Assembly (NCBI GenBank): GCA_951828385.1
Contig: OX639973.1
Location: forward strand, 1,364,001-1,428,000
DNA from: an uncultured Poribacteria bacterium
GTDB lineage: Bacteria > Poribacteria > WGA-4E > WGA-3G
DNA length: 64,000 nt
Reading direction: 5' to 3'
Part shown: positions 1 to 64,000 of the stretch, piece after piece
Numbering within the stretch: the first letter of the stretch is position 1
Layout of the letters: each line of letters starts with the position of its first letter
Made by a program: the position numbers and the translations under genes
Notes under the pieces: generated by a model
Database searches by the model: none
What the model saw: the letters and a program-made list of their open reading frames with translations, nothing else
What the model was told of the DNA's origin: nothing

Positions 1-1
1 G

Positions 2-484
2 AGTGAATACCAATGGCCCGTGCCGCACAAGGAACATCCGGGTACGCCCCGGCTACATGAGGAATCGTTTGTCAACGGTCGTGGTATCTTTTCAAATGTA
101 CATTACCGAGACCCTGCCGAGACAATTAGCGAAGCATTCCCGGTATGGCTCACAACAGGGAGACGCTTGCAATCCTATCACACGCGAACACAGACGGGTA
201 GGGCACAGGGGATTGATTACCTTTTATCCGAGGAATCGCTGGAAATCAATCCAGCGGACATCGAGAAATGGGAATTAACAGATGGCGAATGGTGTAAAAT
301 GAGTAGTGCGCGCGGCAGTATCAACATCAAAGTAAAAGCGACGAACCGTTCGCCGCGCGGCACAGTTTTCGCCAGTTTCAGTTTCGCAGATGTTCCAGTT
401 AACCTATTGACCGGTTCAGGTTACGATCCTATCACACATACCGCTGAACTAAAAGTGTGTCCGGTCAGGTTAGAACCGCTTTAG
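2..484 (+). CDS. Molybdopterin oxidoreductase, formate dehydrogenase alpha-like, C-terminal part
   Basis: Only the last 160 residues lie in the window; the reading frame is open to the left edge, so the gene is cut by the window and not proven broken. What remains is the molybdopterin-dinucleotide-binding domain: an SEYQWPVP start, then FPVWLTTGRRLQSYHT, a GIDYLLSEESLEINPADI segment and VNLLTGSGYDP followed by a KVCPVRLE end. This pattern matches the C-terminus of formate dehydrogenase alpha / NAD-linked molybdoenzymes, where the domain clamps the cofactor. The catalytic Cys or Sec and the iron-sulfur ligands would be upstream and cannot be seen. Substrate identity (formate versus another small molecule) is an inference from this domain only. 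Confidence 0.8.
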   Translation, partial: SEYQWPVPHKEHPGTPRLHEESFVNGRGIFSNVHYRDPAETISEAFPVWLTTGRRLQSYHTRTQTGRAQGIDYLLSEESLEINPADIEKWELTDGEWCKMSSARGSINIKVKATNRSPRGTVFASFSFADVPVNLLTGSGYDPITHTAELKVCPVRLEPL

Positions 485-517
485 CTGGTTTTCGGTTATC
501 AGTTTTCAGTTAAGAGC
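485..517. repeat. Intergenic TTATCAGTT-type repeat next to a stop codon
   Basis: Directly after the TAG stop of the molybdoenzyme the sequence reads GGTTATCAGTTTTCAGTTAAG. The same vocabulary (GGTTATCAG, CAGTTAAGAG) recurs at 4722-4870 and, in related form, at 35.8, 42.4 and 51.1 kb. This copy is a short single arm. Confidence 0.45.
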
Positions 518-578
518 GGTTTAGAAGATAAAAATATAAAGTAATATCCATAGAAATCTTTTACCAAGGAGGTACATC

Positions 579-884
579 ATGAATTGGAAATCACGTTGGT
601 CTGAACAGCATGCAGATGTTGATGCTTTAAAGCAACAATTGGAAACCGAAGGCTTCAATGCCTACGAGTGGTCGGGTCGTCCTGGTGGTGCCTATCTTGA
701 TTATATCCACACTCAAGATGAAGTTGTCTGTGTGGTATCTGGCACGGCAGATGTGAAAGTCGCTGATGAACAGGGGTCTATAGAAAGTGGCGATCGGATT
801 GATGTTCCAGCGAATACCTATCACTCAATTACGGTCACGAGTAATGCCCCCTTAGTCGTCTTAACGGGAATGCGGAAAGCTTAA
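579..884 (+). CDS. Small single-domain cupin protein
   Basis: A 101-residue protein with an excellent ribosome binding site (AAGGAGGT, 6-13 bases before ATG). The cupin barrel is seen as YIHTQDEVVCVVSGTADV (motif 1 region) and SGDRIDVPANTYHSI (motif 2, GDxxxxPxxxxH). Motif 1 usually carries HxH plus E; here the first His pair is weak, but H (in YIHTQDE), E and the later H could still bind a metal. Cupins of this size often bind small molecules or modify sugars; no substrate can be named. It precedes pepA by 44 bases on the same strand and may be cotranscribed. Confidence 0.8.
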   Translation: MNWKSRWSEQHADVDALKQQLETEGFNAYEWSGRPGGAYLDYIHTQDEVVCVVSGTADVKVADEQGSIESGDRIDVPANTYHSITVTSNAPLVVLTGMRKA

Positions 885-928
885 TATTGCATGGTTTGCA
901 AAAAACATTGAAATAGAAAGGAAAATTT

Positions 929-2416
929 ATGAATATTACTGTCAAAACGGGTGGATTTGCACAAGAGCAGAGCGATGTGATTGCCATCGGTGTGCTGGAG
1001 AATCCGGATTTCTATAGTGCCCCGCTCCAAACTATAGATCAGGCACTCGACGGACGCATTCGCGAACGCATGAATCTCGGCGATTTCACAGGCAAACTGA
1101 AAACCACCAGTTGGCTCTACACAAACGGCGCAATAACCGCACCTCGCGTGCTACTGGTGGGTTTGGGTGAGTATCATGACCTTACTGTTGAAAAAGTCCG
1201 TCAGACAGCCGGGCACGCGGTGCGGATGATCCGAGATATGGGTTTAACGAACGCCGCTGTTCCGATCCCTATTGAAGCTACGCCTGAAATGATACAAGCC
1301 GCAGCGGAAGCCAGTCTCCTTGCACTCTATCAGTTCGATGAACACAAAACGAGCAACGGCGATGAAGACGAAAAGAAAAAACTCGAATCCGTTACGTTCT
1401 TAGCGGAAAGTGATCAGAGTCAGGCGACAGTCGAAGCGGCAGTTCAGCGCGGAGAAGTGATCGCCAACGGCACACTGCTCGCCCGCGATCTAAGTAACCG
1501 ACCCGCAAACTATCTCACACCAACGCAACTCGCAGAAAAGGCAGAAGCAGTAGCAGAAGCAACAGGACTCGGTTGCGAAATTTTTGACAAAGCCACCTTA
1601 GAAGAAAAAGGGTTCCGCACAGTCCTCGCCGTCGCGCAAGGGAGTGCTGAAGAACCACGCTTTATTATTCTCGAATACACACCGGACGGCGAAGGACAAG
1701 ATACCGTTGTGCTTGTTGGAAAAGGGATTACTTTTGATACAGGTGGGATCTCAATCAAAGGTGGAAGCGGTATGCATGAGATGAAGCATGACATGTCCGG
1801 TGCCGCCGCGGTGATAGGCGCGATGCAAGTCATCGGTCAACTCAAACCGAACGTGCGTGTCATCGGCTTGGTTGCCGCGTCCGAAAATATGCCGAGTGGC
1901 ACTGCGGTTAAGCCGGGCGATGTCGTCACCTCTTATGGCGGTAAAACCATTGAGATTCTTAACACCGATGCTGAGGGACGACTGGTGTTAGCGGATGCGC
2001 TCGGGTGGACGGCGCAGTATAACCCGAAAGGTGTTATCGACTTAGCCACGCTCACCGGTGCCGTGATTGGTGCTTTAGGACATCTCGCAGCGGGGGCATT
2101 GGGAACAGATCCAGAACTCATGGCGAAAGTGAAATCGGCAGCTGAAAAAACGCATGAGCGCGTCTGGGAATTGCCGCTCTGGGATGATTACGATGAAGGC
2201 GTTAAAAGCAAAGTTGCGGATGTCCAAAACATCGGCGACGGCACGGCTGGCACGATTGCAGGTGCAGCGTTTCTGAAGAAGTTCGCAGAAGGCTATCCGT
2301 GGGTACACCTCGACATCGCTGGCACTGCGTGGGGGATGAAAGGCTCTACATATATCCCCGAAGGCGCGTCAGGCTACGGTGTCCGGTTGTTGGTGCAACT
2401 GGTGGAGGATTGGTAG
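929..2416 (+). CDS. pepA: Leucyl aminopeptidase, M17 family
   Basis: A 495-residue M17 metallo-aminopeptidase of normal length. The N-terminal macro-like domain (about residues 1-160) is followed by the catalytic domain with GKGITFDTGGISIK (Lys and Asp metal/substrate ligands near residues 265-280), the hallmark NTDAEGRL (about residue 345) and a C-terminal GYGVRLLVQL. It removes N-terminal residues from peptides in the cytoplasm using two metal ions. Start: ATG at 929 has GAAAGGAAA ahead of it. It converges on the lipoprotein gene at 2501-2941, with a strong hairpin between them. Confidence 0.96.
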   Translation: MNITVKTGGFAQEQSDVIAIGVLENPDFYSAPLQTIDQALDGRIRERMNLGDFTGKLKTTSWLYTNGAITAPRVLLVGLGEYHDLTVEKVRQTAGHAVRMIRDMGLTNAAVPIPIEATPEMIQAAAEASLLALYQFDEHKTSNGDEDEKKKLESVTFLAESDQSQATVEAAVQRGEVIANGTLLARDLSNRPANYLTPTQLAEKAEAVAEATGLGCEIFDKATLEEKGFRTVLAVAQGSAEEPRFIILEYTPDGEGQDTVVLVGKGITFDTGGISIKGGSGMHEMKHDMSGAAAVIGAMQVIGQLKPNVRVIGLVAASENMPSGTAVKPGDVVTSYGGKTIEILNTDAEGRLVLADALGWTAQYNPKGVIDLATLTGAVIGALGHLAAGALGTDPELMAKVKSAAEKTHERVWELPLWDDYDEGVKSKVADVQNIGDGTAGTIAGAAFLKKFAEGYPWVHLDIAGTAWGMKGSTYIPEGASGYGVRLLVQLVEDW

Positions 2417-2433
2417 TTTCTGTAAAATACACT

Positions 2434-2470
2434 TACAAAAAAGCCCTGTTGGAGAATCCGACAGGGCTTA
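2434..2470. terminator. Intrinsic terminator between convergent genes
   Basis: A perfect 9-bp stem AAGCCCTGT/ACAGGGCTT (2441-2449 with 2461-2469) extends inward by TGGA/TCCG around a GAA loop. The A-run at 2437-2442 gives a U-run on the minus-strand transcript, so it best terminates the lipoprotein gene, and can also stop pepA readthrough. Confidence 0.85.
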
Positions 2471-2500
2471 AAATATTACTATTGAAAAAGATTTAGCCGT

Positions 2501-2941
2501 TTAGTTTACAAGCTCCGGTTGATGCAATATCTTCTTTTGATCTGAAACAATAAATTCAGCCTGAATATCCCATATACTGTGCTGATCAATTTTAATTTCG
2601 TAAATTCTACATTTGAACCTATATTTCTCATTCGGAAGAATTTCCACTTCCTCACCATTTTCATCTATGCTATGAAGATTAGCACCATGCGTGGTAATAG
2701 AAAACCGTCTCAGTTTCTTGTTAGTGTATAACTCTACATTACTTCCATAACGCGTGCGCTTTACAACTGCCTCAAAGGTTAATACCTTATCTATGTATGT
2801 TTCAGGATCGTTTAATATCTCTGTAAAAGACAGAGCGACATTTGGATCGCTTGTATCTCGTTTAGAGACACCTATCGTTCCGCATCCTATTGAAATGAAA
2901 GACACCGTTACTAAGATGTATAGGACTGATATTCTCAACAT
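2501..2941 (-). CDS. Predicted lipoprotein with OB-like C-terminal domain
   Basis: A 146-residue protein starting MLRISVLYILVTV, with a lipobox ISIGC near residue 19, so it should be exported and lipid-modified. The chosen ATG (2941) has GAGGAAAAA in front; another ATG lies at 2956. The mature part (ILNDPETYIDKVLTFEAVVKRTR ... KYRFKCRIYEIKIDQ) resembles the small OB-fold modules found in bacterial lipoproteins that begin with a 'PxxYxGKxVxxxGxV' pattern, but the match is by eye only. No function is known. It stands alone, ending at a strong terminator. Confidence 0.7.
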   Translation of the reverse strand: MLRISVLYILVTVSFISIGCGTIGVSKRDTSDPNVALSFTEILNDPETYIDKVLTFEAVVKRTRYGSNVELYTNKKLRRFSITTHGANLHSIDENGEEVEILPNEKYRFKCRIYEIKIDQHSIWDIQAEFIVSDQKKILHQPELVN

Positions 2942-3029
2942 TGAATTTTTCCTCATAAAAACTCGTGTCAAGATAGATTGTCGTTGAAAAAATTTATCCC
3001 GTTTTCAAGCAATCTCTCCATCACGCGAC

Positions 3030-3056
3030 GCTGGCGAGGTTATAAACCTCGCCAGC
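3030..3056. repeat. Palindromic intergenic repeat
   Basis: A 12-bp perfect palindrome GCTGGCGAGGTT/AACCTCGCCAGC with a three-base ATA loop, 29 bases downstream of the leuA stop (leuA is on the minus strand). It could act as a transcript 3'-end hairpin, but resembles other GC-rich palindromes at 15639 and 51069. Confidence 0.7.
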
Positions 3057-3084
3057 AAAGGTATTTGCGTAAATCCCGACTCTC

Positions 3085-4638
3085 TTACCCTTCAGATCTG
3101 ATCTGAATGAGCTTATTAACAGCGTGGATGTATGCGCGGGCACTTGCTTCAATGATGTCCGTGCTGGCACCGTGTCCGGTGATGATGTGCCCGTTGTCCT
3201 GCACCTTCAATGAGACTTCACCGATAGCATCTTCGCCCTCGGTTACGGAACGGATCTGATAGTCGATGAGATTCAGTTGGATGTCAACAACCTGACCAAT
3301 CGCCTTAAAGGCTGCATCAACAGGTCCATCACCAGTTGACGCTTTTTCAACCACGCCATCTTCCGTCCGAATCCCGACTGTCGTTGTCGGTGAAATTTTC
3401 GTTCCACTGACGACTTGGATATAGTCGAGTTCAAAGACAGCAGGGATGGCGCGAATTTCATCGCTCATGATCGCTTCAAGGTCGGCATCCTGCACCGCTT
3501 TTTTCTTATCAGCGACCCTCAGGAATCTTTCATAAACCTTGTCTAACTGTTCAGCATCCACTTCATAGCCGAGTTCGCTGAGTCGGTGTCTGAGTGCGTT
3601 GCGTCCGGAACGCGGACTGAGGACGAGTTGACTCTCTTTCCACCCAATCTCTTTCGGATCAATGATTTCAAACGTCACTCGCGATTTGATGATCCCGTCC
3701 TGATGGATACCAGAACTATGCGCGAAGGCATTCGCACCGACAATCGCTTTGTTCGGTTGCACGGCGATCCCCATCGTTCGGCTAACACGCCGACTAATCG
3801 GGACGATCTCTTTCGCGTTAATCTCGGTGTAAAATTCTTTGAAATAGTCACGCCGAGTGCGGATCGCCATGACGACCTCTTCGAGTGAAGTGTTCCCGGC
3901 ACGTTCGCCGAGCCCGTTGATTGTGCATTCGACCTGACGCGCGCCTTGCTCAACCGCTATCAAACTGTTCGCTACTGCCAATCCGAGATCGTTATGGCAG
4001 TGGACACTAATAATGGCATCGTCAACGTTCGGGACATTTTCCATGATACCTTTAATCAGATTACCGAACTCCGTTGGTACTGTCCATCCGACGGTTTCTG
4101 GAATATTGACGACAGTTGCCCCAGCAGCGATAGTCGCTTCAACGACTTCATAAAGAAACGCTAACTCTGTGCGTCCCGCGTCCATCGGTGAAAATTCCAC
4201 ATTCGCATCCGAGTGTCCTTCACAGAGACTTTTCGCGTAAGCGACGGCATCCGTTGCCATTCGGAGTGTATCTTCGGGTGTCGTTCGTGTGATGCGGCCC
4301 ATGTGAATCGGTGATGTACCGACAAAGGTATGGATACGCGCGCGCGGTGCGTCCTCAATCGCTTTCCATGCCGCAGTAATGTCTTTCTCTACAACGCGAG
4401 AGAGCGCGCAAATTTCCGGGCCTTCAACTTCGTTTGCTATCCGTTTGACAGCCTCAAAATCACCCGGTGACGAAATTGGAAATCCAGCTTCAATGACATC
4501 CACATTTAATTTCGCGAGATGCTTGGCAATCTCAAGTTTTTCTTGGATACCAAGAGCAGCACCGGGAGTCTGCTCGGCATCACGGAGTGTTGTATCAAAA
4601 ATATAGACTTTCTGCTGGTTGGTTTCAAAATCGTCCAA
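3085..4638 (-). CDS. leuA: 2-isopropylmalate synthase
   Basis: First committed enzyme of leucine synthesis; condenses acetyl-CoA with 2-oxoisovalerate. About 517 residues, the usual length. The TIM barrel begins VYIFDTTLRDAEQTPG (the family norm is RDGEQ; here Ala replaces Gly), has HCHNDLGLAVANSL (metal-binding HxH, near residue 205), NGLGERAGN, and HSSGIHQDG; the C-terminal regulatory LeuA dimer domain (about 390-517) includes VSLKVQDNGHIITGHGAS. The start is probably TTG at 4638 because GGAGGAAAG lies eight bases before it; an upstream TTG at 4653 overlaps the ribosome site. It lies 236 bases downstream of aroF on the same strand with a repeat block between. Confidence 0.95.
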   Translation of the reverse strand: MDDFETNQQKVYIFDTTLRDAEQTPGAALGIQEKLEIAKHLAKLNVDVIEAGFPISSPGDFEAVKRIANEVEGPEICALSRVVEKDITAAWKAIEDAPRARIHTFVGTSPIHMGRITRTTPEDTLRMATDAVAYAKSLCEGHSDANVEFSPMDAGRTELAFLYEVVEATIAAGATVVNIPETVGWTVPTEFGNLIKGIMENVPNVDDAIISVHCHNDLGLAVANSLIAVEQGARQVECTINGLGERAGNTSLEEVVMAIRTRRDYFKEFYTEINAKEIVPISRRVSRTMGIAVQPNKAIVGANAFAHSSGIHQDGIIKSRVTFEIIDPKEIGWKESQLVLSPRSGRNALRHRLSELGYEVDAEQLDKVYERFLRVADKKKAVQDADLEAIMSDEIRAIPAVFELDYIQVVSGTKISPTTTVGIRTEDGVVEKASTGDGPVDAAFKAIGQVVDIQLNLIDYQIRSVTEGEDAIGEVSLKVQDNGHIITGHGASTDIIEASARAYIHAVNKLIQIRSEG

Positions 4639-4686
4639 GGCTCTTTCCTCCAATATTAGTTATCAGTTTGCTTCGCAGTGAGAATA

Positions 4687-4705
4687 CGGTTTTTCTGCGA
4701 AAAAC
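4687..4705. repeat. Hairpin GGTTTTTC-TGC-GAAAAACC
   Basis: A perfect 8-bp stem with TGC loop. The same unit CGGTTTTTCTGCGAAAAACC occurs again between carA and carB (about 42369-42388), in the same setting: beside the tandem 'taacc' repeat block. Confidence 0.75.
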
Positions 4706-4721
4706 CTTTCAGTGTATCAGT

Positions 4722-4870
4722 AGCCAGTAACCAGTAGCCAGTAACCAGTAGCCAGTAACCAGTAGCCAGTTAAGAGGGTTTTCGCGAATCCTAACGTCTC
4801 TTTCTCTTAACTGGTAACTCGTAACTGGTAACTGATAACCATTCCTCTGACAACTGATAACTGACAACTA
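4722..4870. repeat. Composite inverted repeat built of CCAGTAAC / GTTACTGG units
   Basis: The left arm is a tandem array of about 14-bp CCAGTAACCAGTAG units; the right arm is CTTAACTGGTAACT plus AACTGATAACC and CAACTGATAACTGACAACT. The inner ends CCAGTTAAGAG and CTCTTAACTGG are exact inverted copies, so the block can fold on itself. It fills the gap between aroF and leuA and touches the aroF stop. Confidence 0.75.
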
Positions 4871-4874
4871 CTCC

Positions 4875-5891
4875 CTACATTTCACGCCCGACGGCGATAG
4901 CAATAGGTTTCAGCTCTCGCATGAGTGTCTCAAATTGATCTGGGAACAGCGACTGTGCACCATCTCCCGTCATCGAATGATCCGGATCGTGATGTACTTC
5001 AAGTAACAGCCCATCGGCACCGGCAGCCACAGATGCTTTCGTCATATCACAGACCAAGCTTCGGATACCGGTGCCGTGGCTTGGATCAACAACGATTGGA
5101 AGGTGGCTCAATTCGTGAACGACGGGTACCGCGTTCAGGTCAAGTGTGTTGCGTGTATGGGTTTCAAATGTACGAATGCCACGCTCACATAGGATAACAT
5201 CCGGGTTTCCTTCCGCGAGGATATATTCGGCGGCAAGCAGCCATTCTTCGATTGTTGCGGACATCCCGCGCTTGAGGATTACCGGTTTCCGCGCGCGTCC
5301 GACCTCACGTAACAGGTAAAAATTCGTCATGTTCCGGGTCCCGAGTTGGAACATATCTGTGTATTCACCGACGAGTTCCACCTCGTGTGGGGTCATCACT
5401 TCAGTGACGATACCGAGTCCAGTTTCGTCTTTCGCTGCTTTTAGCATCTTGAGCGCACTTTCACCGTACCCTTGGAAACTATAGGGACCCGTTCTCGGCT
5501 TAAACGCACCGCCTCTGATGAAACTCGCGCCTGATTTTTGAACCAATCGGGCAATGGTCACAATTTGTTCTGTGCTCTCTACTGCACAGGGACCAGCGAT
5601 AACAGGCAACTGCTTTCCACCAATCTTTGTGCCATTCACTGCAATAACTGTCGGTTCTTCCCGAAATTCGCGGCTCGCCAACTTGAACGGCGCCGTAATC
5701 GGCATTGTTCGTTCAACACCGGACATTGACTCTATCGGAATATCACCAAGCAATGTTTTATCTCCTATGACACCGATGACCGTGTGCCGTTCACCGGTTG
5801 AGACTTGTGCTTTCAACCCCACACTTTCGATCCGTTTTACAACAGCATCAATATCTGATTGCGTTGCATCGGTCTTGGTAACGATTACCAT
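4875..5891 (-). CDS. aroF: 3-deoxy-7-phosphoheptulonate synthase (DAHP synthase), type I beta
   Basis: Catalyses the first step of aromatic amino acid synthesis from phosphoenolpyruvate and erythrose 4-phosphate. About 338 residues. An N-terminal ferredoxin-like regulatory domain ([18 protein letters not shown] ... HTVIGVIGD) is followed by the TIM barrel with [40 protein letters not shown] and VVDPSHGTG (metal ligands Cys, His, Glu, Asp of the family). The ATG at 5891 matches the family start; TTG at 5900 is an alternative. The N-terminal domain in relatives binds Tyr for feedback inhibition. The 5' leader carries a Tyr-codon-rich peptide and a terminator, so transcription attenuation is likely too. 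Confidence 0.95.
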
Positions 5892-5978
5892 CCTTTTCAA
5901 CTACCTCCACCTTACTTAATAGCAAGTTTTCGGTTTTCACGCTGCACCGAAACACTCTGTCCGAAATCTAATTCGGTT

Positions 5979-6020
5979 AAAAAAAATTACCCAACATCGA
6001 ATTTATTTTCAACGCTGGGT
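5979..6020 (-). terminator. Leader terminator (attenuator) upstream of aroF
   Basis: On the minus strand ACCCAGCGUUGAA pairs throughout with UUCGAUGUUGGGU (13 pairs, three or four of them G-U) around an AAUAAA loop (6002-6007), followed two bases later by eight U. It lies about 90 bases before the aroF start and downstream of the aromatic leader peptide. An upstream element UCACCACC (6018-6025) overlaps the base of its 5' arm and can pair instead with GGUGGUGA (6072-6079) at the end of the leader peptide. Confidence 0.8.
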
Positions 6021-6071
6021 GGTGATACTGGAATCCGTTAATCATACAATTGAGGCATTACCTACGAACCT

Positions 6072-6122
6072 TCACCACCTATCGTTGCCGTACAAATATA
6101 AGTACAGATACAGATAAAACAC
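6072..6122 (-). CDS. Aromatic leader peptide of the aroF attenuator
   Basis: A short reading frame ends FYLYLYLYLYGNDRW-stop: five Tyr codons alternating with Leu, plus Phe and Trp just before UGA. A GUG at 6122 with AAAAGG seven bases before it would give a 16-residue peptide; the frame is open further upstream (to about 6311), so the start is uncertain. The codons for Arg-Trp-stop themselves form GGUGGUGA, which can pair with the base of the aroF leader terminator. A ribosome stalled for lack of charged tRNA-Tyr would leave this segment free (antitermination); one reaching the stop would cover it (termination). The layout is that of classical attenuators; the Tyr specificity is inferred from codon content. 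Confidence 0.72.
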   Translation of the reverse strand: MFYLYLYLYLYGNDRW

Positions 6123-6433
6123 AAACACGCCTTTTAACAGCAAACTGCTGCTCGCAAGCCGCGTAAAAAGAGCCCAAGCGTTGAGAGTGTTACTCTGAAC
6201 GATCCCTACACCGGTTATCTGTGTTGCGATGGTATTGCGTTCAAGCATTCGCATTATCAAGTTCCTCGAATCGGGCACCAAAAAAACATGCCCACAACAT
6301 CTCAAAAACAATTTATACTCTTAAGACGTTATTGAGAAAAAAACGTTTAGTCTTTGTAATAGGGAAACTACGTTATGTGTTCTAAACTTCCTAAACAGAA
6401 ACAGTAGCGTCCTCTACCACTGACTTTAATTAT

Positions 6434-6462
6434 ATGATAACACATTTTTTTATACAAGTCAA
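6434..6462 (-). promoter_or_regulatory. Sigma-70-type promoter for the aroF leader
   Basis: TTGACT (6457-6462) and TATCAT (6434-6439) on the minus strand, spacer exactly 17 bases. A TATAAT overlaps just downstream. It would give a long leader covering the aromatic peptide and attenuator. Confidence 0.6.
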
Positions 6463-6553
6463 ATTTCTTTTTTGTAGAAGCAGTCAGTTGTCAACCATCA
6501 GTGAGTGTTGTTACCGTGGAGGTTGCTCTTACAAGAAAGCGTCCAAAATAGTT

Positions 6554-6582
6554 TTGACAGGCAAGCCGAAGTATGCTAACAT
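6554..6582 (+). promoter_or_regulatory. Sigma-70-type promoter of the uridine-kinase-like gene
   Basis: TTGACA (6554-6559), 17-base spacer, TAACAT (6577-6582). It shows that an ATG at 6573 cannot be the start and supports the ATG at 6624. Confidence 0.65.
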
Positions 6583-6623
6583 ACAAAACTGAATTTCCAC
6601 AATATAATGTAGACGGAGAAACT

Positions 6624-7277
6624 ATGCAAAAAGAAGCGTCTTTCACACCTATCACTGTTGGGATTATGGGCGGTTCCGCCTCTGGGAAAACGACATTTGC
6701 CAAGGCTTTGGCGGAAGCACTCACGGAATTCTCGCCTGTCGTGCTAAACCAAGATGCCTATTTCCGCGACTGGTCGGAATACTCGGATGCAGAACGCGAG
6801 CGCGTGATTACCGCTAATCATCCGGATGCTGTCCTATGGGATGCCCTCATTACAGACATCAAGAAACTGCGTGCCAGAGACGCTATTGATGTGCCGACCC
6901 CGGGTACCCGCGGTGCCCAACGCGGGGACGAAAAGACGAGTGTTCACCCCAGTGATGTTCTCATTGTAGAAGGACATCTTATCTTCTGGAGTGAAGATTT
7001 ACGTGATTTGATGGACATCAAACTGTTCCTTGATGTAGATGCACACGAGCGTGTCTTGCGACGGATGCTCCGTGATGTTGCACAGCGCGACGGCGATCTG
7101 GAATGGGCAATCAACTGGTACCGGCGCGATGTTCTGCCTAATTTTCCTGTCTACACCGAACCTTGCAAACAGTACGCAGACTTGGTGATCCCATTCCAAA
7201 ACGAAAACCCAGTTGCGTTGCACACGCTTGTCGCAGGCATCCGGACGCGGATTCAAGAAGGCAAAACTTCTTCATAA
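6624..7277 (+). CDS. Uridine kinase / phosphoribulokinase-family P-loop kinase
   Basis: A 217-residue kinase. The P-loop is GIMGGSASGKTTFA (about residues 13-26); LNQDAYFRD (about 44-52) and DVLIVEGHLIFW (about 112-123) are the family's substrate Asp/Tyr and Walker-B-like segments, and RMLRDVAQRDGDLEWAINWY is the lid with Arg residues. This matches uridine kinases, which phosphorylate uridine or cytidine for pyrimidine salvage, but other members phosphorylate ribulose 5-phosphate or pantothenate, so the substrate is not certain. The start ATG at 6624 has GGAG six bases before. The gene has its own promoter and a terminator overlapping its stop codon, so it is monocistronic. Confidence 0.85.
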   Translation: MQKEASFTPITVGIMGGSASGKTTFAKALAEALTEFSPVVLNQDAYFRDWSEYSDAERERVITANHPDAVLWDALITDIKKLRARDAIDVPTPGTRGAQRGDEKTSVHPSDVLIVEGHLIFWSEDLRDLMDIKLFLDVDAHERVLRRMLRDVAQRDGDLEWAINWYRRDVLPNFPVYTEPCKQYADLVIPFQNENPVALHTLVAGIRTRIQEGKTSS

Positions 7278-7300
7278 AGGCGCGCCGAAAGCGCGCCTTT
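7276..7300 (+). terminator. Intrinsic-type hairpin overlapping the kinase stop codon
   Basis: A perfect 10-bp stem AAAGGCGCGC/GCGCGCCTTT with CGAAA loop; the T-run is short (TTT). Confidence 0.75.
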
Positions 7301-7330
7301 ACCCCAATAGCCATTTTGACATACCCTTAG

Positions 7331-7363
7331 TGCCACAGTGGCAAGGGTAGTGCCAATTTGGCG
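7331..7363 (+). promoter_or_regulatory. Two tandem 13-bp dyads, candidate enhancer sites for a sigma-54 activator
   Basis: TGCCACAGTGGCA (7331-7343, perfect dyad) and TGCCAATTTGGCG (7351-7363, one mismatch). Their centres are 20 bases apart, about two helical turns, and lie 190-280 bases upstream of three sigma-54-type promoters: the normal spacing for activator binding sites. Confidence 0.6.
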
Positions 7364-7533
7364 AATCTACGCTTCCTCTCTTTCTATCAATTCCCTCACA
7401 TTTTTGGTAGGCGTGAACTCTACTTGCTGCAACGCCGCATATACACCAATCCTCTCTTTATACAGGCATCAACGCTGCGTACACCGCCACCAGTGGCTTT
7501 CCCAGATACGCAATTTCAGGCAAAAAGAAACTT

Positions 7534-7548
7534 TGGCACGGAATTTGC
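7534..7548 (+). promoter_or_regulatory. Sigma-54 (-24/-12) promoter, distal of three
   Basis: TGGCACGGAATTTGC: GG and GC separated by exactly ten bases and a near-perfect fit to the TGGCACG-N4-TTGC consensus. Confidence 0.75.
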
Positions 7549-7596
7549 TCTATATACAAACAGAAAGGCAACATCGTCGGTTGCCTCTGAAAAGAT

Positions 7597-7611
7597 TGGC
7601 ATAAAACTTGC
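7597..7611 (+). promoter_or_regulatory. Sigma-54 (-24/-12) promoter, middle of three
   Basis: TGGCATAAAACTTGC, again GG-N10-GC. Confidence 0.7.
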
Positions 7612-7619
7612 AACTTGTT

Positions 7620-7634
7620 TGGCATGGAACTTGC
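7620..7634 (+). promoter_or_regulatory. Sigma-54 (-24/-12) promoter, proximal to hsp20
   Basis: TGGCATGGAACTTGC, GG-N10-GC, 23 bases after the previous copy. Transcription would start near 7646, leaving a leader of about 29 bases that contains the ribosome site. Confidence 0.75.
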
Positions 7635-7674
7635 ACCTAACATTTACACAAACAAAATTCAGAAGGAGAAAAAA

Positions 7675-8127
7675 ATGACTCACTTAACGATACGCAGACC
7701 GATGCAAAACCTGTTCAACTTCCACAACCAGATGGATCGGGTTTTTAGCGACCTCTTCGCCTCTCAGGAAGGTGAAAGGGATATCGAAGAAACCTCTTGG
7801 ATGCCTACGGTTGACATTTCTGAAACGGAAAATGGATTTGAGATCCGCGCCGAACTTCCCGGTGTGTCCGAAAAGGATGTCAACGTCTCTGTAACCGACA
7901 ACTTGCTTACCATCAAAGGCGAAAAGCATCAGGAAGCAGAGACAGACGGCAAAAACTACCACCGTGTTGAAAGACGGTACGGCAGCTTCCAGAGAAGTTT
8001 CACGTTGCCAAGACACATCGAAACCGATGCGATCAAAGCAAAATTCAAGGACGGTGTCTTAACGCTCGGAATTCCGAAGGCGGAAGCCGCGAAACCGACC
8101 GAAGTTCCGATTACAACAGCATCTTAA
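7675..8127 (+). CDS. Small heat-shock protein, Hsp20 / alpha-crystallin family
   Basis: A 150-residue ATP-independent holdase chaperone that binds unfolding proteins in the cytoplasm. The alpha-crystallin domain (about residues 42-140) reads WMPTVDISETENGFEIRAEL, GVSEKDVNVSV, NLLTIKGEK, YGSFQRSFTLP and ends with the conserved A-x-x-x-DGVLTLGIPK. AGAAGGAG precedes the ATG at 7675 by seven bases, so upstream ATGs in the same frame are not starts. Three sigma-54-type promoters and two dyads lie upstream. It is monocistronic, closed by a terminator. Confidence 0.95.
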   Translation: MTHLTIRRPMQNLFNFHNQMDRVFSDLFASQEGERDIEETSWMPTVDISETENGFEIRAELPGVSEKDVNVSVTDNLLTIKGEKHQEAETDGKNYHRVERRYGSFQRSFTLPRHIETDAIKAKFKDGVLTLGIPKAEAAKPTEVPITTAS

Positions 8128-8153
8128 GACACAACCAACAAACCCAAACAAAG

Positions 8154-8190
8154 AAGGCTGGCGCGTAAATGCGACAGCCTTTTCTTTTTT
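8154..8190 (+). terminator. Intrinsic terminator of hsp20
   Basis: AAGGCTG (8154-8160) pairs with CAGCCTT (8175-8181), with further GCGC/GCG pairing inside and a T-rich tail TTTTCTTTTTT. It also faces the convergent aquaporin gene. Confidence 0.8.
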
Positions 8191-8206
8191 TCTATGACTC
8201 AGTGTG

Positions 8207-8854
8207 CTACGCTTCACCTTTGTCTTTCAATACACCGATATAGAGAAGTGCAGCGAGGATCGCACCGACGCACGGTCCTACAAAATAGAGCCAGATATCA
8301 GCATAATTGCCGCTGGCGATGGCTGGTCCAAGCGTCCGAGCGGGGTTGAGAGAAGCCCGGGTCAAGGGACCACCCATTAGGATGGCAAGTACCAATGTGA
8401 GCCCAATGGCAAGTCCAGCGAAATTTCCTGCCTTCCCACTCACAGCAGTATTGAAAATCGTATTAACAAGGAAAAAGGTTAGCACGATTTCGATGACAAG
8501 TCCTTGAACTGGCGTAACACCTTGAGTCAAAATTGTCACACCCAGATCACCTGGATTCGGTAGCACGGCATTAAGCAGAACCGCGCCCAGGATTCCGCCA
8601 AGAAATTGCACAATCCAGTACCCGATTGCTGCGACAAATTCAATCTCGCCTGCTATCAGTAAGCCAAGCGTCACAGCTGGGTTGATATGCGTACCAGAAA
8701 TGTGTCCATACGCATACGCAAATGTTACAATCACCAAGCCGTGAGCGAGTGCAACGCCTACTAAATTCGCTGAACCGATTGCTAAAGCACCTGCCCCGAT
8801 AAAAATTAGCGTGAAGGTACCGATAAATTCAGCAACTAAATTCTTCGTATTCAT
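8207..8854 (-). CDS. Aquaporin / glycerol facilitator (MIP family)
   Basis: A 215-residue six-helix membrane channel. Both half-pore motifs are intact: THINPAVTLG (first NPA, about residue 59) and ASLNPARTLG (second NPA, about residue 170). It begins NLVAEFIGTFTLIFIGAGA, typical of the family. The short length and the residues around the second NPA fit AqpZ-like water channels more than glycerol facilitators, but the selectivity filter was not modelled. AAGGGGGAG precedes the ATG. It converges on hsp20. Confidence 0.95.
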   Translation of the reverse strand: MNTKNLVAEFIGTFTLIFIGAGALAIGSANLVGVALAHGLVIVTFAYAYGHISGTHINPAVTLGLLIAGEIEFVAAIGYWIVQFLGGILGAVLLNAVLPNPGDLGVTILTQGVTPVQGLVIEIVLTFFLVNTIFNTAVSGKAGNFAGLAIGLTLVLAILMGGPLTRASLNPARTLGPAIASGNYADIWLYFVGPCVGAILAALLYIGVLKDKGEA

Positions 8855-9310
8855 GAAACTCCCCCTTATGTTTGAAATTGAACCATCAGATAACTATTCT
8901 AATTCCAACTTTTGACAAAATATTTACACCGCTTTGTGATTTGATTTGCAATTAGGTCCATGGGGTTCTCCTTTTGTTTTTTCCATAAAACACTATATTG
9001 GAACTCCCATGGATTTACAAGTGGCAACTTGGGTTATAATAGGTCAATTTTGAATATTATTCAATTTAAAAATAATAAAACCTATATCTAACTCTATACT
9101 ATACGATACTTTAAGGCAAAAAGCAAATTATATCAGGGTCATTTCAGGAGGATTGAGTTTTCGGTTTTGATCTTGGTTTTCGTGGACAGATGTTACCGCT
9201 TTTTTGGAATATCGCGAGCGCAGCTCGCTCCTACAGAAGAAAGTATACCCATATATAATGGGAATATGTAAAACTAAATGGCTCTGAAAATTTTGGATTT
9301 GATTTGCAAA
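8855..9310. other. Gene-free AT-rich intergenic region
   Basis: About 450 bases without a credible gene. It holds a small palindrome GCGAGC-GCA-GCTCGC (9214-9228, followed by TCCTAC) and an AT-rich stretch. A weak minus-strand promoter (TTGTCA ... TTATCT, 19-base spacer) for the aquaporin may lie near 8890-8925. Confidence 0.5.
9214..9228. repeat. Short palindrome GCGAGC-GCA-GCTCGC
   Basis: A perfect 6-bp stem; one of several short GC-rich palindromes in intergenic positions in this window. Confidence 0.55.
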
Positions 9311-9339
9311 TTGACAATTCCTGATGAACGTGCTAAATT
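9311..9339 (+). promoter_or_regulatory. Sigma-70-type promoter of the WD40 gene
   Basis: TTGACA (9311-9316), 17-base spacer, TAAATT (9334-9339). It overlaps an ATG at 9324, which therefore is not the start. Confidence 0.5.
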
Positions 9340-9416
9340 ATAAAAAACAGGAAAGAACAATAGATGTACTCTCCACGAACACTCAATATAATCATCGCTT
9401 CAAAAAGGGACCTCTT

Positions 9417-11483
9417 ATGAAATTGATGCAGTCTTCCATCTTTACGCTTTTTACGTGTGCAGCACTCCTTATTGTATCACAAGTCGACGCTCAAGATTAT
9501 ACGACCTGGGAGTTACCCGAAGGTGCCAAAGCACGATTCGGTAAAGGTCGCATAAAACAGATGCAGTATTCCCCAGATGGTACTCAACTCGCTGTTGCAA
9601 CCGATATCGGGATTTGGGTCTATGATGCACGGAGCGGTGGATTACTTAAGCTGCTCACAGGTCATGAAGAGGCAGTTAATTCCATAGCATATTCACCCGA
9701 TGGTAGTACCATCGCCAGTAGCAGCTGGAATGGAATCCGTTTGTGGGATATCGCCACAGGCAGACACGTAGCTGCACTTAAGGCAAACGCTGTTCGTTCT
9801 ATAGCATACTCGCCAGATGGAAACACCATCGCCAGCGGAAGCAACAACGGTCCAATCCATTTGTGGGATGTTAGCACGGGGCGACTCAAAACTACGCTCA
9901 TAGGGCATACGGACATTGTCTCTTCCATAGTATACGCATCGGATGGAAACACGATAGTTAGTGCAAGTAGGGACAAAACGATAAATCTGTGGGATACCAC
10001 TACCGAGAATCTCATAACTATACTCATGGGTCATACAGATTGGGTCACTTCCGTAGCATATTCACCCGATGGCAACACAATTGTCAGTAGCAGTTTGGAC
10101 GATACGGTACAACTGTGGGATGCCGCTACCGGAAAGCACAAGGCTACGCTCAAAGGGCATCATCACTATGTTAACTCTGCTGTATATTCACCCGATGGAA
10201 AAACAATCGCGAGTCGCGGGTGGGACGGCGTATTTTTTTGGGATCTTACTGCGGAGAAAACCAAAGCCACAATCAAAAAGTCTGTGCGCAGCGTTGGGGC
10301 TCTTACGTACTCGCCCGATGGAAATATGATCGCTATTGCAAATAATGATGGCACAGTGAGTTTGTGGGATGCTGGCACTGAACACAACAATGGAGTACCT
10401 CAATCTAAGTATGCATTAAAATCCTTTATCACAGGGCACAAGAAATGGGCGGATCGCTTAGTTTATTCCCCGGATGGTAAAACGATCGTCTATGGTAATT
10501 CGAGCGGCATACATTTGTGGAACGCCATAACAGGCAAACACGAAGCGACATTCAAAGGACATACCGATAATATCAATTCTGTAGCATATTCACCCGATGG
10601 AAAAACAATCGTAGCTGGGAGTTGGGATGGTCGGGTCCATCTGTGGGATGCTGCTACTGGACGGTACAGTGGATTGCCACGTGAGAACAGATTGAGACCA
10701 TCCGACACAGCGCACAATGGCACTATATACCGTAGAGACTATGTTACTTCAGCAGTGTATTCACCCGATGGGAAAACCATTGCCAGTGCGATTGACGACG
10801 ATACCGTCCATTTGTGGGATGCTGACACTGGAGAACACAAAATTATGCTCATAGGACACACAGACTTGATCTATTCCGTCGCGTATTCACCGGATGGAAA
10901 TACTATCGCCAGTGCAAGTAAGGACAAAACAGTACGTTTGTGGGATGCTGACACTGGAGAACACAAAGCTACACTCATAGGGCATAACGACATCGTCTAT
11001 TCTGTGACATTTTCTCCCGATGGAAAAACCATTGCGACTGGTTCCGCTTATAATGATAACACAGTGCGTCTATGGGATGCTGATACACAAAAATCCAAAA
11101 AAGATCTCAGAGTGAGAGGTATAGTCTACTCCATAGTATTTTCTCCCGATGGAAAAACCATCGCTGCCGGAACTTCAAACGGCGTGTATTTGGCGGATGC
11201 CGCAACCGGAGCACACAAAAACACACTCACTGGACATAAAAGTTCAGTTGAAGCTGTTGCATATTCACCTGATGGTAGGACTCTCGCAAGTACGAGTTTG
11301 GACGGTACGATGCTCTTGTGGGATCTTGCTGAGAATCTCAAAGTAAAACCCGTGCAGCTTGTCGGCGATTTCAATAGCGATGGTGTTGTTAACTTCTCTG
11401 ATATGGTGACGGCTTTCTTCAATTTCATTGCGAATCTCGTCACGGTTATGAAAGGAGTAGAGAAAGCAGCCGAAGTAAGATGA
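9417..11483 (+). CDS. Secreted WD40-repeat protein with dockerin-like tail
   Basis: A 688-residue protein. The start ATG at 9417 (AAAGGGA before it) gives a clear signal peptide, MKLMQSSIFTLFTCAALLI ... VDA, so it is exported. About fourteen WD40 blades follow, each of the form YSPDGxTIAS ... LWDxxTG with GH about 40 residues apart, enough for two seven-blade propellers. At the C-terminus GDFNSDGVVNFSDMV is a single dockerin-like calcium-binding EF-hand-type repeat. WD40 propellers are scaffolds for protein contact; no partner is known. The blades are nearly identical at DNA level, so the copy number can vary by recombination. It lacks the YPNPFNPET sorting domain seen in the WD40 gene at the right end of the window. 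Confidence 0.9.
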   Translation: MKLMQSSIFTLFTCAALLIVSQVDAQDYTTWELPEGAKARFGKGRIKQMQYSPDGTQLAVATDIGIWVYDARSGGLLKLLTGHEEAVNSIAYSPDGSTIASSSWNGIRLWDIATGRHVAALKANAVRSIAYSPDGNTIASGSNNGPIHLWDVSTGRLKTTLIGHTDIVSSIVYASDGNTIVSASRDKTINLWDTTTENLITILMGHTDWVTSVAYSPDGNTIVSSSLDDTVQLWDAATGKHKATLKGHHHYVNSAVYSPDGKTIASRGWDGVFFWDLTAEKTKATIKKSVRSVGALTYSPDGNMIAIANNDGTVSLWDAGTEHNNGVPQSKYALKSFITGHKKWADRLVYSPDGKTIVYGNSSGIHLWNAITGKHEATFKGHTDNINSVAYSPDGKTIVAGSWDGRVHLWDAATGRYSGLPRENRLRPSDTAHNGTIYRRDYVTSAVYSPDGKTIASAIDDDTVHLWDADTGEHKIMLIGHTDLIYSVAYSPDGNTIASASKDKTVRLWDADTGEHKATLIGHNDIVYSVTFSPDGKTIATGSAYNDNTVRLWDADTQKSKKDLRVRGIVYSIVFSPDGKTIAAGTSNGVYLADAATGAHKNTLTGHKSSVEAVAYSPDGRTLASTSLDGTMLLWDLAENLKVKPVQLVGDFNSDGVVNFSDMVTAFFNFIANLVTVMKGVEKAAEVR

Positions 11484-11590
11484 ACGCTCTATAAATTGAA
11501 AAAAGTCCGCGTATTCCCAAATTATATTACAACCTAAAACATTTTAGCGCAAGGTTCGCCTTGCAAGCAACCCCAAACGGGAGAACTCTC

Positions 11591-11896
11591 ATGGAAAAAG
11601 AAATTAGAAGCGACATCAAAGGCATCAATCGTTTTATTTTTGAAGCAGGGGCAGATAGAGATCAACTCCATCTCCACATCTCCGAAGTCGGACCCGGACA
11701 ACGCGCACACCCACCGCATACACACGATGGACAAGAAATTTTCTATGTGTTTTCTGGGGAAGGTGAAGTGCTGTTTGGTGAAGCGACACACCGTGTCAGC
11801 GACAACGAAGCCGTTCATGTCGATTGCCATGTGTTGCACGGGATACGCAACGTCGGGGAGACACCACTCCGTTATGCCGTGATTATTGCGAAGTGA
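11591..11896 (+). CDS. Cupin-domain protein
   Basis: A 101-residue cupin with a full metal site: HPPHTHDGQEIFYVFSGEGEV (motif 1: three His and Glu) and VHVDCHVLHGIRN (motif 2 with His). The start at 11591 has GGGAG before it. Members of this type include phosphomannose-isomerase-like and dioxygenase-like enzymes; the reaction is unknown. It lies about 110 bases after the WD40 gene with no obvious terminator between them. Confidence 0.85.
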   Translation: MEKEIRSDIKGINRFIFEAGADRDQLHLHISEVGPGQRAHPPHTHDGQEIFYVFSGEGEVLFGEATHRVSDNEAVHVDCHVLHGIRNVGETPLRYAVIIAK

Positions 11897-11943
11897 TAGA
11901 TACTGGAAAGCGTGGTTTGTATACGAAACTTGCTGAATGTTTC

Positions 11944-12381
11944 CTACTCTGGCGGGTTATCGGATAATTGCTCCGTATATAAATGATAAATACCGTAAAT
12001 GCCTGCGGCGATCAGGACAATCCCGACACCTGCTAACCCGCGCCGCACCCAAATCGGTTGTAAAAAGACTGGCAACCCGACAGTGAACCAACGGGGCTGC
12101 AGTAGGTTTGACATAGCAATACTGAAATATAGGACACCGTAAGCGATCAAACCGATATCGCTTGCGATTTCCTGTTTTATCGGCTTAACCGGAAGTTTGA
12201 ACGGGTTGAGCAGATAATCCCCGGAAAAAATTAAGGTGATGCCTACAGATAGAAAGGCGAAAAGAATTATGTTTGGATACCCTGAACCCCAGAGTGTTAC
12301 CAATAAGGCGATGCTGATGCATCCTAATAGGAGGCTCATTACGCCTTGCATAATTTGATAACTTCTATTTTGTGAAATCAT
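11944..12381 (-). CDS. Small membrane protein, four predicted helices
   Basis: A 145-residue hydrophobic protein. Helices appear at about residues 12-30 (VMSLLLGCISIALLVTLW), 36-55, 75-93 and 108-130 (GLAGVGIVLIAAGIYGIYHLY). No family is recognised. It starts 12 bases after the stop of the permease gene and is likely in its operon, but it is not the second permease (DppC/OppC) expected there. Confidence 0.65.
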   Translation of the reverse strand: MISQNRSYQIMQGVMSLLLGCISIALLVTLWGSGYPNIILFAFLSVGITLIFSGDYLLNPFKLPVKPIKQEIASDIGLIAYGVLYFSIAMSNLLQPRWFTVGLPVFLQPIWVRRGLAGVGIVLIAAGIYGIYHLYTEQLSDNPPE

Positions 12382-12393
12382 TTTTTCACTTTC

Positions 12394-13374
12394 TCACCCA
12401 AATCGGATGCGCGGATCAACCAAAGTATAACTGATGTCAGTTAGCAACAGACCGACAATATACAGTACAGAAGCAAGATAGACCATACTCCGCACGATAG
12501 CGAAATCTTGTGCCTGAATCGCCTCAATCGTAAAACTTCCTAACCCCGGAATCGCGAAAAACGCCTCCATCACCAAACTTCCCATAAAGAGTAGCGGAAT
12601 CGCCAACACGACATTCGTTAGAATCGGGATCATCGCGTTTTTCAGTGCGTGTTTAAAGAGAACACCCGCTTCGCTCACACCTTTTGCACGCGCTGTCCGC
12701 ACATAATCACGGTTCACCTCTTCAAGAAAAATGGTACGATAGAAGCGGATGCCACCCCCGATACCGCTAATGATACCGATAACCACAGGGAGGATCACAA
12801 ACTTCAACATGTCTACACCCGAATCATAGCCAGAAATCGGAGAGAGGCGCAGCATCTTTCCAAACAACCACTGCCCACCAATAATGTAAAAAAGTTGAGA
12901 GATAGACATAACCATCACCGCAACGATTGTGCTCCAGAAATCGACATAGGTAGCTCGGTAGTACGCCACAATCATTGAAACAGTGATATTTACGAGAAGT
13001 CCGACAAGGAACGTCGGCAAAGCAATAGCGAGGCTTGCCCACATGCGCTGCGAGATTTGCGAGGTTATATCAATGTTGTTCGTATCAGATTTCCCGAAAT
13101 CAAAGAGGAAAAGTTTCGCTGATTTCTGGAAGAAGATCGTCTCAGTAAAGTGTCCGTCCCCTGATGCCTCGGTATTGAAGAAGAGGGGTAGGTGATAACC
13201 GTTCTGTATCTTCCAATTGTCAACGTCTTCCTGCGTAATGTTCTTTTCACCGAGAATCTTCCGTGCCATCTGATCGGGAGAATTGACAATAAAAAAGAGG
13301 AAAAAGACGATGAGGTTTACGCCTATTAAGATCGGGACCGCATAAAGAACTCGCCGTATAATATAAGTGAGCAT
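12394..13374 (-). CDS. Peptide ABC transporter permease, DppB/OppB type
   Basis: An inner-membrane permease of about 326 residues. It opens MLTYIIRRVLYAVPILIGVNLIVFF, the conserved DppB start, and has a six-helix pattern; the EAA loop with the coupling helix to the ATPase is seen around YVRTARAKGVSEAGVLFKHA ... G. It pairs with the substrate-binding protein just upstream in the operon. The usual second permease and the ATPases are not in this window. The insertion between helix 1 and 2 (about 90 residues, periplasmic) is normal for DppB. The start has only weak ribosome-site pairing; an earlier in-frame start at 13437 is less likely. Confidence 0.9.
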   Translation of the reverse strand: MLTYIIRRVLYAVPILIGVNLIVFFLFFIVNSPDQMARKILGEKNITQEDVDNWKIQNGYHLPLFFNTEASGDGHFTETIFFQKSAKLFLFDFGKSDTNNIDITSQISQRMWASLAIALPTFLVGLLVNITVSMIVAYYRATYVDFWSTIVAVMVMSISQLFYIIGGQWLFGKMLRLSPISGYDSGVDMLKFVILPVVIGIISGIGGGIRFYRTIFLEEVNRDYVRTARAKGVSEAGVLFKHALKNAMIPILTNVVLAIPLLFMGSLVMEAFFAIPGLGSFTIEAIQAQDFAIVRSMVYLASVLYIVGLLLTDISYTLVDPRIRFG

Positions 13375-13448
13375 TCTGCACCAGCGTGATAAATTTTTTA
13401 CAAAACTGCGCCTACTTCGGTGGGCGCACGCAAACACATTCGATATTT

Positions 13449-15629
13449 TTAATTTTCTGACGCCTCATCAGCAATGTGCGCCTGCTTTGCCTGTCTTTCT
13501 CGTTTCCAAATTGTGATGGCAGCCGGAATCGTGCCTAAAATCAGCAATCCGAGACAGACCCATAGGGGCCAAACAATAGGCTGATTCCACGCTTGACGGC
13601 TTTCTGCCCGCTGACTGGCATCAATGCGGAGATACTTGAAGTTTCCACGCCCCAAGGCACTCGGTTTACTGTTCTTCAACCACTGATGCGACAAACCGAA
13701 AACGACAGGGTGATAGACAAAGACCCAAGGCGCATCGCGTTGTAACAGACGGTTCATTTCGCGAATGCGTGTCAACCGTTCCGGCGAGTTCTCCATGTTT
13801 TTCATCGTTTCAAAGAGCCGGTTGTATTCTGGATTATCGTAGTTGGCAGCATTTTCACCATCACGGAGTGCCTTACTATTCGGACCGTAGAGCAAGAATA
13901 GGAAATTTTCTGCATCGGGGTAGTCCGCATGCCACCCCCAGAAGATGATTTGGAAGTTCCCGTTTTTCACTTTGTCGCGAAATCGATTGTAATCGGTCGT
14001 GCGACTCTCCATCGTGATGCCGAGCTGCTCTAATTTATTTCGCATCCACGTTAAGCGGGACGTGGCACCTGCGGAATTCCACGTGTTATCAAAAGAGACA
14101 ATCAGCGGATTCCCCTTACTATCTTGTCCACCGGGGTAGCCTGCTTCTGCGAGAAGTTGGCGTGCTGCTTCAATAGATTTGCGGACCGGACGGTTGGTGC
14201 TTGCATCCCAGTCATAGATATACGGATTAATACCGGTCTCACCTGCTTCGTAGCCGAAAATACCCGGTGGCAGTGGACTGTGTGACGTAACACCACGTCC
14301 ATTGAGAAAGATTTCAATATACTCTTCGTAATCCAAGGCGATCGAAATCGCTTGGCGAAGTTTCTGCTTCTCTACGGTGTACCCACCGACAGTATCATCT
14401 AACATATTAAAAGCGAGATAGATAGTCGTCGGTTCTACGCTGGTGCGCAGCACGATATGTTTCGCTTTTAACGCCTCACTGGCTCGCGGATCCCCCGTAT
14501 CATTAAACGTAACGGCACTGTCAAATGTATCTGAAGAGATACCGGAACTATCGTAATAACCTTGCAAGAACTTATTCCAGCGCGGAATATATTCTTTTTC
14601 TAATTTGTAGACAACTTTCGGTATAAACGGGATAGTTTCCCACGCGTCGTCAAGCAGTCCAGCTTCTCTATCGCCGGGTTCTCCACCTGATGGGTAACGC
14701 TCAACCCGAAAATTCTCATTCTTAACGAGAACGATCTCCTTGTGTGCAAGGAGCGTTTCTATCCGATAGGCACCCGTTCCCACAGGAAACCTATCAATTG
14801 TGATGTTCCGATCCTTCATAACAGGTTGGCTGTAAAAATCAATCGCCTCTTTCGGCATCGGTGAAAAGAAGGGCATCGCTAACCAGTAGATAAACTGCGG
14901 ATATTTCGCTTTCAGGATCACCCGATAGGTGTAACGATCCACAACCGCTACACCCGGAAAGGCAGCCGCTTCCTGTCCGTTAGCAAGCGCAGCCGAGTAC
15001 GCTTCCATCCCAAGGATATAATCCTTCAATGTGCTAAGAATAGGGCAGCCGAGACGCGGATCCGCCATCCGTTTGATCTGGTAGACATAATCCGCTGCGC
15101 TCAATTCACGCGTCCCTGTCATCGGAAAATCTTTGATCTCGTTAAAACCCTTCACGTCTGCTTTTGTCAAGTCGTGGTACCGCAATACGCCACTTTCAGT
15201 CTTCGCGAAACAGGGGTGCGGCTGATACATAATACCCGGACGGATGCGAATCTCATACACAGCGCGCGCGACCGACGCTGCGGCGGCATCTGATGATAAC
15301 TGTTTTCCGTCAGTATCGTAATATCGGGGCTGTGGGACTGCCTCCGCTGTCAGTGGGATCAATTCGTATGGACGTTTCAGGTAATGATACCTTAAAGGCG
15401 GTTCATAAATCTGCTGGATGAAAGTGTATTCGTCTGAACTATAGGACACCGCCGGATCAAAGTGCTTCGGTTCTTCAGCAAACGTGCTGTAATAGATTTC
15501 CTCGTCCTGTTCAGATTTCGGATACGGATTATTCGGCACCCCACAACTCAGAAAAAAAGCGAGCACCATTAGGACGATGAAACATCTGCTCGAAAGCAAT
15601 GCCCTAAAATTGATAGGACTTACACACAC
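13449..15629 (-). CDS. ABC transporter substrate-binding lipoprotein, OppA/DppA family
   Basis: A large periplasmic binding protein (about 726 residues) for peptides or similar solutes. The N-terminus has a membrane segment and lipobox FFLSCG, so it is anchored as a lipoprotein. SBP_bac_5 features: FAEEPKHFDPAVSYSSDEY, a central RQAISIALDYEEYIEIFLNG (the family's conserved 'R-A-i-x-Aid' segment) and FQIIFWGWHADYPDAENFL. At the C-terminus a further membrane helix (WPLWVCLGLLILGTIPAAITIW) with a basic tail is unusual for a binding protein. The start is taken as GTG at 15629, downstream of a palindrome; longer in-frame starts at 15728 and 15758 would translate through the palindrome. Confidence 0.88.
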   Translation of the reverse strand: MCVSPINFRALLSSRCFIVLMVLAFFLSCGVPNNPYPKSEQDEEIYYSTFAEEPKHFDPAVSYSSDEYTFIQQIYEPPLRYHYLKRPYELIPLTAEAVPQPRYYDTDGKQLSSDAAAASVARAVYEIRIRPGIMYQPHPCFAKTESGVLRYHDLTKADVKGFNEIKDFPMTGTRELSAADYVYQIKRMADPRLGCPILSTLKDYILGMEAYSAALANGQEAAAFPGVAVVDRYTYRVILKAKYPQFIYWLAMPFFSPMPKEAIDFYSQPVMKDRNITIDRFPVGTGAYRIETLLAHKEIVLVKNENFRVERYPSGGEPGDREAGLLDDAWETIPFIPKVVYKLEKEYIPRWNKFLQGYYDSSGISSDTFDSAVTFNDTGDPRASEALKAKHIVLRTSVEPTTIYLAFNMLDDTVGGYTVEKQKLRQAISIALDYEEYIEIFLNGRGVTSHSPLPPGIFGYEAGETGINPYIYDWDASTNRPVRKSIEAARQLLAEAGYPGGQDSKGNPLIVSFDNTWNSAGATSRLTWMRNKLEQLGITMESRTTDYNRFRDKVKNGNFQIIFWGWHADYPDAENFLFLLYGPNSKALRDGENAANYDNPEYNRLFETMKNMENSPERLTRIREMNRLLQRDAPWVFVYHPVVFGLSHQWLKNSKPSALGRGNFKYLRIDASQRAESRQAWNQPIVWPLWVCLGLLILGTIPAAITIWKRERQAKQAHIADEASEN

Positions 15630-15638
15630 CCCCTGGTA

Positions 15639-15659
15639 GGTGCGGTTTCTAACCGCACC
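15639..15659. repeat. Palindromic repeat at the 5' end of the binding-protein gene
   Basis: A perfect 9-bp stem GGTGCGGTT/AACCGCACC with TCT loop, flanked by GTA and the GAG motif. It sits just upstream of the likely GTG start of the binding-protein gene and was counted as coding in the longest frame. Confidence 0.7.
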
Positions 15660-15801
15660 GAGCCCGTGGCAGCAACGGATATTGGTATCTGTAAATAAGG
15701 GAACCTCTTCAATATTGATTCTTCGCATTGTGGTGTGATGTTTCAATAATTTTATCATCTTCTTGTAGAAATACGCCTTTTTTTACAGGCAAAACGGTAT
15801 C

Positions 15802-16848
15802 CTAAAACGCATATAGAGCTGTCAAGGAGACCAAAGGACCAAATTCAAAAGCATCGCTCTCTTCATAAAGCGTTCTCTGGCTCAAGGGGAACATCACTGT
15901 CACAGATAACGGGATGTTATAAGGTGTCACAACCGATGCCCCGACAGATGCCATGCTGAAAAGGAGCCCGGTATTGATGTCCAACTCTCCTGCCCAATAG
16001 GCATAGGACTGATAAAAACCAAGGTAACTTGTCTGGAATGAAATCCAGTCATTCAAACGGTAATTCAGACCGGCTGTGTAAGTCAGTTCCCTTGAACCGC
16101 GATAGGTTTTGTTGTTTTCATAGAATGGAAACTTTCCACGAACACTCGCGCTCATTGCCAACCCATTGTAGAGAGGAAGGCTGTAATGCAGGTCTACGCT
16201 CGGATTAAAAGTTCCAGTACCGAACTGGATATGGAGGTGCTCAAGCCCATTATTTCCTAACTTCCATGGATCTTCTTCTGTCTTACCAAATGGGATTGTC
16301 GTCCCGATACGCGCCATCAAAAAATCGCTATCTTTTAGTAACCCGTGCGTATGATACCCCAATAGAATATCTGCATCAGCGAGTCCGATATAGGTCTCAT
16401 TTCGATGATGATTATTCTGATTGCGTAAAATCGCTTCCCGTTGTACCTGCGTGATCTGCTCAATCTCCTCAATAGTTGCCTCTTGGATTTTGGTCTCGTA
16501 CGGCACATTTGCTTCCAGGGTCCACTCTGAAGCGAACTGATACTTCAACCCGATATCAACGCGAAAAATGTTTAGTTTAACATGATGGCGATGAAGCGGC
16601 ACCTCTATGACTTTCCCGTCTGGAGAGACACCTTTTGCTTCTTCATGTCCACCTTGTGCGTCAAACCACCGCATCATACTCAAAGAACTCTGGAATCTCT
16701 TCATCTCTCCTGAAGCCAAACTGACTTCACCAATCCCGCCACGTGGAATCGCGGGATTGCTTCAGGCACCTCAGCTCTCTTGGACAAAGCCGAGCGGGAG
16801 AAGGATGAATTGAAGGCAGAATAGGAGATAAAAAATCCGAATCATCAT
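15802..16848 (-). CDS. Outer-membrane-barrel-like protein with two in-frame UGA codons (selenoprotein candidate or broken gene)
   Basis: Read from ATG 16848 (which overlaps the aldo/keto reductase stop as ATGA) the frame gives a signal peptide, MMIRIFYLLFCLQFILLPLG FVQES, then UGA (16773-16771), Gly-Ala, UGA (16764-16762), SNPAIPRGGIGEVSLASGEM and an uninterrupted frame to 15802 (348 codons in all). The body has a beta-barrel look: alternating strands, HRNETYIGLADADILLGY, GTTIPFGKTEEDP, an aromatic C-terminal residue (LYAF). The spacing U-x-x-U replaces what should be a CxxC ahead of SNPxxP. A 9-bp hairpin begins two bases after the second UGA and its apical loop starts with G, 20 bases after the first UGA. 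Alternatives: two nonsense changes, or a palindrome insertion. Without readthrough the product has no signal peptide and no good ribosome site. Confidence 0.6.
16731..16759 (-). promoter_or_regulatory. Hairpin beside the second UGA, bSECIS-like candidate
   Basis: CAAUCCCGC pairs with GCGGGAUUG (9 bp) around an 11-base loop GAUUCCACGUG that begins with G. It may direct selenocysteine insertion, or be an ordinary genomic palindrome. Confidence 0.4.
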
Positions 16849-17795
16849 AAGGGGTTACTATCCATTTCTAAGTTAAGCCATTGCATCTCATCATCAGAGA
16901 GTTCAAGGCTCATTGCGCCGAGTGAGGAATCCATTTCATCTAAAGTCGCGGGACCAACAATCGGGAAAACTGGGAAAGAAATATTCAAGCAATATGCGAG
17001 AGAGACTTGAATTGGGGAATAGCCGTATTTTTCGCCTAATTTTTTTGCGCGTGCAAGCCTCTCAAAGTTTTCGTCATTGTAATAGACGCGCACCATATCT
17101 CCGTTATCAGGGTTCTCTGCTGTAAAAGCACCGCTAAAGAAGCCGCGCGCTTGCGAAGACCACGGCATCAACGGAAACTGGCTCTCCTGATGCCATGCGC
17201 GTGCGGCATCATCAACGCAGACGCATCCGCCCCACATCGGTTCCATCGGCACAGCGAGACTAATATTATTGCTGCAGGAGACAAAACCCGCAAGTCCGTT
17301 TTCACTTGCATAAGCGTTCGCATCAATGATACGTTGCGGTTGCCAGTTCGAGGCAGCAATGGCACGGATGCGTCCAGCTCCTATCTCTTCGTTCAGATAA
17401 TCAATAATCGTACGCACCGGAATGACAGGGTCATCGCGATGGAGCATGTAAAGATCGATATAATCAGTCCGGAGTCGTGCAATGCTTTCATCAAGATCGG
17501 CTTTGAGTTCTTCAGGTGAGAGACGCGGGCGTGGCACTCTACCTTGTGGGTGTCCACCTTTATCAATGAGAAAAACATCGCCTCGGTTCCCACGTTGCCG
17601 CATCCAGAGTCCTATTAACATCTCACTATCACCACCGCCATAGCCGTGTGCGGTATCAAGCGCATTCCCACCCGCTTCAAAAAATGCGTCAAGCATTTCA
17701 GTGCTATAGTCGAATTTCGTAGGCGAAAACATCATGCTGCCCAGAATCAGGTGGGAGATGTCTTTGCTGACGCCGGGAATCTTTATGTGTTTCAT
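16845..17795 (-). CDS. Aldo/keto reductase family protein
   Basis: A 316-residue NAD(P)H-dependent oxidoreductase with a TIM barrel. Catalytic tetrad residues can be seen: D and Y in ALDTAHGYGGGDSE (about 42-55), K in FLIDKGG (about 72) and H in IDLYMLHRDD (about 111). SNWQPQRI and the C-terminal VGPATLDEMDSSL (NADP-binding) are family marks. The start ATG at 17795 (MKHIKIPG) fits better than 17828. The substrate is unknown. Its stop overlaps the start of the barrel-like gene (ATGA), so the two are translationally coupled. Confidence 0.9.
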   Translation of the reverse strand: MKHIKIPGVSKDISHLILGSMMFSPTKFDYSTEMLDAFFEAGGNALDTAHGYGGGDSEMLIGLWMRQRGNRGDVFLIDKGGHPQGRVPRPRLSPEELKADLDESIARLRTDYIDLYMLHRDDPVIPVRTIIDYLNEEIGAGRIRAIAASNWQPQRIIDANAYASENGLAGFVSCSNNISLAVPMEPMWGGCVCVDDAARAWHQESQFPLMPWSSQARGFFSGAFTAENPDNGDMVRVYYNDENFERLARAKKLGEKYGYSPIQVSLAYCLNISFPVFPIVGPATLDEMDSSLGAMSLELSDDEMQWLNLEMDSNPL

Positions 17796-18187
17796 TAAAA
17801 AACAGTGTCCTTTTCTTCTTATAGGCATACGAGTCGTGCCCTTTGGAATTTATTGCGTACTCTACAGAATACATGGAAATTATAACAGACTTCTCACTTT
17901 AAAATCCACAAGAAAATATATTCATCACGGGTGCTTAGTTTCAGTTCTCCAATAATTTCGTTCTTTCATTGGTAGGCTTTTCGCTGTAGGAACGCCCTTC
18001 GCGTCATGTTCGGTAGATGGGATTTCCAAATCCTGACTGAAAACTGAAGGGTGTCACTGTTTTAAGAGTTGTAAGACCTCTCTGTGCCCGCATGCTGTCA
18101 TCGTCTTCCACGCGGCATCGCGGGCTTTTGGCGTTGCATCGCAGCCCCACCCTACAGGCGCGGTCGCTCGCGATACGACTTTTTTCT
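17796..18187. other. Gene-free intergenic region
   Basis: About 390 bases between divergent genes. It holds a small hairpin GGATTT-CC-AAATCC (about 18011-18030) and repeat-like fragments (GTAGGAACGCCC, TGACTGAAAACTGAAG) like those in other gaps. No gene is supported. Confidence 0.5.
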
Positions 18188-18216
18188 TTGACGAGTGTCC
18201 GAGTGCATGGTATCTT
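18188..18216 (+). promoter_or_regulatory. Sigma-70-type promoter of the exported-protein operon
   Basis: TTGACG (18188-18193), 17-base spacer ending TGG, TATCTT (18211-18216). Transcription would begin about 50 bases before the first small gene. Confidence 0.6.
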
Positions 18217-18273
18217 AAAGAGAGGGACACTTGTCGCCACCCGTGGAAGACATCAAAAAAGGAGTGTTAACCG

Positions 18274-18456
18274 ATGCGAAAGGACATCCACAGATGGTTC
18301 CCCATCGTTTTACTTTTACTGATGGCGACGCTCGGATATGCCATGCGCGCCAAAAACGCGACGCGGACCCTGTGTCGCCAAAGTCCCGAAATCTGTCAAC
18401 CCAAACTGATCTCCCCGCCGTGTGAATCTATCTGTCCCGATGTGGACACGAAATAA
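18274..18456 (+). CDS. Small secreted Cys-containing peptide
   Basis: A 60-residue protein. GGAG lies nine bases before the ATG and a promoter 60 bases upstream. A signal peptide MRKDIHRWFPIVLLLLMATLGYA is followed by a 37-residue mature part with four Cys (LCRQSPEICQPKLISPPCES ICPD). Four cysteines in a tiny exported protein suggest disulfides or metal binding. No family is recognised. It starts a run of exported proteins to 21120. Confidence 0.55.
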   Translation: MRKDIHRWFPIVLLLLMATLGYAMRAKNATRTLCRQSPEICQPKLISPPCESICPDVDTK

Positions 18457-18490
18457 CAGGGGCGGCCAACAACCGAAAGGAGAGAAACAG

Positions 18491-19210
18491 ATGTTTATCC
18501 GAAAATACTGGATACCGTTATCGGTGTTTATTCTCGCAATAGCGGGTGTAGGGCTTTACATGCTCGCGATACAGCCACCAAAAGAACCGATTGTGATTTA
18601 CAAGACGGTTGAGCCTGAAAAACTGACCCCCCAAGCAGCCGTTGAGGATACCTCACAGGGCGGACATTGGCACGGCGATGAATGGCATGCTGCTCCGCAT
18701 GTACCGGTGGAACAGCCACCCACTGCGCAGGTTAATGAACCTGCGACACCAGAGAGTTCGGAAGTCTCAGTTCCCGTGCCACAGTCGTCAGGCCCATTAA
18801 CGTATCACGCTGAACTGCTTGCGAGCCACCCCGTGGAAGCACTCCGCGCACAGGCAGAAGAGCGGGGGCATTGGAGTGCGCGTTGGATACCGGAGTTCCC
18901 GCCCGATGACACAGAGGCAGCGGCACTGGCGCGAAACTTGTATCTGACAATATACTATCCGAGTATCGGCCACACAACCCACCCCGAATACCTAAAAGCA
19001 ATGAGGTATAAGAGTGAGTGGAGTTGGAGATCTACTGAAGAATTAGATGCGTTGGCAGATAGACGCGAGGCGATGCATTATGAGGAGGTTTTCGCCAATA
19101 GTGAGGCGTACCAACAATATCGGGCAGAATGGGTGCGGGCGCAAGAGTTACTCAAGATAGGATGGGTGCTCGTCTCGGAAAAGTACGCTTATGCACTTAC
19201 AGCGGAATAG
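18491..19210 (+). CDS. Membrane-anchored protein with HWHGDEWH motif
   Basis: A 239-residue protein, start ATG 18491 with GAAAGGAGAG ahead. One N-terminal membrane helix (IPLSVFILAIAGVGLYMLAI) is followed by a proline-rich linker and HWHGDEWHAAPH (about residues 63-74), a His-rich motif that could bind metal. The C-terminal half (about 115-239) is charged and Trp-rich with helical spacing, SHPVEALRAQAEERGHW and EYLKAMRYKSEWSWRS. I know this motif only as part of uncharacterised proteins. It likely faces the periplasm. Confidence 0.7.
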   Translation: MFIRKYWIPLSVFILAIAGVGLYMLAIQPPKEPIVIYKTVEPEKLTPQAAVEDTSQGGHWHGDEWHAAPHVPVEQPPTAQVNEPATPESSEVSVPVPQSSGPLTYHAELLASHPVEALRAQAEERGHWSARWIPEFPPDDTEAAALARNLYLTIYYPSIGHTTHPEYLKAMRYKSEWSWRSTEELDALADRREAMHYEEVFANSEAYQQYRAEWVRAQELLKIGWVLVSEKYAYALTAE

Positions 19211-19222
19211 GAGGCTATTTTC

Positions 19223-20599
19223 ATGCGAAAAAGCATTTTTACGATTGGAATGTTCGTTATCTGTTCATCGGTTTTCTTTTTCTGTGCCGTTTCATCTGAA
19301 GCCACCCCTGACCAATTGGTAACCAACGCACTCGATGATTTGAAGTCCATGTCAGATGAAGTGATAACAAGGCGTCAGGATGTTACGGATGCGTGGTCTC
19401 TTGTAGACAAGATAAGTTCAAAATGGAGTTCGGTTTCAGATGCGAATCGCCGCAAAAGTACGATAAACTATGTAGTAGATTTGATGGGCAGTAATTTTTG
19501 GGCGATAGCGGCCAGTTTAGCGGGGCAGACAGAAGCGGCGTTCAAACTCGTCTATGAGACTTCAAGCCTTATGGATTTGTATAGTTCGACGTTGAATAAT
19601 GTTAAGTCTAAGATTGATTGGTTTTATGAGGTGACGGTTCCGTTATATAACAGTGCGCATAAGAACGCTGTGAATACTGTAAATTCGCATCATGCCAGTC
19701 AACATACCTCGCCGTCTGATGTCAACCATTTTGTGCCGAGTTGGGAAAAGAAGACGTGTCGTGATGATTTGCTGTCATTTTCGTGTCGGGGTAATCACTT
19801 CGTTTCGGGGACGTGTTCCGTGACGTTTCCTACGCCAAGTGCCGCTTACTCTACGCATCAACTTCGGTGCGGGCAAGAGACACCGCCCGCGGGCTATAGT
19901 TCACCCATTGCGGGGGATGGGATTATCTACTACACTTGTGATGAGGTTGGATATGCAAAGCATCACGTGCGTTTCTGTCAAAAATGGTTTTGGGAAGGTG
20001 ACGTACGCAAAGAACGCTGCAATCAGGGCTACCGAAATTGCCAAAATACAAAAAGAGATCACCGGAATACGTGGTGGTCCTTTAGCGGTTCTCATGATGA
20101 TAGCCTTGAATCCGGTTCTACTGGCTCTGGGCTCCATGACCCGTATGATCCCAACGGCATCCACAGTAGTACCCAAACCACACGCCCGTGTGGTGATAGC
20201 ACCTCCGCGAGTGGGGATCACAGTTTATAAGCGAGTTGTTCCTCAACAGACTCCAACGGAAATTACTGCACGGTGACGAGTTTTTATGCCTGTGATTCCC
20301 ATACGCATGTCTACCCGACACCACCGAGTAGCACACCACCGAGTAGCACACCACCGAGTAGCACACCACCGAGTAGCACACCGCCATCAGCCCCCGACCC
20401 CGCACCTGAACCACCAGAGGCGACGTGTTCAGCGGGTCATACTTATAATCCGAATTCGAGTTCAGCGGTGAATCTGCATCGGGTTCGGACGTGTCGTTAT
20501 AGTGAATGCGGTCAAACGTGGCAGCGGTGTCAGAGTTCAACGCCGATCTGCAATAAGCCCTATCGGAAACGAAACGGTTTGAAGTGTTGGGCGCAGTAG
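19223..20599 (+). pseudogene. Cys-rich secreted protein split by an in-frame TAA
   Basis: One reading frame with a signal peptide (MRKSIFTIGMFVICSSVFFFCAVSSEA written over residues 1-27), a helical region (about 30-160) and a Cys-rich half runs to TAA at 20228-20230. The same frame then continues ASCSSTDSNGNYCTV, YACDSHTHVYP, four PPSST repeats and a second Cys module ending YRKRNGLKCWAQ with TGA at 20597-20599. The text across the stop (GDHSL-stop-ASCSS) reads as one domain, so a single CAA-to-TAA change is the simplest reading. A 335-residue first part could still be made; the second part has an internal ATG/GTG but no good ribosome site. The Cys spacing, CRYSECGQTWQRC, suggests zinc or disulfide modules. 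Confidence 0.75.
20320..20379 (+). repeat. Four tandem 15-bp units encoding a Pro/Ser/Thr linker
   Basis: Four exact copies of ACCACCGAGTAGCAC encode PPSST repeats. It is a coding linker, not a CRISPR array. Confidence 0.9.
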
Positions 20600-20604
20600 C
20601 CACG

Positions 20605-21120
20605 ATGCAAACTCAAATCACTTTCAACCGACGCGCTGGTAATCTTCGGATTCCTGGCGCGTTGCTTTTCCTGGCGATCGTTGTTGTCGTGAGTGTTCCC
20701 TCGCCCTCGCCACCGATACCTGAACCATCTCCTGTCACGGAAACATCGAATTCACCGTCTCGCCTCGGCGGGCAGCCCCGCACCCCGTCGCGCACACGCT
20801 TCCAATCTCCTACATTTCAATCCCTGCACTCCGATTTCTACCGCACGATCATTGACAACGACCTCTTCCGTCCGTTGGGCTGGGCACCGTCACGTCCAAG
20901 TGAACCCTATCGCTTGCTTGGCACAATCCTGCCCACCGACAAAAACGTACCCCCACAAGCGATCCTCCAATCCACCGCTACAAATAAAACGCACATCGTC
21001 ACTACCGGTGATAAACTCGACGCAGACACCGAAGTTGTTGAGATTCAAGCCAAGCAGATCCTCTTGGAGACAGCAGGGCAGCAGAAAACTCTTCGTCTCA
21101 AGAGTGGATTCCTCCAATGA
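20605..21120 (+). CDS. GspC/PilP-like secretion accessory protein
   Basis: A 171-residue protein. One N-terminal membrane helix (ALLFLAIVVVVSV, about 20-32), a Pro/Ser-rich linker (about 33-75), then a compact domain with FYRTIIDNDLFRPLGW and YRLLGTILPTD ... AILQSTATNKTHIVTTGDKL, closing with ILLETAGQQKTLRL. This is the layout of the homology-region domain of type II secretion GspC or pilus PilP, which links inner-membrane and outer-membrane parts of the machine. No other secretion genes are in the window. It begins five bases after the stop of the preceding Cys-rich gene. Confidence 0.65.
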   Translation: MQTQITFNRRAGNLRIPGALLFLAIVVVVSVPSPSPPIPEPSPVTETSNSPSRLGGQPRTPSRTRFQSPTFQSLHSDFYRTIIDNDLFRPLGWAPSRPSEPYRLLGTILPTDKNVPPQAILQSTATNKTHIVTTGDKLDADTEVVEIQAKQILLETAGQQKTLRLKSGFLQ

Positions 21121-21138
21121 AGACCCTCCAGAAAAACA

Positions 21139-21167
21139 TTGTGGATATGTCAGAATTGTGATAGAAT
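21139..21167 (+). promoter_or_regulatory. Weak sigma-70-type promoter before the SIS gene
   Basis: TTGTGG and TAGAAT with a 17-base spacer. The -10 is good, the -35 poor. Confidence 0.35.
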
Positions 21168-21254
21168 AGATGCTGGCATCTTAGCAATATGGACACACGC
21201 ATTACATTTTATAAATTCAAAAATCAAGCGACTGAGGCTACAGCAGACAATATT

Positions 21255-22022
21255 ATGAATACTTCCCATCTAAGTTACCTACATACTGCACAAGATATTT
21301 TGAAACAGATTGAAGCGACGCAGACCGACGCGATTGCACAAGCCTCCGATATGTGTGCTGAGAGCATAGCAGAAGATGGTCTCGTCTATCTATTTGGATC
21401 GGGACACTCCCGCATGGCAGTCGAGGAGATGTTCCCTCGCTATGGCAGCTTTCCGGGGTTCTTTCCGATCGTGGAATTAGCGGTTACCTATCATAACCAA
21501 GTCGTCGGTTGCAACGGTCAACGGCAGGCACTTTTTTTGGAAAACATCTCAGGATATGCGGAAGTCATCTTACGCAATTTCAGTTTCGGTGCTCACGACT
21601 GCATGATGGTATTCTCCAATTCTGGAACGAATATCCTGCCTATCGAAATAGCGATGGGAGCAAAAACGCGAAACCTACCTGTCATCGCGGTGAGTTCTCT
21701 CGCGCACAGTCGTTCATCTACTTCAAAGCACACTTCGGGCAAACGGCTCTTTGAAATCGCGGACCTAACCATTGACAACTGCAACCCACCCGGTGATGCG
21801 GTTGTCGAAATCCCGAATCTGGCGTATCCGGTGGGCCCTACGTCGAGCATCGGCACACTCTCAATTGTCAATGCAATTAAGTGCCGAGTTGCTGAGCTGC
21901 TAACAGAACGCGGGCAACCACCTGTTGTGTTGACTGGCGCGCATTTCATCGGTCCCGAAGAATCCGCGAAGCAGATTGAACGGGCTTATGACGATTACAA
22001 AGTCCGCGTACACGGAAGTTAA
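21255..22022 (+). CDS. SIS-domain protein (UPF0309-like sugar isomerase/binding)
   Basis: A 255-residue sugar-isomerase-fold protein. The phosphosugar-binding signature appears as YLFGSGHSRMAVEE (about 42-55) and MVFSNSGTNILPIEIA (about 115-130), with VIAVSS and SSTSKHTSGKRLFEIAD after. Proteins of this type bind phosphorylated amino sugars; the UPF0309 group is often near N-acetylglucosamine genes, and a nagB is in this window (35.0 kb), though not adjacent. The start at 21255 (MNTSHL) is preferred; a start at 21189 adds 22 residues without support. Confidence 0.85.
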   Translation: MNTSHLSYLHTAQDILKQIEATQTDAIAQASDMCAESIAEDGLVYLFGSGHSRMAVEEMFPRYGSFPGFFPIVELAVTYHNQVVGCNGQRQALFLENISGYAEVILRNFSFGAHDCMMVFSNSGTNILPIEIAMGAKTRNLPVIAVSSLAHSRSSTSKHTSGKRLFEIADLTIDNCNPPGDAVVEIPNLAYPVGPTSSIGTLSIVNAIKCRVAELLTERGQPPVVLTGAHFIGPEESAKQIERAYDDYKVRVHGS

Positions 22023-22040
22023 CGCCCCGCGATTTTTACA

Positions 22041-22069
22041 TTGATTTTTCTTATGCAAACCTGTATACT
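22041..22069 (+). promoter_or_regulatory. Sigma-70-type promoter of the nadD cluster
   Basis: TTGATT (22041-22046), 17-base spacer, TATACT (22064-22069). Confidence 0.65.
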
Positions 22070-22130
22070 TTAAGAGACATAGAAAAGCACAAGGTTCACT
22101 ATATCAAGCTTGCATCTGCTGGACATTCTG

Positions 22131-22730
22131 ATGCTGAAAACAACGAAAAGAATCGCTGTGATGGGCGGGACGTTCAACCCGATTCACTATGCACATCTGC
22201 TGAGTGCTGAGCAGGTCCGGGTCGGATTGGGCTACGATAAGATCTTATTTATCCCTTCTGCCAGACCCCCGCATAAGGTCGCAGATACCGATATTATTGA
22301 ACCCGAACACCGATATCAGATGGCACTTTTGGCGATTGCAGAGAATACACATTTTGAAGTGTCACGAATAGAACTCGAACGCGCCGGTCCTTCATATACT
22401 ATTGAGACGCTGAAAGCCTTACAAAAACTTTACGGAGAGACGACCGAACTCGCATGGATCATCGGTGCAGATTCGCTCATCGAGTATAAAGTTTGGAGAG
22501 ATTTTGACGAGGTCTTGGCGCGGTGTATTATGATCGCGACAACACGTCCGAATTACGACCTGAACCGGGTGCCATTGGCGGTGCGCAAACGGGTTACGAC
22601 CTTCCCGATAACAGGTGTGGATATATCTGCGACAGCCATTCGTGAACGGATTCGGAAGGGGCTTTCAATTCGGTATCTTCTGCCTGAAACAGTTGAATCT
22701 TATATTCAGCGGTATCGGTTGTATCAGTAA
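22131..22730 (+). CDS. nadD: Nicotinate-nucleotide adenylyltransferase
   Basis: Joins nicotinate mononucleotide to ATP in NAD synthesis. About 199 residues. The nucleotidyltransferase motif GGTFNPIHYAHL (HxGH-type) is at about 12-23, PPHK near 46, and the C-terminal signature is TGVDISATAIRERIRKGLSIRYLLPETV (ISST-like, here ISAT). The start is taken at 22131; 22110 is possible. It heads nadD-yacG-yqeK-rsfS, all within 22 bases of each other. Confidence 0.95.
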   Translation: MLKTTKRIAVMGGTFNPIHYAHLLSAEQVRVGLGYDKILFIPSARPPHKVADTDIIEPEHRYQMALLAIAENTHFEVSRIELERAGPSYTIETLKALQKLYGETTELAWIIGADSLIEYKVWRDFDEVLARCIMIATTRPNYDLNRVPLAVRKRVTTFPITGVDISATAIRERIRKGLSIRYLLPETVESYIQRYRLYQ

Positions 22731-22738
22731 CTCGGAGT

Positions 22739-23032
22739 ATGCGTTTAAAAATTAAAACACCGAAGTCAGAGAATAAGGATATTGAAACCGTGGAACATAC
22801 ATGCAGCATGTGCGGAACAGTTTATGATTTTGTGTGGGAAGTCGGGACACCTTTACCCAAAAATTTCCCGTTCTGTAGTGCCCGGTGTAAGGCAGCCGAT
22901 CTCGCCAAATGGATGAATGAGGAATACACGATTAGCACCGCTTTACCGGACACGATTTTGTCTGATACTGAGCAAGAACTTCTTGCGGAGTTAGCCAAAT
23001 TAGGGATTCGCATTGATGATGAGAGAGAGTAA
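22739..23032 (+). CDS. yacG: YacG-like zinc-binding protein (DNA gyrase inhibitor family)
   Basis: A 97-residue protein with CSMCG (about 22-26) and FPFCSARCKAADLAKWMNEEY (about 42-62), the four-Cys zinc site and DLxxW-x-EEY of YacG. In E. coli YacG blocks gyrase. It differs by a longer tail (about 30 residues). It lies eight bases after nadD. Confidence 0.85.
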   Translation: MRLKIKTPKSENKDIETVEHTCSMCGTVYDFVWEVGTPLPKNFPFCSARCKAADLAKWMNEEYTISTALPDTILSDTEQELLAELAKLGIRIDDERE

Positions 23033-23053
23033 TTAGACGACGTATACGATCAG

Positions 23054-23656
23054 ATGGACACCCTACTTAAAGAACTTCGGACACACCCGAAGTCGATTGA
23101 AATTCAACAATATCTCTCAGACAAATTGAGTGCGAAACGGTTTCAACATGTACTCGCTGTACAAGAGATGGCGATTGATCTCGCGTGTATTCATAAAGCG
23201 GACGTTTGGCATGCGAACCTTGCTGCGCTTTTACATGATAGCGCGAAATGGATGCCCCCTCAAGCGTTATATAGCGCGGTACGCAGCTATGAGATTCGCC
23301 TTGACCCGATTGAAGAGGTAACCGCTTCGCTTTTGCATCCACTTATAGGTGTAAAGTTGGCTGTTGAGAAATTTGCTGTAACAGAACTTGAGGTGCTCGA
23401 AGCCATTCGCAACCACACAACCGGAAATCCGTCAATGGGGGTTATATCACAGATATTATACGTAGCGGACTTCGCGGAACCGACACGGACACATAACGCT
23501 GTTCATATCGTCCGGGAGTTAGCATACACAGACTTAGGGCGTGCTGTCCATCATGTCGCTCGCGCGAAGATTGAACACCTCCTCGATAAAGGTGTCACGA
23601 TTCATCCAAATACGCTTCATACCTACAACAGCACGTTAGAAAGCACTAACACTTAA
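23054..23656 (+). CDS. yqeK: HD-domain phosphohydrolase, YqeK type
   Basis: A 200-residue HD-superfamily protein of the kind that splits diadenosine tetraphosphate symmetrically. Metal ligands: RFQHVLAVQEMA (first His), LLHDSAKW (HD), LLHPLIG (His), NHTTG (His) and VADFAEPTR (Asp). NHTTGxPxM is typical of YqeK. It is in its usual neighbourhood between nadD and rsfS. Confidence 0.93.
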   Translation: MDTLLKELRTHPKSIEIQQYLSDKLSAKRFQHVLAVQEMAIDLACIHKADVWHANLAALLHDSAKWMPPQALYSAVRSYEIRLDPIEEVTASLLHPLIGVKLAVEKFAVTELEVLEAIRNHTTGNPSMGVISQILYVADFAEPTRTHNAVHIVRELAYTDLGRAVHHVARAKIEHLLDKGVTIHPNTLHTYNSTLESTNT

Positions 23657-23667
23657 AGGAACTTGCA

Positions 23668-24123
23668 ATGGAAAACGGAAAAAACACGTTAGATATGGTA
23701 AAAGCCGCAGCTTCAGCAGCGATAAGCCGACGCGCACAAGATGGCGTTATTCTTGATTTACGTGAACTTGATGGTTTCACGGACTTCTTCGCGATCTTCA
23801 GTGGTGTCTCGGACATCCAAGTAGAAGGTATTTCGCAAGCCGTTCTTGAGGAACTTGAAAGCAACTGGTCACAGAAACCTTGGCATCAGGAAGGCGCACG
23901 TAAAGCAGATTGGATTCTGTTAGACTACGTCGATTTTGTTGTCCATGTTTTCCTGTCCGAAAGACGTGCTTATTATAACCTCGAACGCTTGTGGGCTGAA
24001 GCCGGGCGGATTGAACTGCCGGAGCTAACGATGCCCGCACATGTGGAAGTGCAGGAAGAAGAAACAGACCCAGACGGTGTGTTGGTTTTTGGAGAACACG
24101 GGGAAAGTCCGTCGGAATTATGA
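23668..24123 (+). CDS. rsfS: Ribosomal silencing factor RsfS (Iojap family)
   Basis: A 151-residue protein that binds ribosomal protein L14 and blocks subunit joining under starvation. The fold markers are VILDLRELDGFTDFFAIFSG, EGARKADWILLDYVDFVVHVF and RAYYNLERLWAEA. A 35-residue acidic tail (EVQEEETDPDG ... SEL) is longer than usual. It ends the nadD cluster. Confidence 0.96.
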   Translation: MENGKNTLDMVKAAASAAISRRAQDGVILDLRELDGFTDFFAIFSGVSDIQVEGISQAVLEELESNWSQKPWHQEGARKADWILLDYVDFVVHVFLSERRAYYNLERLWAEAGRIELPELTMPAHVEVQEEETDPDGVLVFGEHGESPSEL

Positions 24124-24176
24124 TTGCGTTTTTGGAAAACTTAGGAACCTAAAAAAGAGGGATGGCGTAAGGTCGG

Positions 24177-24911
24177 TTAATCAACAGCGACAAGAAGGAC
24201 AGTAACGTTATCGGTGCCGCCATAATCAAGTGCTTTGCTGATGAGGTTTTCACATGCCTCTTCAATATCAGCGGCAGACAAGATAATGTCGGCAATCTCG
24301 TCGTCGTTGATAATTAGGTCATGGAGACCATCGGTACAGGCGAGGACAATATCACCCGGAACAAGTGGATAGGCATCCGCATTGACGGTAACCTCTGACC
24401 TCAAGCCGATCGCCTGTGTAATGAGGTTCCGTTTTTCATGGACGCGTCCCTCTTCGGGTGTTATTTCACCTTTTTCGACCATCTTTTGAACGATGGAATC
24501 GTCTGTCGTTATTTGTGTGAGTGTTTCATCACGTAGGACATAGAGTCTACTATCGCCAACATGAACATACGCGAGGTAACTAAAGGTAACAAAACCCGCG
24601 ATGAGGGTTGTGCCCATGCCGCGCCCTTTGCCTTGACGCTCGGTGGAAGTGTAAATACGCTGGTTTGCTGCCTCCGCAAGTTCGCTCAGAACACCGAGGC
24701 GTTTCATGGGGCCTAAGTCGCTCTGCGGAGACGCTTGGGTTTCCGCCCACCCTTGAATAACTTCAAGGGCAATGCGACTCGCGATGTCGCCGCGTTCGTG
24801 TCCACTCATACCATCAGCGATAGCAAACAGTTGAAGTTGCGTATCAAAATAGTATAAGTCTTCGTTCCTATCGCGAAGTTTACCAGTATCCGTTCTTACT
24901 GCAAATTGCAT
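24177..24911 (-). CDS. PP2C-type protein serine/threonine phosphatase
   Basis: A 244-residue metal-dependent phosphatase. Motifs: RTDTGKLRDRNEDLYY (RxxNED), FAIADGMSGHERGDIAS (normally DGMGGH; here Ser for Gly), AYVHVGDSRLYVLRD, LVPGDIVLACTDGLHDLI and DYGGTDNVTVLLVAV (GGxDN, Asp ligand). All metal-binding Asp are present. Such soluble PP2Cs usually act with a Hanks-type kinase, which is not in the window. The ATG at 24911 matches the family start; a GTG at 25004 would add 31 unrelated residues. Confidence 0.92.
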   Translation of the reverse strand: MQFAVRTDTGKLRDRNEDLYYFDTQLQLFAIADGMSGHERGDIASRIALEVIQGWAETQASPQSDLGPMKRLGVLSELAEAANQRIYTSTERQGKGRGMGTTLIAGFVTFSYLAYVHVGDSRLYVLRDETLTQITTDDSIVQKMVEKGEITPEEGRVHEKRNLITQAIGLRSEVTVNADAYPLVPGDIVLACTDGLHDLIINDDEIADIILSAADIEEACENLISKALDYGGTDNVTVLLVAVD

Positions 24912-25050
24912 TTTTTTATCGTCCGGATCGCTTGTGGTTAAGAATACAAAAGGCTTATCGCGCGCTATATTCAGGAAGGTGCCGAATTCATTCAGAGTGA
25001 CCACTTAGCTTTTTGGAAATATGACTAAAGGGTAAAACGATATAAGTTAG

Positions 25051-25182
25051 ATTTCGGTTTCAAAATTCGTATGCGATTTACACCCGCGTTGGGCACCGGA
25101 CGGAAAAACGATTACCTTCGATTCGGTTCACGAAGGTTCCCGACAAATTTATCTTGTGGACCGACCATTGTCAGTGAAGTAA
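25051..25182 (+). pseudogene. Remnant of a beta-propeller (TolB/oligogalacturonate-lyase type) protein
   Basis: A frame of about 43 codons reads [19 protein letters not shown] then SRQIYLVD and ends PLSVK-TAA. This is a propeller-blade C-terminus of the kind seen in TolB or oligogalacturonate-lyase-like proteins. No ATG and a TAG just upstream, so it is a truncated leftover. Confidence 0.6.
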
Positions 25183-25197
25183 GACCAGAGGATTCTG

Positions 25198-26235
25198 ATG
25201 TTGTTAAATGAGCGTTCTGAAAAAACTATTGGACGATTGCCAAGTATTCTGACACGCGCGTTTGCTGATATTAAAGAACGGCGCGAGGCAGTCGTCTTGA
25301 CGACGGAACCTGCTTGGAAGGCTGTCAAAGGCATTGATATTAACCCGCATCACCTTATCTACGTTGACGCAAACACAGCGGCAGCTATGGCCGCGTTTGC
25401 CGATGTATGCGAAGGTGAAGTGGTTTACGGAGTCGGTGGTGGTCTGGCAATTGATACCGCCAAGTACGTTGCGGCAGCAAACGAATTGCCCCTCATCGCG
25501 ATCCCGACGATCTTATCAACAGACGCTTTTCTCACCGATGCAACAGGTGTTAGAGAAAACGGATGTGTCCAATATCTCCGGACGAAGACACCTGATACGG
25601 TTATCGTAGATATGGATCTGCTGTGCAACGCACCCGCTGCAATGCGGGCGAGTGGTGCAGCAGAAATACTCTCAATCGCAACGGCACTCTGGGATTGGCA
25701 GGAAGCGGAGAAAATGGGTGAGAACCCATCTGATCAACAGATCACACCGCAGGCGGTTGCTATAGCGGAAACCCTTCTCCAAACGCTCTTGGAAAACGCA
25801 CGCGAGATCGGCAGCGGTACACCTAAAGGACTGAAACTTCTACTCGATCTGCTCTGTATGGAGGTGCAACTTTGTCATCTATGCGGGCATAGTCGCGTTG
25901 AAGAGGGCAGCGAACACTATTTTACTTACGCGCTTGAGAAGCACTTAACATCTGCAAACAGTGAAAATCTTTTACACGGCGAATTGGTAGGATTGGGTAT
26001 TTTACTGATGGCTGCGTTGCAATCGCAACCGTGGATGCAATATCGTCACGCATTGCAGTGTTTGCAGATTAACTATCGTCCGTCAGCTGTCGCCCCTGAG
26101 GCGGTTGCTGATACGCTTATCAATCTATCCGAATATGTCGTACACCATAAACTTCCGTACACCGTTGCGACAACGCTACGGATTACGCCTGATATAGCCA
26201 AACGAACGATACAAACAGTATTGGATTTAGCCTGA
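25198..26235 (+). CDS. Glycerol-1-phosphate dehydrogenase-like (iron-containing alcohol dehydrogenase superfamily)
   Basis: A 345-residue oxidoreductase. NAD-binding GVGGGLAIDTAKYVA (about 80-94), IPTILSTDAFLTDATGV (about 102-118), metal-ligand segments SGAAEILSIATALWDW, GHSRVEEGSEHYF and LLHGELVGLGIL (Asp/His ligands; here Glu in SGAAE). This pattern matches EgsA/AraM-like sn-glycerol-1-phosphate dehydrogenases, which reduce dihydroxyacetone phosphate. The usual metal ligand at SGA-D is Glu here, so metal use may differ. GAGG precedes the ATG. It lies five bases before the dipeptidase gene. Confidence 0.8.
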   Translation: MLLNERSEKTIGRLPSILTRAFADIKERREAVVLTTEPAWKAVKGIDINPHHLIYVDANTAAAMAAFADVCEGEVVYGVGGGLAIDTAKYVAAANELPLIAIPTILSTDAFLTDATGVRENGCVQYLRTKTPDTVIVDMDLLCNAPAAMRASGAAEILSIATALWDWQEAEKMGENPSDQQITPQAVAIAETLLQTLLENAREIGSGTPKGLKLLLDLLCMEVQLCHLCGHSRVEEGSEHYFTYALEKHLTSANSENLLHGELVGLGILLMAALQSQPWMQYRHALQCLQINYRPSAVAPEAVADTLINLSEYVVHHKLPYTVATTLRITPDIAKRTIQTVLDLA

Positions 26236-26240
26236 GGATT

Positions 26241-27314
26241 ATGCAAAAGCAAAACAGACACCCCCAATTAGATACGCGGATCGCAGAATTGCACGAACAA
26301 GCACTTGTGATTGACTCGCACAACGATGCGATTGTCGCACACATTCGTCGCGGTAATGTGAGCCTTGCTGACGAGAATGCCCGAAACCCAATGGATCCGA
26401 TTGGCACGATCGCTTACCTTCGCGGTGCCGTGCCACCCGAAGAGGATGCTATCGGTATCCAACTTAACATCCCGAAAATGCGGCAAGGTGGCATTGATGC
26501 CGCTTTCTTCGCTGTTGACGTGACGCGCGCATGGAAAAACCATCTCGCCTACGCGTTAGATGCCTTCGGGTGGTTCAACGAAGAAGTGACAGCAAACGCT
26601 GACGACATCTGCATCGTTCGGAAAGCGAGGGACATTCGCGAGGCGAAAGCAGCCGGTAAACTCGCTGCGGTGCTCGTCATTGAAAACAGTGAGGCAGTCG
26701 AACGGAGTCTGAATATACTCCGCTCGCTCTATTTGCTGGGTGTCCGCTCCATTGGCTTAACGCATAATCTAAATACATGGGCATCAACAGGGAATGATGA
26801 AGAGGATTTGGGCGGCGGCTTGACCCGATTTGGGATGGCATTGGTTAAAGAGATGAACCGTCTTCGGATGTTAGTGGATGTCTCGCACATCAGTGAACGC
26901 GGATTTTGGGACGTTCTCGAAATCTCGGCGCACCCTGTCATCGCCTCTCATAGCAATTGCAAGACTTTGTGCCGACATCCGCGGAACTTAAGCAACGAAC
27001 AGCTGAAAGCCTTAGTCGTAAATGGCGGTGTTGTCGGTATCACCTTTGTTCCAGGATTTATCACTATGGATGGCTGGGAAAAAATGCCACCCCTGGCGCA
27101 ATTGCTTAACCATATTGCCTACGCAATCGACATCGCGGGCATTGACCATGTCGGCATCGGTTCGGATTTTGATGGCGGTGGGGATCTGCTTAAGGATGCA
27201 AGTGAATTCATCAAAATCGCTGAGGGGTTGAGCGAACGCGGTTATTCCGATGACGATATCCGAAAAGTGCTTGGCGAAAACCATCTACGCGTCTTTGAGG
27301 CAGCGTGCGGGTAA
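26241..27314 (+). CDS. Membrane dipeptidase (M19 renal dipeptidase family)
   Basis: A 357-residue zinc dipeptidase. Ligands and motifs: DSHNDAI (HxD), VLVIENSEAV (bridging Glu), VDVSHISERGFWDVLEIS, PVIASHSNCKTLCRHPRNLSNEQ and HVGIGSDFDGG. It splits dipeptides and sometimes beta-lactams or D-amino acid dipeptides. No signal peptide, so a cytoplasmic role. TGAGGA overlaps the upstream gene's end, so the two are likely coupled. Confidence 0.93.
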   Translation: MQKQNRHPQLDTRIAELHEQALVIDSHNDAIVAHIRRGNVSLADENARNPMDPIGTIAYLRGAVPPEEDAIGIQLNIPKMRQGGIDAAFFAVDVTRAWKNHLAYALDAFGWFNEEVTANADDICIVRKARDIREAKAAGKLAAVLVIENSEAVERSLNILRSLYLLGVRSIGLTHNLNTWASTGNDEEDLGGGLTRFGMALVKEMNRLRMLVDVSHISERGFWDVLEISAHPVIASHSNCKTLCRHPRNLSNEQLKALVVNGGVVGITFVPGFITMDGWEKMPPLAQLLNHIAYAIDIAGIDHVGIGSDFDGGGDLLKDASEFIKIAEGLSERGYSDDDIRKVLGENHLRVFEAACG

Positions 27315-27333
27315 TACACTGACTTGGTTCAGG

Positions 27334-28341
27334 TTAAGCAACTTTCGCAAGGGTACGAGAGACGGACTCCCATACTTCATCCACACCGATACCTTTCATG
27401 CAGATGTTGTCTTTGCACTTATCCGTGAACTGCTTACAAGGGCTACACGGCACGGCGTGACGGATGGTTTGATGCGATGTTCCGAGCGGTTGAAATCGGA
27501 TGTGATTGCCGGGACCGAACAGAGAAACAGTAGGGGTTCCGACCGCTGCAGCGATATGCATCGGACCGGTGTCATTGGTGAGAAAGAGATCACACTTTTC
27601 AAGGCAGGCGGCTAACTGCCGAACCTGAAGGTTACCCGCAAACGGAATAGCCTGTGCGTTCATGAGATGCGCAACAGTCTGCACGAGTTCCACCTCTTTT
27701 GGTCCCCCGAAAATCAAGACATTGGCGTTGAAATGCTCTACAAGTCTATCCCCAACGGCAGCGAAGCGTTCAGGCATCCATTCGCGCAACTTCCATCCTG
27801 CCCCCGGAAAAAAACCCACCTTTAATTGTCCATCGTTAACGCCTGCAGCGTCAAACCGCTGCGCCGCATCTAACCGCTCAGATTCAGAGAGAAAGAGTTC
27901 CAACCTCTGATCTTCTGCTGGAATCCCAGCTGCATGTAACATGTTAAAATAATGTGTTGTCGCATGCTTGTTCCCCTGCTCATGAACGCGGACGGTACAA
28001 CATCGACCTTTACCGACACGTTCAGCAGCACCACTGAAATACATTAGCATCTCAGTACGAAACTTCCGTTGAAAATCAATAGCCATCGTGAATTTCCGTC
28101 CACGCAGATGACGGCTAATCCGCAACATCTCACCGGTATCCTTGTCTTTAGCAAGCCGGTTGAACGTAATGATTTCATCAAGATGTGGATTTTCACGGAG
28201 GATCTCCGCGGATTGTTTCGCGACGAGCATAGCAATGTATGCGTCTGGGAAATGGGCGCGAACCGCGCGGATCGCGGGGGTTGTGAGCACAATATCGCCA
28301 AGGGAACTGAGTCGAATAAGCAGTATTTTTTGAGAAGCCAT
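27334..28341 (-). CDS. Glycosyltransferase family 9 (heptosyltransferase-like)
   Basis: A 335-residue GT-B enzyme. It opens KILLIRLSSLGDIVLTTPAIRAV, as heptosyltransferases do, with KVGFFPGAGWKLREWMPERF and LTNDTGPMHIAAAVGTPTVSLFGPG in the donor domain. Such enzymes add ADP-heptose to lipopolysaccharide core; the acceptor is unknown here. The exact start is uncertain (28341 or 28386). It follows thiI on the same strand. Confidence 0.92.
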   Translation of the reverse strand: MASQKILLIRLSSLGDIVLTTPAIRAVRAHFPDAYIAMLVAKQSAEILRENPHLDEIITFNRLAKDKDTGEMLRISRHLRGRKFTMAIDFQRKFRTEMLMYFSGAAERVGKGRCCTVRVHEQGNKHATTHYFNMLHAAGIPAEDQRLELFLSESERLDAAQRFDAAGVNDGQLKVGFFPGAGWKLREWMPERFAAVGDRLVEHFNANVLIFGGPKEVELVQTVAHLMNAQAIPFAGNLQVRQLAACLEKCDLFLTNDTGPMHIAAAVGTPTVSLFGPGNHIRFQPLGTSHQTIRHAVPCSPCKQFTDKCKDNICMKGIGVDEVWESVSRTLAKVA

Positions 28342-28396
28342 CTTTCTAATCGCGCTATCGACAGAAACGCGCCTATAATCTACCATCAAACCAAAT

Positions 28397-29554
28397 TCAA
28401 TCGACGACCTGTTTTTCAATATTATTTAGTGCGTCTTCAACCAGTGTATCTACATCCAACCCCGATTCTGCATTTTCTAACTCGGTAAGCGATGCCCGCG
28501 TGGCAGGGTGTTTAGGCACAAAGAGCGAGCAACAGTCTTGATGCGGACGCGTGGAGACATCAAAGGTCCCTATCCGTTGTGCTTTTGTGATTATTTCAGC
28601 TTTGTCCTCGCCGATGAGTGGACGCAGAATAGGGATTTCAGCAATCGCTTCAATCGTTCGGAGATTTGTCAACGTCTGCGAAGCTACCTGTGCAAGACTT
28701 TCCCCCGTAACAAGTGCTTCCGCATCGACCATAGCGGCAACACGCTCCGCGATCCGTGTCATCATCCGCCGATACAACAAAACTCGGAACGGCGCGGGCG
28801 TTGCGGCGACAATCATCTGCTGGAGATCTGCAAACGGAACGAGATAGAGGGTGCTACGATAGTTGGATACCGCTAAGAGCTGGGCAATTTCGATGACCTT
28901 CTCCAAAGAAGCCTTATCGGTATAAGGGTAACTATAAAAGTGAATAAAAACGGCTTTCGCGCCGCGTTTGATCATTTGCCATGCAGCGACAGGAGAGTCA
29001 ATCCCGCCGGACAACATCACAAGTACCTTACCGCTCACACCGACTGGCAAACCACCGATCCCTTGAATTTTCTCTGTAGAGATATATGCAGCGTTGTGTG
29101 TTATTTTAACCCAACAGGTAAGGTCGGGGTTATGCATATCAGCCCGGGTGCCTGTTTCCTTGATGAGATACCCGCCAACCTCGGCACTAACCTCCGGGGA
29201 AGTGAGTGGAAAGGTTTTGTCTGCTCGCCTTGTTTCAACTTTCAGGGATTCGCAAGAAGCATCTTGGATTTGCCGCAACGCTGCTTCTTTAATAGCTGCG
29301 ATGTTGTTTTCGGTACGGCATGAAAGCTCGAAATGAGCGATACCCATAACTTGTCGCAGCCGTTCTTTAATCTTAGAAATATCGGCATGTTGCCCAAGGT
29401 GCACGAGAATTCTATCGTGAAGCCTTTCTACTTCAGCATATCCGGTACCTTGCAGGGACAGTTTGATGTTGTTCGCAAGCCGTTTTTCAAAAAATACTCT
29501 ATTCTTTCCTTTGAGTCCAACTTCGGCGTAATGGATACTAAACAATTCTTCCAT
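28397..29554 (-). CDS. thiI: tRNA 4-thiouridine synthetase
   Basis: Makes 4-thiouridine at tRNA position 8 and gives sulfur for thiamine thiazole. About 385 residues: ferredoxin-like N-terminus, THUMP domain (about 60-165), then the PP-loop domain with VLVMLSGGIDSPVAAW. It lacks the rhodanese domain found in E. coli ThiI, like many bacteria; C-terminal HQDCCSLFVPKHP may carry reactive Cys. The start ATG at 29554 follows GAGAGAAA. Confidence 0.95.
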   Translation of the reverse strand: MEELFSIHYAEVGLKGKNRVFFEKRLANNIKLSLQGTGYAEVERLHDRILVHLGQHADISKIKERLRQVMGIAHFELSCRTENNIAAIKEAALRQIQDASCESLKVETRRADKTFPLTSPEVSAEVGGYLIKETGTRADMHNPDLTCWVKITHNAAYISTEKIQGIGGLPVGVSGKVLVMLSGGIDSPVAAWQMIKRGAKAVFIHFYSYPYTDKASLEKVIEIAQLLAVSNYRSTLYLVPFADLQQMIVAATPAPFRVLLYRRMMTRIAERVAAMVDAEALVTGESLAQVASQTLTNLRTIEAIAEIPILRPLIGEDKAEIITKAQRIGTFDVSTRPHQDCCSLFVPKHPATRASLTELENAESGLDVDTLVEDALNNIEKQVVD

Positions 29555-29579
29555 AATTTCTCTCGTCCTACAAAGAATT

Positions 29580-30287
29580 TTACAAAGCACGGACAGCCTC
29601 AGTCAAATTAAAATGGAGTTTCGCTACATTTTGTAATGCGTCACTTCCGTGCAGTTTAACAAATTCTCTACCGGCTTCCACAACCTGATACGCGCCTCGC
29701 GGTAAACACATCTCATATCTTTCGGACAACGTATCCATGCCTGTCAGAAAAGCATCGCGGGCAATGATAGAGGCTGCGGCGACCGCGATATCGCGTTCCG
29801 CCTTTGTAACCTGTTTTATCTCTATCCCCAAGGCAGTCGAAACGGCTCCACGTTGTAAAGGTGGCACGTTATTTGTGCCTCGGATGAGCTGCCGAGTGAT
29901 CAGATCGTCTTTAGAAAACTGGTCAACAAGTGCGTGTTTCGCGCCGACGCTGTTTGCCAACGTCCGAATAGCATCAGCATGGAGCGACGCAAGCAGATGG
30001 TTTAGGTTTTGTCCTCGCCTGCGGAGAGTCGCATAAAGGGCATTGTATTCAGCAGGCATCTTTTCCACAACAACGATATGTTGTGCATAACAACAGCGTA
30101 TCGATTCCGCGAGATCCTGGATACGACGATTTGATAGTCTTTTCCCATCAGTAATACCCATATCTGAGAAAGTTTCGCGACATTCCGCATCCACGTAAAC
30201 TGCTGCAGCAACGAGTGGACCAAAATAATCACCTTTTCCCGCTTCATCTGTACCAATCCATGCGTCCCAGTTATGTATTGCGTCCAT
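29580..30287 (-). CDS. rnhC: Ribonuclease HIII-like
   Basis: A 235-residue RNase H type 2 fold. GTDEAGKGDYFGPLVAAAVYV carries the Asp-Glu metal site with the GKGDYFGPL signature typical of RNase HIII rather than HII (GxDEAGRG). Further catalytic Asp in ALVDQFSKDD and SIIARDAFL. It degrades RNA in RNA-DNA hybrids. It lacks the N-terminal TBP-like substrate domain (about 80 residues) normally present in RNase HIII. ATG 30287 follows GCAGG. Confidence 0.88.
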   Translation of the reverse strand: MDAIHNWDAWIGTDEAGKGDYFGPLVAAAVYVDAECRETFSDMGITDGKRLSNRRIQDLAESIRCCYAQHIVVVEKMPAEYNALYATLRRRGQNLNHLLASLHADAIRTLANSVGAKHALVDQFSKDDLITRQLIRGTNNVPPLQRGAVSTALGIEIKQVTKAERDIAVAAASIIARDAFLTGMDTLSERYEMCLPRGAYQVVEAGREFVKLHGSDALQNVAKLHFNLTEAVRAL

Positions 30288-30334
30288 TGAACCTGCCAAA
30301 TTCTATTTCTCTCAACTTGTTGTATTTTTCAGAT

Positions 30335-30904
30335 TTATGCGGAGTTCCGAAGTGCCGCGAATTCGGTAACCTGTTGACCTACGGCTTTGAGGCGCGCGGT
30401 TAATTCAGCGTCGTGCAAATTACCCTCAGCATCAAACGCATTAGATGAGTTCGGGATAGATGCGTCTTTCGGGACAACCCACGCGTGAAGTGCTGTGCCA
30501 ACCGTGCGCAACATAGAAAGCGCATTTGCTGCACCCATCCGTCCACCAGAGACACCGATAAGTCCGACGACTTTATTCTCAAATTCATCGAAGCCCATGA
30601 GATCGAGCGCACTTTTAAGGACACCGCTGAAGCTGCCATGGTACTCAGGAGAACCGAGAAGTATGCCGTCTGCGCGTTTCACCTTTTCCCGAAGTTTGAA
30701 TACACCCGCAGGATAGTCAGCTTCATTAGCGACAGAGCCTTGGAAAACGAGGTCGTACGCACCCAGTTGAAGCAATTCAACCTCGGCACCCGCATCTTTC
30801 GCACCAGAAAGCGCAATTTGGAGTGCAGCATGCGTTGAACTCCCGCTCCGCAGACTTCCACAGATCGCAACGACGTATATAGGTGAATTATTAGGACGTT
30901 CCAT
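30335..30904 (-). CDS. NADPH-dependent FMN reductase family protein
   Basis: A 189-residue flavodoxin-like protein. CGSLRSGSSTHAAL (phosphate-binding), LLGSPEYHGSFSGVLKSALDLM (the SPEYhgs-y-x-g-x-LKNAlD signature) and GVSGGRMGA. It reduces FMN or quinones with NADPH. GGAGAG precedes the ATG. Confidence 0.93.
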   Translation of the reverse strand: MERPNNSPIYVVAICGSLRSGSSTHAALQIALSGAKDAGAEVELLQLGAYDLVFQGSVANEADYPAGVFKLREKVKRADGILLGSPEYHGSFSGVLKSALDLMGFDEFENKVVGLIGVSGGRMGAANALSMLRTVGTALHAWVVPKDASIPNSSNAFDAEGNLHDAELTARLKAVGQQVTEFAALRNSA

Positions 30905-31004
30905 TATGTTTACTCTCCTTTTTTAATTATAGCATATCTGAAATTAAACAGCATCTATTTTTTACACTGACATTAGGTTACAAAGTACCAGATGCAAATT
31001 TTTC

Positions 31005-31033
31005 TTGACATATTTTACTGTTTCTTTTACAAT
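31005..31033 (+). promoter_or_regulatory. Strong sigma-70-type promoter of the LamG pair
   Basis: TTGACA (31005-31010), 17-base spacer, TACAAT (31028-31033). It leaves a leader of about 115 bases before ATG 31154. Confidence 0.8.
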
Positions 31034-31153
31034 ATTTTTTCGAGTAAAAAGAGTAAAAACGCGAGTTTTTCCATTAAAGGGGCCAGTTGAAAGTCCCTTA
31101 TATAATTGGCTCGCATAGAATTTAATCTGTTTAAAACATAAAGAGGTTTGCTC

Positions 31154-31942
31154 ATGCGTTTAATCACGTATCTATTCGCCGTTGCCCTACTCATCGTAGG
31201 CAGCGCGCTCGCGACACACGCCGCAGTTCAAGACGAAGGTCTAATCCTTTACTTCAGTTTCGATTCAGAAGAAGACGGATTCGTTATAGATGAAACCGGT
31301 GGCGGAAATGATGGCATCATTGATGGCGCCGAAATTGCCACCGATGAAGTCATCCACGGTAAAGGCTCGTTGTACTGCGACGATGGTAACGACAGTGTGA
31401 CAGTCGACTCCTTCAAGGCGTTGGAAGAGTATACGGACAACTCCTATCTCTTCTGGCTCAATTTCGTTGTACCGAACTCCGGTGCCTGGAATCAAATCAT
31501 CGCGAAAAAGGCACCCGATTCCGACCGTTCTCCGGGTATATGGACCTGTAACCGCACAACTTTACACATCCACTACCGCTTCAACCCAGGAAATGCAGGA
31601 AGCCTTTGTGTGGGACCTGAAGGCGAAGGTGATGAATTTGGTGTTGGAGACTGGCACCACGTCGCCGGGGTCAAAGAAGGTAACCAATTCAAGTTTTACA
31701 TGGATGGTGAAGTGGTCGATGAACAGACGGTTCCTGAAGCCCATGCGCAAGGCGCAGAAAAACTGTATATCGGTAAAACCGGTTATAACTCTGCCCTTTT
31801 CTACATTGATGAGCTCTTCGTCTACGATAGAGCCGTCAGTGCCGCTGAGGTCACAAATATTATGGACGGTAACCTCACGCCTGTGGAACCGAAAAACAAA
31901 CTCACCACAACGTGGGGACAACTGAAGACAAATCGTGATTAA
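31154..31942 (+). CDS. Secreted LamG-domain protein, first of a tandem pair
   Basis: A 262-residue exported protein. Signal peptide MRLITYLFAVALLIVGSA-LATHA, then a single LamG/concanavalin-like fold (about 25-235): GLILYFSFDSEEDGFVIDETG, GKGSLYCDDGNDSVTVD, WHHVAGVKEGNQFKFYMDGEVV, KLYIGKTGY and LFYIDELFVYDRAVSAAEV. These domains bind sugars or proteins. AGAGG precedes ATG 31154; TTG at 31148 is not needed. Its paralogue lies 69 bases downstream. Confidence 0.92.
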   Translation: MRLITYLFAVALLIVGSALATHAAVQDEGLILYFSFDSEEDGFVIDETGGGNDGIIDGAEIATDEVIHGKGSLYCDDGNDSVTVDSFKALEEYTDNSYLFWLNFVVPNSGAWNQIIAKKAPDSDRSPGIWTCNRTTLHIHYRFNPGNAGSLCVGPEGEGDEFGVGDWHHVAGVKEGNQFKFYMDGEVVDEQTVPEAHAQGAEKLYIGKTGYNSALFYIDELFVYDRAVSAAEVTNIMDGNLTPVEPKNKLTTTWGQLKTNRD

Positions 31943-31956
31943 TTTCACACGACTCA

Positions 31957-31986
31957 ATGTGGGACGGTGCTCAGACTGTCCCACAT
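31957..31986 (+). terminator. Hairpin after the first LamG gene
   Basis: A 12-pair stem ATGTGGGACGGT / ACTGTCCCACAT with GCTCAG loop. No T-run follows (CTATTAAA), so it may stabilise the transcript rather than end it. A cognate hairpin follows the second copy. Confidence 0.65.
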
Positions 31987-32011
31987 CTATTAAACATGAG
32001 GAGGTTTACTC

Positions 32012-32803
32012 ATGCGTTTAGTTATGTCCGTACTCGCTGTCGCATTACTAATAGTAGGCAGCACGCTCACCACAGATGCCGCTGTTAAAGACGACGGCTT
32101 AATCCTTTACTTCAGCTTCGATGAAGCAAAAGGCGGAACGATAGAAGATGAAACCGGTGGCGGTAATGATGGTGATTTAGTTAAGGGCGCGAAAATTGCC
32201 ACCGATGAAGTTGTCCACGGTAAAGGCTCGATATTATTCGAGGCAGGCACTGACAGTGTGACAGTTGATTCCTTCAAAGAGTTGGAAGATTATCAGGATA
32301 ATTCCTTCCTCTTCTGGGTCAACTTCACGAAGGCGAACTCCGGTGGCTGGGATCAAATTATAGCGAAAAAAGCACCCGGCTCTGACCGTTCACCCGGTAT
32401 ATGGACCTGTAACCGTGTCCCTCTGCACATCCACTATCGGTTTGAGCCTGGTAACGCAGGGACAGGCTGCGCGGGTCCTAAGGGAGAAAACGACCCATTT
32501 GAAATCGGCGAATGGTATCATATCGCAGGTGTTAAAGATGGTGCTAAGTTGATATTCTATGTCAATGGCAAAAAAGTTGCAGAACCGGGTGTCCCGAAAG
32601 AGCATAGGCAAGGCGCAGAGAAACTCTACATCGGTCAAACGGGTTATCAAGCTGCAAAGTTCTACCTCGACGACCTCTATGTCTACGATAGGGCACTTGA
32701 TGCCGGCGAAGTTGAAGATGTTATGGACGGCAAACTTCTCCCCGTCGAACCAGAAGCCAAACTCGCCACGACGTGGGCACAAATGAAGATACGTCGTGAT
32801 TAA
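32012..32803 (+). CDS. Secreted LamG-domain protein, second of the tandem pair
   Basis: A 263-residue paralogue of the gene at 31154, alike along the whole length including signal peptide (VLAVALLIVGST), the SPGIWTCNR and HIHYRFEPGNAG segments and the tail WAQMKIRRD. GAGGAGG precedes the ATG. The high similarity points to recent duplication; changes cluster in acidic/Lys surface segments. One LamG domain fills the mature protein. Confidence 0.92.
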   Translation: MRLVMSVLAVALLIVGSTLTTDAAVKDDGLILYFSFDEAKGGTIEDETGGGNDGDLVKGAKIATDEVVHGKGSILFEAGTDSVTVDSFKELEDYQDNSFLFWVNFTKANSGGWDQIIAKKAPGSDRSPGIWTCNRVPLHIHYRFEPGNAGTGCAGPKGENDPFEIGEWYHIAGVKDGAKLIFYVNGKKVAEPGVPKEHRQGAEKLYIGQTGYQAAKFYLDDLYVYDRALDAGEVEDVMDGKLLPVEPEAKLATTWAQMKIRRD

Positions 32804-32819
32804 TTTCACACCCCGAAAT

Positions 32820-32857
32820 ATAGGGATGGCTCTTATGCTGTCCCTATTCACATTTTT
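32820..32857 (+). terminator. Intrinsic terminator after the second LamG gene
   Basis: An 11-pair stem ATAGGGATGGC / GCTGTCCCTAT around TCTTAT, then CATTTTT. Same core (GGGA-GG / GTCCC) as the hairpin after the first copy. Confidence 0.7.
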
Positions 32858-32865
32858 ATCTCTGC

Positions 32866-34212
32866 ATGTTTACACGTCAATGTTTTCTACCCCCCATAGA
32901 GAAAAGTCTTATCTTCTCTTTTGCCCTGCTTGTCTCGCTTTCACTCACAGCAGAGTGGTGTGATGCTGAACAAGGCGTTAACACTCGATTTGAACGCGGT
33001 GTCCGTTACCTTGAGGCGGAGCAGTATGATTTAGCACTCGCCGAATTTCAAGCCATCCAAAAAGAATTTGGGACCTCAGCGGACATTAGCAGCCTCACAC
33101 AATACTATATAGGTTTTGTCCATCAAGAACTCAATGACCTGAGTCCGGCTGCATCCGCATACCAGGAGGCGTTGGCACTAAAAGCACCACAAGAGGTGCA
33201 TGCGAACACACACCTTCAATTAGGTATTGTTTATAAATTGCAAGGCAAATTGTCGCTTGCCGAAAAACACCTCAAACAATCACTCATGCTGTTGCCTGCA
33301 GCTGGGCAATCACATACCCACCTTGGCGATGTCTATCTCCGCCAACGTAGATTTAACGCTGCTGAAAAGGCTTACCGAGAAGCCATTCGCCTGAATCCGG
33401 AGCATACTGAATCTTACTACGGACTCGGTAGGGTCGCGGAGATACAGAATCGTTTCCAGCAGGCTATGGAATATTACAATGCAGCACTCGTGCGAAACCG
33501 ATATTCATCACAAGTGCATTATAGGCGTGCCCGCACGTACCAGAAACTTGGAGACAAAGCGCAAGCTGCAGCTGCTATGGCGCAGTTCCAACGCTTAAAA
33601 ACCTACGAAGATCAGATGCACCGATTCCGAGAAGGCATCTACAACAATCCAAATCTGCCGGTGCTATACATCAAACTCGGCGAACTCCATGAGGCTTATG
33701 ACAACTTAACAGAAGCCGCACAGATTTATGAAGTCGCCACGCAGGTGCACCCGTTCTATCTGCCAGCATACCTTCACCTCGGCGAGGTCTTTATCGAACA
33801 ACGTGCCCTCGAAAAGGCGGTCGGGGTGTATAAGAAAGCCGCAGAGGTCGCGCCGGATAACGCACAAATCCGGATCAAATTAGGCGTTATCTATATAAAT
33901 CAACGCCGATTTGAACCAGCAATTGCAGCGTTTAAGCGTGCGATTGCTGTTGATAAGACCGCAGCAGAGGCATACAACAACCTCGCACGCCTCTATGCCG
34001 GACTTGGTAAAGAGATGCAACAAGCGATCCATTTGGCACAGCAGGCAGTCGCTTTGGCACCGACAGCGAAATATTACGATACGCTTGCCTACACTTACTA
34101 TCGCAATGCACAATATATGCAGGCTTTGGACGCTATTAATCAAGCCATTTCGTTAGCACCGAATGTGGAGGCATACAGCAAACTACGCGCAAAGATTCAA
34201 AAGGAGCAATAG
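32866..34212 (+). CDS. Exported TPR-repeat protein
   Basis: A 448-residue protein. Signal peptide (SLIFSFALLVSLSLTAEWCDA) then about ten to eleven TPR units of 34 residues, e.g. AEKAYREAIRLNPEHTESYYGLGRV, YKKAAEVAPDNAQIRIKLGV and AFKRAIAVDKTAAEAYNNLARLYA. TPR arrays hold protein complexes together. The stop at 34210-34212 abuts the ATG of the next gene, so the two genes are coupled. Confidence 0.92.
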   Translation: MFTRQCFLPPIEKSLIFSFALLVSLSLTAEWCDAEQGVNTRFERGVRYLEAEQYDLALAEFQAIQKEFGTSADISSLTQYYIGFVHQELNDLSPAASAYQEALALKAPQEVHANTHLQLGIVYKLQGKLSLAEKHLKQSLMLLPAAGQSHTHLGDVYLRQRRFNAAEKAYREAIRLNPEHTESYYGLGRVAEIQNRFQQAMEYYNAALVRNRYSSQVHYRRARTYQKLGDKAQAAAAMAQFQRLKTYEDQMHRFREGIYNNPNLPVLYIKLGELHEAYDNLTEAAQIYEVATQVHPFYLPAYLHLGEVFIEQRALEKAVGVYKKAAEVAPDNAQIRIKLGVIYINQRRFEPAIAAFKRAIAVDKTAAEAYNNLARLYAGLGKEMQQAIHLAQQAVALAPTAKYYDTLAYTYYRNAQYMQALDAINQAISLAPNVEAYSKLRAKIQKEQ

Positions 34213-35001
34213 ATGAAAAAAGGAATATGTATCGGATCAATACCCGGCGGTTCGACCGAAGCACGGTTTAAACTTGCGAAAGAGGCAGGATTTGACGGTG
34301 TTGAAATCGGCACTCTCGGAAATGATGATGATCGACACCAGACCAAAGAAATCGCCACACAGCACGGGTTAGAAGTCTTCAGCGTGATGAATAGCAAACA
34401 CTGGGGATCTCCGCTTTCTGATGAAGATGCCGATGTTCGCGCCGATTCGCGAGCGGGAATGCTGGATTCAATCGCAACCGCAACAGCTGTTGGTGCAGAC
34501 ACCGTGCTGCTTGTTCCTGCAGTTGTCAATGATAAGACGAGTTATGAGGACGCGTATCAACGCTCACAAGCGGAAATTCATAAACTGATTCCGGAGGCAA
34601 AAGCGAAGGACATCACAATTGCGCTTGAGAACGTTTGGAATAAATTCCTGCTCAGTCCGATAGAATTTTGTCGCTATCTTGACGAGTTTGAAAGTGAAAC
34701 GGTGACTGCCTATTTCGATGTAGGGAACATCGTTCTGTACGGATACCCACAACACTGGATTCGTTCTCTGGGGAGTCGTATTTCTAAAGTGCACGTCAAA
34801 GGGTTCAACGCAACTGAGAGTCGGTTCACCTACCTAATTGAAGACTGCACAATTAATTGGAATGCCGTCATGGAAGCGTTTGAAGATATTGGATACGACG
34901 ACTACATGACAGCAGAACTACCCGTTGACGGAGACAACCCGGAAGGCAGGGTGCATAGCATCAGCGATGATATGAGTCGAATTATCGCTGGAACTGTGTA
35001 A
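34213..35001 (+). CDS. Sugar phosphate isomerase/epimerase (xylose-isomerase-like TIM barrel)
   Basis: A 262-residue AP-endonuclease-2-type TIM barrel. It has EAGFDGVEIGTLG, GADTVLLVPAV, TIALENVWNKFLLSP (metal Glu), AYFDVGNIVLYGYP (Asp/His-like ligands), HVKGFNA and a closing MTAELPVDG (Glu). Likely isomerises or epimerises a sugar or hydroxypyruvate; exact substrate unknown. It sits between a TPR gene and nagB, suggesting amino-sugar or sugar-phosphate work. Confidence 0.88.
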   Translation: MKKGICIGSIPGGSTEARFKLAKEAGFDGVEIGTLGNDDDRHQTKEIATQHGLEVFSVMNSKHWGSPLSDEDADVRADSRAGMLDSIATATAVGADTVLLVPAVVNDKTSYEDAYQRSQAEIHKLIPEAKAKDITIALENVWNKFLLSPIEFCRYLDEFESETVTAYFDVGNIVLYGYPQHWIRSLGSRISKVHVKGFNATESRFTYLIEDCTINWNAVMEAFEDIGYDDYMTAELPVDGDNPEGRVHSISDDMSRIIAGTV

Positions 35002-35012
35002 CAACAGAATAC

Positions 35013-35804
35013 ATGGAAGTTATTATTCAACCGACTTATACGCAGCTTGCCGAAGTTGCTGCTGAAATCATCCGAGATGCGCTCTTAAAAAAGCCGAACC
35101 TCGCCTTGGGCCTCGCTACCGGCAGCACACCGATCGGGCTTTATAAAGCCTTAGTACGGATGCATGAAACGGACGGACTTGATTTCTCAGACGTGACGAC
35201 TTTTAACCTTGATGAGTACGTCGGGATTCCGCCCAACCATCCGTATAGTTACCATACCTTTATGGCAACCCACTTTTTTAATGCCGTCAACATTCCAGCA
35301 GAGAATTGCCATATTCCACAGAGTACAGTGGTCGGACATGAGGAATTTTGTGAAAAGTACGAAGCGGCGATTGTGAATACTGGCGGTATTGACATCCAAG
35401 TACTCGGCATCGGAAAAGACGGACACATCGGTTTTAATGAACCAAGCTCTTCGCTCGGTTCCCGGACTCGCATTAAAACGCTGACGCAGAGCACGCTTGA
35501 GGCGAACGCGCCACATTTCGGTGGCACTATTGATGCTGTCCCAAAAATGGCGATTACGATGGGAGTCGGTACAATCATGGAAGCGAAACAGTGTCTGCTA
35601 TTGGCAAGCGGCACATCAAAAGCGGAAGCAATCGCAAATGCCGTGGAGGGACCCATTACCGCGGAGGTGCCAGCATCGGTGCTACAGATGCATCCACGAA
35701 CGGTTGTCGTCATTGATGAGGCTGCGGCGACGCAACTTAAGCGCGTAGACTATTACAAACACGTTTATGCGAATAAACAGAAACTGCTGTCTCAGCTCTC
35801 TTGA
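35013..35804 (+). CDS. nagB: Glucosamine-6-phosphate deaminase
   Basis: Converts glucosamine 6-phosphate to fructose 6-phosphate and ammonia. 263 residues, normal length. ALGLATGSTPIGLYKAL (phosphate loop), TFNLDEYVGI (catalytic Asp), LGIGKDGHIGFNEPSSSLGSRT (family signature with Asp-His), and VGTIMEAKQCLLLASG. It lies 11 bases after the isomerase gene. Confidence 0.96.
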   Translation: MEVIIQPTYTQLAEVAAEIIRDALLKKPNLALGLATGSTPIGLYKALVRMHETDGLDFSDVTTFNLDEYVGIPPNHPYSYHTFMATHFFNAVNIPAENCHIPQSTVVGHEEFCEKYEAAIVNTGGIDIQVLGIGKDGHIGFNEPSSSLGSRTRIKTLTQSTLEANAPHFGGTIDAVPKMAITMGVGTIMEAKQCLLLASGTSKAEAIANAVEGPITAEVPASVLQMHPRTVVVIDEAAATQLKRVDYYKHVYANKQKLLSQLS

Positions 35805-35835
35805 GATTGCAGTATTGGCGCATCGTAATTCGCGT

Positions 35836-35971
35836 TGTTGGTTGTTGGAGGAATGGTTGTTAGTTATTGGTTGTTGGTTATTGGAAAGAGGAAACCTTAG
35901 GACTATCAAAAACCTCTTGTAACCAATCACCATTAACCATTAACCATTAACCAATCACCACTAAACCATTA
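35836..35971. repeat. Composite inverted repeat of GGTTGTTGG / CCATTAACC units
   Basis: Left arm: GGTTGTTGG, GGTTGTTAGTTATTGG, GGTTGTTGGTTATTGG. Middle: GAAAGAGG ... CCTCTTG (inverted). Right arm: ACCAATCACCATTAACCATTAACC repeats. The right arm runs into the response-regulator gene and supplies its last Gly codon and TAA stop. Confidence 0.75.
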
Positions 35972-37405
35972 ACCATTTTGTTTGTCCGATAAACCGTATT
36001 CTTTTGCTTTCCGTTGGATTGTGCGTCGGCTCACTTTGAGTATTTCCGCGGCTTTTGCTTTGTTGTTGTCCACAGATTCGAGGGTCGCGCGGAGCACTTC
36101 TCGGTTAATTTCATCAAGGGACATACCGACTTGCACATTTAAACGCTGTTTATCCTCGATGGTGTCAACTGACTCCCAGACATCGGGTACTGAAAGTAGG
36201 TTTGAAAACGCGACACCGGTTGCTTTGAGGATGCGTTCCGGTAAGTCAATTTGTTCGAGCGTCGATTGTGTGGACATCACAACAAGCCCCTCAATGCAGT
36301 TTTTCAACTCGCGTACGTTCCCTGGCCAATCGTATTTCATCAACGTTCTAATCGCCTCTGGTACAATGGTTATCAGCGGTTTTCCATTTTGTAGGCAAAA
36401 CTCGTCAAGAAAATCCTTCACGAGTAAGGGCACATCCTCAATACGTTCTTGAAGTGTCGGCAGATGGATAGGCACGACGTTGAGTCGGTCGTAGAGATCA
36501 GGGAGGAACTCTCGCTTTTTGGATGCAGTTTCCAAATCGTGGTTCGTGGCACAAACGACACGGACATCTACCTGAATAGTTTTGTCGCCACCCACTCGTT
36601 CAAACTCGCGCTCTTCCAGTACGCGCAAAAGCCGTGCTTGATTCGATAGACTGAGCTGTGAAATTTCATCAAGAAACAGCGTGCCGCCGTGTGCAAGTTC
36701 AAATCTGCCTTTCCGTTGGTAATATGCCCCACTAAATGCGCCGCGTTCGTGTCCGAAAAGTTCAGACTCCGCGAGGTTCTCGTTTAGGGTCGCACAATTA
36801 AAGGCGATGAGAGAACCGCGCCGCAAACTTCGGTGGTGGATCGCACGGGCGACTAACTCTTTCCCTGTCCCGCGGGCACCGTGAATCATCACAGTCGCTT
36901 TTGTCGGTGCGACCTGCGTGATCATGTCCCGAATTTTGATAATTTGCGGTGAATTACCTGTAAGACGGCGTAAGCCTTCCTTTTCGTCTATTTGTGATTG
37001 AAGTTGCCGATTCTCAAACGCAAGCCGTTGATTTTCGAGCGTTCGCTGTAGCAGTGCCGCCAAATGGACAGGATTCACCGGTTTCGGCAGGAAGTAGGTA
37101 TATTTATAGGCAAGCATCGCTTTAATACCGATGTCGGTCTCTAAAATGTTCGGTTCTGTGATAAAAACGACACCGACATCTGGATGGTGCTGTACCGCCG
37201 CTTCTAAGAGTGCTAACCCATCAATCCGTTCCGCTTTTAATTGTGCAATAAGAATGTCTACCTTTAGGTGCTCAATCTGATGAAACGCCTGATACATGTT
37301 GCCTGTGACAACGAGACGAAGCCCTTTACCTGCAAGCGTTTCACAGACAAGTTCGCGTTCACCCCGATCGGCATCAACAATAAGCACAGTTTTCTGAGCG
37401 TTCAT
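35969..37405 (-). CDS. Sigma-54-dependent transcription activator (NtrC family) with degenerate receiver
   Basis: A 478-residue three-domain regulator. Receiver (1-120): VLIVDADRGERE keeps acidic residues, FITEPN keeps Thr and FLPKPVNP keeps Lys, but the phosphate-accepting Asp is Gln55 (VDILIAQLKAERIDG), so normal phosphorylation is not possible. AAA+ domain (about 145-375): Walker A HGARGTGKELVARAIH, GAFSGA in place of the sigma-54 contact loop GAFTGA, Walker B GGTLFLDEIS, R-finger region and WPGNVRELKN. Fis-type helix-turn-helix at the end: KAKAAEILKVSRRTIQRKAKEYGL. ATG at 37405 with GGAAGG before it. No partner kinase nearby. A candidate regulator for the sigma-54-type promoters of hsp20 (inference). 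Confidence 0.93.
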   Translation of the reverse strand: MNAQKTVLIVDADRGERELVCETLAGKGLRLVVTGNMYQAFHQIEHLKVDILIAQLKAERIDGLALLEAAVQHHPDVGVVFITEPNILETDIGIKAMLAYKYTYFLPKPVNPVHLAALLQRTLENQRLAFENRQLQSQIDEKEGLRRLTGNSPQIIKIRDMITQVAPTKATVMIHGARGTGKELVARAIHHRSLRRGSLIAFNCATLNENLAESELFGHERGAFSGAYYQRKGRFELAHGGTLFLDEISQLSLSNQARLLRVLEEREFERVGGDKTIQVDVRVVCATNHDLETASKKREFLPDLYDRLNVVPIHLPTLQERIEDVPLLVKDFLDEFCLQNGKPLITIVPEAIRTLMKYDWPGNVRELKNCIEGLVVMSTQSTLEQIDLPERILKATGVAFSNLLSVPDVWESVDTIEDKQRLNVQVGMSLDEINREVLRATLESVDNNKAKAAEILKVSRRTIQRKAKEYGLSDKQNG

Positions 37406-37587
37406 GGTGGAAGCACCTTCCAACGTTTGATAGTAAGTCTTGGCTCGCAAGCTTTACCCAAATACCCTACACCTCTGATCAAAACCTTTTAATCTAAAAA
37501 AGTATTGTTTAAAATTAACAATTTAGGTAAACTATAGCATTATCTTCTACGATATAAAATCTTTGTCAGCACCTTTCGGAGGAATGA

Positions 37588-38244
37588 ATGGATAAACAGC
37601 TTAGCGCGCTCTATAGACTTGGCGGGCTCACCGGTATCTTAAGCGGCTTCCTTATGTTAGCGTCAAGTATTTGGTTTATATTTGGTTTATCGTCTATTGT
37701 TTTATTTCCATCGGCGGAACAGTTCGGAAAAATCGGATTTTTTCATGGTATCGGGGTTGTCACGCTTATTTTGCTGGTGCCGACTCTATTAGCGAGTTAT
37801 GGTTTACTCTCTTCAGAAGCACACACGCGAAGTGCTTTAGGTGCAAGTATCGCTGTCCTATGGCTTGTCATAGAATTGGTTGCACACTGCTCACAAACCG
37901 CTCCCATAAATGAGTTATCGAAATTGGCAGGCGAGATTGCCATCTCTGAGATAGGCGAATCCCTTTATATACTCTGGGCGGAGTGGGGCGAATCCCTCTT
38001 TATGACCGGTGCGTTCCTGTGCGCGTTGCTCGCACTCTGTTATGGTTCGGCACTCCATACGTGGGGGAATCCCGTCGCCAGCTATCTGTTCTTTATTTCG
38101 ATCATAGCCTTTCCCGTCGGTATTTTCCTAAAGTCCAGCGGACACCTACACTATGGCATAGAATTGCACGTACTCATCCGAGGGATAGCGTTTCTGTTCC
38201 TTGGGGGTGTACTTATACAAGCACCCCACGATGAAGAAGTATAG
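37588..38244 (+). CDS. Multi-pass membrane protein (DUF4386-like)
   Basis: A 218-residue hydrophobic protein with about six to seven helices (15-37, 50-70, 82-100, 125-150, 160-180, 192-212). LYRLGGLTGILSGFLML and a tail of conserved hydrophobic segments resemble DUF4386-type proteins, a tentative match. GGAGG precedes the ATG. Divergent from the sigma-54 activator. Confidence 0.7.
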   Translation: MDKQLSALYRLGGLTGILSGFLMLASSIWFIFGLSSIVLFPSAEQFGKIGFFHGIGVVTLILLVPTLLASYGLLSSEAHTRSALGASIAVLWLVIELVAHCSQTAPINELSKLAGEIAISEIGESLYILWAEWGESLFMTGAFLCALLALCYGSALHTWGNPVASYLFFISIIAFPVGIFLKSSGHLHYGIELHVLIRGIAFLFLGGVLIQAPHDEEV

Positions 38245-38276
38245 CGAATCATAAAAGGTTTTAAACGCAATTAAGG

Positions 38277-39044
38277 CTATGCCTCGTCTTCATTTAGCAA
38301 TCTTTCCAGTTCCGCCAAGATATCTTCTTCGTCGCTTTCGGACTCGGCAGCTTCCGTATCGAGTGTCTCCAAATCGGACCGAAATTCTATAAGGTTGCTG
38401 AGATAACGTTCACGTGTTATATTTTCTGCTTCTCCATGTTCCTCACGTAGACATTCACCACAGAACTCTCCAATCTGTTGAATGCCTGCGTCAATATGCC
38501 GTAATGCTGCCTCGTTATCGTCTGCTTGTAGACTCAGTTCCGCGTTGGCGATGCTGTGCATCATGAGCATATAACCTTTATACTGATAACTCTGCCAAGC
38601 GATTTCGGAGGGCGCGCATTCGCGTGCCAAATTCGTTACATCGATATTGGCAGCCGTATCCCGTTGGACATCTTGCCATCGTTTAATACCTGCGAATAGA
38701 AGGTAGCGGGTATACCGATGAAAAGATTCCTCAAAGAGGATTTCCCATTCGTCTGATGCCAACTCGAACCCTTCCCGCGTTCCGTGTTGCTCCTCATACG
38801 TCTGTAATTTTGCGAAGAAGTAATCGTAATAGGAATCCACACCGTGTGGACGCATGCCATCAGGACGACCTGTTGCATAGATGCGCGAGATCGTGAAAGC
38901 GTTGGGTTGTACGACGATAACCTCCCTACCGTCTTCAATTTGTAGGACACTCACTGGACGATCTGCATCAAGATTTAGCATCTCAAGAATCCGATCGAAG
39001 GTTTGAACCCACCGGGTGTTTCTCTGTATAGAATCGTTCGCCAT
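38277..39044 (-). CDS. Unknown protein cotranscribed with the pyrimidine operon
   Basis: A 255-residue soluble protein without a recognised family. The N-terminal part has mixed beta/alpha character (RPVSVLQIEDGREVIVVQPNAF), the middle is helical with many aromatics (YDYFFAKLQTYEEQHG, FEESFHRYTRYLLFAGIKRWQ), and the C-terminus is strongly acidic (AESESDEEDILAELERLLNEDEA). It starts 12 bases after the carB stop; its ribosome site (AAAAGGA) overlaps that stop, so coupling is likely. Role in pyrimidine metabolism is not shown. Confidence 0.7.
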   Translation of the reverse strand: MANDSIQRNTRWVQTFDRILEMLNLDADRPVSVLQIEDGREVIVVQPNAFTISRIYATGRPDGMRPHGVDSYYDYFFAKLQTYEEQHGTREGFELASDEWEILFEESFHRYTRYLLFAGIKRWQDVQRDTAANIDVTNLARECAPSEIAWQSYQYKGYMLMMHSIANAELSLQADDNEAALRHIDAGIQQIGEFCGECLREEHGEAENITRERYLSNLIEFRSDLETLDTEAAESESDEEDILAELERLLNEDEA

Positions 39045-39056
39045 TTTTTTATCCTT

Positions 39057-42000
39057 TTAAAGCATCTGAAAATAATCTTGGAGCGGTGTGACAGTAATAT
39101 CACCACGCTGTAGCGCATCAATCGCGTTGACGGCTGCGGCTGCGCCGGGTATCGTTGAGAAAATTGGAATATCGTGCGCTATCGCCATTTCACGAATTAA
39201 GAGTTCATTCGGTCGATGTAAGTCGCCAGTAGGCGTATTGATAATCAAATCAACCGCATGATTCTTGATATAATCGTGAATTGTCGGTCTGCCTTTACCG
39301 ATGCTAAAGACGAGTTCTGGCTCCATTCCGTTACGGAGCAATACTTTTGCAGTGCCGTGTGTAGCGATAAGTTCAAAACCCATATCCGTGAGCTTCTTAG
39401 CGATGAAGATGATTGCGCGCTTGTCCTTATTTTTAACACTGATGAACACCTTGCCACTCAACGGTAAACTATAGCCACACGCCTTCTGTGCCTTCGCAAA
39501 GGCGCGAGAGACATCCGTATCTATTCCCATGACCTCGCCAGTTGATTTCATTTCGGGACCCAAGCGCGTATTTGAACCCGGAAAACGGTTGAAGGGAAAC
39601 ACCGGCGCCTTGACACTGAAATAGACGGGTTCAATCTCACGCGTAAATTCGAGTTCCTCAAGCGTCTTACCCGCCATCACGCGCGCAGCGAGTTTTGCCA
39701 GCGGCACACCAATCGCTTTACTGACAAACGGAATGGTTCGGGAGGCGCGTGGATTCACCTCCAGCACATAGATTTCATCGTTCTTTATCGCATATTGGAC
39801 ATTCATCAAGCCGCGAACGCGCAGTGCTTTCGCCAAGTCATAAGTGAAGATTTTGAGTTGTTCAATCTGTTCATCTACGAGTGTATAAGGCGGTAACACA
39901 CAGTCGCTGTCTCCAGAATGGATACCGGCTTCCTCAATGTGTTCCATAATACCACCGATGACAGTGCGGTTTCCATCGGAGATCGCATCTACATCAACTT
40001 CGATTGCTTCTTCAAGATATTTATCAATAAGTACAGGATGTTCCGGCGAGGCTTCGACAGCGGAGTTCATGTATTCGTGCAAAAGTGCTTCATCATAAAC
40101 GATCTGCATGGCACGACCGCCCAAAACATACGAGGGGCGCACGATAACCGGATAGCCGAGTGCGGCAGCAATAGGCGCAGCTTCTTCACTAGAGGTTGCC
40201 GTCCCGTTAGGCGATTGCATTAAGCCGATATCGTCCAATACCGCTTTAAAGAGGCGTCGGTCTTCCGAACGTGCTATATCTTCAGGGCTAGTGCCGATAA
40301 TCGGCACGCCTGCGTCTCTGAGCGCAGCAGCAAGATTTAAGGGGGTCTGCCCGCCAAACTGAACAATGACCCCGATGGGTTTCTCTTTATGGTAGATATT
40401 GAGAACGTCTTCACGCGTCAAAGGTTCAAAATAGAGCCGATCGGAGGTGTCGTAATCGGTGCTAACGGTTTCAGGATTGCTATTCACCATGATGGTTTCA
40501 TAACCATCAGTTTTGAGTGCAAGCGCCGCATGGACACAGCAGTAATCAAATTCAATGCCCTGCCCGATACGGTTCGGACCGCCGCCGAGAATCATGATTT
40601 TTTGCTTATCGGAGGGACGCACCTCATCTTCGCTGGAACAGGTAGAGTAATAGTATGGGGTTTCTGCCTCAAACTCTGCAGCACAGGTGTCAACGGTTTT
40701 GAAAGTCGCTTCGACCCCGAGTGCTTTTCGACATTCGCGGATGGCATCTTCGGATACCTCGTAGATGTCGCCTAACTGGCGGTCAGAAAATCCGTATTGT
40801 TTTGCTTGTTGCATGAGTTTTTTTGCCTGAGTGCCATCAGGTTCACCGTTTAGGGACACGTTATTTAGAGCAGAACCTTGCAAATGCTGTCTTATATGTT
40901 GCTGGGCATCGGGTTCCGACAAAGTCTTTTCAAAGTCAACAATCTCCTTCAAATTGTAGAGGAAAAACGGGTCGATATGCGTGTAGGCATGAATTTCCTC
41001 AATGCTCATCCCGCGTGCAAGGGCGGCTTTGATGTAAAATATTCGTTTGACATTAGGAATGCTCAGTTTGCTGGAGAGTTCAGACAGTGGAAGTTCATCA
41101 AGTGGGTGGTTATCTAATCCGAACCATCCGGTTTCCAGGGATCTCAGTCCTTTCTGTAATGCCTCTTTAAAGGTTCCGCCGATAGCCATCGCCTCGCCGA
41201 CGGATTTCATCTGTGTTGTGAGTGTTTCATCGGTGCCTTGGAACTTTTCAAACGCCCAGCGCGGGATTTTGACGACGACGTAATCAATCGTCGGTTCAAA
41301 GCAGGCAGGGGTTTCAGCGGTGATGTCGTTCGGAATTTCATCTAAATTGTAACCGACAGCAAGTTTCGCCGCGATTTTGGCGATAGGAAACCCTGTGGCT
41401 TTTGACGCAAGCGCAGAACTACGCGAGACACGCGGATTCATTTCAATAACGACCTGTTTACCCGTCTTCGGATCCACAGCAAATTGGATGTTGGAGCCAC
41501 CCGTATCAACACCAATCTCGCGGATAATCTGAATCGCCGAATTCCGCATCATCTGATATTCTTTATCCGTTAATGTCTGGATAGGTGCAACGGTAATGCT
41601 ATCGCCGGTATGGACTCCCATGGCATCGACATTTTCAATGGAACAGATGATGACGACGTTGTCCGCACCATCCCGCATCACCTCAAGTTCAAATTCCTTC
41701 CACCCGATGACAGACTCTTCGATGAGCAACTCACTGATTGGACTTAGGGCGAGACCCGCCGCGACCATTTTTTCGTATTCTTCGATATTGTAAGCGATAC
41801 CGCCACCAGTACCGCCGAGCGTAAAGGCTGGACGGATGATTGCCGGAAAACCGATCTCTTGGACAAGCGCAAGTGCCTCTTGCACAGTGTGCGCAATGCC
41901 ACTCTGAGGCACCTCCAACCCGATTTTTGTCATCGCGTCTTTGAAGAGCGCGCGATCCTCAGCCTTTTGGATGGCAGGCAATTTCGCACCGATGAGCTCA

Positions 42001-42338
42001 ACACCGTACTTATCTAATACACCGGATTCCGCGAGTTCGACAGACACGTTCAAAGCCGTTTGGCCACCGAGTGTCGGTAGCAAAGCATCCGGACGCTCCT
42101 TGTCAATGACAAGTTCCACCGTATCCGCCGTGATCGGTTCAATGTACGTCTGGTCAGCAAAATCCGGATCCGTCATGATCGTGGCGGGGTTGCTGTTAAC
42201 GAGGGTAATCTCATACCCTTCCTCCTTGAGTGCCTTACACGCCTGCGTTCCGGAGTAATCGAACTCGCACGCCTGTCCGATGATAATTGCACCGGACCCT
42301 ATAATTAAGATTTTTTCTATATCTGTTCGCTTTGGCAT
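39057..42338 (-). CDS. carB: Carbamoyl-phosphate synthase large subunit
   Basis: Makes carbamoyl phosphate from ammonia (given by CarA), bicarbonate and two ATP. 1093 residues, normal. Both halves begin with dinucleotide-like [22 protein letters not shown] and [24 protein letters not shown]-grasp signatures FTLGGTGGG and [13 protein letters not shown] with ELEVMRD / [10 protein letters not shown]-terminal MGS-like allosteric domain ([14 protein letters not shown]) where UMP or IMP binds. The start is ATG 42338 (MPKRTDIEK); the longer frame from 42422 translates a repeat. Confidence 0.97.
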
Positions 42339-42353
42339 AATTAGTTTAGGATT

Positions 42354-42465
42354 GTTGGTTGTTGGTGCGGTTTTTCTGCGAAAAACCTTTTCGTTGTTAG
42401 AAAGAGACTTTAGGCCTCTCAAAAATCTCTGGTAACCATTAACTTATAACCATTAACCATTAACC
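42354..42465. repeat. Composite inverted repeat between carA and carB
   Basis: Left arm GTTGGTTGTTGG, the hairpin CGGTTTTTCTGCGAAAAACC, GAGACTTTAGGCCTCTC, and right arm AACCATTAACTTATAACC plus CCATTAACC repeats. As at 35.97 kb the right arm supplies the end of the upstream gene: GGT TAA at the carA stop. Confidence 0.75.
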
Positions 42466-43602
42466 ATCTCCCTCCATCATCTCTGTAAAACGCGAAAAGA
42501 GATAACTCGCATCGTGCGGACCGGGCGATGCCTCCGGGTGATACTGGACAGAAAAAATGGGATACTCCCGATGCTGTATCCCTTCAAGTGTGTCATCATT
42601 TAGATTGATATGCGTAATGTCAACGCTGTTCGGCAGTGAGTCAATATCAACACAGAATCCGTGATTTTGTGAGGTAATCTCAACCTTGTCGGTTTCAAAA
42701 TGCTTGACAGGTTGATTCGCACCTCGATGTCCAAACTTCAGTTTGAATGTCTTTCCACCGAGCGCAAGCCCGAGCAGTTGATGCCCCAAACAGATCCCGA
42801 AAAGCGGTTTTTTGCCCATCAAACCTTGAATTGTTTCGATCGCATAACCAACCGGCATCGGATCACCCGGACCGTTTGACAGAAAAACACCATCCGGCTC
42901 CGCTGCGAGAATCTCCTCAGCAGATGTCTTCGCCGGCACGACTTGCACCTCACATCCGTGTTCGGTGAGTTGACGCAAAATATTATATTTAATACCGAAA
43001 TCAAGGGCGACGACCTTATAACGTCCGGCTTTCGGTGTGTCACCGTTGACATCGTTTTCAACAAGCGCAACACCCGCTTGCTGAGGCTGACCGTTATTAC
43101 GCCACGCATACGGATTTGGACACGTCACACGTTGCACCAAGTCCCAACCTACTAATCCGCGCCACGCTTTGGCTTTCGCAACAAGACTTTCGGGATTTAA
43201 GTCTTCTGTAGAGAGGCAGCCATTCATGACACCGTGAACCCGGAGACGGCGGGTCAGTGCACGGGTATCAATCCCTTGGATGCCGATGATATTATGCTCG
43301 GCGAGGTAAGTATCCAAACTCCATTTTGAACGCCAATTGCTATGGTACGCACTATATTCACGAACGACAAACCCTTCTACCTGTGGACCGATGGATTCAA
43401 CGTCTGCTTCGTTGCAGCCGTAGTTCCCTATCAAAGGATATGTCATCGTGACGATCTGTCCTTTGTAGGACGGATCCGTCAAAACTTCTTGGTAGCCTGT
43501 CATACTGGTATTGAAGACAACCTCACCGACAGTTTCGCCTGTCGCCCCGAACTGTTCGCCCTCAAAAACCGTGCCATCGGCTAATGCCAAAATGACTTTC
43601 AT
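42460..43602 (-). CDS. carA: Carbamoyl-phosphate synthase small subunit
   Basis: The glutaminase subunit: hydrolyses glutamine and passes ammonia to CarB. 380 residues. N-terminal CPSase domain (LALADGTVFEGEQFGA), C-terminal class I amidotransferase with SNGPGDPMPV, PLFGICLGHQLLGLALGG (catalytic Cys) and VQYHPEASPGPHD (catalytic His-Glu). ATG 43602 overlaps the pyrC stop (ATGA), so a start at 43638 is unlikely. The stop is supplied by the intergenic repeat. Confidence 0.97.
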   Translation of the reverse strand: MKVILALADGTVFEGEQFGATGETVGEVVFNTSMTGYQEVLTDPSYKGQIVTMTYPLIGNYGCNEADVESIGPQVEGFVVREYSAYHSNWRSKWSLDTYLAEHNIIGIQGIDTRALTRRLRVHGVMNGCLSTEDLNPESLVAKAKAWRGLVGWDLVQRVTCPNPYAWRNNGQPQQAGVALVENDVNGDTPKAGRYKVVALDFGIKYNILRQLTEHGCEVQVVPAKTSAEEILAAEPDGVFLSNGPGDPMPVGYAIETIQGLMGKKPLFGICLGHQLLGLALGGKTFKLKFGHRGANQPVKHFETDKVEITSQNHGFCVDIDSLPNSVDITHINLNDDTLEGIQHREYPIFSVQYHPEASPGPHDASYLFSRFTEMMEGDG

Positions 43603-44876
43603 ATTTTCTTTCCCTCGCGGAGTGTAATTGTCTGCCAACCTTTAAGTTCCCATCCTGCGAAAGGTGTGTTGCGACTTTTTGAACAAGATTTTGTTACGTC
43701 AACTGCATGAACCGAGTCAATATCAATAATAGTAACATCTCCGACAGCACCGACAGCGAGCGTCCCACGGTCAATACCGAGTATATTCGCCGGAATAGCC
43801 GTCATCTTTGCAATCGCCTCGCCCAACGTGAGGTGTCCCGGTTGAACGAGATATGTAAGCACAAGGGGTAGACAGGTCTCTAAACCGATAATGCCGTTAG
43901 GCGCGTCAAGCATGCCTTGTGCCTTTTCCGAGGGCGCGTGTGGCGCATGATCGGTCGCGATTGCGTCAATTGTACCATCGCACAAACCTTCGATAACCGC
44001 ATCAATATCCGTCTGTGTACGGAGCGGTGGATGCATCTTGGCATGCGTCCCCTGTTTTTCGACCGCTGTATCGGTGAGGATCCAGTGGTGTGGACACGCC
44101 TCCGCAGTCACATGAACGCCTCGTTTTTTCGCTTGACGTATCAACGCAACGGCACCCGCAGTGCTGACATGGAGTACATGGAGATGCCCGCCTGTCATCT
44201 CCGCTAACATGATGTCGCGCGCGACGATGATGTCCTCTGCAGCGTTCGGACTCCCGATAAGCCCCAATTTTCGGGAGGTTTCCCCCAGATTCATGACGGC
44301 ACCGGCGTTGAGGTTATGCTCTTCGCAGTGAACCATGATCGGAAAACCGAATTCTGCACTCAAGGCGAGTGCGTCGCGCATGCGCGCGGCGTTCATGACG
44401 GTAACGCCGTCATCGCTGAAACCGACTGCGCCAGCGGAACGCATCCCACGCATATCGGTAAGCTCTTCACCCGCGAGATCTTTGGTAATACTACCAAACG
44501 GGAATACATTTGTCTTTGCCGTCTCGCGCGCAATACCGTAAATCTGCTCAATCTTTTCAGGTGTATCTATCACCGGCGACGTGTTTGCCATACAAGCAAC
44601 GGAGGTGAATCCGCCTGCCGCCGCCGCTGCCGTGCCAGTAGCGATCGTCTCTTTATGCGCAAACCCGGGTTCTCGGAGGTGGACATGCATATCGATTAAG
44701 CCCGGGGCGACAATCAGTCCTGTCGCATCGTACACATTAGAAGTTTCGGATTGATGAACGGCACTCGGCGTATCAACCTTGGTAATCTTGCCATCGGCGA
44801 TAAACAGATTCCCAACTCCATCAATGTTATTAGCGGGATCGATAATATGTCCGTTAATGATACGCGCGTTGCTCAT
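43599..44876 (-). CDS. pyrC: Dihydroorotase, class I
   Basis: Third step of pyrimidine synthesis: cyclises carbamoyl aspartate. 425 residues. Metal ligands in GLIDMHVHLREPGFAHKETI (HxH), HCEEHN, GGHLHVLHVS, and DAIATDHAPHA (Asp/His). Class I type of length and pattern. Start overlaps the pyrR stop by four bases (ATGA). Confidence 0.96.
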   Translation of the reverse strand: MSNARIINGHIIDPANNIDGVGNLFIADGKITKVDTPSAVHQSETSNVYDATGLIVAPGLIDMHVHLREPGFAHKETIATGTAAAAAGGFTSVACMANTSPVIDTPEKIEQIYGIARETAKTNVFPFGSITKDLAGEELTDMRGMRSAGAVGFSDDGVTVMNAARMRDALALSAEFGFPIMVHCEEHNLNAGAVMNLGETSRKLGLIGSPNAAEDIIVARDIMLAEMTGGHLHVLHVSTAGAVALIRQAKKRGVHVTAEACPHHWILTDTAVEKQGTHAKMHPPLRTQTDIDAVIEGLCDGTIDAIATDHAPHAPSEKAQGMLDAPNGIIGLETCLPLVLTYLVQPGHLTLGEAIAKMTAIPANILGIDRGTLAVGAVGDVTIIDIDSVHAVDVTKSCSKSRNTPFAGWELKGWQTITLREGKKI

Positions 44877-45430
44877 TTACCCTCCCTTTCATAAATGATC
44901 GCTGCGTCTATGCCAGGTTCTTCTTCGGCAAGCTGTACCCGAACAAACTCTCTGCGTGAGGTGGGTACATTTTTGCCGACGTAATCGGCAGCAATTGGCA
45001 GTTCGCGATGTCCTCTGTCAATCAAGGTCGCCAATTGGATTGCGGCGGGTCTACCGAAATCCATGAGTGCGTCCATTGCTGCGCGAACTGTGCGCCCTGT
45101 ATAGAGTACCTCGTCTACCAAAATGACCCATTTGCCGGTTATGTCAAAGGGAAGTTCAGTATTGCTGACCTGAATTTGCGTCTCATGGAGATTAATATCA
45201 TCTCGATAGAGCGTGACATCAATGGCACCGACATCAACTTCAATATTTTCGATGCGTTCAAGGTTTTCCGCGATACGATGGGCGATGAAGTCACCACGAC
45301 TTTTAACACCAACAAACACGAGATCTTCAATATGTTTATGGTTCTGCTCTAAAATCTCATGAGCGATTCTGAGTAAGGCGCGGCGAATTTCTTCGGCGTT
45401 CATCACTTGTGCTTTTTCACGCATTTCCAT
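44873..45430 (-). CDS. pyrR: PyrR bifunctional regulator / uracil phosphoribosyltransferase
   Basis: 185 residues. The phosphoribosyltransferase PRPP loop is VILVDEVLYTGRTVRAAMDAL, flanked by GVKSRGDFIAHRIAE and ATLIDRGHRELPIAADYVGKN. With UMP bound it binds the leader RNA and causes termination. The start is placed at ATG 45430 (MEMREKAQ): a frame from 45505 would read through the operon's own leader terminator. AGGA lies eight bases before. It leads pyrR-pyrC-carA-carB; pyrB is absent. Confidence 0.95.
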   Translation of the reverse strand: MEMREKAQVMNAEEIRRALLRIAHEILEQNHKHIEDLVFVGVKSRGDFIAHRIAENLERIENIEVDVGAIDVTLYRDDINLHETQIQVSNTELPFDITGKWVILVDEVLYTGRTVRAAMDALMDFGRPAAIQLATLIDRGHRELPIAADYVGKNVPTSRREFVRVQLAEEEPGIDAAIIYEREGK

Positions 45431-45460
45431 TTTTGGGGTCCTATGGGGTATCTTAATAAC

Positions 45461-45496
45461 AAAAAAGCCTCTCCCGTCTGATGTGACGAGAAAGGC
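45461..45496 (-). terminator. pyr leader attenuator terminator
   Basis: GCCUUUCUCGUC pairs fully with GACGGGAGAGGC (12 pairs, ACAUCA loop) followed by six U, 30 bases before pyrR. A longer frame for pyrR would have to translate it. Confidence 0.9.
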
Positions 45497-45564
45497 ATCA
45501 TCCAACTAATTCCGATGGACAATCTAAACTTTGGGTCCGATTCTGATTGTGATCTTGCATCCTT

Positions 45565-45594
45565 TTTTCAACCTCTCTGGATTGGATTAAAAAG
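45565..45594 (-). promoter_or_regulatory. PyrR-binding anti-antiterminator loop
   Basis: On the minus strand AAUCCAGAGAGGUU (45570-45583) fits the PyrR consensus ARUCCNGNGAGGYU exactly: stem AAUC/GGUU and hexaloop CAGAGA. A lower stem CCUUUUU/AAAAAAGG lies around it. Together with the downstream terminator this is a PyrR-type attenuator. Confidence 0.88.
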
Positions 45595-45625
45595 GTTTTA
45601 ACACGAACGCTCCATTTATCCTTAT

Positions 45626-45654
45626 ATTATACCATATTTGTGCATTAATTGCAA
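45626..45654 (-). promoter_or_regulatory. Sigma-70-type promoter of the pyr operon
   Basis: TTGCAA (45649-45654), 17-base spacer ending TGG, TATAAT (45626-45631). The leader from about 45619 to 45430 holds the PyrR loop and the terminator. Confidence 0.75.
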
Positions 45655-45715
45655 ATAATTTTATTTTTCGTAGACGCGATATCAGGTTTCCGAGATTACA
45701 GCCGTCTCAGAAGGG

Positions 45716-46321
45716 CTACACTTTTTGTTCCACCATGCTTGCAAGGATACCGAGGATTTTGTCGCATTGTGCAATTGGGTAGACGGCTCTATCAATATGG
45801 AGTCTCACGCCTTCCAATTTGAGAAATCGCCACTCTGTTCCCGAAGTGGTAGCTCCATAAATGTGGGGGATGTCATTCCCCTTTTCCTTGTTAAATCGTT
45901 GTGCTGCGATCATCTCAGCGGCACACTGACCGAAGCCGGTCGTCAAATTCTCCCGCTTTGCTTCAACAAGAATGATGACGGGTGCCTCTAAAAAAGAGAG
46001 TATCGGCGACAGACTCACTAAAAAATCGCAGACCCCTGTTAATCCGTGTTCGGTGTCAACGCTGAACTCAATCCCTGAAAAGAAACTGATGCGGCGATCA
46101 AAGTGCTTTCGGAGTTGAAAAAGAACATCGGTGACAATCAGTTCTGAGCGTGCTTTCTCTGTACCGCTGGAGATGGCTAACTCAACTTTCTCCTCAAGTT
46201 CTGCCATGAAGTGCTCCTGTGGCACTACCGTTGACGCTTCAGAAAAGATGCCAGCGGATTCAACGATTTCCAGTTGAAACTCTCGGCGCACTGCCTCTAA
46301 AGTAAAATTGCTATACGCCAT
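45716..46321 (-). CDS. PD-(D/E)XK-like protein, array copy 5
   Basis: A 201-residue protein, last of five tandem paralogues. Shared marks: MAYSNFTLEAVRREFQLE start, EKARSELIVTDVL (Glu), GLTGVCDFLVSLSP (Asp), IILVEAKRENL (Glu-x-Lys) and GQCAAEM (Gln): the order D, ExK, Q of a PD-(D/E)XK nuclease core. C-terminus DKILGILASMVEQKV. The segment at about residues 17-50 differs most between copies. GATAGGAGG lies before the ATG in a repeated intergenic of about 23 bases. No activity is known. Confidence 0.72.
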   Translation of the reverse strand: MAYSNFTLEAVRREFQLEIVESAGIFSEASTVVPQEHFMAELEEKVELAISSGTEKARSELIVTDVLFQLRKHFDRRISFFSGIEFSVDTEHGLTGVCDFLVSLSPILSFLEAPVIILVEAKRENLTTGFGQCAAEMIAAQRFNKEKGNDIPHIYGATTSGTEWRFLKLEGVRLHIDRAVYPIAQCDKILGILASMVEQKV

Positions 46322-46344
46322 TTCTAAGAACCTCCTATCCTTCC

Positions 46345-46950
46345 TTAGGCCTTTTGTTCCACCATACTTGCGAGGATGCCGAGAATTTTATTGCATTGTG
46401 CGATTTGGTAGACTTCTATATCAATGTGCAGACGCTGTGCTTCCAATTTGAGGAACCGCCATTCTGTTCCTGAAGTAATAGTTCCATAAATACGAGGAAT
46501 ATCATTCCCTTTTTCTGTGTTAAAACGTTGTGCGGCGAGCATCTCCGCAACACACTGCCCAAGCCCCGCTGTCAGGTCTTCTTTCTTTGCCTCAACAAGG
46601 ATAACAATGGGTGCTTCTAAATGAAGTTGCGCGGGCGACAAACTTACCAGAAAATCGCAGGTTCCGATCAATCCATTTTCAGCATCAATACTGAAGTCAA
46701 TCCCTGAAAAAAAACTGATACGGTGCTCAAACTTTTCACGCAGTTCAACGAGAACATCGGCGACAATCAGTTCTGAACGCGCCTTTTCTGTATTGATAGA
46801 GGAGGCTAACGGCACCTTTTTGGCCAACGCCGTGGTGAGGTGTTCACTCGGAGCCATCGGCTCTATTTCAGAGAATACGCCTAAAGTTTCAAACTTTTCC
46901 AGTTGAAACTTTTCCCTTACCATCTCTATAGTGAAATTGCTATACGCCAT
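46345..46950 (-). CDS. PD-(D/E)XK-like protein, array copy 4
   Basis: 201 residues; start MAYSNFTIEMV at 46950, with GATAGGAGG before it (an upstream start at 47025 would run back into copy 3). Core: KARSELIVADVL, GLIGTCDFLVSLSP, IVILVEAKKEDL, GQCVAEM. Variable segment 17-50: FETLGVFSEIEPMAPSEH. Close to copies 3 and 5; likely same fold and chemistry. Confidence 0.72.
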   Translation of the reverse strand: MAYSNFTIEMVREKFQLEKFETLGVFSEIEPMAPSEHLTTALAKKVPLASSINTEKARSELIVADVLVELREKFEHRISFFSGIDFSIDAENGLIGTCDFLVSLSPAQLHLEAPIVILVEAKKEDLTAGLGQCVAEMLAAQRFNTEKGNDIPRIYGTITSGTEWRFLKLEAQRLHIDIEVYQIAQCNKILGILASMVEQKA

Positions 46951-46973
46951 TTGCAAGAACCTCCTATCCTTCC

Positions 46974-47582
46974 TTACGCCCTTTGCTCTACCATGCTCGC
47001 GAGGATACCGATAATTTTGTCGCATTCATGAATTGAGTAGAAATCCGTGTCAATGTACAATTTTTGCCCTTCTAATTTGAGGAACAGCCATTCTGTTCCA
47101 GAAGTGGTAGCCCCATAAACACAAGAAATGTCATTTCCATTTTCTTCATTAAAACGTTGGGCGGCATGCATTTCGGCGACACACTGTCCGAGTCCAACCG
47201 TCAGATCATCTTTCTTTGCTTCAACGAGGATGATAACAGGTGCCTCCAAAACAAAGCGTGCCGGCGACAGACTTACTAAAAAATCACACACTCCCGTTAA
47301 TCCGTTTTCAGCATCAACATTGAACTCAATGCCAGAAAAAAGACTGATGCGACGCTCAAATTTCTCGCGGAGTTCAATGAGCACATTAGCAACAATCAAT
47401 TCCGACTTCGCCTTCTCTGTATTGACAGCAAGGGCTACTTGCATGTTTCGTTCCAATACCGCTGTTAGCACCGTACTTGGAACTATCGGCTCTATGTCCG
47501 AGAAGAGGTTCTCCGCCTCAACCGTTTCGTCTATTTGAAATACCTTTTTCACCTCGGCTAAGGTAAAGTTGCTATACGCCAT
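46974..47582 (-). CDS. PD-(D/E)XK-like protein, array copy 3
   Basis: 202 residues; start MAYSNFTLAEVKK at 47582 with CATAGGAGG before it. Core: KAKSELIVANVL, GLTGVCDFLVSLSP, VIILVEAKKDDL, GQCVAEM. Variable N-terminal part DETVEAENLFSDIEPIVP. Stop is 23 bases before copy 4. Confidence 0.72.
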   Translation of the reverse strand: MAYSNFTLAEVKKVFQIDETVEAENLFSDIEPIVPSTVLTAVLERNMQVALAVNTEKAKSELIVANVLIELREKFERRISLFSGIEFNVDAENGLTGVCDFLVSLSPARFVLEAPVIILVEAKKDDLTVGLGQCVAEMHAAQRFNEENGNDISCVYGATTSGTEWLFLKLEGQKLYIDTDFYSIHECDKIIGILASMVEQRA

Positions 47583-47605
47583 GTGATAGTACCTCCTATG
47601 CAAAC

Positions 47606-48211
47606 TTACGCCTTTTGTTCCACCATGCTTGCGAGGATGCCGAGGATTTTGTCACACCCGTGAATTGAGTAGAATTCTGTGTCGATATGAAGTTTCTGCC
47701 CCTCTAATTTGAGAAACCGCCAATCCGCCCCAGTCGTGCTAACCCCATAAATGTACGGGATGTTGTTCGCTCTTTGGGCATTAAATTGCTGTGCAGCGAT
47801 CATCTCTGCTGTACACTGGCCGAGGCCCTCCAATACGTCATCCTTTTTTCCCTCAACAAGAACGATAATAGGTGCCTCCAAGACAAATGAGACCGGCGAC
47901 AGGCTCACCAGAAAGTCACACACCCCAGTTAATCCTTTCTCAGCATCAACGCTAAAGTCAATACCCGAAAAAAGACTGATACGCCTATTGAAGTGCTCCC
48001 GCAGCTCCAGGAGCACATCACCAACAATCATCTCTGACCTCGCTTTTTCTGTCCCAATGGCAAGCGCGACTGGCACGTTGCGTTCCAATTCTGTTGTCAG
48101 GTGTGCACTTGGTGCCACAGGGGCTATATCACAAAAGAGGTTAGTGGGCATAGCGATTTCAAGTTGAAATTCAGTTTTCACGCTATCTAAAGTAAAGCTG
48201 CTATATGACAT
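47606..48211 (-). CDS. PD-(D/E)XK-like protein, array copy 2
   Basis: 201 residues; start MSYSSFTLDSVK at 48211. Core: KARSEMIVGDVL, GLTGVCDFLVSLSP, IIVLVEGKKDD (still Glu-x-Lys, with Gly instead of Ala), GQCTAEM. It differs most from the rest in the N-terminal part (AMPTNLFCDIAPVAPS). Follows the antitoxin-like gene by 46 bases. Confidence 0.72.
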   Translation of the reverse strand: MSYSSFTLDSVKTEFQLEIAMPTNLFCDIAPVAPSAHLTTELERNVPVALAIGTEKARSEMIVGDVLLELREHFNRRISLFSGIDFSVDAEKGLTGVCDFLVSLSPVSFVLEAPIIVLVEGKKDDVLEGLGQCTAEMIAAQQFNAQRANNIPYIYGVSTTGADWRFLKLEGQKLHIDTEFYSIHGCDKILGILASMVEQKA

Positions 48212-48257
48212 TATGCGATAACCTCCTATCCTGCAATGATTCACGCCTTTTGTGCTA

Positions 48258-48509
48258 TCATACTTGATCAATATGTTCGATAACCCACTCTCGAATTAAG
48301 TTTTCAGGGGATATCCCACGCGACTGAGCAAGGGCGTTAAGTATTTCCAACTCGCCAGGTGCTAAAACAACAAGGAGTTGGACAGAAAGTTCAAAAATAG
48401 GTTCGTCCACTTCCTCAAGTTCGTTTTCAAAATCGGTTAAGTCATGCCTGTCCCAGAAGTGTGCTAGCTCTTGAATAGAATCGGTCTGTGGAATGTTTGT
48501 ACGATTCAT
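48258..48509 (-). CDS. CopG-type antitoxin-like protein
   Basis: An 83-residue acidic protein: SIQELAHFWDRHDLTDFENELEEV then SVQLLVVLAPGELEILNALAQSRG and SPENLIREWVIEHI. The first segment is common to antitoxins with a CopG/ribbon-helix-helix tail; the second half is the DNA-binding part. GGAGG lies five bases before ATG 48509 (the ATG at 48521 overlaps it). No toxin of usual kind (BrnT, RelE) is adjacent; its neighbours are PD-(D/E)XK-like paralogues. Confidence 0.7.
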   Translation of the reverse strand: MNRTNIPQTDSIQELAHFWDRHDLTDFENELEEVDEPIFELSVQLLVVLAPGELEILNALAQSRGISPENLIREWVIEHIDQV

Positions 48510-48552
48510 CGGTTCCTCCATTGTCGATATTGAGAGTGTTTCTTCACGGACC

Positions 48553-49158
48553 TTACACCTTTTGCTCTACCATACTCACGAGGATACCGAGGATTTTGTC
48601 GCATTGCCCAATAGAATAAACTTCTTTATCTATATAGAGTTGTTGTCCTTCTAATTTAAGGAATTGCCATACTGTACCTGTAGTAGCAGCTCCATAAATG
48701 CAAGGGATTTTATTTCCTCTTTCGGTATTAAAATGTTGTGCGGCGAGCATCTCCGCAACACACTGACCGAAACCGAGCACCGGGTTGTCTTTTTTTGCCT
48801 CAACGAGGACAATAATAGGTGCCTCTAAATGAAATTGGGTAGGCGAGAGACTTATCAGAAAATCACACACACCCGTCAAGCCGCTTTCCGCATCGACACT
48901 AAAATCAATCCCAGAAAAGAAACTGATACGGTGCTCAAACTTTTCGCGCAGTTCAACGAGAACATCGGCGACAATCAGTTCCGAACTCGCCTTCTCTGTG
49001 CCTATAGCAAGGGCTAACGGCACTTTGCGCTCCAATGTCGTAGTGAGATACTCGCTGGGTGTCATCGGCTCTATACTCGAAGAAATGTCTGCGGCTTCAT
49101 CAGTCTCCAGCTGAAACGCTTTTCGCACTGTCTCTAACGTAAAATTGCTGTAAGCCAT
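48553..49158 (-). CDS. PD-(D/E)XK-like protein, array copy 1 (promoter-proximal)
   Basis: 201 residues; the first gene after the promoter at 49221-49249. Core: KASSELIVADVL, GLTGVCDFLISLSP, IIVLVEAKKDNP, GQCVAEM. Variable N-terminal part DEAADISSSIEPMTPSEY. Ends MVEQKV as copy 5 does. The copy is followed by the antitoxin-like gene with a 43-base gap. Confidence 0.72.
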   Translation of the reverse strand: MAYSNFTLETVRKAFQLETDEAADISSSIEPMTPSEYLTTTLERKVPLALAIGTEKASSELIVADVLVELREKFEHRISFFSGIDFSVDAESGLTGVCDFLISLSPTQFHLEAPIIVLVEAKKDNPVLGFGQCVAEMLAAQHFNTERGNKIPCIYGAATTGTVWQFLKLEGQQLYIDKEVYSIGQCDKILGILVSMVEQKV

Positions 49159-49220
49159 TACGACCTTGCCTCCTCTGCCTCGAATGCTACCAAGACTCTC
49201 AATGTCATAGAATTATGTTA

Positions 49221-49249
49221 AGTATATCACCTAAAATCTCTATTGTCAA
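49221..49249 (-). promoter_or_regulatory. Strong sigma-70-type promoter of the PD-(D/E)XK array
   Basis: TTGACA (49244-49249), 17-base spacer, TATACT (49221-49226) on the minus strand. The array of six genes has no other clear promoter. Confidence 0.8.
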
Positions 49250-49276
49250 CGTAAACGGAACAGAGGTTAACTTTCG

Positions 49277-50059
49277 CTATTCGCCCTGCACGGCACTGAT
49301 TTCGTCTTCGGAGATTTTATGGACACTTTTCGGGTTAAAGGTTTGCGTTGTGTCTACACGCAAGGCAACCTCAATCCGACCACCGGTCAATACAAAGAAC
49401 TGAATCAGGAAACCACCACCCTGCATCGACTCGACCTGATACGCTTCTTCATCAAGACCACCGAGCCATCTTGGTAAAGTCTCTTCAAACTTCGGATGCG
49501 CAAGGACCTTCTCCGGTAAAGCAATAATCAACGTGCCGGGCGCATCGCCGATTGCATTGCCGATGACTTTCCGCTTCTCTACCATAAACGGTACAACGCA
49601 GCTGGCGTACGCAAAATCATCGTCACCAGCGCGTTCGGGCGGGACAAGTCCCCACGTCAGGTGATGGATAAACGGGTTTCCGTATCCCTGTCCAAGCATG
49701 TGCCGCAGGGCAAGTTGGTCAACAGGGTGTACAACAGCGACATAATCAAACCACCCTTCGCTGTGTGCCGGACTCTCTGCGGGCAATTGTGCGGAGACGT
49801 TGATATAGTCGCACCCGTCAACAGGCGACGGATAACACCGCGCATCCCACCCGTTGACATAACCGAGTTGTTTCAAACCGTCTGCAACGAGGTGGGGTGG
49901 GTCACAGAAGATCGCGGCGTGATCCATGTTTGGATAAATTTCTACGCCTGTACCGATGACACGTTCTGCAACATCAGTCGCCTCTCTGAAACGGAGATCG
50001 GCATTTTCAATCGTCAAATAGTCATCAAAATTTTGGGGCAGTGTAATCAAGTTTTTCAT
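49277..50059 (-). CDS. Unknown conserved-looking protein
   Basis: A 260-residue soluble protein with no recognised family. It has a mixed beta/alpha pattern, a His/Asp-rich centre (NPFIHHLTWGLVPPERAGDDDFAYASCVV) and a C-terminal strand group. HH and D-rich segments might bind metal but this is speculation. AGAGG precedes the ATG. Stands alone upstream of the array promoter. Confidence 0.6.
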   Translation of the reverse strand: MKNLITLPQNFDDYLTIENADLRFREATDVAERVIGTGVEIYPNMDHAAIFCDPPHLVADGLKQLGYVNGWDARCYPSPVDGCDYINVSAQLPAESPAHSEGWFDYVAVVHPVDQLALRHMLGQGYGNPFIHHLTWGLVPPERAGDDDFAYASCVVPFMVEKRKVIGNAIGDAPGTLIIALPEKVLAHPKFEETLPRWLGGLDEEAYQVESMQGGGFLIQFFVLTGGRIEVALRVDTTQTFNPKSVHKISEDEISAVQGE

Positions 50060-50270
50060 GAGAAACCTCTATCTGTGTCTTGAAGGAAGGGGGTTTGGAT
50101 CAATTGATAAATCCGAGTCAGATGTTATAAGTCTAACAGAAATCGGGTCAACAAACAAGCGTTTTCTGATAACCTGTCAAGGCAAAAGTTGTTGTAAAAA
50201 GTGCAGATATTTGGTAAGTTAATAGAGGCTTGAACGCTACGTCCTATACTCAAAAACAGAGGAGCAACTC

Positions 50271-51059
50271 ATGAGGAAAAATACGTTTAGAGAACTACTC
50301 AACGCTGATAAACCCACAGTTGGCACACATATCCATACCACTTGGCCCTCCATCGTTGAAGCGATTGGGCATACAGGAATGTATGACTACGTTGAATTCG
50401 TCGGGGAATACGGACCGTTTGATCTGCATGATCTGGATAACCTGTGTCGCGCAGCAGAACTTCACAACATCTCTACGATGATTAAGGTTGACCAAGAACC
50501 ACGAGGCTTCATCGCACAGCGGGCAATCGGCTCAGGTTTCCAAAGTGTGCTTTACGCGGATTGTCAGAATGTCGAAGATGTCAAGGAATGCGTTCGTACC
50601 ACGCGCGCAGATACACCCCAAGATCGGGGCAGCTACGGTGTAGCAACCCGCCGATTTTCCTATATGGGTTACGGAGGGGGGCCAGAATACGTCCAAGCCC
50701 TCCGGGATGTCGTCAACGTCATTATGATTGAGAAAAAAGGGACAGTTGATAACCTTGAAGAGGTGCTGTCTGTTGAAGGCGTTGATATGATTCAGTGGGG
50801 CGGCTCAGATTACTCAATGAGTATCGGCATGGTAGGTCAGCGCGGTGCTCCTGAAATCCGAGAAGCACACGACAAGGTGTTCAAGACCGCGATAAAAATG
50901 GGAGTGCCACCGCGCGCCGAAATTGGAAGTGCCGACGACACGAAACGCTATCTGGATATGGGGGTTCGGCATTTCTGCATCGGCACCGATATTTCCATTC
51001 TCTACAGCTGGTGGCGGGAACAGGGTGACGGCGTACGAAAGGCTCTTGACGGACATTAG
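50271..51059 (+). CDS. HpcH/HpaI aldolase family protein
   Basis: A 262-residue TIM barrel of the class II pyruvate-aldolase family: DYVEFVGEYGPF (Glu), ISTMIKVDQEPRGFIAQRAIGSGFQSVL (Arg, metal region), VIMIEKKGTVDNLEEVL (metal Glu), VDMIQWGGSDYSMSIGMVGQ (Asp) . It should cleave or form a carbon-carbon bond of a keto acid; the substrate is unknown. GAGGAGC precedes the ATG. Confidence 0.88.
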   Translation: MRKNTFRELLNADKPTVGTHIHTTWPSIVEAIGHTGMYDYVEFVGEYGPFDLHDLDNLCRAAELHNISTMIKVDQEPRGFIAQRAIGSGFQSVLYADCQNVEDVKECVRTTRADTPQDRGSYGVATRRFSYMGYGGGPEYVQALRDVVNVIMIEKKGTVDNLEEVLSVEGVDMIQWGGSDYSMSIGMVGQRGAPEIREAHDKVFKTAIKMGVPPRAEIGSADDTKRYLDMGVRHFCIGTDISILYSWWREQGDGVRKALDGH

Positions 51060-51068
51060 AACACTTAC

Positions 51069-51095
51069 GTAGGGGCTGGGTTACCCAGCCCCTAC
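51069..51095. repeat. 12-bp palindrome GTAGGGGCTGGG / CCCAGCCCCTAC
   Basis: A perfect 12-bp palindrome with TTA loop, between two convergent genes. It can work as a two-way terminator but lacks a T-run; related to the GC-rich palindromes at 3030 and 15639. Confidence 0.7.
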
Positions 51096-51100
51096 GAGAG

Positions 51101-51136
51101 TCTCTTGTAACTGATAATCGACAACTGACAACCATT
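51101..51136. repeat. Tail copy of the CAACTGA/ACCATTAA repeat at the creatininase stop
   Basis: CTTGTAACTGATAATCGACAACTGACAACCATTAA. It forms the stop region of the creatininase gene (TTAATGGTTG on the minus strand), like the repeats at 35.97 and 42.46 kb. Confidence 0.55.
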
Positions 51137-51863
51137 AAAGCATCCCCTGCATCTTTTCCGCGACCCAATCCACAGCGACATCGATCATCGCTTGCCCTTT
51201 TTCGGCTGTCGCTAACTTCGCTTGATGGTGATATTCGCGATCGGATTTCGCCTGACCTTCATTGGAGATGGTGAGTTTCGCGCTGTCGTAATCCACGCCG
51301 TTCCAGTCAACATTTTCTGCAAAAGCGGCGAGGGCAAACGCCGTCTCAAACTCTGCTGCGTGCCCAGGACAGACCCCAGATTCCATCTGTTCTTTGACCA
51401 ACTCTTGAGTGTATGCCTCCCAATAAGAGTGAAATTCGATGTTAATACCGAGCTTTTCTCGATAGCCATCCAACCGCTCATGCACAGGACCTGCGTTGCC
51501 CGCATGTCCGTTGACAATCAGGATGTTGTCGATTCCATGCCGACGCATGCTATCAGCGACATCATAAAGCACCTCGCCAAAGACTTCGGCACGAAGCGTA
51601 AGCGTCCCTTTATGATCCATCCAGTGTTCGGATACGCCAATCGCTAAAGGCGTTGTGACGATCACCTGTGGAAACAACTTTTCAGCCGCTAATTTGGAGA
51701 CATAGACCGCGCTTTGCGTATCGTGATACATCGCCAAGTGTTCGTTGTGTTGTTCTGTGCTACCCGTGGGGATAATCGCACCTTTGAGCGTGCCAGCATC
51801 AATCGCCTCACGGACATAACGCCGTTGGTTTTCCCAAAGTAGTACGGATTTGATTTCAGACAT
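51135..51863 (-). CDS. Creatininase family amidohydrolase
   Basis: A 242-residue metal-dependent amidohydrolase of the creatininase/MftE fold. IIPTGSTEQHNEHLAMYHDT (metal ligands Glu, His, Asp), GVSEHWMDHKGTLTL, ILIVNGHAGNAG and GHAAEFETAFAL (Glu). Substrates range from creatinine to formamides and peptide tails; unknown here. GGAGG is seven bases before the second ATG (51863). It overlaps the context of the kinase gene upstream by a few bases. Confidence 0.9.
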   Translation of the reverse strand: MSEIKSVLLWENQRRYVREAIDAGTLKGAIIPTGSTEQHNEHLAMYHDTQSAVYVSKLAAEKLFPQVIVTTPLAIGVSEHWMDHKGTLTLRAEVFGEVLYDVADSMRRHGIDNILIVNGHAGNAGPVHERLDGYREKLGINIEFHSYWEAYTQELVKEQMESGVCPGHAAEFETAFALAAFAENVDWNGVDYDSAKLTISNEGQAKSDREYHHQAKLATAEKGQAMIDVAVDWVAEKMQGML

Positions 51864-51866
51864 CAT

Positions 51867-52910
51867 CTAACCTCCACTGTTTTTCGGTAGGAGACTATAC
51901 CTACCAAGTGTATTTCGGACAACCGCAATACCATCCTCCATTGACTCCCTATTAGGCGGAAGATAGTCTTGCAAACTCTCCCAATCATACTCGTTCTGCT
52001 GCGTGTCACTGTTTTTAAAGAGGATTTTGGTGCCGTAATCTCGGATCTCATTGAGCGTCCATTCATAGATATAGAACCCAAAAATATCCGCGTGTAGGGC
52101 ACCACCGTTCCGCCGTTTCGCAAGATAACTTTCTAAAACCACCTCAAACCGTTCGTCTGTGAAAGAGACCAAGTCTTTTTCAGGGGGGCCTAAGCAGACA
52201 CCATCCCAATCAATTATGTGAAGTCGGTTTTCAGCATCTATAATGAGATTGCCCGGAGTCGGATCGCCGTGTGTAATGACGAAAGGCGTTTGTAGTGCCG
52301 ATGCCGAACGTCCGAGACTATCGTATCTCTCAAGTGCCTGTAAAATTTCTGAGCTGTGTTGCGCAATTGCCTCGAGTAACTGCTTCTGGTATCCATTCCG
52401 AGGTGGTATCTTCCGCGGTGCCGCAAGGACTCTGTGAAGTTCTTTTCGTAGAGGCAAGTCATACGTTGCTATTGTAAGGTTATTAGAAGCGACTGCATCT
52501 GTGCATCCATGGATTGTCGCAAGTAATGCCGCTGTTTGTGAAAGTTCTGTATCGGCGAAATCTTTCCCGACTTTCCACAAATCCCAACGGCTTTTGCCTT
52601 CAATGAACGGAAATAGCGCGACACGAAAATTTTGCCACGGAACGTTAAGTGTCCCTTCCAGCGTTTCTAAAGGAGCAACAATACCCGATATGTCGCACTG
52701 ATGCCGTAAAAGTGATGCCACCTGCAAGCGACTATTTGGCACAGAAGTTGAAGCTTTCGCAAAATACTTCTCGCCGTTTTCTGATAAAACGATGTAACCA
52801 TAACTATCTTCACCTTCCGGAAAAAAGGTTATGGACTGCAAAGGTAAACCATAAGCAGTACTGAGGGATTCCTTTAGTTCCGTTTTATCAAAAGTATTGT
52901 CAACCTTCAT
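51867..52910 (-). CDS. APH-type kinase (aminoglycoside phosphotransferase fold)
   Basis: A 347-residue kinase-like protein. N-lobe FFPEGEDSYGYIVLSENGEKYFAKAS (Lys), catalytic loop FVITHGDPTPGNLIID (HGDxxxxN) and metal motif LHIIDWDGVCLGPPEKDL (DWD). Such proteins phosphorylate small molecules such as choline, homoserine or antibiotics. The substrate is unknown; no resistance claim can be made. The stop lies four bases before the creatininase ATG. Confidence 0.9.
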   Translation of the reverse strand: MKVDNTFDKTELKESLSTAYGLPLQSITFFPEGEDSYGYIVLSENGEKYFAKASTSVPNSRLQVASLLRHQCDISGIVAPLETLEGTLNVPWQNFRVALFPFIEGKSRWDLWKVGKDFADTELSQTAALLATIHGCTDAVASNNLTIATYDLPLRKELHRVLAAPRKIPPRNGYQKQLLEAIAQHSSEILQALERYDSLGRSASALQTPFVITHGDPTPGNLIIDAENRLHIIDWDGVCLGPPEKDLVSFTDERFEVVLESYLAKRRNGGALHADIFGFYIYEWTLNEIRDYGTKILFKNSDTQQNEYDWESLQDYLPPNRESMEDGIAVVRNTLGRYSLLPKNSGG

Positions 52911-52942
52911 AAGCGATACAACACTCGCAAGTTAGACTTTGT

Positions 52943-54547
52943 TCAAACTTTTGCTTGGGCAAATTGCTCTAATTTCTTGCTTTTCTCTTTGAAATGAAAT
53001 ATCATTTCAGGATACACCATATTCCGATTCTTTTCGGTTCGGTTTAGCACAGGACGTTTGTGTTGGTTGACGATGTGCATGCCAGCTATTTCAGCGATAG
53101 TTGGATACATATTGAATTTATCGTTAGCAACGACAAAAACATCATAATCGTTAGCCAAAAATCGCTTACAGTTTTTGAAAACTTCCGCTACACCGTGAAC
53201 GTAAGATTCCCGCGCCTCTCGTCCTTTTCCACGAAATAGTGGTCCAATTTCTAATTCATCCAACCTTCTGAACCCAAAGAGATCATAGGCGTAGGCGTGC
53301 TGCTCGTGGTAGTTAATGAGTCCAACATAAGGTGGACTTGTAAAGATACCCTTAATTCGTCGCTTCTGGGCAATTTCTGCAAATTGCGAATCTACCTGTT
53401 TCAGCATCGCGAAGATGTTAATAGTCCGAGAATCACCGGTTATGCAGTGTTGAAAGGTGTCCGTTTTGAGTCTGCCAAATTCGCCCCATCGTTGGATACT
53501 ATCCTTACAATATCGTTCCCACCAACTAAGGATTGAAAAGAGGGGTTTGCAGACTTTCCCGTGTTTCCGGCAATAATAGGTTGTCGTTACAGGTTTTCGC
53601 AATGTGCCTAAATCTGCGTGCGTTGTGGCTCTGCAAGAACGGATCGTACGACTTAAGATAAGCATTAGAGCTCTTTGTATTGATGCCTCTTTTACTTTGC
53701 GAATTTCATTGTGGACAAAATCAATCTCGGCTCTAACCCTTGGAAGATACCACTGCTTCATAAAGCGAGCGGAGTCGGCTGGCATCTGCGTGTCAATTTG
53801 ATACTCAGCAACAAGTTTATGATATATTTCTGAAAAAACGGCTGCCTTCTCATTCCCGTATCGCTTCTGGTCAATTTCACCTGTTCTGACTTGGCGTTTG
53901 AAGGAAACCGGAAAATATTGATTATTGAAAGCCATAAGCAATTCCGCGAGTTTAGAATCAAATTCAAGTATCCCAGATGTAGCAACGAGATTTTTGAGTG
54001 AAACCGTGATTTTCTGACATTCCTCATACAGATGGGTTAGATCATAAGTCGCCACTTTGGCATTGCCAATAAAAGCGTTAAACGCCGAAACGTCAATGCC
54101 AACTGCATGCATACCAAGTTCACTTGCTTGGACTAAAGTAGTCCCGCTCCCACAAAACGGATCAAGCACAATATCGCCCGGTTGAAAATAGACATCCCGT
54201 TTAAAATTGTCGGTATGTGCATCCAAAAAATATTCAACTAATTGCGGAATAAATTTACCTTTATACGGATGTAACCGGTGAACGTGCTTCGTTGTTTCCG
54301 CTTCCTTAACTTTCTCAAAAGACAACGTCCAGTTCAAATCGTCCCCGAGTTTATCTTTCCATCGTGTTTCTCGACGGTTCAAACTGTAATAATCTTCAAG
54401 GCTTTGCTTAGTAACCAATGTTAATCCGTTGTTAATAACGGAGTCAATCCTCCCATACTGGATTAAATAGGTGATATTTGCGGGTGTAACGTTTTTGTTG
54501 AGGTGTTCCGAAGCCCATTGGCTTGCTTGTTTGAGCGTCAAGAGCAT
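52943..54547 (-). CDS. DNA methyltransferase with excisionase-like N-terminus
   Basis: A 534-residue S-adenosylmethionine-dependent enzyme. N-terminal winged-helix-like segment (MLLTLKQASQWASEHLNKNV, like excisionase/MerR), then motif I DIVLDPFCGSGTTLVQASELG (about 120-140) and motif IV FTSPPYVGLINYH (about 413), with about 270 residues between. This alpha-type order (FxGxG, recognition region, PPY) with TSPPY suggests an amino-methyltransferase (N4-cytosine or N6-adenine). No endonuclease is adjacent, so it looks orphan. ATG 54547 is preceded by GGGAGGAT. Confidence 0.87.
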   Translation of the reverse strand: MLLTLKQASQWASEHLNKNVTPANITYLIQYGRIDSVINNGLTLVTKQSLEDYYSLNRRETRWKDKLGDDLNWTLSFEKVKEAETTKHVHRLHPYKGKFIPQLVEYFLDAHTDNFKRDVYFQPGDIVLDPFCGSGTTLVQASELGMHAVGIDVSAFNAFIGNAKVATYDLTHLYEECQKITVSLKNLVATSGILEFDSKLAELLMAFNNQYFPVSFKRQVRTGEIDQKRYGNEKAAVFSEIYHKLVAEYQIDTQMPADSARFMKQWYLPRVRAEIDFVHNEIRKVKEASIQRALMLILSRTIRSCRATTHADLGTLRKPVTTTYYCRKHGKVCKPLFSILSWWERYCKDSIQRWGEFGRLKTDTFQHCITGDSRTINIFAMLKQVDSQFAEIAQKRRIKGIFTSPPYVGLINYHEQHAYAYDLFGFRRLDELEIGPLFRGKGREARESYVHGVAEVFKNCKRFLANDYDVFVVANDKFNMYPTIAEIAGMHIVNQHKRPVLNRTEKNRNMVYPEMIFHFKEKSKKLEQFAQAKV

Positions 54548-54641
54548 TTTTCTATATCTATCCTCCCATCGGGTTTCGTCTATAAAAAAGCAATTCTACG
54601 TTTATGCAAGAGAGAAGCCTTGTTTACTGTGGCAGCTCCAC

Positions 54642-55085
54642 TCAATCTGCTAAAACCGACTCCACTTTCTGAAGCACCACTTTGCTCTGGTTTTTCAACT
54701 TCAAGGTTTCAGAGATGTTTCCCATATTAATCGCAAGTTTGAATTGTTTAGTAGAGGTCGAAAACCTGCCCAAATAATCTCCAACAGGCACATCGCCATA
54801 GTTTTCAACGAATTTTATCTGAATTTTCTGTCCTGTTGCAAACGTCGCTTCAAGCGTGTCACCGAGTTTCCAACCGCGTTCGGTAAACGGCGCGATTTCA
54901 AGGTCCGTCACAGCATTGCCATGGTCGTCGATTTCAACAATTGTCCCAGTGAGCGATGCCGTTTGAGAAGCCTCCGGTGTACCTACTTTTTGACTGCACC
55001 CAATAAAAAGTATTGTTGTCACCAAAACAACTACGAGTGCTGACCTCCAGTCGTACGAACAAAATTGATAACGGAATTTCACCAT
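54642..55085 (-). CDS. Lipoprotein with SAM-hydroxide-adenosyltransferase C-terminal-like domain
   Basis: 147 residues, start ATG 55085 after GGAGG. Lipobox ILFIGCSQ (about residues 26-33). The mature part, TGTIVEIDDHGNAVTDLEI, NYGDVPVGDYLGRFS and FKLAINMGNISETLKLKNQSKVVL, follows the pattern of the C-terminal beta-barrel domain of SAM hydroxide adenosyltransferases (DUF62), but the catalytic N-terminal domain is missing. Function unknown; perhaps ligand binding. It has its own divergent promoter. Confidence 0.7.
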   Translation of the reverse strand: MVKFRYQFCSYDWRSALVVVLVTTILFIGCSQKVGTPEASQTASLTGTIVEIDDHGNAVTDLEIAPFTERGWKLGDTLEATFATGQKIQIKFVENYGDVPVGDYLGRFSTSTKQFKLAINMGNISETLKLKNQSKVVLQKVESVLAD

Positions 55086-55122
55086 GATACATACCTCCAT
55101 GCGTCTTTTAGAAACTGCCTTA

Positions 55123-55151
55123 AGTATAGTGAAAAAGTAGACAAATGTCAA
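55123..55151 (-). promoter_or_regulatory. Sigma-70-type promoter of the lipoprotein gene
   Basis: TTGACA (55146-55151), 17-base spacer, TATACT (55123-55128). Confidence 0.75.
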
Positions 55152-55176
55152 GCGAAAGGCGTTGAATAATTTCAGT

Positions 55177-55205
55177 TTGACATGTCGGCAGGTTTATGCT
55201 ATTCT
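55177..55205 (+). promoter_or_regulatory. Sigma-70-type promoter of the EEP-domain lipoprotein
   Basis: TTGACA (55177-55182), 17-base spacer ending TGC, TATTCT (55200-55205). Divergent from the neighbour promoter at 55123-55151. Confidence 0.75.
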
Positions 55206-55314
55206 CTTTTAGCACAGTTTTCACGTAGAATAGAAAATCAATATGGGTTGCGGTTAGAAGATCACCGCTTAGCAAAGTTGCCTCAATTTTTAAATTGAGG
55301 CGTTGGAGATAAAT

Positions 55315-56427
55315 ATGGGAAAAAAATTGAATGTTTATAGCAAGTTTTCAAAATTTGTCAGTTCCATCAAAATTCTGCTGCTGTTGTTTGGAATTTTATT
55401 GAGCCTTTCGGGTTGCGAAAGAATATCAACCCCGATGCTACCGGATGACGGTACATTAGAAGCGGAACCTCTTACAGTAATGACCTACAACGTCTATGTG
55501 GGAGCGAATATGGCAGCACTTTTAGGCATAACGAACCTCGTGGAGGTTCCAGCAGCGGTTGCCGGGATATATGAGCAGTTCATCACCACGGATTTTCCGG
55601 GACGGGCTGCACAGATTGCCGCGTTAATCAAAGCCGAGCATCCACACATCATCGGGCTCCAGGAAATTTCGTTAATTCGACGACAGAGCCCGGGAGACCG
55701 GCTGACAGGCGGAGAACCCGCTGAAGAGGTCGTCCTGGATTTTCTTCAAATCTTAATGAACGCACTTCAAGCCGAAGGCTTAAACTATCAGGTTGCCGCG
55801 AAAGTCCAAAATTTTGACGTTGAAATGCCGATGGGATCCTTTACGGCGTATGACGACGTACGCTTGACCGACTTTGATGTGATTCTCACACGAGATGATG
55901 TCACTGTGTCGCGTCCCACGGCAGCGAATTATATGAATATCTTTTCGGTGGAAGCCCTCTTCCTTGAAGTCGCGAGAGGTTATGCAGCAATAGATGCTAC
56001 CGTTGCTGGAACCACCTACCGCGTCATCAATACACACTTAGAGTCGTTCCTGATGGATATTCGGGTCGCACAAGCACAAGAACTCATAGATGGACTTGCG
56101 AACGAAACCTTGCCGATTATCCTATTAGGGGATTTCAACACGCCTGCCCCCGACGGCACCGCTTACCAAATGTTACTATCCGCAGGATATATTGACACGT
56201 GGCAGATGGATGCCGAGGGGACAGGCTACACCTGTTGCCAAGCCGAGGTACTTCAAAATGAGGTGAGTGAACACTATGAGCGGATCGATCAGATTTTTGT
56301 TCGCAACCTGGAACTCCCGACTTCCGTCATGACAAACACCGTAGGGGATAAACCGTCAGAAAGGTTAGCCTCCGGATCGTGGCCCTCCGACCATGCAGGG
56401 GTTGTCGCACATCTCGCATTTGAGTAA
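55315..56427 (+). CDS. Endonuclease/exonuclease/phosphatase-fold lipoprotein
   Basis: 370 residues, start ATG 55315 with GGAG seven bases before. Lipobox LSLSGCE. EEP fold: VMTYNVYVG (Asn), HIIGLQEIS (Glu), VINTHLES, LGDFNTPAPDG (Asp-Asn), and SDHAGVVAHL (final His, with Asp). These are the catalytic residues of DNase I-like phosphodiesterases. On an exported lipoprotein the substrate is more likely a lipid or nucleotide than chromosomal DNA. Ends at a strong terminator. Confidence 0.9.
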   Translation: MGKKLNVYSKFSKFVSSIKILLLLFGILLSLSGCERISTPMLPDDGTLEAEPLTVMTYNVYVGANMAALLGITNLVEVPAAVAGIYEQFITTDFPGRAAQIAALIKAEHPHIIGLQEISLIRRQSPGDRLTGGEPAEEVVLDFLQILMNALQAEGLNYQVAAKVQNFDVEMPMGSFTAYDDVRLTDFDVILTRDDVTVSRPTAANYMNIFSVEALFLEVARGYAAIDATVAGTTYRVINTHLESFLMDIRVAQAQELIDGLANETLPIILLGDFNTPAPDGTAYQMLLSAGYIDTWQMDAEGTGYTCCQAEVLQNEVSEHYERIDQIFVRNLELPTSVMTNTVGDKPSERLASGSWPSDHAGVVAHLAFE

Positions 56428-56456
56428 CGCAAAAGCGTTCGACTCCGGGAAAAAAT

Positions 56457-56501
56457 AAAGCGCGCTGTAACAGCGTTTGAAAATCGGTTACAGCGCGCTT
56501 T
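56457..56501. terminator. Bidirectional intrinsic terminator
   Basis: A perfect 15-bp stem AAAGCGCGCTGTAAC/GTTACAGCGCGCTTT with a 15-base loop, followed by TTTTT on the plus strand; A-rich on the other side, so both convergent genes end here. Confidence 0.92.
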
Positions 56502-56536
56502 TTCATTTAACGACCAAACTTTATTATCCTTACATT

Positions 56537-57688
56537 TTAGTTTCCGTAGGGATAGACCGTTCTGTCTTCACCTCGAACCACGACAGCACTGTTGTTAGAC
56601 TCGCGCTTCTGCCCATTATCATTTGCCCTGAAATGAGAAATAATTGTCGCACCGTCATAGTCCATGATGTTAGCAATCGCATCACGAACTGCCACCGGAT
56701 CCGTTGATTGCGCATTCTCGATGCCTTGGGCAAGTAAGCGCACTGCATCGTATCCACCCGCAGCGACACCACCCGCAGATGTTTCAGGGAACATCGCCTC
56801 GAATGCAGAAACAAATTCTACCGCCTGGGTCCGATGGAAGTTGCTACAATAGTAGGAATCTGTGAGTAGCGACTTATCCGTTATCATTGTATGAAATGGT
56901 GCAACATCCCAACCGTCGCTGCCGATAAAGGTGGATGTAATGCCCATCGCTCTCGCTTGTTCCATAATAAGAGGCACCTCTGGCGGGAAACTGGCGAGAA
57001 AGAGGACATCCGGGGTCACCGCTTTGATGCGTTCAAGTTGTGCATCAAACATCGTATCCCCTGGCTCATAGACCTCTTTGGCAACAACGCTGCCACCGAG
57101 TGTCATGAAATTGGCACTGAATTCTTCGACAAAACCCCCGGAATAGACATCCTGATTCTGCCAAATGATTCCAGCCGTTTTCGCGCCGAGTGCGTCCACT
57201 GCAAAATTTGCCATAAGTTCCGCCTGCAGCGCATTAGAAGCCCCAACGATAAAGATGAAATCACCCGTTTCTGTCACATCTTTACCTGTCGCCCCCGCAA
57301 GCACTGGAATAGTGGCAACAGGACCAACCTTCACAGCATGGCTTGAAAACAGGGGCCCTATAATCCCTACAACGTCTCCCATCTCAGCGAAATCTATTGC
57401 GGTCTGAGCAACTGTATCAGTCGTCTCCACTTTAACGACAAATTCCAGTTGCTTTCCGAGGACACCCCCCGCTGCATTGATCTGTTGCCGGGCGAGCTCG
57501 GCTCCTTGGGCGAAATCGATATAATCCGAGTGGCGAATCACCCCCACTTTAAGCGTAGGCATAGTATCAGGAGGCTTGACCATCTCATCGGTCACTCCCA
57601 TATCGCGTATCCGTTCACATCCCGACAGTAACATGACTGAGAGTGAAAGCAATACGCATAGCATTAATCTAAAAATTTTAATGTTCAT
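56537..57688 (-). CDS. Type-1 periplasmic binding protein (branched-chain amino acid transporter type) lipoprotein
   Basis: A 383-residue exported binding protein. Lipobox LLSGCE. The mature part, LKVGVIRHSDYIDFAQGAELARQQINAAGG, VVGIIGPLFSSHA, IIWQNQDVYSGGFVEEF and FIGSDGWD, is the LivJ-like fold. Start ATG 57688 after AAAGGAG. No transporter genes are adjacent. The ligand is unknown. Confidence 0.9.
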   Translation of the reverse strand: MNIKIFRLMLCVLLSLSVMLLSGCERIRDMGVTDEMVKPPDTMPTLKVGVIRHSDYIDFAQGAELARQQINAAGGVLGKQLEFVVKVETTDTVAQTAIDFAEMGDVVGIIGPLFSSHAVKVGPVATIPVLAGATGKDVTETGDFIFIVGASNALQAELMANFAVDALGAKTAGIIWQNQDVYSGGFVEEFSANFMTLGGSVVAKEVYEPGDTMFDAQLERIKAVTPDVLFLASFPPEVPLIMEQARAMGITSTFIGSDGWDVAPFHTMITDKSLLTDSYYCSNFHRTQAVEFVSAFEAMFPETSAGGVAAGGYDAVRLLAQGIENAQSTDPVAVRDAIANIMDYDGATIISHFRANDNGQKRESNNSAVVVRGEDRTVYPYGN

Positions 57689-57808
57689 AAAATTCTCCTT
57701 TAATGGATTATAGTGACATCCAAAAATAATAAGACACACTAATTTTAAACTTTACTACAAATGTCCGATATCTGTTCAATTTGCGTCCGTCCTATTAGTC
57801 ATTTGATA

Positions 57809-60553
57809 CTATTTTCTTATCAACATCTTACGTGTTTCCGAGAATTCGCCTGCCGTCAACGTATAGAAATAGAGACCACTTGCAACCGGTTCATTATGTT
57901 CGTTTCTGCCATCCCAATAGGCAGCACGGCTTTTGCTTTGATACATACCCCCTGATTGCTGTCCAAGAGCTAAAGTCCGAACAAGTTTACCATCTACCGC
58001 ATAGATCGTCAAGGTAACATCTGCGGAGGCTGCTAACTGATAAGGTATCCAAGTTTCTGGGTTAAATGGGTTTGGGTAGTTCGCGAGCAGTGCGTTTTTG
58101 TCGGGTAAGGTAACCTGGGCGGTGGGGGCTGCTTGTGTCTCAGTGACTTCAAAGCGTGTGATTTCAGTAAAATCATGGTAAATGTTATTCCTTGCTTTAT
58201 CAGTAACCGATATTCCGATAACCCCCCAAACACCGGGGAAACTACCTTCCGGCAAGTGAATAGAACTCGTATATTTCCGATAAACATTTGGGTCATCTTG
58301 AAAATAGATTTCATTTGTGTGGTTATAACTGTAGGGTCCCTGAAAACCATAACTACTTTCCCCCCCCAACGGGTCTCTAATAGCGATATGCCCGCTTTCA
58401 AACCCACTTATATCATCTTTCACATAATACGCGACTGTGACGAGCGTCTCACCATTCGGATTTGCTGGATTTACGGGTTCGGCATCAACAGTGATCCTGT
58501 TAACATCGAGGGTAGGGGGCATCGTATCCGGATTCTTCGTTTCTATTGTTACTTTTTGTATCTGCTCATCAATCTTAGGTAACCAAGCACTCTCAAGATT
58601 TATTTCATCCTTAAAGGAGAGGCTTTTTAATTCATACACCCCTCCGGGCATATAATGTGGGATGAAAAAAGTTGATTTTAATGTCCAAATATCTCCCTCG
58701 TGCCTGACGCGATCAGCACGCACTAAACGCCATCCCTCCCATTTCATGTGGTATGGCGGTAGGTAGTAGTGGCCCCCTGGTCTAAAGTCCTGTTTTTCTT
58801 CTGGTTCTATATAAGTATACCCACTGAGGGTCCTATCCTCTTTGACTTGCCACGTTGCGGTTACGGCGTAGAAATGCTCGTTTTTTTCGGTGTATGCGTC
58901 TGATACCGTCAGTGTTGCGGAATTCGGCACATATTCGGGTGGGTATAAGTCTTCGTATCTGTTATTGATATAGATTTGCAAGCCGAAGCCACCCGAATTA
59001 TACCTTGTGAGCCTATTCACATCGTATGTTGACACCTGTGTTATTGTGTAATGTCCTTTAGAATAATACGAAGGAACAGTCTTGTGTCCGCGCAATATAT
59101 TGCTCTGTTTTGCACCTATAGGGCGTAATACAACCCTAAAATAGCTGAGATGATTTCGATCCCGATCCCCATCTAACAATCGAAAGACCACAGACCCACC
59201 TATTGAGTAATCCAATTCGTTTTCTGTATGGGTTTCTATTTCAATCTCAACGAGTTTAGACCCTTCTCCTTCTGAATCACCTTCCACTGTAACATCCACC
59301 CGGACGACTTCTCCGGGGTATACATAATCGGGATATAAGTTATAGACAACAAAGGTGAGGTCTTCGCGTATCGTAGAAATATAGCGTGTGCCGTGCATAA
59401 TCCTGTTCTGTATGAACGCATACTTGGCAGGCGATCTTGACCTGAGTTTATCCGGGGTGACGATATAGTAAGCGATACTTTCTGCCATATCTTCATTTGG
59501 GTTTTCGCCATGTGCGTAGTCGGAAACAAACTCGGTCTGATTGGTTGTCAGCCACCTGCCATCTTCATAATACCACTCGCCGAGTTCTATCCAGTCTGCT
59601 TTGAGTTGCCTGTCAAATAGATAACTCCACAAGAAGTGTGCTTTTTCATGGAGAATGATCCGTTGTGTGTCGTGTGTGATTCCATCTTCAAAAGCGTTGT
59701 CAGTGAACTCTATAAAGCCCTTCCCCGTATTTGCGCGTGCGACGTATTCAACAAATGGATCGGGGGCCCGTCTGATAAGATATTTCAATCCTGGCGTTAC
59801 ATGCATGCCGGATGGATATTCTTCAAACATTATCATGATCCCCAGGATTTCTTCATAGGTAAATTTGCTAAACTTATAGGCAGGTTCCCCTGTTAAAACT
59901 TCATAGTCGGGGACATGCACCGTAACGCCATAGTATCTCTGCAGCATGTTGTCTATCGCACGGTGTTGGATGCCTTCTCCGGGTATGTATGTCGCAAATC
60001 TGAGGACGGCTCGCCAAAGTCGCTTGGAAAAATATCGCCCTTGAACGCCATCTATTTTTGCGACAAACGGCTGTGCATGAGTGAAAGCCTCTGATGCGAT
60101 TGTTATCGTCCGAAGACTACCATATCCGACTTCCACATCGGGACCCAGATCAATGTCTTGTGCCACATGCGCATCACTCAATATCCAATAACTGGGGTTC
60201 CGTAACCAAGGTGGACTATGAGCACCATACCCGTAGGTCATATCTTGTAATGCCAGCAGCAGTAGATATGCTTTATCCGCATCCCATTCAGGCGATAAAT
60301 AAACTTTGTATCTCCGTGATAATGTGTAACTTGCACTGCTTGATAAGAATGCGTTGATACCTGTATTTTCGATTTCCACCTCTATCGGTTGAGGAACAAA
60401 AGCTGTCTCTTGCCCTGAAGGGACTTCACTTATTTCCCAGTGATATGTCGTCGTTTCCCATTCTGCGATCGCCTGCCCTGAAAATAGGAAAATTAAGAAA
60501 AGAGCGATCATATAAATGACGAACCTTTGCTGCCTTCCCAGAGTTTCACGCAT
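57809..60553 (-). CDS. Large secreted zinc metallopeptidase with C-terminal sorting domain
   Basis: 914 residues. Signal peptide (VIYMIALFLIFLFSGQAIA), then an N-terminal domain with IILHEKAHFLW at about 310 (HExxH zinc motif) and a later Glu in PNEDMAESIAYY (about 362) fitting a gluzincin of the lethal-factor-like group. A beta-rich middle (about 400-820) follows. The C-terminal 90 residues, LLANYPNPFNPETWIPYQLA ... YFYTLTAGEF ... RKMLIRK, are the sorting domain of secreted proteins and almost match the WD40 gene at the right end. An IS copy lies in its upstream region. Confidence 0.85.
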   Translation of the reverse strand: MRETLGRQQRFVIYMIALFLIFLFSGQAIAEWETTTYHWEISEVPSGQETAFVPQPIEVEIENTGINAFLSSSASYTLSRRYKVYLSPEWDADKAYLLLLALQDMTYGYGAHSPPWLRNPSYWILSDAHVAQDIDLGPDVEVGYGSLRTITIASEAFTHAQPFVAKIDGVQGRYFSKRLWRAVLRFATYIPGEGIQHRAIDNMLQRYYGVTVHVPDYEVLTGEPAYKFSKFTYEEILGIMIMFEEYPSGMHVTPGLKYLIRRAPDPFVEYVARANTGKGFIEFTDNAFEDGITHDTQRIILHEKAHFLWSYLFDRQLKADWIELGEWYYEDGRWLTTNQTEFVSDYAHGENPNEDMAESIAYYIVTPDKLRSRSPAKYAFIQNRIMHGTRYISTIREDLTFVVYNLYPDYVYPGEVVRVDVTVEGDSEGEGSKLVEIEIETHTENELDYSIGGSVVFRLLDGDRDRNHLSYFRVVLRPIGAKQSNILRGHKTVPSYYSKGHYTITQVSTYDVNRLTRYNSGGFGLQIYINNRYEDLYPPEYVPNSATLTVSDAYTEKNEHFYAVTATWQVKEDRTLSGYTYIEPEEKQDFRPGGHYYLPPYHMKWEGWRLVRADRVRHEGDIWTLKSTFFIPHYMPGGVYELKSLSFKDEINLESAWLPKIDEQIQKVTIETKNPDTMPPTLDVNRITVDAEPVNPANPNGETLVTVAYYVKDDISGFESGHIAIRDPLGGESSYGFQGPYSYNHTNEIYFQDDPNVYRKYTSSIHLPEGSFPGVWGVIGISVTDKARNNIYHDFTEITRFEVTETQAAPTAQVTLPDKNALLANYPNPFNPETWIPYQLAASADVTLTIYAVDGKLVRTLALGQQSGGMYQSKSRAAYWDGRNEHNEPVASGLYFYTLTAGEFSETRKMLIRK

Positions 60554-60653
60554 GGAACTGTTCCTCCGTAATTATCAAATTGGTTATACCATTTCTATAG
60601 TGAATCCTAAAAATAAGTAGACATCTTTGTAGCATAAACTTCCAGTTTGTGCC

Positions 60654-60684
60654 AGTCTGAATGCCTGTCATAGGCATTCAGACT
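60654..60684. repeat. 13-bp perfect palindrome upstream of the metallopeptidase
   Basis: AGTCTGAATGCCT/AGGCATTCAGACT with GTCAT loop, in the 170 bases between the metallopeptidase start and the IS copy. Confidence 0.7.
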
Positions 60685-60723
60685 GTTTGGAAGTGCCCAA
60701 TTAATTATAGGTTTTACTATAAA

Positions 60724-62125
60724 TACTAAAGTTTGGACAATATTATAGATTTCATGCTGCCTTGTCAAAAGGCAGTGCGTTATCCTGTGGTGTCTGAGTC
60801 TGAATATTCTGCGAGTTTGTTTTTTCTTTGGAACTCGTAGAAAATCGGAGCCACCCAATTTGTGCTTGAAGATAAGCGACACGAAGTCCTTGCGTGAGTT
60901 TCTTGGGTTTATACCAATGAATACCGAGTTGTTCACAGACCTCTTGAACACTGAGGTGTTTCTTCGTCATTTCTGGCATAGAAAAGATCAACTTTGTTAG
61001 AGATGCTGCGACGAAACTCATTTGGAGAAAACGATTGATGCTTTTGCGAGATTTCACCTGATAGCCGCTGAAGCCGAAGTGTTGCTTGGCATCTCGAAAT
61101 GCGGTCTCTATCTGCCACCTGTGGCGATAGTATTCAACGATCTTCGGTATCTCAAGCGTCAAATCGGTTGTAAAGACAGAAAAATATTGATACGGCTTTG
61201 AAGGTTTAGGTTTTGTTCGTATAACAACGAGGCGCACATCTGCGGGACACATTTTCGTCCGGACGATCTGTGAAGCCACCTGAGAGTCTTTGCCCATTAT
61301 GGAGACGACTTTATACCGCAAACGTCTGATGTTTAGACGGTCTCCGTATTTCTTGGGACGTCCGGGGCCGGGACGTTTGCGACGTTTAGGCATACGATAG
61401 AAGACGGCATTGGACTTCGCACGACACAAGATCTGGTGTTTGAGTGCCAAAAGCGTTTGAAAGACTTTCCGGCGGGCGAACCCTCTATCAAAGATGACGA
61501 GTCCCCGAGGGATTCTTGAAAAGATACGTTTCAATACCGCATCGCCTTTGTCTCGGAGTTTCTCCGCCACGATGAGTCTGACCCAAACAGGAAACAGGAT
61601 CCATTGTCTCGGAGTTTCGCAAAGCAGCCCCAAAGCAGCAAACTCATGTCCGAAGTGAAACTTTGATTGATTCACGCGACCCTTTTGATACTTGAAGTTG
61701 CGGAAGAAATGCAGTCCAAATTGTCTCTTGCCTGTTTTTACGGCACTCGTGAGATCATAAACATAAACCCAATGAGGAAACACCTCCTGTATCTTCGCAA
61801 CAAGCCGTGCAGCGACAGCATTAACGTCCCACTCCCCTCGGGAGAGAAACTTCGTAAAAGACCAATACTTCGTCTTCGAGAAACTTGATTGATAAAGACG
61901 GGTGAGGGTGCCACCGTGTGTATTGGCAATAAAGCCACAGATCATCGCTTGGAACAGTGCGAAGTTTTGTAGGTTGAATAAAGGACGAAAATACGATAGA
62001 ATATCTTCTAAGCAGAAAAGGAGGTTCATTTTTACTTTCCTTTCAAAAGTGTGGTTATTTCTGAAAGGATACCTACTTTTCTGCTTTTTGTCATCTTAAT
62101 TCATAAAATTGTCCAAACTTTAGTA
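60724..62125 (-). mobile_element. Complete insertion sequence, IS4-superfamily
   Basis: About 1.4 kb. Terminal inverted repeats TACTAAAGTTTGGACAAT (60724-60741) and its exact complement (62108-62125), matching over 18 bases with more partial identity inward. A possible 4-bp target duplication TAAA flanks it (60720-60723 and 62126-62129), though the site is AT-rich, so this is tentative. One gene fills the element. Confidence 0.85.
60752..62029 (-). CDS. IS4-type DDE transposase
   Basis: 425 residues. RNase H-like core with YDLTSAVKTGK (first Asp), VIFDRGFARRKVF (second Asp) and YYRHRWQIETAFRDAKQHFG, the Y-(2)-R-(3)-E-(6)-K signature of IS4. The frame is intact from ATG 62029 (GGAAAG before it), so the element may be active. 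It inserts near the start of the metallopeptidase gene. Confidence 0.95.
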   Translation of the reverse strand: MNLLFCLEDILSYFRPLFNLQNFALFQAMICGFIANTHGGTLTRLYQSSFSKTKYWSFTKFLSRGEWDVNAVAARLVAKIQEVFPHWVYVYDLTSAVKTGKRQFGLHFFRNFKYQKGRVNQSKFHFGHEFAALGLLCETPRQWILFPVWVRLIVAEKLRDKGDAVLKRIFSRIPRGLVIFDRGFARRKVFQTLLALKHQILCRAKSNAVFYRMPKRRKRPGPGRPKKYGDRLNIRRLRYKVVSIMGKDSQVASQIVRTKMCPADVRLVVIRTKPKPSKPYQYFSVFTTDLTLEIPKIVEYYRHRWQIETAFRDAKQHFGFSGYQVKSRKSINRFLQMSFVAASLTKLIFSMPEMTKKHLSVQEVCEQLGIHWYKPKKLTQGLRVAYLQAQIGWLRFSTSSKEKTNSQNIQTQTPQDNALPFDKAA

Positions 62126-62351
62126 TAAATAAACGCCTATCATTAACAAAAAACTGGCTCGTAGTTGCGCAATTCTGCGGCGTACTCGCCCAAATGCGAT
62201 GTGCATTATTGCGCTCTTCCATGCTGATACTTCATAGAGTTCCAAAATCTCTATAATGCAACTTTATTTTTTAGATTTGGTATTATTATGTGTTGCCATC
62301 AAAGTCAAATAACATTTGTTGGCAATTACCTAAACCATTATAGCAACAGAC
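62126..62351. other. Gap between the IS and the truncated WD40 gene
   Basis: About 225 bases, AT-rich with a GC island near 62165-62200; nothing coding is supported. Confidence 0.5.
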
Positions 62352-64000
62352 TTACTTCCGTATTAACATTTTACGGGTTGCGGTGAAATCGCCTGCGGTG
62401 AGCGTATAGAAATACAGACCACTTGCCACAGGTTCACCGATCATATTTCGACCGTCCCAATACGCTGCACGACTGCGGCTCTGATACAGACCCGCGGAGA
62501 GATGTCCGAGTGATAGCGTCCAAACTAAAGCACCTTCCACACTATAGATCGTCAGTGTGACATCTGCGGGAGTCGCGAGCTGATAAGGTATCCAGGTTTC
62601 AGGATTGAACGGGTTCGGATAGTTTGCCAAGAGTGCCGTTGCTTTCGGCACCGTCTCTGTCTTTCTCAGTGGCGTTAGGAGATTTTCAAGCACAGCGATT
62701 CCTTTTTGAAAATGCGCATCTGTCGGGTTGAGTTGCTTGGCTCGGTCAATCCATCGTTGGAGACTTTCGGTTGTGGATACAGCAGCAGGGGCGGCGGCGG
62801 CTGCCTCAAGTGCGTCTAAAACTGCGATGATGTCTTCACGGTTCACTTCACCGTCACCGTTGACATCGCCTGTAAGGGGTGTATCAGACCGACCAAAGTT
62901 CTCAGCGACGATCATAAGATCTAACACATCCACGACACCATCACCGTTGACATCTGTCGCAGGCATAAACGCCGCGTAAAGCGTATAGTCGCCGGTCTTT
63001 TGCTCATCACTTTCGACTTTGATGTAATATGTCCCCGGTTCCACAACTTGTTCTATTCTGAAATTTAATGTTTCACCCCCGTTTTCATCGGCAGTTGTTG
63101 TGAGTGTGGTGCCATCACTGTTTTGCAAGGTGCCTATCGTCCCAAGGGTGCCTGTCGTTGTCGTCCAAAGTGTGAGTTGCCCCCGCACCTCTATTGGGAC
63201 CCTGAAGTAATCCACATCATTGCCGGGGTCTATCTTTGCTGTAAGGGATCCGCCCAGCAGCAGCGCGGTCGCTTCAACCTGTGTATTGCTATGGTCAACG
63301 GATGTGATGTTCCACAACAACATAGTGCCGTCATCACTCCCACTTGCGACTGTTTTGCCACCCGGACTAAACGCGACACTATTGACAGCAGCGGTATGTC
63401 CCTCAAGTGTGCCCATTCCTGTCTGCGTCCCAACATCCCACAAACGCACCGTGCCGTGCTGATCCCCACTGACGATTGTTTTTCCATCCGGATTGAACGC
63501 TACACTATTGACAGCAGCGGTATGTCCGTCAAGTCTACCTATTTCTGTCCGTGTATCCACATCCCATATCCGTACGGTGCGGTCATGACTCCCACTGACG
63601 ATTGTTTTTCCATCCGGACTGAACGCTACACTATTGACCCACCCGGTATGTCCTCGAAGTCTACCTATTTCTGTCTGTGTATCCACATCCCACAAACGCA
63701 CCGTGGCGTCAACACTCCCAGCAGTTGCGAGGGTGCGTCCATCCGGACTGAACGATACACTTTTGACCGCCCCGATATGCCCCCAAAGTTTGCCTATTTC
63801 CGTATCCGTATCCACATCCCACAAACGCACAATTCCTCTGTAGTTGTAAACGCCTACAATTGCAAGCGTGTGTCCATCGGGACTGAAAACAGCAATATTG
63901 ACCCAGTGGGACGGTATCTCAAGCGTGTCTATTTCTGTGTACGTAGCAGCATCCCGCAAACATATCACCTGCTGCCCACACCTACTTAAGATTGTTTTTC
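62352..64000 (-). CDS. Secreted WD40 protein with dockerin and sorting domain (5' end outside window)
   Basis: The frame is open to the right edge (GTG at 63968 is only an internal codon), so the N-terminus lies beyond the window. At least six WD40 blades (VFSPDGHTLAIVG ... VRLWDVDT, GH spacing about 42), a bridging pre-peptidase C-terminal-like beta domain (about 250-335 of the visible part; YFRVPIEVRGQLTLW, GTYYIKVES), two dockerin-like repeats (DVNGDGVVDVLDLMIVAENFG and DVNGDGEVNREDIIAVL), and the C-terminal sorting domain LLANYPNPFNPETWIPYQLA ... RKMLIRK. It is the same type as the metallopeptidase tail, so both should use the same export path. Confidence 0.9.
   Translation of the reverse strand, partial: KTILSRCGQQVICLRDAATYTEIDTLEIPSHWVNIAVFSPDGHTLAIVGVYNYRGIVRLWDVDTDTEIGKLWGHIGAVKSVSFSPDGRTLATAGSVDATVRLWDVDTQTEIGRLRGHTGWVNSVAFSPDGKTIVSGSHDRTVRIWDVDTRTEIGRLDGHTAAVNSVAFNPDGKTIVSGDQHGTVRLWDVGTQTGMGTLEGHTAAVNSVAFSPGGKTVASGSDDGTMLLWNITSVDHSNTQVEATALLLGGSLTAKIDPGNDVDYFRVPIEVRGQLTLWTTTTGTLGTIGTLQNSDGTTLTTTADENGGETLNFRIEQVVEPGTYYIKVESDEQKTGDYTLYAAFMPATDVNGDGVVDVLDLMIVAENFGRSDTPLTGDVNGDGEVNREDIIAVLDALEAAAAAPAAVSTTESLQRWIDRAKQLNPTDAHFQKGIAVLENLLTPLRKTETVPKATALLANYPNPFNPETWIPYQLATPADVTLTIYSVEGALVWTLSLGHLSAGLYQSRSRAAYWDGRNMIGEPVASGLYFYTLTAGDFTATRKMLIRK

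Follow-up and report, generated by a model that had tools for sequence, protein, structure and literature searches.

The region analyzed lies ahead of aroF on the minus strand of a 64,000-nt stretch of DNA (the window) from a sponge-associated Poribacteria bacterium, and coordinates are given as positions in this window. The aroF product, the enzyme that opens the aromatic amino acid pathway, carries a PF00793 catalytic domain and a PF18152 ferredoxin-like regulatory domain, assigning it to DAHP synthase class I-beta, and its nearest entries in the PDB were chimeric and Thermotoga-type enzymes. The next gene is leuA, which is probably part of the same transcription unit. Between a promoter and aroF lie a leader ORF with a ribosome-binding site, a run of Tyr codons and an intrinsic terminator (Table 1). 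The initial annotation had described this arrangement as a classical attenuator with a Tyr-rich leader peptide. The elements it named were correctly placed, namely, the peptide tail FYLYLYLYLYGNDRW-stop ending at 6072 (-), the 13-pair hairpin at 6020..5989 and the eight T at 5986-5979. The Tyr-rich character of the leader also held, but the leader is not a short frame; it encodes 60 aa (56–72 aa in the genus), and only its tail had been seen. The proposed interval of 5979-6122 was likewise too short, as the ORF begins at ATG 6254 and the promoter occupies 6462-6434.

Table 1. Features of the aroF leader region, and related elements elsewhere in Poribacteria (positions in the window unless a genome coordinate or locus is given)
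Feature	Position or locus	Strand	Remarks
Promoter, sigma-70-like	6434..6462	-	TTGACT-17-TATCAT; 5' of leader
Shine-Dalgarno of leader ORF	6261..6267	-	GAGGAAC; 6 nt ahead of ATG; read from sequence
Leader ORF, 60 aa	6072..6254	-	MRMLERNTIATQITGVGIVQSNTLNAWALFTRLASSSLLLKGVFVFYLYLYLYLYGNDRW-stop; ATG at 6254; frame intact in 35/35 genus genomes
Regulatory run, five Tyr codons	6090..6116	-	TAT CTG TAT CTG TAC TTA TAT TTG TAC
Antiterminator 5' strand	6072..6087	-	CAACG..GGUGGUGA; final leader codons and stop
Antiterminator 3' strand	6010..6025	-	UCACCACC..CGUUG; overlaps terminator 5' arm
Intrinsic terminator hairpin	5989..6020	-	13 pairs, 6-nt loop; ACCCAGCGTTGAA-AATAAA-TTCGATGTTGGGT; covariation
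Terminator U tract	5979..5986	-	8 T
aroF	4875..5891	-	DAHP synthase class I-beta with ferredoxin-like regulatory domain; ATG 5891
leuA	3085..4653	-	2-isopropylmalate synthase; next gene after aroF
T-box matches, window's genome	G000:C1:5156302-5156587; G000:C1:4885265-4885489		away from aroF leader
Tyr leader, tyrS	L157, L165, L220; phylum-level L214		L157 ..LGLYLYLYCNGRW; L214 ..PYFYYTYQYVYSLLS..
Tyr leader, class I-alpha DAHP synthase	L159-161, L163, L164, L169		
Ile leader, ileS, window's genome, outside window	L204 = G000:C1:3268435-3268525		..RAIFIMIAIRRAVVG-stop; conserved in genus
Ile leader, ileS, family	17 further copies read		typically ..ISIIIAIRRAVVG
Ile leader, ileS, order-level	L162		..SIGIISIIIIIPSCDGG
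Ile leader, cimA	L215		..AVIAIIIIIRIAAPCVVGGG
Leu leader, leuS	L207		..LRLRLLGLLRLKSVVG

Several other elements were observed nearby. A further terminator-like hairpin is located at 6402-6422 (-), immediately 3' of the promoter and ahead of the leader ORF. A repeat of approximately 39 nt, GGTGCAGCTTGCAAACCGAAAACTTGCTATTRAAAAGAC, lies between the terminator and aroF at seven related loci (L002, L004, L005, L009, L011, L024, and L027), and a sequence like it is also inserted in frame within the leader ORF of L002 and L009. Elsewhere in the window, an Rfam PyrR binding site (RF00515; 55.1 bits, threshold 54), a pyrimidine attenuator, was found at 45458-45598 (-).

The leader was compared among 35 genomes of the same genus carrying the aroF leader region; the genomes compared are mostly metagenome-assembled, and the named relatives are Candidatus Poribacteria MAGs. 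All 35 retain the leader frame, with 56–72 codons ending in AGG-TGG-TGA, and most of these loci have an AGGA-type Shine–Dalgarno sequence and an ATG. Indels in the genus leaders preserve the reading frame, and no in-frame stop occurred in 2172 codons, versus 60 and 64 stops in the other two frames. Pairwise omega (NG86) fell from 0.54 in the N-terminal part to 0.15 over the stretch that begins with the Tyr run, which indicates strong purifying selection on the C-terminal part; constraint is highest at the Tyr run and the antiterminator codons. Every genus member has 4–6 Tyr codons in the run, and Tyr never changes in the four core columns, although TAT and TAC interchange. Between these columns Leu predominates, but Phe, Val, and Met also occur, and Leu is less strictly kept. 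No Pfam match was obtained for the leader peptide. A start of transcription upstream of the leader is supported by a conserved sigma-70-like promoter, TTGACT/TTGACA-17-TAT(T/C)AT, at 32 of the 35 genus loci; the available upstream sequence is shorter than 160 nt for L003 and L032, and L029 gave just a different match at another position.

The initial annotation had proposed that the last leader codons are complementary to the base of the terminator. This complementarity is exact: GGUGGUGA (6079-6072) pairs with UCACCACC (6025-6018), with GG-UGG-UGA at the end of the leader lying against the terminator base. The pairing continues through CAACG/CGUUG (6087-6083 / 6014-6010), so that the antiterminator is longer than first described. 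The predicted duplex and the terminator are mutually exclusive, the 5' strand is placed 3' of the codon run, and in the genus the leader stop codon sits within this strand. The window duplex reached -21.5 kcal/mol versus approximately -11.4 kcal/mol for shuffled leaders, and the Tyr run, the antiterminator strand, and the terminator were all kept in 35/35 genus genomes; the complementarity is thus beyond chance. All parts of the switch were also kept in 17 of 18 further loci of the family, the remaining one being cut by a contig end, and in seven order-level loci. AroF identity across the order was 74–90%, with 74–79% for the order-level relatives. In 51 sequences, 97.3% of the terminator cells were paired, and 18 cells had changed on both sides. 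Hence, both the conservation and the covariation that would be expected in relatives of a genuine attenuator were found.

Because family and order use different antiterminator registers, order-wide pairing on one MAFFT alignment was dropped, and duplexes within each genome were compared with swapped ones. In order-level relatives, the typical sequences are GAUGGUGGGC for the leader strand and GCCCAUCAUC for the terminator arm. Leader and arm from the same genome gave -21.7 kcal/mol for the family and -20.5 kcal/mol for the order, whereas family leaders with order arms gave -11.5 kcal/mol, a value as weak as that of shuffled leaders, and order leaders with family arms gave -14.8 kcal/mol. Because complementarity persists within genomes while swapped pairs weaken, this comparison indicates that the antiterminator itself has been rewired by compensation between family and order. 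The distance from the codon run is also kept. A Tyr codon lies 13 nt ahead of the antiterminator core at 35/35 genus loci and 11–13 nt ahead at most family and order loci (frames of L037 and L042 assigned by eye); L039, L049, L051, L053, and L059 are exceptions, the first four of them having another codon in place of the key Tyr.

These data bear on an alternative in which the upstream ORF is a gene for a small functional membrane peptide, the hairpin is its ordinary terminator, and no switch exists. The ORF is indeed long for an attenuator leader, and its C end is hydrophobic. However, selection is only weak over the N-terminal part and strongest at the Tyr run and antiterminator codons, compensatory rewiring has preserved the pairing of the leader end with the terminator, and in ten order-level genomes the same hairpin was found only before genes matching the codon run. 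A membrane peptide is accordingly considered very improbable.

The effect of ribosome position was simulated by blocking an assumed ribosome footprint on transcripts cut before the 3' arm of the terminator. When the A site lay on the Tyr codons as far as codon -6, the antiterminator formed in most genus genomes; with the A site from codon -5 to the stop, it was lost (P ≤ 0.05) in 35/35. In the full-length fold, the window's own copy showed an antiterminator probability of just 0.05–0.68 at the Tyr codons, owing to competition from upstream leader RNA, and the probabilities for L032 and L033 were also low. A protector (1:2) hairpin was strong in several relatives and weak or absent in the window's leader. 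In the equilibrium fold of the complete leader RNA, the terminator was always preferred, without discrimination; therefore, the decision would have to be kinetic, as in known attenuators. Codon position, compensatory rewiring, and ribosome-occluded folding all agree with classical attenuation and lend in silico support to the earlier proposal that ribosome position acts as the switch.

The region is very probably a ribosome-mediated transcription attenuator of aroF, and probably of leuA as well, that senses charged tRNA-Tyr and belongs to a codon-swapped family in Poribacteria. The ORF, the codon run, the terminator, and the kept and rewired complementarity are established by sequence comparison; from these, we infer ribosome stalling, termination, and a response to Tyr. 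In the proposed mechanism, transcription would start at the conserved promoter, and a ribosome would translate the 60-aa leader. When Tyr-tRNA is scarce, the ribosome would stall within the Tyr run and leave CAACG..GGUGGUGA free to pair with UCACCACC..CGUUG once this is transcribed, which would prevent the terminator and allow transcription of aroF. When Tyr-tRNA is plentiful, the ribosome would reach the stop inside the antiterminator strand and cover that strand, and the terminator would form.

The alternation YLYLYLYLY raises the question of whether the leader senses both Tyr and Leu, with shortage of either charged tRNA opening the aroF–leuA operon. In 29 of 31 named Poribacteria loci, leuA follows the class I-beta DAHP synthase gene, and Leu alternates with Tyr at approximately 90% of the four positions in the genus. 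Several observations argue against a dual sensor: Phe, Val or Met takes the place of Leu in several genomes, whereas none of the four core Tyr columns varies; the homologous tyrS leader L157 also reads LYLYLY, although no leuA follows; and in L214, a tyrS leader at the phylum level, Tyr alternates with other residues. Combined sensing of Tyr and Leu is thus quite unlikely. At L164 and L169, leuA follows a class I-alpha gene; the association of the Tyr switch with leuA therefore persists even when the DAHP synthase is of another class.

Also unlikely is a sensor without Tyr specificity that responds to aromatic residues in general (Tyr and Phe) or to translation speed. The leaders of genus g3 read LYPFLY or LFPFLY, with 1–3 Tyr codons and some Phe, and the Phe-Tyr-Phe aroR leader of Corynebacterium glutamicum is described in PMC11802643 as responding to Phe and not to Tyr. 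Against this, Tyr occupies every second codon in the window's genus and intervening Phe is rare, paralogous attenuators have swapped their cognate codon runs, and at least two relatives carry a separate T-box for Phe sensing, ahead of pheS. The preferred reading therefore remains a sensor of charged tRNA-Tyr.

T-boxes do occur in the Poribacteria genomes compared, at approximately two per genome, and coexist with the attenuators; for this reason, the idea that attenuators replace T-boxes was dropped. A T-box riboswitch, or any other leader that binds tRNA or a metabolite, is nevertheless extremely improbable ahead of aroF, given that the region matched no Rfam family at threshold, including the T-box (RF00230), and that the translated leader with its Tyr run accounts for the anatomy. 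Furthermore, the T-boxes of the window's genome lie elsewhere, and the five read in relatives (L236-L240) precede ilvB (acetolactate synthase) and pheS.

Covariance models of the whole switch (R1) and of the antiterminator strand and terminator alone (R2) matched related switches elsewhere in Poribacteria whose leaders have matching codon runs (Table 1). The tyrS and leuS genes and both DAHP synthase classes were named via NCBIfam. For cimA and argD, the names rest on N-terminal fragments alone, and ileS was named by eye, the copy in the window's genome also by a PF00133 match. The switches ahead of class I-alpha DAHP synthase occur in genomes without an ortholog of the window aroF or with only a distant one. 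Four ileS leaders (L171, L217, L218, and L222) showed no clear Ile richness in the frames tested. In the window's genome, no such attenuator was found ahead of tyrS, leuS, valS, trpS, pheA, trpE, tyrA or hisG. In G057:C46 and G060:C152, tyrS adjoins aroF, and each gene has its own Tyr attenuator. Two single, weak cases are an Arg-rich leader ahead of an argD-like aminotransferase (L219) and a Met-rich leader (L228) ahead of a gene that received no name in the protein scan and that we take to be a putative homocysteine biosynthesis gene.

Other matches were rejected. L158 and L224 turned out to be bare terminators, L209, L205, and L229 look decayed or unrelated, and hisS (L210) and thrC (L230) lack a clear codon run. 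At L205 (G000:C1:5755685-5755787) and L229, an apparently decayed ileS-like attenuator stands before a secreted protein of other function.

The match between codon run and gene was evaluated by permuting gene labels over 32 loci, one per genus and gene, with a statistic that ignores relatedness. Cognate codon content was 0.231 versus 0.131 for permuted labels (maximum 0.198), and none of 20,000 permutations was as high. The 16 loci outside model building gave 0.236 versus 0.128 (0/20,000). In addition, the pattern GCCCATCATCGA..CGRTGRTGGGC, representing the exact terminator hairpin, occurred at 19 places in ten order-level genomes, all of them attenuators already identified at aroF, class I-alpha DAHP synthase, tyrS, ileS or leuS, and the reversed pattern occurred nowhere in these genomes. 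This distribution shows that the ten genomes do not use the hairpin as a common terminator, which favours common descent of the modules. Taken together, it is likely that Poribacteria possess a family of homologous leader-peptide attenuators in which one antiterminator/terminator module has spread by duplication or recombination and the codon run has been exchanged for each gene, including the single Arg (argD-like) and Met cases, as a ribosome-based counterpart used beside T-boxes.

The switch resembles the trp/his/pheA-type attenuators of Proteobacteria in its translated cognate-codon leader, its exclusive antiterminator and terminator, and the decision by ribosome position. It differs in phylum, in the 56–72-aa leader, in the stop within the antiterminator strand, in the inconsistent protector hairpin, and in a terminator module common to unrelated genes. 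To our knowledge, the attenuator leaders of E. coli have no such common module. Leader-peptide attenuation of aminoacyl-tRNA synthetase genes is represented by the pheST leader of E. coli (Springer et al., 1985, as cited in PMC11802643) and the histidine leader ahead of hisZ and hisS* in Bacilli (PMC2965389); these concern single genes, whereas tyrS, ileS, and leuS here share one module across the phylum. T-box riboswitches also combine one architecture with exchangeable codon specificity at aminoacyl-tRNA synthetase and biosynthesis genes. They bind tRNA directly, whereas the sensor here would be a ribosome translating the codon run.

The initial annotation considered attenuation of a DAHP synthase gene by a Tyr-rich leader to be undescribed in this phylum, and our search of the accessible literature likewise retrieved no paper joining Poribacteria with attenuators or T-boxes. 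Such attenuation is, however, known in other phyla. An aromatic-codon leader precedes a DAHP synthase gene in C. glutamicum aroR-aroF (Neshat et al., 2014, via PMC11802643; PMC4046766); its codons are Phe-Tyr-Phe and it is Phe-responsive, whereas the Poribacteria leader has 4–6 Tyr codons, belongs to another phylum, and has no known sequence in common with it. The uORFC-13-1 motif before aroF of Acholeplasma, predicted to be an attenuator, similarly combines a uORF and a terminator, but is described as having Phe codons from a U run and a different structure, and is found in Mollicutes (PMC8632094). An aroF attenuator sensing Tyr-tRNA has also been listed for Shewanella, drawing on older E. 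coli studies (PMC2659441). The mechanism of attenuation is thus already known, and the new part appears to be the shared, codon-swapped module.

These results extend the range of ribosome-mediated attenuation to a phylum without cultured model strains, with a DAHP synthase leader that looks Tyr-specific. They also make it testable whether leader-peptide attenuators arise anew each time or spread by copying, as the order-level genomes contain related copies in which copying and fresh origin can be traced. The findings suggest that attenuators can make up a true family, passing on the switch and exchanging just the codon run, as in T-boxes.

Follow-up and report, generated by a model that had tools for sequence, protein, structure and literature searches.

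The locus examined here raises the question of whether a reading frame interrupted by two UGA codons just after a signal peptide encodes a selenoprotein or is a doubly broken gene. The window, a stretch of 64,000 nucleotides, belongs to a 6.66-Mb single-contig genome of Candidatus Poribacteria (G000), and the coding sequence, established by direct reading and by full-length homologues, occupies positions 15802..16848 of the (−) strand (348 amino acids, stop TAG), with the layout signal peptide, U26-G-A-U29 and beta-barrel. Translated from 16848 to 15802 (−), it reads MMIRIFYLLFCLQFILLPLGFVQES-UGA-GA-UGA-SNPAIPR... and continues for more than 300 sense codons to the TAG; the residues around the motif are ...GFVQES-U-GA-U-SNPAIPR.... 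The only two internal stops are both UGA, with codon 1 (putative Sec26) at 16771..16773 (−) and codon 2 (putative Sec29) at 16762..16764 (−). An earlier, sequence-only reading had described an ATG at 16848 coupled (ATGA) to the stop of an aldo/keto reductase, followed by a UGA pair spaced as CxxC, SNPAIPR and a long frame free of any other stop type, all of which is borne out by direct reading. The signal peptide that it placed before the UGAs is retained as residues 1–22 (16783..16848 (−)) on the basis of the homologue alignment, in which signal peptides end ...FA/QES-U, ...LWA/QG-U or ...VYA/QG-U (the slash marking the cleavage site). Cleavage in the window copy would accordingly fall before Q23 (GF[AV]/QES), making the first Sec approximately mature residue 3–4 and placing U-x-A-U at about mature residues 3–7. 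Mechanical ORF calling yields just a truncated ORF of 305 amino acids that starts at TTG 16719, and such truncation by simple ORF calling helps to explain how the gene could escape the catalogues.

Of the 85 Poribacteria genomes, 67 contain homologues of the two-Sec barrel, and in nearly every case a TGA lies within the gene. In the intact Poribacteria copies that were read, site 1 is UGA or Cys and site 2 is UGA: the main clade carries U-G-A-U, a paralogue clade carries C-P-A-U (with a copy in the window's own genome at C1:4581495-4582538), and one recent copy carries C-S-A-U. A second phylum-level group outside Poribacteria has UPAU, UPGU or UAAU, and three genomes of the family Saprospiraceae have CPAC, with Cys at both sites. 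No codons other than UGA or Cys stand at either site in any intact copy that was read, so that an alignment at these positions, suggested as a check by the sequence-only reading, does return Cys (CPAU, CSAU and CPAC). When the labels UU, CU and CC were placed on a tree of 46 rows built without the motif, three changes were required, compared with a mean of 10.4 for shuffled labels, indicating that Sec and Cys have been swapped at the pair at least three times. About 100 distinct homologous windows, almost all of them poribacterial, have UGAs at the same sites, in agreement with the earlier argument that such a pair is unlikely to arise by chance, and the recurrence of these UGAs in independent assemblies shows that they are not sequencing errors. 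With a dN/dS of 0.12–0.14 after the UGAs, the gene is under purifying selection.

The machinery needed to decode UGA as selenocysteine is present in the window's genome: SelA was detected with E=4e-157 and SelB with 355 bits (above cut-off), a tRNA-Sec with anticodon UCA adjoins selB, and selD lies at G000:C1:1330118-1331041. The earlier remark that no Sec machinery is visible thus holds for the window but not for the genome, in which it sits elsewhere. The selD gene itself contains an in-frame UGA, at the known UxxK site. More widely, SelB exceeds the cut-off in 76 of the 85 genomes of the phylum and in the draft UPAU genome G100, the one genome of the second group that was checked; the draft CPAC genome G099, the one Saprospiraceae genome checked, has no SelB above the cut-off. 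Three of the features by which bacterial selenoproteins are recognized, namely a conserved in-frame UGA with coding conservation downstream, Cys at the UGA sites of homologues, and Sec machinery, are found here. The equivalence of UGA and Cys at each site, the conserved SECIS-like hairpin described below and the genomic Sec machinery are comparative evidence that SelB and Sec-tRNA insert selenocysteine at both UGAs, giving a secreted, beta-barrel outer-membrane selenoprotein; we put the probability at about 0.93, a figure that refers to Sec decoding of both UGAs and not to the function of the barrel protein.

Three other accounts of the UGA codons were weighed against Sec decoding. That two nonsense mutations have turned the gene into a decaying pseudogene would fit the two in-frame stops and the degraded second copies present in some genomes (G045, G068 and G038), but identical UGAs stand in about 100 distinct homologues, dN/dS is 0.12 after the stops, the sites hold only UGA or Cys, and Sec machinery is present; conservation and dN/dS together rule out both a pseudogene and an assembly error, and we regard decay as extremely improbable. 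Of the two possibilities left open by the sequence-only reading, a UxxU selenoprotein or a doubly broken gene, the former is thus supported by UGA/Cys equivalence, machinery, conservation and dN/dS. Reading of UGA without Sec, through near-cognate read-through or as Cys, Trp or Gly, is also very unlikely: UGA terminates other genes here, such as the aldo/keto reductase, SelB and tRNA-Sec occur in nearly all genomes that carry the barrel gene, and the SECIS-like hairpin accompanies UGA and is gone with Cys, which is the sole replacement. Scarcely more probable is the notion that the UGAs act mainly as a selenium-responsive switch, with Sec inserted if selenium is available and otherwise a stop that also regulates the downstream genes. 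The position of two UGAs just after the signal peptide would tie expression strongly to Sec supply, as such a switch demands, but the Cys forms retain the whole protein without any switch and the downstream gene is not kept across the family. That gene, an SBP_bac_5 solute-binding protein at 13449..15758 (−), is a neighbour kept in the genus but not conserved across barrel family loci, and is probably not part of the system.

The sequence-only reading had proposed a 9-bp hairpin shortly after the second UGA as the SECIS element. This hairpin exists, at 16759-16731 (16731..16759 (−), hairpin 1), and has a folding energy of −16.1 kcal/mol in the window copy, but it does not behave as a conserved SECIS: across 64 sequences, only 77% of cells are paired, and the CPAU clade does not keep the hairpin. 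Its loop is 11 nt long or, counted as the inner loop, pyrimidine-rich and without G at its start. Hairpin 1 was dropped as the conserved SECIS because its pairs are poorly kept relative to those of a second hairpin further downstream, UGAAGUC-[AGUUU]-GGCUUCA at 16711..16729 (−) (hairpin 2), which we propose as the better SECIS candidate on the grounds of covariation and synonymous constraint. Across the 64 sequences, 96% of cells are paired in hairpin 2 and compensatory changes are seen, and in 36 distinct sequences from both phylum-level groups double changes occur in all seven pairs (31 cells), a count matched by none of 500 shuffles, while the loop G is invariant; because seven second-group rows were aligned manually to the homologous position, the 36-sequence count leans somewhat towards structure, whereas the 64-sequence count is free of that bias. 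Codons 41–46, which cover most of hairpin 2, have a synonymous conservation of 0.87 compared with a mean of 0.48, ranking first among the 316 windows of the gene. Hairpin 2 was not found in the three Saprospiraceae CPAC genes. One divergent UGAU copy (L073, G064:C499) lacks the standard hairpin 2; in its stead a hairpin with CGUGC as its loop lies at a shifted position.

In the bSECIS model of Zhang and Gladyshev, the apical loop has the form N1-G-[G/U]-N-N2 and lies 16–37 nt from the UGA (PMC13188914). The loop of hairpin 2 (A-GUU-U) fits this pattern, but its G, at 16721, is 40 nt after the second UGA and 49 nt after the first, outside the canonical range and with a separate hairpin between. 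Among homologues the spacing is mostly 40–46 nt, and 34 nt in one locus (L204). The minimum free energy is −7.2 kcal/mol for the bare 19-mer and −8.0 kcal/mol with two flanking bases, relative to a bSECIS threshold of ≤ −7.5. One distal SECIS, hairpin 2, would probably serve both UGAs, with hairpin 1 possibly acting as a spacer. Compared with synonymous controls the spacer folds more stably, with mean z values of −1.8 for UU copies and −2.4 for CU copies, and it may thereby bring UGA and SECIS effectively closer together; the spacer of the CPAC genes likewise folds slightly better than controls, in three sequences only. In several poribacterial selD genes, a hairpin with the AGUU loop of hairpin 2, a SECIS candidate, lies 17 nt after the UGA. 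Across Poribacteria, the loops of the hairpins that follow selD UGAs read AGUU or CGGGN, a hint as to SelB specificity in these bacteria.

AlphaFold2 predicts a beta-barrel (pLDDT 77, pTM 0.73), with mostly low confidence for residues 16–48 and pLDDT below 50 for the N-terminal arm. The best matches among solved structures are the COG4313 channel (4rl8, Z 24.3) and FapF (Z 23.3). The likeness to FapF and to COG4313/Phenol_MetA_deg channels resides in the barrel fold, whereas identity is only 10–14% and the Pfam model PF13557 (Phenol_MetA_deg) scores 17.9, below its gathering score of 22 bits; no Pfam family exceeds its cut-off, and no NCBIfam model (June 2026) matches the window protein or any of three homologues at E ≤ 1. 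Two other families, GSU2204/MtrB-PioB-like (NF041027) and the TonB receptor FCYXU (NF049945), share a predicted Sec in an outer-membrane beta-barrel, but each has one Sec, in contrast to the two of the present family, and they belong to other barrel families. The UxxU metal-binding family NF041115 and selenoproteins of the MerT/CopZ type share UxxU and a soft-metal context, but are HMA-type proteins rather than outer-membrane barrels and have no similarity to the window protein. The 2026 review of prokaryotic selenoproteins lists 119 families in its Table 1, including UxxU proteins and two kinds of outer-membrane barrel (PMC13188914), and none of the 119 fits the two-Sec barrel. We regard it as a new selenoprotein family with an unusual SECIS arrangement.

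The gene neighbourhoods give indications of function. The translationally coupled upstream gene encodes an aldo/keto reductase (PF00248 by Pfam match, 16845..17828 (−)). In each of the 26 close-relative loci (L093-L118) the reductase gene adjoins the barrel gene with the order unchanged, and most of the family's remaining clade-A loci show this arrangement too. The window copy has aldo/keto-reductase and ABC-transporter neighbours and no adjoining metal gene. Elsewhere, the cluster of the CPAU paralogue encodes a YHS-like protein, a CusB-like protein with heavy-metal-binding domains (HMBD), an outer-membrane efflux protein (OEP) and a large pump that was recognized by eye as RND-type. The Saprospiraceae CPAC gene comes after an HMA-thioredoxin, with a CsoR-type repressor further upstream in one case; CsoR/MerR and HMA-thioredoxin genes are near the barrel gene in L171 and L172, the order in L172 being MerR, HMA-thioredoxin and then the UPAU barrel gene; and two other poribacterial loci (L175 and L176) have a BlaI/CopY-like regulator, accompanied in L175 by a YHS-like protein, both recognized by eye.

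These metal-type neighbours (CusB/HMBD, RND pump, YHS-like, CsoR, MerR, HMA-thioredoxin and BlaI/CopY-like) favour a role in binding and export of soft metals. U-x-A-U would form a flexible arm, on the periplasmic side, at the N-terminus of the modelled, porin-like barrel, a channel resembling COG4313 and FapF; its selenolate pair, reversibly a diselenide, would bind a soft metal ion such as Cu(I), Ag(I) or Hg(II), and the bound metal would be passed out through or past the barrel beside the RND-type efflux system or the HMA-thioredoxin partner. That the selenolate pair binds a soft metal and helps to export it has, in our judgement, an even chance of being correct. The main rival, which concerns the metal function and not Sec decoding, is that the pair is a redox-active diselenide acting on substrates or partners at the outer membrane and not a metal ligand. 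CxxC/UxxU spacing, which the pair has, is a classic redox motif, and the HMA-thioredoxin partner in L171, L172, L185 and L186 is a redox protein, as is the aldo/keto reductase coupled to the window copy; set against this, the protein lacks a thioredoxin fold, its motif lies on an N-terminus that is flexible, and the regulators and partners encoded nearby are specific to metals (CsoR, MerR, HMA, CusB/HMBD, YHS-like). We therefore prefer the soft-metal reading and consider the redox role possible but rather unlikely. The full picture, in which channels in several phyla carry a mature-N-terminal selenolate arm that captures metal for copper- or mercury-type efflux, with both Sec residues inserted through a single distal SECIS held at its spacing by the intervening hairpin, is more tentative than soft-metal binding and export by themselves; if true, it would amount to a selenium-based relay for metals outside the cytoplasm and would add a new SECIS architecture.

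With this uncatalogued double-Sec family the prokaryotic selenoproteome is enlarged in sponge symbionts that are uncultured and in one or more further phylum-level groups, and Sec is put on an outer-membrane barrel, a place where selenoproteins are rare. The position of hairpin 2 challenges the spacing rule used in SECIS finders, and the neighbouring genes point to a use of selenium chemistry for handling metals at the cell surface. We found no paper on Poribacteria selenoproteins in the open-licence literature. SelA and SelB are enriched in sponge symbionts (PMC5649159), and the two-Sec barrel family may help to account for that enrichment.

Several further observations were made. In L172, the HMA-thioredoxin fusion directly upstream of the UPAU barrel gene (1025-1738 (+)) has two in-frame UGAs of its own in the metal motif (GMT-U-PSG-U), making it a candidate for a further selenoprotein; its HMA part resembles NF041115. 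In the window's genome no full homologue of this partner was found, and the partial matches were thioredoxin-like only. One barrel homologue (L046, G029:C5:4400-5479) has a third UGA in place of a conserved Trp codon (MRWF to MRUF), which is either an assembly error or real damage, and the fragmented or frameshifted copies at G045:C1:1198170-1198783, G068:C20:9090-10115 and G038:C2:632590-633145 are apparently decaying. Elsewhere in the window, at 45458-45598 (−), an Rfam PyrR binding site scores 55.1 against a gathering score of 54 (E 8e-5).
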